DNA of 10,224 bases from Candidatus Falkowbacteria bacterium CG1_02_41_21 (GTDB lineage: Bacteria > Patescibacteriota > Patescibacteriia > Patescibacteriales > UBA12465): positions 1 to 10,224 of the forward strand of contig MNUV01000021.1 in NCBI GenBank assembly GCA_001871235.1. The letters are read 5' to 3'. Of this stretch, positions 1 to 10,224 are shown piece by piece (position 1 is the first letter of the stretch; every line of letters begins with the position of its first letter). Both the position numbers and the translations under genes were made by a program. A model generated the notes under the pieces. That model was not told the DNA's origin and did not search any database. It saw only the letters and a list, made by a program, of their open reading frames with translations.

Positions 1-1
1 C

Positions 2-172
2 AGGCAATTCTTTCCTAAGGGAACGGACTTCAATAAGGTATCTCGATATGAAGTGAAGAAGGTCCAGGACCTACTTAATGGTCGTCCCAGACAGTCCCTG
101 GATTTCAAAAAACCATACCAAGTATTTAATCAATTAATTAACGGCGCTGTTGCGCTAAATTCTAGAAACTAA
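2..172 (+). CDS. IS30 family transposase, C-terminal 56 residues (5' end outside window)
   Basis: The DDE transposase of IS30 elements cuts and joins the element ends. Only its tail is visible. It reads RQFFPKGTDFNKVS near the start and DLLNGRPRQSLDFKKPYQVF further on, ending AVALNSRN. The FPKGTDF motif and the 'N-x-RPR-x-x-L-x-F-x-x-P' motif are hallmarks of the C-terminal part of IS30 transposases, in the rve integrase core downstream of the second catalytic Asp. The catalytic DDE residues themselves are upstream and cannot be checked, so whether the element is active is unknown. The frame is intact to the TAA stop. The last codons coincide with the probable right inverted repeat, as in IS30 itself. 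Confidence 0.85.
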   Translation, partial: RQFFPKGTDFNKVSRYEVKKVQDLLNGRPRQSLDFKKPYQVFNQLINGAVALNSRN

Positions 173-173
173 G
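148..173 (+). repeat. Probable right inverted repeat of the IS30-family element
   Basis: The sequence starts TGTTGCG and encodes the Val-Ala-Leu near the transposase C-terminus. From memory of the family, IS30's right end also begins TGTTGCG and encodes a similar Val-Ala-Leu tail. The 26-base extent is borrowed from IS30. The partner repeat is outside the window, so this stays a proposal. Confidence 0.4.
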
Positions 174-376
174 AATATTATGATTCAGAGTTAACTTTAG
201 TCGCTATGGATTTTCGTCCGCCGGACACGATGGATAAAAGCAAGAGAAGAGTGTATCGTTTTGCTCATGATCGGGGCTATGGTCATGGTATTTCATTGGG
301 TGCTTGGGATATTTCCGATAAGAGTTCGGAAGAAATAAGGTCATGGTGGATTTTTCAATATAATTTACTGGGGTAA
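174..376 (+). pseudogene. Orphan open reading frame beside the IS end; possible 3' remnant of an interrupted gene
   Basis: The frame of the transposase stays open after its stop, from about 174 to a TAA at 374-376. An internal ATG at 206 would give a 56-residue product. It begins MDFRPPDTMDKSKRR, contains an aromatic and glycine-rich stretch (FAHDRGYGHGISLGAWD), and ends WWIFQYNLLG. I do not recognise it. Codon choice looks protein-like, with no runs of rare or low-complexity codons. A strong terminator follows 23 bases after the stop, as expected for the end of a real transcription unit. Because the frame begins right where the IS should end, it may be the 3' remnant of a gene cut by the insertion. 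It could equally be a genuine short gene starting at 206, or a chance frame. No ribosome binding site is visible. Confidence 0.35.
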
Positions 377-399
377 ATTATTCCATTAGTTAAAAAGAT

Positions 400-437
400 A
401 AAACGGATAGGCACCAAGCTTACCCGTTTTTTATTTT
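400..437 (+). terminator. Intrinsic terminator upstream of the epimerase gene
   Basis: AAAACGG (400-406) pairs with CCGTTTT (424-430). After one A/C mismatch, TAGG (408-411) pairs with CTTA (419-422), leaving a 7-base loop. The 3' arm runs into a T-rich tract (427-437). It separates the IS/orphan-frame region from the epimerase promoter. A-rich sequence on the 5' side means it could also work weakly on the other strand. Confidence 0.75.
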
Positions 438-464
438 GGCGATTTCATGCGGAGATGGTATAAT
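436..464 (+). promoter_or_regulatory. Sigma70-type promoter with extended -10 for the epimerase gene
   Basis: The -35 box is TTGGCG (436-441), then a 17-base spacer and a perfect TATAAT -10 (459-464). TG precedes the -10 by one base (TGGTATAAT), the extended -10 form. The predicted start near 471 gives a leader of about 20 bases before ATG 493. This placement rules out the upstream in-frame ATG at 436, which lies in the -35 box. Confidence 0.8.
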
Positions 465-492
465 AGAAATATTAATAATAAATTTTAATCAT

Positions 493-1419
493 ATGAAAAT
501 ATTAGTCACTGGTGGCGCCGGCTTTATCGCCTCCAACTTAGTGGATAAATTGATTGAAGCGGGGCATCAGGTGGTAATTATTGACGACTTATCTACCGGT
601 CTCAAAGAATATATCAATCCGCAGGCCCATTTCTATCAAATGGATATTGCGGCGCCGAAAGTGGAAGAAATTTTTGCCCTCCAGAAGTTTGATTTGGTTT
701 TTCATTTGGCCGCGCAAATCAGTGTCATCAAATCGGTGGAGAATCCGGAATTGGATAACCGCATCAATGTTTTGGGCGGACTTAATATCTTGGCTTGTTG
801 CTGGAAACATCAGGTCAAAAAAATAATTTTTGTTTCTACCGGCGGAGCTTTGTATGGCGAAGCGGAAGTTATTCCCACCTCGGAAGATTATCCGGCTTGG
901 CCCCTGTCGCCTTATGGTATTCATAAATTAACTTTTGAAAAATATTTGAATTATTATTCAGTTGTTTTTGGTCAAGCTTACACTGCTTTGCGTCTGGCTA
1001 ATGTTTATGGCCCCAGACAATATAAGGGAGGGGAGTGCGGGGTGGTCTCTATTTTTATTGATAATGCGGTTAATGATCGGGAGAGTATTATCAACGGCGA
1101 CGGCTCTAAAACCCGCGATTTTATTTATGTGAGCGATGTGGTCGAGGCCTTGATGAAAACGATAGGAACGGACTACGCGGGGGCGATTAATATCGGTACC
1201 GGAATTGAGAAAAGTGTTAACGATGTGGTGTTAGCGATTGAATTGGCGTTGGGGAAGAGTATTAAGAAGAAAAATGGGCCGGCTAAAGCGGGCGAACAAA
1301 AGCGCAGTTGTTTGGATATTAAAAAGGCGAAAGAGATTTTAAATTGGGAATCGCAAGTAATGTTGGATGACGGTATTCGGAAGACAATAGCCTGGTCGAA
1401 AGCTAAATTGGATAAGTAG
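493..1419 (+). CDS. NAD-dependent epimerase/dehydratase, UDP-glucose 4-epimerase (GalE)-like
   Basis: This is an extended short-chain dehydrogenase of 308 residues, the usual size for nucleotide-sugar epimerases. It probably acts in the cytoplasm on a UDP- or dTDP-sugar for surface polysaccharide. The N-terminal Rossmann motif is TGGAGFIAS (residues 6-14); the third Gly of GxxGxxG is Ala here, a tolerated variant. D31-D32-L-S-TG follows as the NAD-binding acidic turn. The catalytic set is S115 in VSTGGALYG with Y141 and K145 (YGIHK), followed by LRLANVYGPRQ (166-176) and the substrate-region stretch NGDGSKTRDFIYVSD (201-215). ATG 493 is chosen because the longer in-frame ATG at 436 sits inside the promoter and would add 19 residues before the nucleotide-binding strand. 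No Shine-Dalgarno motif is present. The exact sugar cannot be told from sequence, and GalE, UDP-GlcNAc epimerase or a decarboxylase-like relative are all possible. It appears to be a single-gene unit ahead of the exonuclease. Confidence 0.9.
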   Translation: MKILVTGGAGFIASNLVDKLIEAGHQVVIIDDLSTGLKEYINPQAHFYQMDIAAPKVEEIFALQKFDLVFHLAAQISVIKSVENPELDNRINVLGGLNILACCWKHQVKKIIFVSTGGALYGEAEVIPTSEDYPAWPLSPYGIHKLTFEKYLNYYSVVFGQAYTALRLANVYGPRQYKGGECGVVSIFIDNAVNDRESIINGDGSKTRDFIYVSDVVEALMKTIGTDYAGAINIGTGIEKSVNDVVLAIELALGKSIKKKNGPAKAGEQKRSCLDIKKAKEILNWESQVMLDDGIRKTIAWSKAKLDK

Positions 1420-1441
1420 CTTTTATTTCTAATTTTTCTTG

Positions 1442-1450
1442 TGATATTAT
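1442..1450 (+). promoter_or_regulatory. Extended -10 element for a leaderless or near-leaderless exonuclease transcript
   Basis: TGATATTAT contains a TG plus a TATTAT -10 (1445-1450). Transcription would start about 7-9 bases later, at or just before ATG 1459. No convincing -35 is seen at the right distance. Read-through from the epimerase gene, whose stop is 39 bases upstream, is also possible. Confidence 0.4.
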
Positions 1451-1458
1451 GAATTTAT

Positions 1459-2082
1459 ATGGCTCAACAACTTTCCATTTTTTCGTATCCCAAGTCTAAA
1501 GTGGTAGAAAATTTCTACTTATTTTTTGATACGGAAACGACCGGTCTGCCCCTTAATTATAACGCTTCGCCTGAGGATTTGGAGAATTGGCCACGCGTCG
1601 TCCAGCTGGCCTGGGTGGTCGCCAATGAGGCCAAAGAAATATTGGAACAAAAGTCTTTTATCATTAAACCGGACGGTTTTAGTATCCCAGCCGCTTCCTC
1701 GGCCGTTCATGGGATTGATGATACCAAAGCTCAGGCTTTGGGAATTCCTTTGGTGGAGGCTCTGCTGGCTTTTAATCAATCTCTGAACCAAAGCAAACCA
1801 ACGTTAGTGGCTCATAATATTCTTTTTGATATTAATGTCCTGGGGGCCGAGTTTTTGCGGGCCGCTATTCCCACTAATTTTATGGACTTATCGCGTCTGT
1901 GCACCATGAAAAGCAGCATCGAGTTTTGCGGTTTGGCCAATCGAAAGTTCCCTAAGTTAGAAGAACTGCACCGCCGGTTATTTAATAGCGACTTTGAGGG
2001 AGCTCATGATGCGCTGGCCGATGTTTTGGCTTGTTATCGGTGCTTTTTTGAAATGAAGGCTAGGAAGATTATTAAAGATTAG
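1459..2082 (+). CDS. DEDDh-family 3'-5' exonuclease (DnaQ/RNase T superfamily)
   Basis: This 207-residue protein consists almost wholly of one DnaQ-like exonuclease domain, which removes nucleotides from 3' ends using two metal ions. All five DEDDh residues are visible: D24 and E26 in FFDTETTG (Exo I), D124 in HNILFD (119-124, Exo II), and H183 with D188 in AHDALADV (Exo III). There is no polymerase, helicase or GIY-YIG partner domain, so it is a stand-alone nuclease. It could be a proofreading subunit (DnaQ epsilon-like) or a DNA/RNA end-trimming enzyme. The insertion between Exo I and the next strand (residues 31-45) is longer than in short RNase T types. ATG 1459 is the first in-frame start, no Shine-Dalgarno is present, and the extended -10 lies close enough for leaderless translation. 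Functional link to the pilus genes downstream is doubtful; it has its own spacing on both sides. Confidence 0.85.
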   Translation: MAQQLSIFSYPKSKVVENFYLFFDTETTGLPLNYNASPEDLENWPRVVQLAWVVANEAKEILEQKSFIIKPDGFSIPAASSAVHGIDDTKAQALGIPLVEALLAFNQSLNQSKPTLVAHNILFDINVLGAEFLRAAIPTNFMDLSRLCTMKSSIEFCGLANRKFPKLEELHRRLFNSDFEGAHDALADVLACYRCFFEMKARKIIKD

Positions 2083-2098
2083 CTTTTGGCTTAATCTA

Positions 2099-2127
2099 TT
2101 GGCACTTGGCTGATTTTTTGCTATACT
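2099..2127 (+). promoter_or_regulatory. Sigma70-type promoter of the pilus operon (distal of two)
   Basis: TTGGCA (2099-2104) and TATACT (2122-2127) are separated by exactly 17 bases, with a TG one base before the -10 (TGCTATACT). The predicted start near 2134 gives a leader of about 25 bases before ATG 2159. Confidence 0.7.
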
Positions 2128-2146
2128 TAAATTATAAAAATATAAT
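2118..2146 (+). promoter_or_regulatory. Possible second, overlapping promoter of the pilus operon
   Basis: TTGCTA (2118-2123) and a perfect TATAAT (2141-2146) are also 17 bases apart, inside and just downstream of the first promoter. Use of this one would start near 2153, only about six bases before the ATG, giving a near-leaderless mRNA. The two cannot be occupied at once. Confidence 0.45.
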
Positions 2147-2158
2147 TTTTTTCCATTT

Positions 2159-2539
2159 ATGGCGATAAATACTTCACCTAAGAAAGTTTTAATTGCGGAT
2201 GATGAAAAAGCTATTGCTAAGGCTTTGGCTTTAAAGTTAACTAAGGCCGGTTTTGCTACCGAAGTGGCGGTTAATGGCGTTGAGGCCATTGATAAAATTA
2301 AGGCCACCAAGTTTGATTTAATTGTTTTAGACTTGATTATGCCGGAGAAAGACGGTTTTGCGGTTTTAGAATATATGCGGACCAAGAAAATCAATTATCC
2401 GGTTTTAGTCGCTTCCAATTTAAGCCAAGAGGAGGATTTAAAACGGGCTAAAGATTTGGGGGCGATTGATTATTTCATTAAATCTAATTTATCCCTGCAA
2501 GAGATAATTGATCATATTAAAAAAATATTAAAAGTATGA
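2159..2539 (+). CDS. Single-domain (CheY-like) response regulator
   Basis: This is a 126-residue receiver domain with no output domain. Key residues are in place: acidic pair D14-D15 (LIADDE), phosphoacceptor D58 in IVLDLIMP, S86 in VLVASN as the switch Ser/Thr, and K108 in FIKSN. A receiver alone acts by protein contact, as CheY does, or as a phosphotransfer intermediate. It is the first gene of the pilus operon, and its stop overlaps the PilB start (ATGA, 2536-2539), so the two are probably translationally coupled. This suggests control of pilus assembly at the ATPase, rather than transcription. The likely partner kinase is the PAS histidine kinase at 8777-10069, at the far end of the cluster. 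Partner and target are inference; the fold and phosphorylation site are clear. No Shine-Dalgarno precedes the start. Confidence 0.92.
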   Translation: MAINTSPKKVLIADDEKAIAKALALKLTKAGFATEVAVNGVEAIDKIKATKFDLIVLDLIMPEKDGFAVLEYMRTKKINYPVLVASNLSQEEDLKRAKDLGAIDYFIKSNLSLQEIIDHIKKILKV

Positions 2540-4188
2540 CCTTAAAATTAGGCGATGAAATTTTACAAGCTATTTTAGTCCAGGAAAGTTATGTGTCCGC
2601 CGAGGACATGAATAAGGCCGTTGATTTTGCCCAAAAGAATAATGCCACCGCTTTAGATTATCTCTTCACTCAAAATATTTTAACTAGTGACCTTTTAGGC
2701 CAGGCTTTAGCGGAACATTACAAGATCCCTTATTTTGATTTAAATATCCATGAGTTAAGTGCCGTCCACGTCTTGAAACTGCCGGAAGAATTGGCGCTTA
2801 AATATAATCTGTTATTTTTAATGGAAAGCCAGGACCAGATTCTTCTGGCCACTGACGATCCGACTCAGCCGGAAATGGCAGAAGTCTTGAAACAGACTTT
2901 TCCGGATAAGAAAATTCTCTTCGTTTTTTCTTTGACGGACGATATCAAAAGCAAATTCGTTTTTTATCGCAAGACCCTGGAAACTCGTTTTGCTTCTATT
3001 TTACAAGAGAAAAAAAGAGTCGCGCCGGAATTGGTGGAAGAGATTATCAAGGATGCTATTTTTTATCGAGCCTCGGACATTCATTTTGAACCGACGGCCG
3101 TGGAAGTTCTGATTCGTTTTCGAATTGACGGCGTTCTCCAAGATGCCGGTCGCGTGACCACGGAGTATTATGATAATATTTTAAATTTAATTAAGGTTTT
3201 GGCTCATATCAGAACCGATGAGCATTTGTCCGCCCAAGATGGCGCTATTCGTTATGGCACCGAGGGAACCCCCACTATTGATTTGCGGGTTTCTATCGTC
3301 CCGACCGTTAATGGTGAAAAAGTGGTTATTCGTTTATTGTCTCAATATATCAGCAATTTATCTTTTGCTGATTTAGGTTTGTCTTATAATGACCATAAAT
3401 TATTGGAGTATAATATGCTGCGACAATTCGGTATGATTCTGGTCACCGGCCCAACCGGATCAGGTAAGACCACTACTCTTTATGCAGTCATGAAAGCGGT
3501 TAAGAACCCGGGTGTTAATATTACGACCATTGAAGATCCGGTGGAATATAAAATTGGGGGAATCAATCAAATTCAAGTTAACGAGCAAACTAATTTAACT
3601 TTTGCCAAAGGTTTGCGCTCTATTTTGCGCCAAGACCCCAATATTATTTTAGTGGGAGAGATTCGCGACAAAGAAACTTCGGAAATCGCCGTTAACGCGG
3701 CCCTGACCGGTCATTTATTATTATCTACTTTTCATTCCAATGATGCTTCTTCGGCCATTCCTCGTTTGCTGGATATGGGGGCGGAGCCATTCTTATTATC
3801 TTCCACTTTAAAATTAATTTTAGCGCAACGTCTAGTTCGCCGTATTTGTGAAAATTGTCGTTATAGCGTGGAATTCACCAAGATGGCTCTCGATAAAAAA
3901 TATCCTTATTTAAAAACTTATTTTCCGGAGAATAGTTATACTTTTTATGAGGGTAAGGGCTGCCAGTCTTGCAACTATACCGGTTTTAAGGGGCGCATCG
4001 CCGTTTATGAATTAATTAGTATTTCTCCCGCCATCCAAGATTTGATTGTGGCTAAAGCGCCGGCTCAAGATATTTGGAAAATGGCGGAAAAACAGGGGTC
4101 GCGTTCTTTATTTGTGGATGGCCTGGAAAAAGTTCGAACCGGAGTTACCACTTTAGATGAACTGCTCAGGATTGCTCGACCGTTTTAA
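2536..4188 (+). CDS. pilB: PilB/GspE-type pilus assembly ATPase
   Basis: This cytoplasmic hexameric ATPase drives pilin insertion through PilC. Length (550 residues) is typical for PilB. Residues about 1-140 form the N-terminal MshEN/T2SSE_N-type region (alpha-helical repeats, then a mixed alpha/beta part), which marks an assembly ATPase, not the shorter retraction ATPase PilT. The C-terminal core has Walker A GPTGSGKT (305-312), the Asp box TTIEDPVEY (330-338), Walker B LRQDPNIILVGEIRD (364-378) and the His box LSTFHSNDA (396-404). A tetracysteine zinc site is complete: C438-x-x-C441 and C476-x-x-C479, as in GspE and PilB. The start codon overlaps the response regulator stop by four bases, and the PilC gene follows after a 15-base gap. 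No PilT-like second ATPase is present in the window, so retraction, if any, must come from elsewhere or from PilB. Function is certain at family level. Confidence 0.96.
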   Translation: MTLKLGDEILQAILVQESYVSAEDMNKAVDFAQKNNATALDYLFTQNILTSDLLGQALAEHYKIPYFDLNIHELSAVHVLKLPEELALKYNLLFLMESQDQILLATDDPTQPEMAEVLKQTFPDKKILFVFSLTDDIKSKFVFYRKTLETRFASILQEKKRVAPELVEEIIKDAIFYRASDIHFEPTAVEVLIRFRIDGVLQDAGRVTTEYYDNILNLIKVLAHIRTDEHLSAQDGAIRYGTEGTPTIDLRVSIVPTVNGEKVVIRLLSQYISNLSFADLGLSYNDHKLLEYNMLRQFGMILVTGPTGSGKTTTLYAVMKAVKNPGVNITTIEDPVEYKIGGINQIQVNEQTNLTFAKGLRSILRQDPNIILVGEIRDKETSEIAVNAALTGHLLLSTFHSNDASSAIPRLLDMGAEPFLLSSTLKLILAQRLVRRICENCRYSVEFTKMALDKKYPYLKTYFPENSYTFYEGKGCQSCNYTGFKGRIAVYELISISPAIQDLIVAKAPAQDIWKMAEKQGSRSLFVDGLEKVRTGVTTLDELLRIARPF

Positions 4189-4203
4189 TCTATTTTAAAA
4201 AAT

Positions 4204-5322
4204 ATGATTGAAAATCTTAAAATCACCATTCCGCCCAAACCGATAAGTAAAAGAAGTTTGTTTAATTTTGGTTATAGTAAAGAAGAAGATTATTTTTTTG
4301 AGAACCTTTCGATTTTGTTGAGTTCCGGCATGCCGGTGTCGGAAGCGGTGGCGGCTTTAAATCGAGAAGTGCGCACTCCTAAAATGATCGGTCGAATTGA
4401 GACGCTAGCCAAAGAAATTAATGATGGCTCTTCGCTTTATATCGCCCTGGAAAGAAGCAAATTACTGCCGAAACATTTCGGCGATTTGATCCGAGTGGGC
4501 GAGAGCTCCGGTTTATTGGTGGATAATTTTAATATTATTGTCGGCCAAAGACAGAAAGAGCGCGTCTTTAGTTCTCAAATCAAAGTGGCCATGGCTTATC
4601 CGGTAACCGTTTTGGTGGTGGCTTTATTAATCGGCGTGGCGATTACCTGGTTCTTATTGCCGGGTTTATCGGGAATTTTTTCTTCCATGCAAATTGAGCT
4701 GCCCTGGATTACTCGCACCATGATTGCTTTCGGCAAATTTATAGCTCACTCCGGCTATTGGGCCTTGCCCTTCTTTGTTTTATTTATTTTTGCTCTTTGC
4801 TATTTGGTTTTTGTTTATAAAAAAACTAAATATATCGGAGAATATATTATTTTACATTTACCGAAGATCAGAAAGATCATCCAGGATTTGGAGGTGGCTC
4901 GTTTTTCTTATTTATTGGGCAGTCTGCTGGGAGCTGGTTTGCCAATTGACGCCACTATCGGCTTTTTAGCGAGCTCTGCCAATATTTTAGCTTATAAGAA
5001 TTTCTATAATTATGCCAAGACTAAAGTGTCTGACGGCGAATCTTTCGCTCGAATTTTTGCTTCTTACCGCGGGATAGACAGATTAATTCCGCCTCCGATT
5101 CAACAAACTATCATTAGCGCGGAAAATTCCGGTCGTTTGTCTGAAGCCAGTCTCCATATTTCTAAAATTTTTGAAGCTCGCATGGAACTTAATTACAAAC
5201 TTTTAACCACCATGTTGGAGCCGATTCTGCTGGTTATCGTTTGGCTGGGAGTGCTGGGTATCGCTCTGGCGATTGTTTTGCCAATTTACAGTTTAATCGG
5301 TGGTATAAGCCAGCAGATTTAA
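4204..5322 (+). CDS. pilC: PilC/GspF-type inner-membrane platform protein
   Basis: This is the membrane platform on which PilB acts. At 372 residues it is slightly short of a typical 400-residue PilC. It holds two copies of the T2SSF domain. The first (about 30-150) contains LLSSGMPVSEAV and GESSG (99-103). The second (about 232-355) contains LLGAGLPID and SAENSGRLSEA (305-315). Three hydrophobic segments are visible, at about 131-153, 183-205 and 338-362, matching the family topology. The N-terminal extension ahead of the first domain is only about 25 residues. ATG 4204 lies 15 bases after the pilB stop, with no Shine-Dalgarno. The first minor pilin starts 8 bases after its stop, so it is part of the same operon. 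Confidence 0.95.
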   Translation: MIENLKITIPPKPISKRSLFNFGYSKEEDYFFENLSILLSSGMPVSEAVAALNREVRTPKMIGRIETLAKEINDGSSLYIALERSKLLPKHFGDLIRVGESSGLLVDNFNIIVGQRQKERVFSSQIKVAMAYPVTVLVVALLIGVAITWFLLPGLSGIFSSMQIELPWITRTMIAFGKFIAHSGYWALPFFVLFIFALCYLVFVYKKTKYIGEYIILHLPKIRKIIQDLEVARFSYLLGSLLGAGLPIDATIGFLASSANILAYKNFYNYAKTKVSDGESFARIFASYRGIDRLIPPPIQQTIISAENSGRLSEASLHISKIFEARMELNYKLLTTMLEPILLVIVWLGVLGIALAIVLPIYSLIGGISQQI

Positions 5323-5330
5323 TTGATTTT

Positions 5331-5765
5331 ATGAAACCAAGAGCTTTTACCTTGATAGAAATGTTATTATCAGTTTCGGTCATGGCTATTTTGACGGGGA
5401 TAATGGTGCCGATTTTTTTGTCTTTTCAAACTCGAAACGATGTTGATATCGCTTCTTTGGCTCTGGTTCGAAGCATTCGTCGAGCGGAACAATTATCTCG
5501 AAATGGGGAAGGTGATTCCGCTTGGGGCGTTAATTTATTAAGCGGTGAAATTGCCGTGTTTAAAGGCTCAACTTATACTGGTCGCGATGCCGCTTATGAT
5601 GAAATTTTTTCAATTCCGAATAATATTAGTTTTACCGGAACTTCATCAATGGCTTTTAGCCAGCTTTATGGCTGGCCGTCGGCCAGTAGCACCATAAATT
5701 TAACTTCGGTTAATAATGAAACACGCACTATCAATATTAATTCTAAGGGCTCGGTCAATTACTAG
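5331..5765 (+). CDS. Type IV prepilin-like protein, GspH/FimU-like minor pilin
   Basis: This is a 144-residue class III signal protein. The leader is only MKPRA; cleavage by prepilin peptidase is expected after A5, leaving F6 as the methylated N-terminus. The motif FTLIEMLL carries the conserved Glu at mature position 5 (E10). The hydrophobic helix runs to about residue 31 and is followed by an amphipathic stretch with LVRSIRRAEQLSRNGEGDSAWGVNL. That last pattern, helix then 'A.. G..WGV', is typical of GspH/FimU-type minor pilins, a first-in-cluster position it also occupies here. ATG 5331 is chosen because the open frame extends upstream into pilC but only this start gives a proper short leader. 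Its 3' end overlaps the next gene's apparent start by 50 bases. No cysteines are present. The precise minor pilin class is an inference from position and motif. Confidence 0.85.
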   Translation: MKPRAFTLIEMLLSVSVMAILTGIMVPIFLSFQTRNDVDIASLALVRSIRRAEQLSRNGEGDSAWGVNLLSGEIAVFKGSTYTGRDAAYDEIFSIPNNISFTGTSSMAFSQLYGWPSASSTINLTSVNNETRTININSKGSVNY

Positions 5766-7230
5766 AAAAAAGTTAGCCGCTTTTTCTATGATTGAAGCCC
5801 TTCTCGCCGGATCTTTATTGGCCTTGGTCGTTTTTATTTTATCCGGAATTTTAATTTTCGGTCAAGAAAGTTCTCGGATAGCCGGTGACAGTCAGAGAGC
5901 CACGGCTTTAGCCGAGGAAGGGTTAGAGGCCGTGCGCAGTATGAGTGAAGCCTCTTTTTCCAGTTTAACAGCCGGACCTCATGGCCTGGCGGTGTCTGGC
6001 GGTAAATGGCAATTTCTCGGAACTCAAGATTACCCGGAAATTTTTACGCGCAGTTTAATTATATCCGATCTTGATGCGAACACCAAAGCGGTTACTTCCA
6101 CTGTCAGTTGGGCGGCCAGCTCTCAAAGAAACGGTTCAATATCCCTCACCAGTCGTTTTACCAATTGGCGGCGGATAGGTTCTCCCGTTATGGGTAATTG
6201 GGCCAGTACTACTGTTGCGGCCGGTTATAATGCGACTCTCAATGGTCGGGTGGTCAGAGTCAGTGGTAATTATGCCTATGTCGGCTTGGTTTCTGGCGCC
6301 AATAATTTTAAGGTGTTTGATATTTCCAGTCCGGCTACTCCCAGTTTGGTGGGGCAGACCACGGTGGCCGGTAATATTAATGATATGGAAGTGTCCGGAA
6401 ATTATGTTTATGTGGCTTCAACTGACAACACCAATGAAATGAGAATTGTCGACGTTACCACCAAGACGGCGCCGACTCTACGAGGTTCTTATCAGGCCGC
6501 CGGTTACGGCGATGGTTTATCCGTGGATGTTATTGGGACTACGGTTTATTTGGGAAGAGCTCCGAGTGCCATCCTCGGCCAAAATGAATTTTATATTATT
6601 GATGCCGCCAGTTCTACGGCCCCAGCGCTTTTAGGTTCTCTTAATTTGATCGATTCAGTCTTTGATATTCAAGTTTCTTTCGACTCCTACGCTTACTTGG
6701 CTACGAGTGGCAATACATCCGAACTCAACATTCTTAATGTTTCCAACCCCGCCGTCATTTCTTCGGTTGGCACTTTTAATATTGTCGGCTCTAACACTGG
6801 TCGAAATGCTTGGTCCGTTGCTATTTTTGATTCTAATACTGATGGCATAGAAGATCGGGCGATTGTGGCTCGGACCGCTGAGGGTCGTCTTTGGCCTTTT
6901 AATGTCTCTAATCCGGCCAGTCCATCCTTAATAATTTCTCCCAATGGTTATACCGTTCCCGGTATTGGCGCGGCTAATATTACTTATTTAGAATTATTTA
7001 ATAGTAACAAGTACTTGGCTCTAGCTACCAATGCAGCTACTGCCGAGGTGGTGATTGTGGATATTACTACCTTGGCCTCCCCGACCGTTTTAAGTACGAC
7101 CAATATTGCCGGTGCCAGTAATTTTGCCGCCGAAGGGCTGGCTTATGCCGCCGGAGTTGATCGCTTATTAACGGTTGGAACTCGGATTGCAACTAATAAT
7201 TATTCTTTAGTTATTATCAAACCAAATTAA
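5716..7230 (+). CDS. PilV/GspI-position minor prepilin fused to an LVIVD-type beta-propeller (probable pilus-tip adhesin)
   Basis: This 504-residue protein is over three times the length of its pilin neighbours. Residues 1-22 form a basic leader ending RKKLAA. Cleavage after A22 gives FSMIEALLAG with Glu at +5 (E27), a class III prepilin signal, and the hydrophobic helix runs to about 49. A pilin-like segment follows to about 160, including 'ATALAEEGLEAVRSM' (62-76), a PilV/GspI-type pattern. From about 175 to 504 there are about seven repeats of 40-50 residues. Each holds a 'YVYVA/YLAT' strand, a 'xxIxDVS/VDITTxAxPxxxG' strand-turn, and a following 'xxVxG' turn: the LVIVD beta-propeller signature. 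One blade carries D372-x-N-x-D-G-x-x-D380, a calcium-type loop. The only ATG ahead of the leader is 5716, overlapping the previous gene by 50 bases; a rare ATT start at 5758 would give a shorter leader. The propeller is in unbroken frame with the pilin part. Role at the tip is inference. Confidence 0.88.
   Translation: MKHALSILILRARSITRKKLAAFSMIEALLAGSLLALVVFILSGILIFGQESSRIAGDSQRATALAEEGLEAVRSMSEASFSSLTAGPHGLAVSGGKWQFLGTQDYPEIFTRSLIISDLDANTKAVTSTVSWAASSQRNGSISLTSRFTNWRRIGSPVMGNWASTTVAAGYNATLNGRVVRVSGNYAYVGLVSGANNFKVFDISSPATPSLVGQTTVAGNINDMEVSGNYVYVASTDNTNEMRIVDVTTKTAPTLRGSYQAAGYGDGLSVDVIGTTVYLGRAPSAILGQNEFYIIDAASSTAPALLGSLNLIDSVFDIQVSFDSYAYLATSGNTSELNILNVSNPAVISSVGTFNIVGSNTGRNAWSVAIFDSNTDGIEDRAIVARTAEGRLWPFNVSNPASPSLIISPNGYTVPGIGAANITYLELFNSNKYLALATNAATAEVVIVDITTLASPTVLSTTNIAGASNFAAEGLAYAAGVDRLLTVGTRIATNNYSLVIIKPN
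6829..6855 (+). other. Calcium-type loop DxNxDGxxD coded within the propeller
   Basis: Nine codons give D372-S-N374-T-D376-G377-I-E-D380. Spacing of the acidic and Asn side chains (1, 3, 5, 9) matches EF-hand-like calcium loops, which are found in bacterial beta-propellers including PilY1. Binding itself is inferred. Confidence 0.55.
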
Positions 7231-7233
7231 GAT

Positions 7234-7734
7234 ATGCGTAGATCAGCCTTCACTTTAATAGAATTAACACTTTATATCACTTTGGCGGTGGTAGTTCTTT
7301 TTGGTTCCTCAACGATGATGTCTTTAATCTTTGAAGCTCGAACCAAGGATATGGTAGTGAATGAAGTGGAGCAACAAGGCGATGCGGTTTTGCAAATTAT
7401 CACTCAAAGTATCAGAAATGCGACAGCCGTTAATTCTCCGACGCCGGAAACCAGCGCCGATACCTTGGTGCTTGATACTTTGGTTGGAGCTAATAACCCA
7501 ACCATTTTTAATTTAGTGAGTGGAACTATTTTTATGAAGGAGGGTGCGGCCGAGAGTGTCGCTTTGACCAATTCTCGGGTGGCCGCGGCGACTCTTAATT
7601 TCCAAAATTTAGCCCCAATCGGCACCAACGATGATTTGCGCGTTTCTTTTACGGTTACTTACAATAGCAGCTCCACTCGCCAAGTTTATCAATATGGCCG
7701 GAATTTCTATGGCTCCGGAGCTTTGCGGCAATAA
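7234..7734 (+). CDS. Type IV prepilin-like protein, GspJ/PilW-like minor pilin
   Basis: This 166-residue prepilin has leader MRRSA, cleavage after A5, and mature start FTLIELTLYI with Glu at +5 (E10). The hydrophobic helix runs to about residue 32. A polar helix follows, with DMVVNEVEQQGDAVLQIITQSIRNA, the 'E.EQQG..vl..It..IRnA' pattern seen in PilW/GspJ-type minor pilins. The remainder is predicted beta-rich (LVLDTL, TIFNLVSGTIFMKEG, DLRVSFTVTYNS). Its start is 3 bases after the stop of the propeller pilin, and the next gene begins 2 bases after its own stop, so the genes are surely co-transcribed. No Shine-Dalgarno motif is visible. It has no cysteines. The class assignment rests on motif and gene order, with good but not complete certainty. 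Confidence 0.85.
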   Translation: MRRSAFTLIELTLYITLAVVVLFGSSTMMSLIFEARTKDMVVNEVEQQGDAVLQIITQSIRNATAVNSPTPETSADTLVLDTLVGANNPTIFNLVSGTIFMKEGAAESVALTNSRVAAATLNFQNLAPIGTNDDLRVSFTVTYNSSSTRQVYQYGRNFYGSGALRQ

Positions 7735-7736
7735 TT

Positions 7737-8135
7737 ATGACAGGCAACATCAATCGACAACCAGCTTTTGTATCTGTAATCAGCGTCTTAATTCTAGGCG
7801 TGGTCGGTTTAAGCATTTCAATTTATATTATTTTATTTTCTTTGGCTTCTTCCAAAAATAGTTTGTCGTTGTCCCAATCAACGCAGGCCCGGACTTTGGC
7901 TACGGCTGGCGCCGAGAGCGCTTTGGAACAAATCAGAGAAGACCCGGCTTATACCGGCACTACCGATTTAACTTTGAGCGAGGGCCTTTGTTCTTACATG
8001 GTGGCTGATACGGGCGGAGAAACCAGAACGATTAGCGTGACGGCCACCGTGGCGGCCGTGGTTCGCCATTTGTCTTTAACCGTGACCGCCATTAATCCCG
8101 TGATAACCATTGGTTTTTGGCAGGAAGTGCCTTAA
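7737..8135 (+). CDS. PilX/GspK-like minor pilin lacking the conserved Glu5
   Basis: This 132-residue protein begins MTGNINRQPA, then a 26-residue hydrophobic helix starting FVSVISVLILGVVGL. If cleavage falls after A10, mature position 5 is Ile, so the Glu present in the other four pilins is missing. That absence, the RQ-x-A/G-F opening, and the motif 'QARTLATAGAESALEQIREDPAYTG' are typical of PilX/GspK-type minor pilins, thought to sit at the very tip where Glu5 is not needed. It follows the PilW-like gene by 2 bases and closes the minor pilin run. The C-terminal half looks beta-rich (TRTISVTATVAAVVRHLSLTVTAI). There is only one Cys (C85), so no internal disulfide. It is small for GspK (usually above 300 residues), closer to PilX size. 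Confidence 0.78.
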   Translation: MTGNINRQPAFVSVISVLILGVVGLSISIYIILFSLASSKNSLSLSQSTQARTLATAGAESALEQIREDPAYTGTTDLTLSEGLCSYMVADTGGETRTISVTATVAAVVRHLSLTVTAINPVITIGFWQEVP

Positions 8136-8142
8136 TTGGCAA

Positions 8143-8170
8143 TCAAAAAAACTTGGTTTTTTTGGTTTTT
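8143..8170 (+). terminator. Weak AT-rich hairpin with T tract ending the minor pilin operon
   Basis: CAAAAAAAC (8144-8152) can pair with GTTTTTTTG (8156-8164) around a TTG loop, followed by GTTTTTT. The stem is almost all A-T, so termination is likely partial. It overlaps the -35 of the next promoter. Confidence 0.4.
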
Positions 8171-8180
8171 TAGGTATAAT
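8153..8180 (+). promoter_or_regulatory. Promoter of the major pilin gene
   Basis: TTGGTT (8153-8158), a 16-base spacer and a perfect TATAAT (8175-8180). The predicted start is near 8187, giving a leader of about 65 bases, the longest seen in the window. A dedicated promoter fits the need for many more copies of the major pilin than of the minor ones. Confidence 0.65.
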
Positions 8181-8200
8181 ATAAAGATATTTATAAATCC

Positions 8201-8228
8201 ATTTAGCTTTAAAAAGGTCGGGCTAAAT
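8201..8228 (+). promoter_or_regulatory. Stem-loop in the major pilin mRNA leader
   Basis: ATTTAGC (8201-8207) is the exact reverse complement of GCTAAAT (8222-8228), with a 14-base loop containing AAAAAGG. It starts about 14 bases into the predicted transcript and ends 23 bases before ATG 8252. It could stabilise the mRNA or affect its translation. No known riboswitch class is recognised. Confidence 0.4.
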
Positions 8229-8251
8229 AAAACCTAATCTTAAATAAAATT

Positions 8252-8695
8252 ATGAAAAACAAAAAAGCATTTACATTATTAGAAATCTTATTGGTCGCGG
8301 CGGCGATTGCCATTTTAGCCGGTATCGTTATTTTGGCTATCAATCCCAGCAAGCAATTAGCTGATACTAGAAATTCTCAACGTCGGATTGATGTCAACAC
8401 CATCTTAAATGCCGTTTATCAATATGCTATTGATAATAATGGTAATTTACCGGCAACCATTGCCGCTACTACCACTTATGGCATTTGCCGGACCAATCCT
8501 ACGGCCACCACTACTTGCACCGATTTGTCCGTCTTGACTACTGATGAAAAATACTTAGTGTCCATGCCGATTGATCCTTTGGGCGCGGTTAATACCGATG
8601 ATATTAATTATCGGGTGATAAAGACCGTCAATAATCGCGTTACTGTTTGGGCTAATGCTCCGGAACAGGGCGTCACTATTTCCGTCACTCGTTAA
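8252..8695 (+). CDS. pilA: Major type IV pilin
   Basis: This 147-residue prepilin has leader MKNKKA, cleavage after A6, and mature start FTLLEILLVAAAIAILAGIV with Glu at +5 (E11). The stretch after the helix has the residues DTRNSQRRIDVNTILNA (38-54) and then a YQYAIDNNGNLP segment (57-68). This is the standard pattern of Patescibacteria pilins and resembles other short PilA and PulG-type sequences. Two cysteines (C79, C89) could close a small disulfide loop. The C-terminal part, with YLVSMPIDPLG followed by YRV and VTVWA strands, looks like the usual pilin beta sheet. It has its own promoter and a leader with a stem-loop. Calling it the major pilin rests on the separate promoter, the family pattern and position outside the minor-pilin run; direct proof is lacking. 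Confidence 0.88.
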   Translation: MKNKKAFTLLEILLVAAAIAILAGIVILAINPSKQLADTRNSQRRIDVNTILNAVYQYAIDNNGNLPATIAATTTYGICRTNPTATTTCTDLSVLTTDEKYLVSMPIDPLGAVNTDDINYRVIKTVNNRVTVWANAPEQGVTISVTR

Positions 8696-8711
8696 TAAAT
8701 GCGCCATAGAA

Positions 8712-8746
8712 TTTGCTTGATTTTTATAGCTATAAAATCAAGCAAA
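8712..8746 (+). other. Long perfect hairpin between the major pilin gene and the kinase gene
   Basis: TTTGCTTGATTTT (8712-8724) is the exact reverse complement of AAAATCAAGCAAA (8734-8746). The 9-base centre TATAGCTAT can itself fold further. It lies 17 bases after the pilA stop. No T tract follows (the next bases are CTTGATTACGG), so it is not a textbook intrinsic terminator. It could protect the 3' end of the pilin mRNA or reduce read-through into the kinase gene. Confidence 0.7.
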
Positions 8747-8776
8747 CTTGATTACGGATTTATTCCTATCCTTTTT

Positions 8777-10069
8777 ATGCTTTTTCGAAAAAAAATTATT
8801 ATTTTTGTTGGGCTGGTTTTGGGCGGCTTTTTGATTTTATTGTATTCTTCTTTTATCTTTAGAATTGAAACCGACCAAGTCATTTATCAATATGACGTTA
8901 ATATTTTACTTTACATTTCAATTTCACTATTTATTGTGGTCTTAATTCTGGTCGGTCGCTTAATGAAAGCGTTTGCTAAGGCGCAGCAATCTTTGCAGGA
9001 TTTACAGAAATTCAAATTGGCGGTGGATAATGCTTCGGACTGCATTTCCATTACCGACAAAGATGGCATTATCCTTTATGTCAATGGTGGCATGGAAAAA
9101 ATCACCGGGTTTAAGCCGGAAGAAGTTTTAGGGAAAAAGATCGGTTCTAAAGATTTGTGGGGGGGGGATATGTCTTTGGAATTTTATCAAAAATTATGGA
9201 CCGCAATTAAAACCAAAAAACAGAAGTTTTCCGTTGAATTTAACAATCATCGTCAGAATGGCGAAGAATTTGTGGCGGCGGTCAGTATTTCACCGATTTT
9301 GGATGAAGCTGGCGAAGTAAAGTTTTTTGTTTCCATTGATCGGGATATTACTGTCGTCAAAAGGATTGATCTGGCCAAAACTGAATTCGTTTCTTTGGCT
9401 TCCCATCAACTTCGGACGCCGCTGACTTTCGTCAAATGGTATTCTGAAATGCTCTTAAACGATGATGTCGGGCCGCTGGGTAAAGATCAGAGAGATTTTA
9501 CCCAAGAGATTTATAACAGTAATGAGAGGATGATTGACTTGGTAGATTCTCTTCTGGATGTTTCCCGTTTGGATTTGGGGACTTTGAAGATTAAGGGTGC
9601 GCCGACTGATATTTTGAAAGCAATTAAAGATTTAATCAAGGATGTCGGTCCTTTAATGATCAAGAAAAAGGTTAAATTAATTGAGAAATATGATCGGCCA
9701 CTACCAATTATAGAGCTGGATAAAAGGTTGTTTTTTGTAATTATCCAAAATCTATTAACTAACGCCATTAAATACAGTAAAATGGGGGGTGAAATTATCC
9801 TGGAAATTAAATGTGACGGAGCTGCTAACGTTTTAATTAAAGTGGCGGATAAAGGTTGCGGTATTCCGATTAAAGATCAGGCTAGAATTTTTGATAAGTT
9901 ATTCAGAGCCGATAATGCTCGTAAAATAGAACCGGATGGCAACGGCCTGGGTCTGTATATTGTCAATTCTGTCGTCAAACAATGCCAGGGGAAATTTTGG
10001 TTTGAATCCAAAGAGAATGCGGGCTCTACTTTTTACATTTCTTTGCCGATTAAATTACCTAAGAAATAA
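8777..10069 (+). CDS. Membrane-bound PAS-domain sensor histidine kinase
   Basis: This 430-residue protein is a two-component sensor. Two membrane segments lie at about 6-28 and 44-62, with a short 15-residue loop between, so it has almost no external sensor domain. A PAS domain follows (about 78-195; AVDNASDCISITDKDGIILYVN near its start, then 'RDIT' at its end). HisKA has SLASHQLRTPLT with phosphoacceptor H210. The ATPase part shows N box NLLTNAIKYS (N329), G1 DKGCGIP (358-364) and G2 GNGLGLYIV (388-396). A run of nine G (9159-9167) codes W-G-G in the PAS domain. ATG 8777 is preferred over the in-frame ATG 8699, which sits 3 bases after pilA and would force translation through the 13-bp hairpin, adding 26 residues before the first membrane segment. 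No DNA-binding partner is adjacent, and the receiver at 2159 is the likely target. tpiA begins 5 bases downstream. Confidence 0.9.
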   Translation: MLFRKKIIIFVGLVLGGFLILLYSSFIFRIETDQVIYQYDVNILLYISISLFIVVLILVGRLMKAFAKAQQSLQDLQKFKLAVDNASDCISITDKDGIILYVNGGMEKITGFKPEEVLGKKIGSKDLWGGDMSLEFYQKLWTAIKTKKQKFSVEFNNHRQNGEEFVAAVSISPILDEAGEVKFFVSIDRDITVVKRIDLAKTEFVSLASHQLRTPLTFVKWYSEMLLNDDVGPLGKDQRDFTQEIYNSNERMIDLVDSLLDVSRLDLGTLKIKGAPTDILKAIKDLIKDVGPLMIKKKVKLIEKYDRPLPIIELDKRLFFVIIQNLLTNAIKYSKMGGEIILEIKCDGAANVLIKVADKGCGIPIKDQARIFDKLFRADNARKIEPDGNGLGLYIVNSVVKQCQGKFWFESKENAGSTFYISLPIKLPKK

Positions 10070-10074
10070 TTATT

Positions 10075-10224
10075 ATGCCGCTTAAAAAGATTATTATCGC
10101 TAATTGGAAAATGAAGGTGCCTTATAAAAAAGCGCCGGCTTTATTAAAACAATTTAGGGCCAGAAAATTTTCTAATTTGGCCGAGGCTGTTTTATGTCCG
10201 GACTTTATCAGCTTACCCTTAGCG
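10075..10224 (+). CDS. tpiA: Triosephosphate isomerase, N-terminal 50 residues (3' end outside window)
   Basis: This glycolytic enzyme interconverts dihydroxyacetone phosphate and glyceraldehyde 3-phosphate in the cytoplasm. The visible part opens MPLKKIIIANWKMK. It contains the TIM signature ANWKM with the catalytic N10 and K12, matching the N11/K13 pair of chicken TIM. After it come a helix with YKKAPALLKQF and the strand AVLCPDFISL, matching the second beta strand of the barrel ('VxxxP-x-x-x-L'). The remaining 200 or so residues, with the catalytic His and Glu, lie past the window end. It starts 5 bases after the kinase stop, with no promoter seen in between, so it is likely read with the kinase gene. 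A metabolic gene downstream of a kinase is probably just genome compaction. Confidence 0.93.
   Translation, partial: MPLKKIIIANWKMKVPYKKAPALLKQFRARKFSNLAEAVLCPDFISLPLA

What the first reader, a model, noticed from the sequence alone, without database searches (positions are those of the whole stretch)
5716..7230. Minor pilin fused to a beta-propeller: a one-piece pilus-tip adhesin or sensor
Seen: a prepilin signal (A^FSMIE) and hydrophobic helix are followed in the same frame by about 330 residues of LVIVD-type repeats. Known: in Pseudomonas-type pili the tip complex has minor pilins (FimU, PilV, PilW, PilX) plus a separate protein, PilY1, whose C-terminal beta-propeller binds calcium and affects adhesion and retraction. 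Inferred: here the order matches FimU-PilV-PilW-PilX, the PilV-position protein itself carries the propeller, and no pilY1-like gene is in the window. The propeller may replace PilY1 in an organism group thought to live attached to host cells.
Basis: partly seen in the sequence, partly recalled or inferred. Interest (0 to 1): 0.82.

Follow-up and report, generated by a model that had tools for sequence, protein, structure and literature searches.

The report
Pilus-tip pilin carrying a propeller domain
A tiny, probably host-attached bacterium makes a pilus subunit with a seven-bladed propeller built into it; its relatives carry other domains at the same point of the same gene, so this subunit looks like a socket on which these bacteria exchange the part that touches the outside world.

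Summary

Beyond the finding: (1) residues 372-380 (DSNTDGIED) match the calcium-loop motif of PilY1 propellers, in an insert found only in the nine closest rows. (2) At this PilV position of a conserved pilus operon, 34 of 83 classified loci carry LVIVD propellers, the rest other modules or none; module classes change at least 23 times on a PilC tree. (3) The same genome has a second minor-pilin cassette whose PilX-position protein ends in an Lcl_C domain.

Modular pilins, PilY1 absence in monoderms and a propeller-bearing minor pilin needed for normal host binding (TM7x PilX2) are published. So this is a new variant of a known kind, most likely a tip-displayed binding module, perhaps calcium-influenced. 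Its ligand is unknown.

The parts
2159..2539 (+). stand-alone response-regulator receiver, directly upstream of pilB
   Evidence: PF00072 E 1.3e-22; RR directly upstream of PilB in 17 of 26 loci examined
2536..4188 (+). PilB assembly ATPase
   Evidence: T2SSE E 3.2e-115, MshEN; TIGR02538 best NCBIfam match, below its cut-off
4204..5322 (+). PilC platform protein
   Evidence: T2SSF E 5.5e-39
5331..5765 (+). FimU/GspH-position minor pilin
   Evidence: N_methyl E 2.1e-5; weak matches to several pilin models, among them ComGD and GspH, all far below the equivalog cut-offs
5716..7230 (+). PilV/GspI-type minor pilin fused to an LVIVD beta-propeller, 504 aa; start overlaps the FimU gene by 50 bases
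5716..5781 (+). prepilin leader, residues 1-22, predicted cleavage A22^F23; no other ATG/GTG/TTG in frame between 5716 and the cleavage site
   Evidence: sequence
5782..5952 (+). pilin alpha-1 helix, residues 23-79, Glu at +5 (E27)
5953..6168 (+). pilin globular head, residues 80-151, ending in a TNW box (W151 invariant in 114 rows)
6169..6207 (+). linker, residues 152-164; pLDDT below 50 at 155-157; the point behind which modules differ between relatives
6208..7227 (+). closed seven-bladed LVIVD propeller, residues 165-504; strand 165-171 closes blade 7
6829..6855 (+). DSNTDGIED (residues 372-380), Dx[DN]xDGxxD calcium-loop motif inserted between strands A and B of blade 5
   Evidence: motif as described for PilY1 in passages of PMC3123361 and PMC8833165
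7234..7734 (+). PilW/GspJ-position minor pilin
   Evidence: position; N_methyl below cut-off, E 0.033
7737..8135 (+). PilX/GspK-position minor pilin, no Glu5 at the helix start
   Evidence: position and sequence; weak ComGG match
8252..8695 (+). major-pilin-like prepilin
   Evidence: N_methyl E 2.7e-5
8699..10069 (+). histidine kinase with PAS domain, same strand after the pilin genes
   Evidence: PAS, HisKA, HATPase_c; a related kinase within 7 ORFs downstream in 10 of 26 loci

Best explanation
The gene encodes a modular minor pilin of the I (GspI/PilV) class. After prepilin cleavage the pilin part joins the FimU-PilV-PilW-PilX tip complex of a type IV pilus, and the covalently attached LVIVD propeller is held out beyond the filament on a short linker as the ligand-binding effector. 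The variable top face of the propeller most likely contacts a partner-cell or environmental surface, and calcium in the blade-5 loop stabilises or gates it. Shown: the fusion, the folds (predicted), the operon position, no PF05567 matches, the calcium-loop motif, and different modules at this slot in relatives. Inferred: tip location, binding, calcium binding, and that the target is a host cell.
For: Closed propeller and pilin fold, high confidence. PF08309 is precomputed for 119 of the 120 listed homologues; all 114 aligned rows have the pilin head's invariant residues and at least 90% of the propeller columns. Conserved operon: PilC within four ORFs upstream in 84 of 89 loci, PilB in 79. PF05567: 0 of 379 and 0 of 192 genomes, with control. 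Closed PilV ORFs range 135-1547 aa (n 84; 5-95%: 173-1346), against 164-236 for the next ORF (n 80) and 127-281 for the one after (n 78), and 141-189 for the preceding ORF when it is not PilB/PilC (n 80; largest 713). Module classes change at least 23 times on the PilC tree. Propeller top-loop positions are more variable than bottom-loop positions (2.10 vs 1.57 bits, p about 1e-5; 6e-5 when gappy columns are left out), and propellers are less alike than pilin parts (mean identity 0.395 vs 0.510). Own genome has a PilT-like gene and a second PilB- and PilC-like pair. Published parallels: TM7x PilX2 propeller pilin, deletion lowers host binding (passages); S. sanguinis PilB and PilC modular pilins bind host proteins and glycans (passages).
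Confidence: 0.6

Rival explanations
1. Assembly or priming part: the propeller does not touch ligands but, like the conserved PilY1 propeller, packs on the other minor pilins, caps the tip complex and primes pilus assembly in a calcium-dependent way.
For: [quoted passage not shown] The window's blade-5 loop matches that motif.
Against: The slot occurs with unrelated modules or none (34 LVIVD of 83; 5 none), which does not fit a fixed docking role. 105 of 114 aligned LVIVD rows lack the calcium loop.
Confidence: 0.18
2. Surface sensor: the propeller detects contact and the signal reaches the co-located receiver protein and histidine kinase.
For: Receiver gene directly before pilB in 17 of 26 loci and a kinase downstream in 10 of 26; both are in the window.
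Against: Nothing links a pilus tip to this kinase; a kinase was found near in fewer than half the loci; the receiver may control the ATPase instead.
Confidence: 0.1
3. DNA-uptake or nutrient-capture pilus: the propeller binds DNA or a polymer rather than a partner cell.
For: TM7x is naturally transformable and its second pilus did not contribute to that (passage), leaving other pili as candidates. Weak Com-type matches in the window's pilins.
Against: No DNA-binding feature was identified (none was specifically searched for); exchange of modules fits variable targets better than a constant one such as DNA.
Confidence: 0.1
4. Artefact: frameshift or mis-join between a pilin and a separate propeller gene.
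For: One relative (G002) has pilin and propeller on two contigs.
Against: In G002 the two parts run to the ends of those contigs, as at an assembly break. P0002 (86% identity, 40-kb contig) and the G001 copy (64% identity) have the same fusion; both parts have the same GC3, 0.41 and 0.40.
Confidence: 0.01

Closest known systems
TM7x (Nanosynbacter lyticus) PilX2, minor pilin with a seven-bladed RCC1 propeller (PMC12206443, passages seen)
   Same: Patescibacterial minor pilin with a C-terminal seven-bladed propeller; its deletion lowers host binding.
   Different: Named PilX, RCC1 instead of LVIVD repeats, and reported without a predicted PilD signal; the window's protein is in the PilV/GspI position with a Glu5 motif and a calcium-loop motif.
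Modular pilins PilB (vWA) and PilC (lectin) of Streptococcus sanguinis (PMC8179133, PMC9934059, passages seen)
   Different: Other modules; in S. sanguinis the I-class subunit PilA is plain and presents PilB and PilC, whereas here the GspI-like subunit itself carries the module.
PilY1/PilC of diderm type IVa pili (PF05567)
   Same: Propeller with a Dx[DN]xDGxxD calcium loop associated with the tip minor pilins (passages).
   Different: Not a pilin, type I signal peptide, separate N-terminal domain, different propeller family; the window's protein has no PF05567 match.
LVIVD-repeat proteins (PF08309) and NCBIfam 'choice-of-anchor B' (TIGR04312)
   Same: Same repeat family; TIGR04312 gives 48.6 bits, below its cut-off of 100.
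   Different: Anchored here by a pilin helix.

Membership tests
Type IV minor pilin, GspI/PilV class | class III (prepilin) signal with Glu at +5 and hydrophobic alpha-1 | tested here: met
   A^FSMIE and helix 25-79 in sequence and model; Glu in 110 of 114 rows, 4 gaps. Pfam N_methyl did not score for this protein but is precomputed for a minority of homologues
Type IV minor pilin, GspI/PilV class | pilin fold like solved GspI/PilV | tested here: met
Type IV minor pilin, GspI/PilV class | curated PilV or GspI sequence model | tested here: not met
   no TIGR02523 (PilV) or TIGR01707 (GspI) match at E 1; only weak ComGE (E 0.015) and XpsI (E 0.14) matches, below cut-offs. The plain PilV of the second cassette matches TIGR02523 at 22.8 bits, cut-off 52.2. 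One source names homologue P0037 PilV
Type IV minor pilin, GspI/PilV class | incorporated in a filament | not testable with these tools
   needs microscopy
[quoted passage not shown]
   PF08309 72.6 bits; closed propeller
LVIVD beta-propeller | PF08309 above cut-off and closed propeller | tested here: met
PilY1 (PF05567) | sequence match to PF05567 | tested here: not met
   no match in the Pfam scan at E 1 nor in the own genome
PilY1 (PF05567) | type I signal peptide and separate N-terminal domain | tested here: not met
   prepilin leader, then pilin moiety; no signal-peptide predictor was run
PilY1 (PF05567) | Dx[DN]xDGxxD calcium loop between two strands of the propeller | tested here: met
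   DSNTDGIED 372-380 between strands 365-371 and 381-386; actual calcium binding not tested
TM7x PilX2-type propeller pilin | RCC1 propeller in the PilX position | tested here: not met
   LVIVD, PilV position; no RCC1 match in the Pfam scan

The most novel reading that the evidence does not exclude
The PilV/GspI subunit of a conserved Patescibacteria pilus operon is a dedicated, exchangeable effector socket. Behind a conserved TNW boundary, lineages plug in LVIVD propellers, a small shared module sometimes followed by fn3 domains, Cys-rich tails of about 60 residues, YCF48-type repeats, other large modules or nothing. The choice helps set which partner cell each species grips, and the window's lineage has independently arrived at PilY1's calcium-loop solution in an unrelated propeller.
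Probability: 0.4. Interest if true: 0.75.

Novelty: new variant of a known kind. Interest (0 to 1): 0.57.

Why it matters
How ultra-small episymbionts choose their partner cells is open, and pili are a leading candidate. A conserved operon with one module-exchanging slot gives a concrete list of candidate recognition proteins across Patescibacteria, and a prediction to test: the I-class minor pilin, not PilY1, presents the tip effector. It may also be an independent case of the calcium-blade solution used by PilY1 and integrins.

Tried and rejected
Assembly join or frameshift: rejected. Calcium loop as a family-wide feature: rejected; the insert is in 9 of 114 rows, 5 with the strict motif, 3 with S or N at the Gly, 1 (P0004) with N at a ligand Asp; a looser pattern also hits P0019, but in its pilin part. 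PilY1 elsewhere in the genome: PF05567 gave nothing; the 14 built-in controls do not ring, so a control was sought through T4P-bearing records; one of three rang (Aeromonas caviae, 1.2e-10), the two small plasmids did not. Sequence search of solved structures with the whole protein gave no meaningful relative (best E 0.35). Pfam scans of 13 other slot proteins mostly found at best N_methyl; exceptions were fn3 in L065, YCF48 repeats in L144 and a weak DUF2510 in L137. No held paper has both 'LVIVD' and 'pilin'; 24 hold 'minor pilin' and 'propeller', of which I saw passages of three (PMC8179133, PMC8833165, PMC12206443) and of the rest the listing only. The library lacks most subscription journals, and Dataset S1 of PMC8179133 (over 1,200 modular pilins) was not seen; an LVIVD pilin may be listed there.

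Limits: 456 homologues at E 0.001 or better were found among 7996 scored candidates (capped), 120 listed. For alignment A1, 113 of the 120 listed plus the window were used; dropped were P0001 (the window's own protein) and six rows of unusual length or coverage (P0024, P0061, P0077, P0088, P0105, P0113). For A2, 26 of 31 candidate pilin stretches were used (L053, L060, L064, L076, L077 left out). For the slot census I held the top 85 rows and classified 83 (no PilV ORF called in L152 and L164): 34 LVIVD, 27 other, 8 with a shared small module (sometimes with fn3), 5 Cys-rich, 4 of the 441-residue type, 5 none. That set favours close relatives of the window's pilin domain. Labels come from a profile of the A1 propellers and BLAST clusters; 'other' is a mixture, and two of its members (L146, L148) hold partial LVIVD matches. 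ORFs cut by contig ends: L125 and L130 (counted LVIVD), L133 and L149 (other); L050, only in the set of 89, is called LVIVD because a propeller starts another contig of that genome. The PilC tree was a quick one without mixture model, 83 of 89 loci. The A2 search matched 345 of 380 class genomes, but at that threshold it also catches other pilins. The genome-contig scan used a single motif and returned 68 loci; the titles that name a group name patescibacterial ones, and 10 say only 'bacterium'.

Names from memory: GspI as the counterpart of PilV, PilM and PilT as readings of sequences, the convention of top and bottom propeller faces.

Full report
What is there. The window is a complete contig (C47, 10,224 bases) of a 635,779-base genome in 61 contigs, 85.6% complete. 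Its nearest named relatives are Ca. Falkowbacteria (P0007; L188, 62% identity), i.e. Patescibacteria. From 2159 on it holds a receiver, PilB, PilC, a FimU-like pilin, the gene in question, PilW- and PilX-like pilins, a major-pilin-like prepilin and a PAS histidine kinase, all on one strand. ORF 5716-7230 begins inside the end of the FimU-like gene; overlapping starts of this kind recur in relatives.

Not an artefact. PF08309 is precomputed for 119 of the 120 homologues listed. In the alignment of 113 of them with the window, every row has the pilin head's G87, R112 and W151 and at least 90% of the propeller columns. P0002 is 86% identical on a 40-kb contig; G001 carries a 64% identical copy. 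Pilin and propeller parts have nearly equal third-position GC (0.41, 0.40). In G002 the gene is cut by contig ends.

A calcium-loop motif. Residues 372-380, DSNTDGIED, lie between strands A and B of blade 5. Nine of 114 rows have this insert, the window and its eight closest homologues: five match Dx[DN]xDGxxD strictly, three have S or N in place of G, one has N in place of a ligand Asp; the other 105 rows lack the insert. Passages of PMC3123361 describe the motif at propeller blade tips of PilY1, integrin and others as 'calcium blades'; a passage of PMC8833165 gives Dx[DN]xDGxxD as the PilY1 consensus, with DxDxDNxxD in one M. xanthus PilY1, so N at the Gly is tolerated there. Because the propeller families differ, I read this as independent acquisition; common origin of a single blade is not excluded.

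PilY1. PF05567 gave 0 of 192 relatives and 0 of 379 phylum genomes (the samples overlap and both include the own genome); the search does ring in an Aeromonas caviae record. A passage of PMC9934059 already states that PilC/PilY1 is absent in monoderms. So the absence is real at this sensitivity but expected.

The slot. In 89 relatives' loci PilC lies within four ORFs upstream in 84 and PilB in 79. Closed PilV ORFs range from 135 to 1547 aa (median 490), the following ORF has median 174 (114-409) and the one after 143 (122-497); the preceding ORF, where it is not PilB or PilC, has median 151, 5-95% 141-189, largest 713. These neighbours were taken by position and mechanical start, not by family, so their extremes include miscalls. 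Of the top 85 rows of a pilin-only profile search, 83 were classified: 34 have an LVIVD propeller, 8 a shared small module (fn3 domains follow in L065), 5 a Cys-rich tail of about 60 residues, 4 a 441-residue module, 27 others (one with YCF48-type repeats, L144), 5 none. On a PilC tree of 83 loci the six labels change at least 23 times (shuffled labels: mean 40.9, minimum 35 of 200; perfect clustering would need 5); on the pilin-domain tree of 89 rows 26 times (shuffled mean 43.7). So modules are partly inherited and often exchanged. L057 and L110 have PilC proteins 73% identical but an LVIVD propeller and a Cys-rich tail respectively. Within LVIVD members the pilin parts (residues 23-150) are more alike than the propellers (0.510 vs 0.395 mean identity over 6441 pairs). 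Loop positions on the conventional top face are more variable than those on the bottom (2.10 vs 1.57 bits), though the bottom turns are part of the repeat motif.

Same genome, other cassette. Contig C48 carries FimU-, PilV- (175 aa, plain), PilW- and PilX-position genes; the last (336 aa) ends in an Lcl_C domain (PF07603, E 5.7e-9). Three further prepilins carry Fib_succ_major domains and one a Flg_new_2 domain. A PilM-like gene, a second PilB- and PilC-like pair and a PilT-like ATPase are present (the PilM and PilT names are my reading). Counting the window's PilV, the genome has at least six pilin-like proteins with extra modules, in 0.64 Mb.

Comparison with print. TM7x has two pili and a PilX2 with a seven-bladed RCC1 propeller; [quoted passage not shown] Raynaud et al. 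counted 264 modular-pilin architectures, naming Falkowbacteria among the examples (passages of PMC8179133; their dataset was not seen). No held paper contains both LVIVD and pilin. What I did not find in print, within these searches, is the LVIVD version, its PilV position, the calcium loop, or the slot-wise exchange.

Judgement. Its functional claim is a plausible instance of a published principle. The binding partner, tip location and calcium effect remain to be shown. I rate it a new variant of a known kind.

Noticed in passing
G000 contig C41 (L252): RT 9662-10714 (-), repeats 11057-11195 and 11552-11690: A likely diversity-generating retroelement: reverse transcriptase (RVT_1 E 1.1e-29) next to two 139-base repeats 88% identical, with 12 of 17 mismatches at adenines of the presumed template on the coding strand; the presumed variable copy lies at the end of an ORF (11554-11979, -) cut by the contig end.
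   Followed up: partly
G000 contig C48 (L041:5528-8129, -): A second minor-pilin cassette with a plain PilV and a PilX-position protein ending in an Lcl_C domain.
   Followed up: partly
L042:6337-7743, L043:5827-7167, L044:9844-10977, L045:306-1463 (own genome): Four more prepilins with extra domains: three Fib_succ_major, one Flg_new_2.
   Followed up: partly
window 2159-2539 and 8699-10069: A receiver protein before pilB and a PAS histidine kinase after the pilins; the receiver is directly upstream of pilB in 17 of 26 loci.
   Followed up: partly
L015:1322-1918, L109, L110, L112, L115: Five PilV proteins end in a related Cys-rich module of about 55-63 residues; for the one scanned against Pfam (L110) only N_methyl matched.
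   Followed up: no
G000:C26:869-3361 (L248:857-3883, -): One 1008-aa ORF holds two T2SSE ATPase domains in tandem.
   Followed up: no
L059, L063, L123, L138, L143: A shared 441-447-residue PilV module; the one scanned (L063) has no Pfam match at E 0.01.
   Followed up: no
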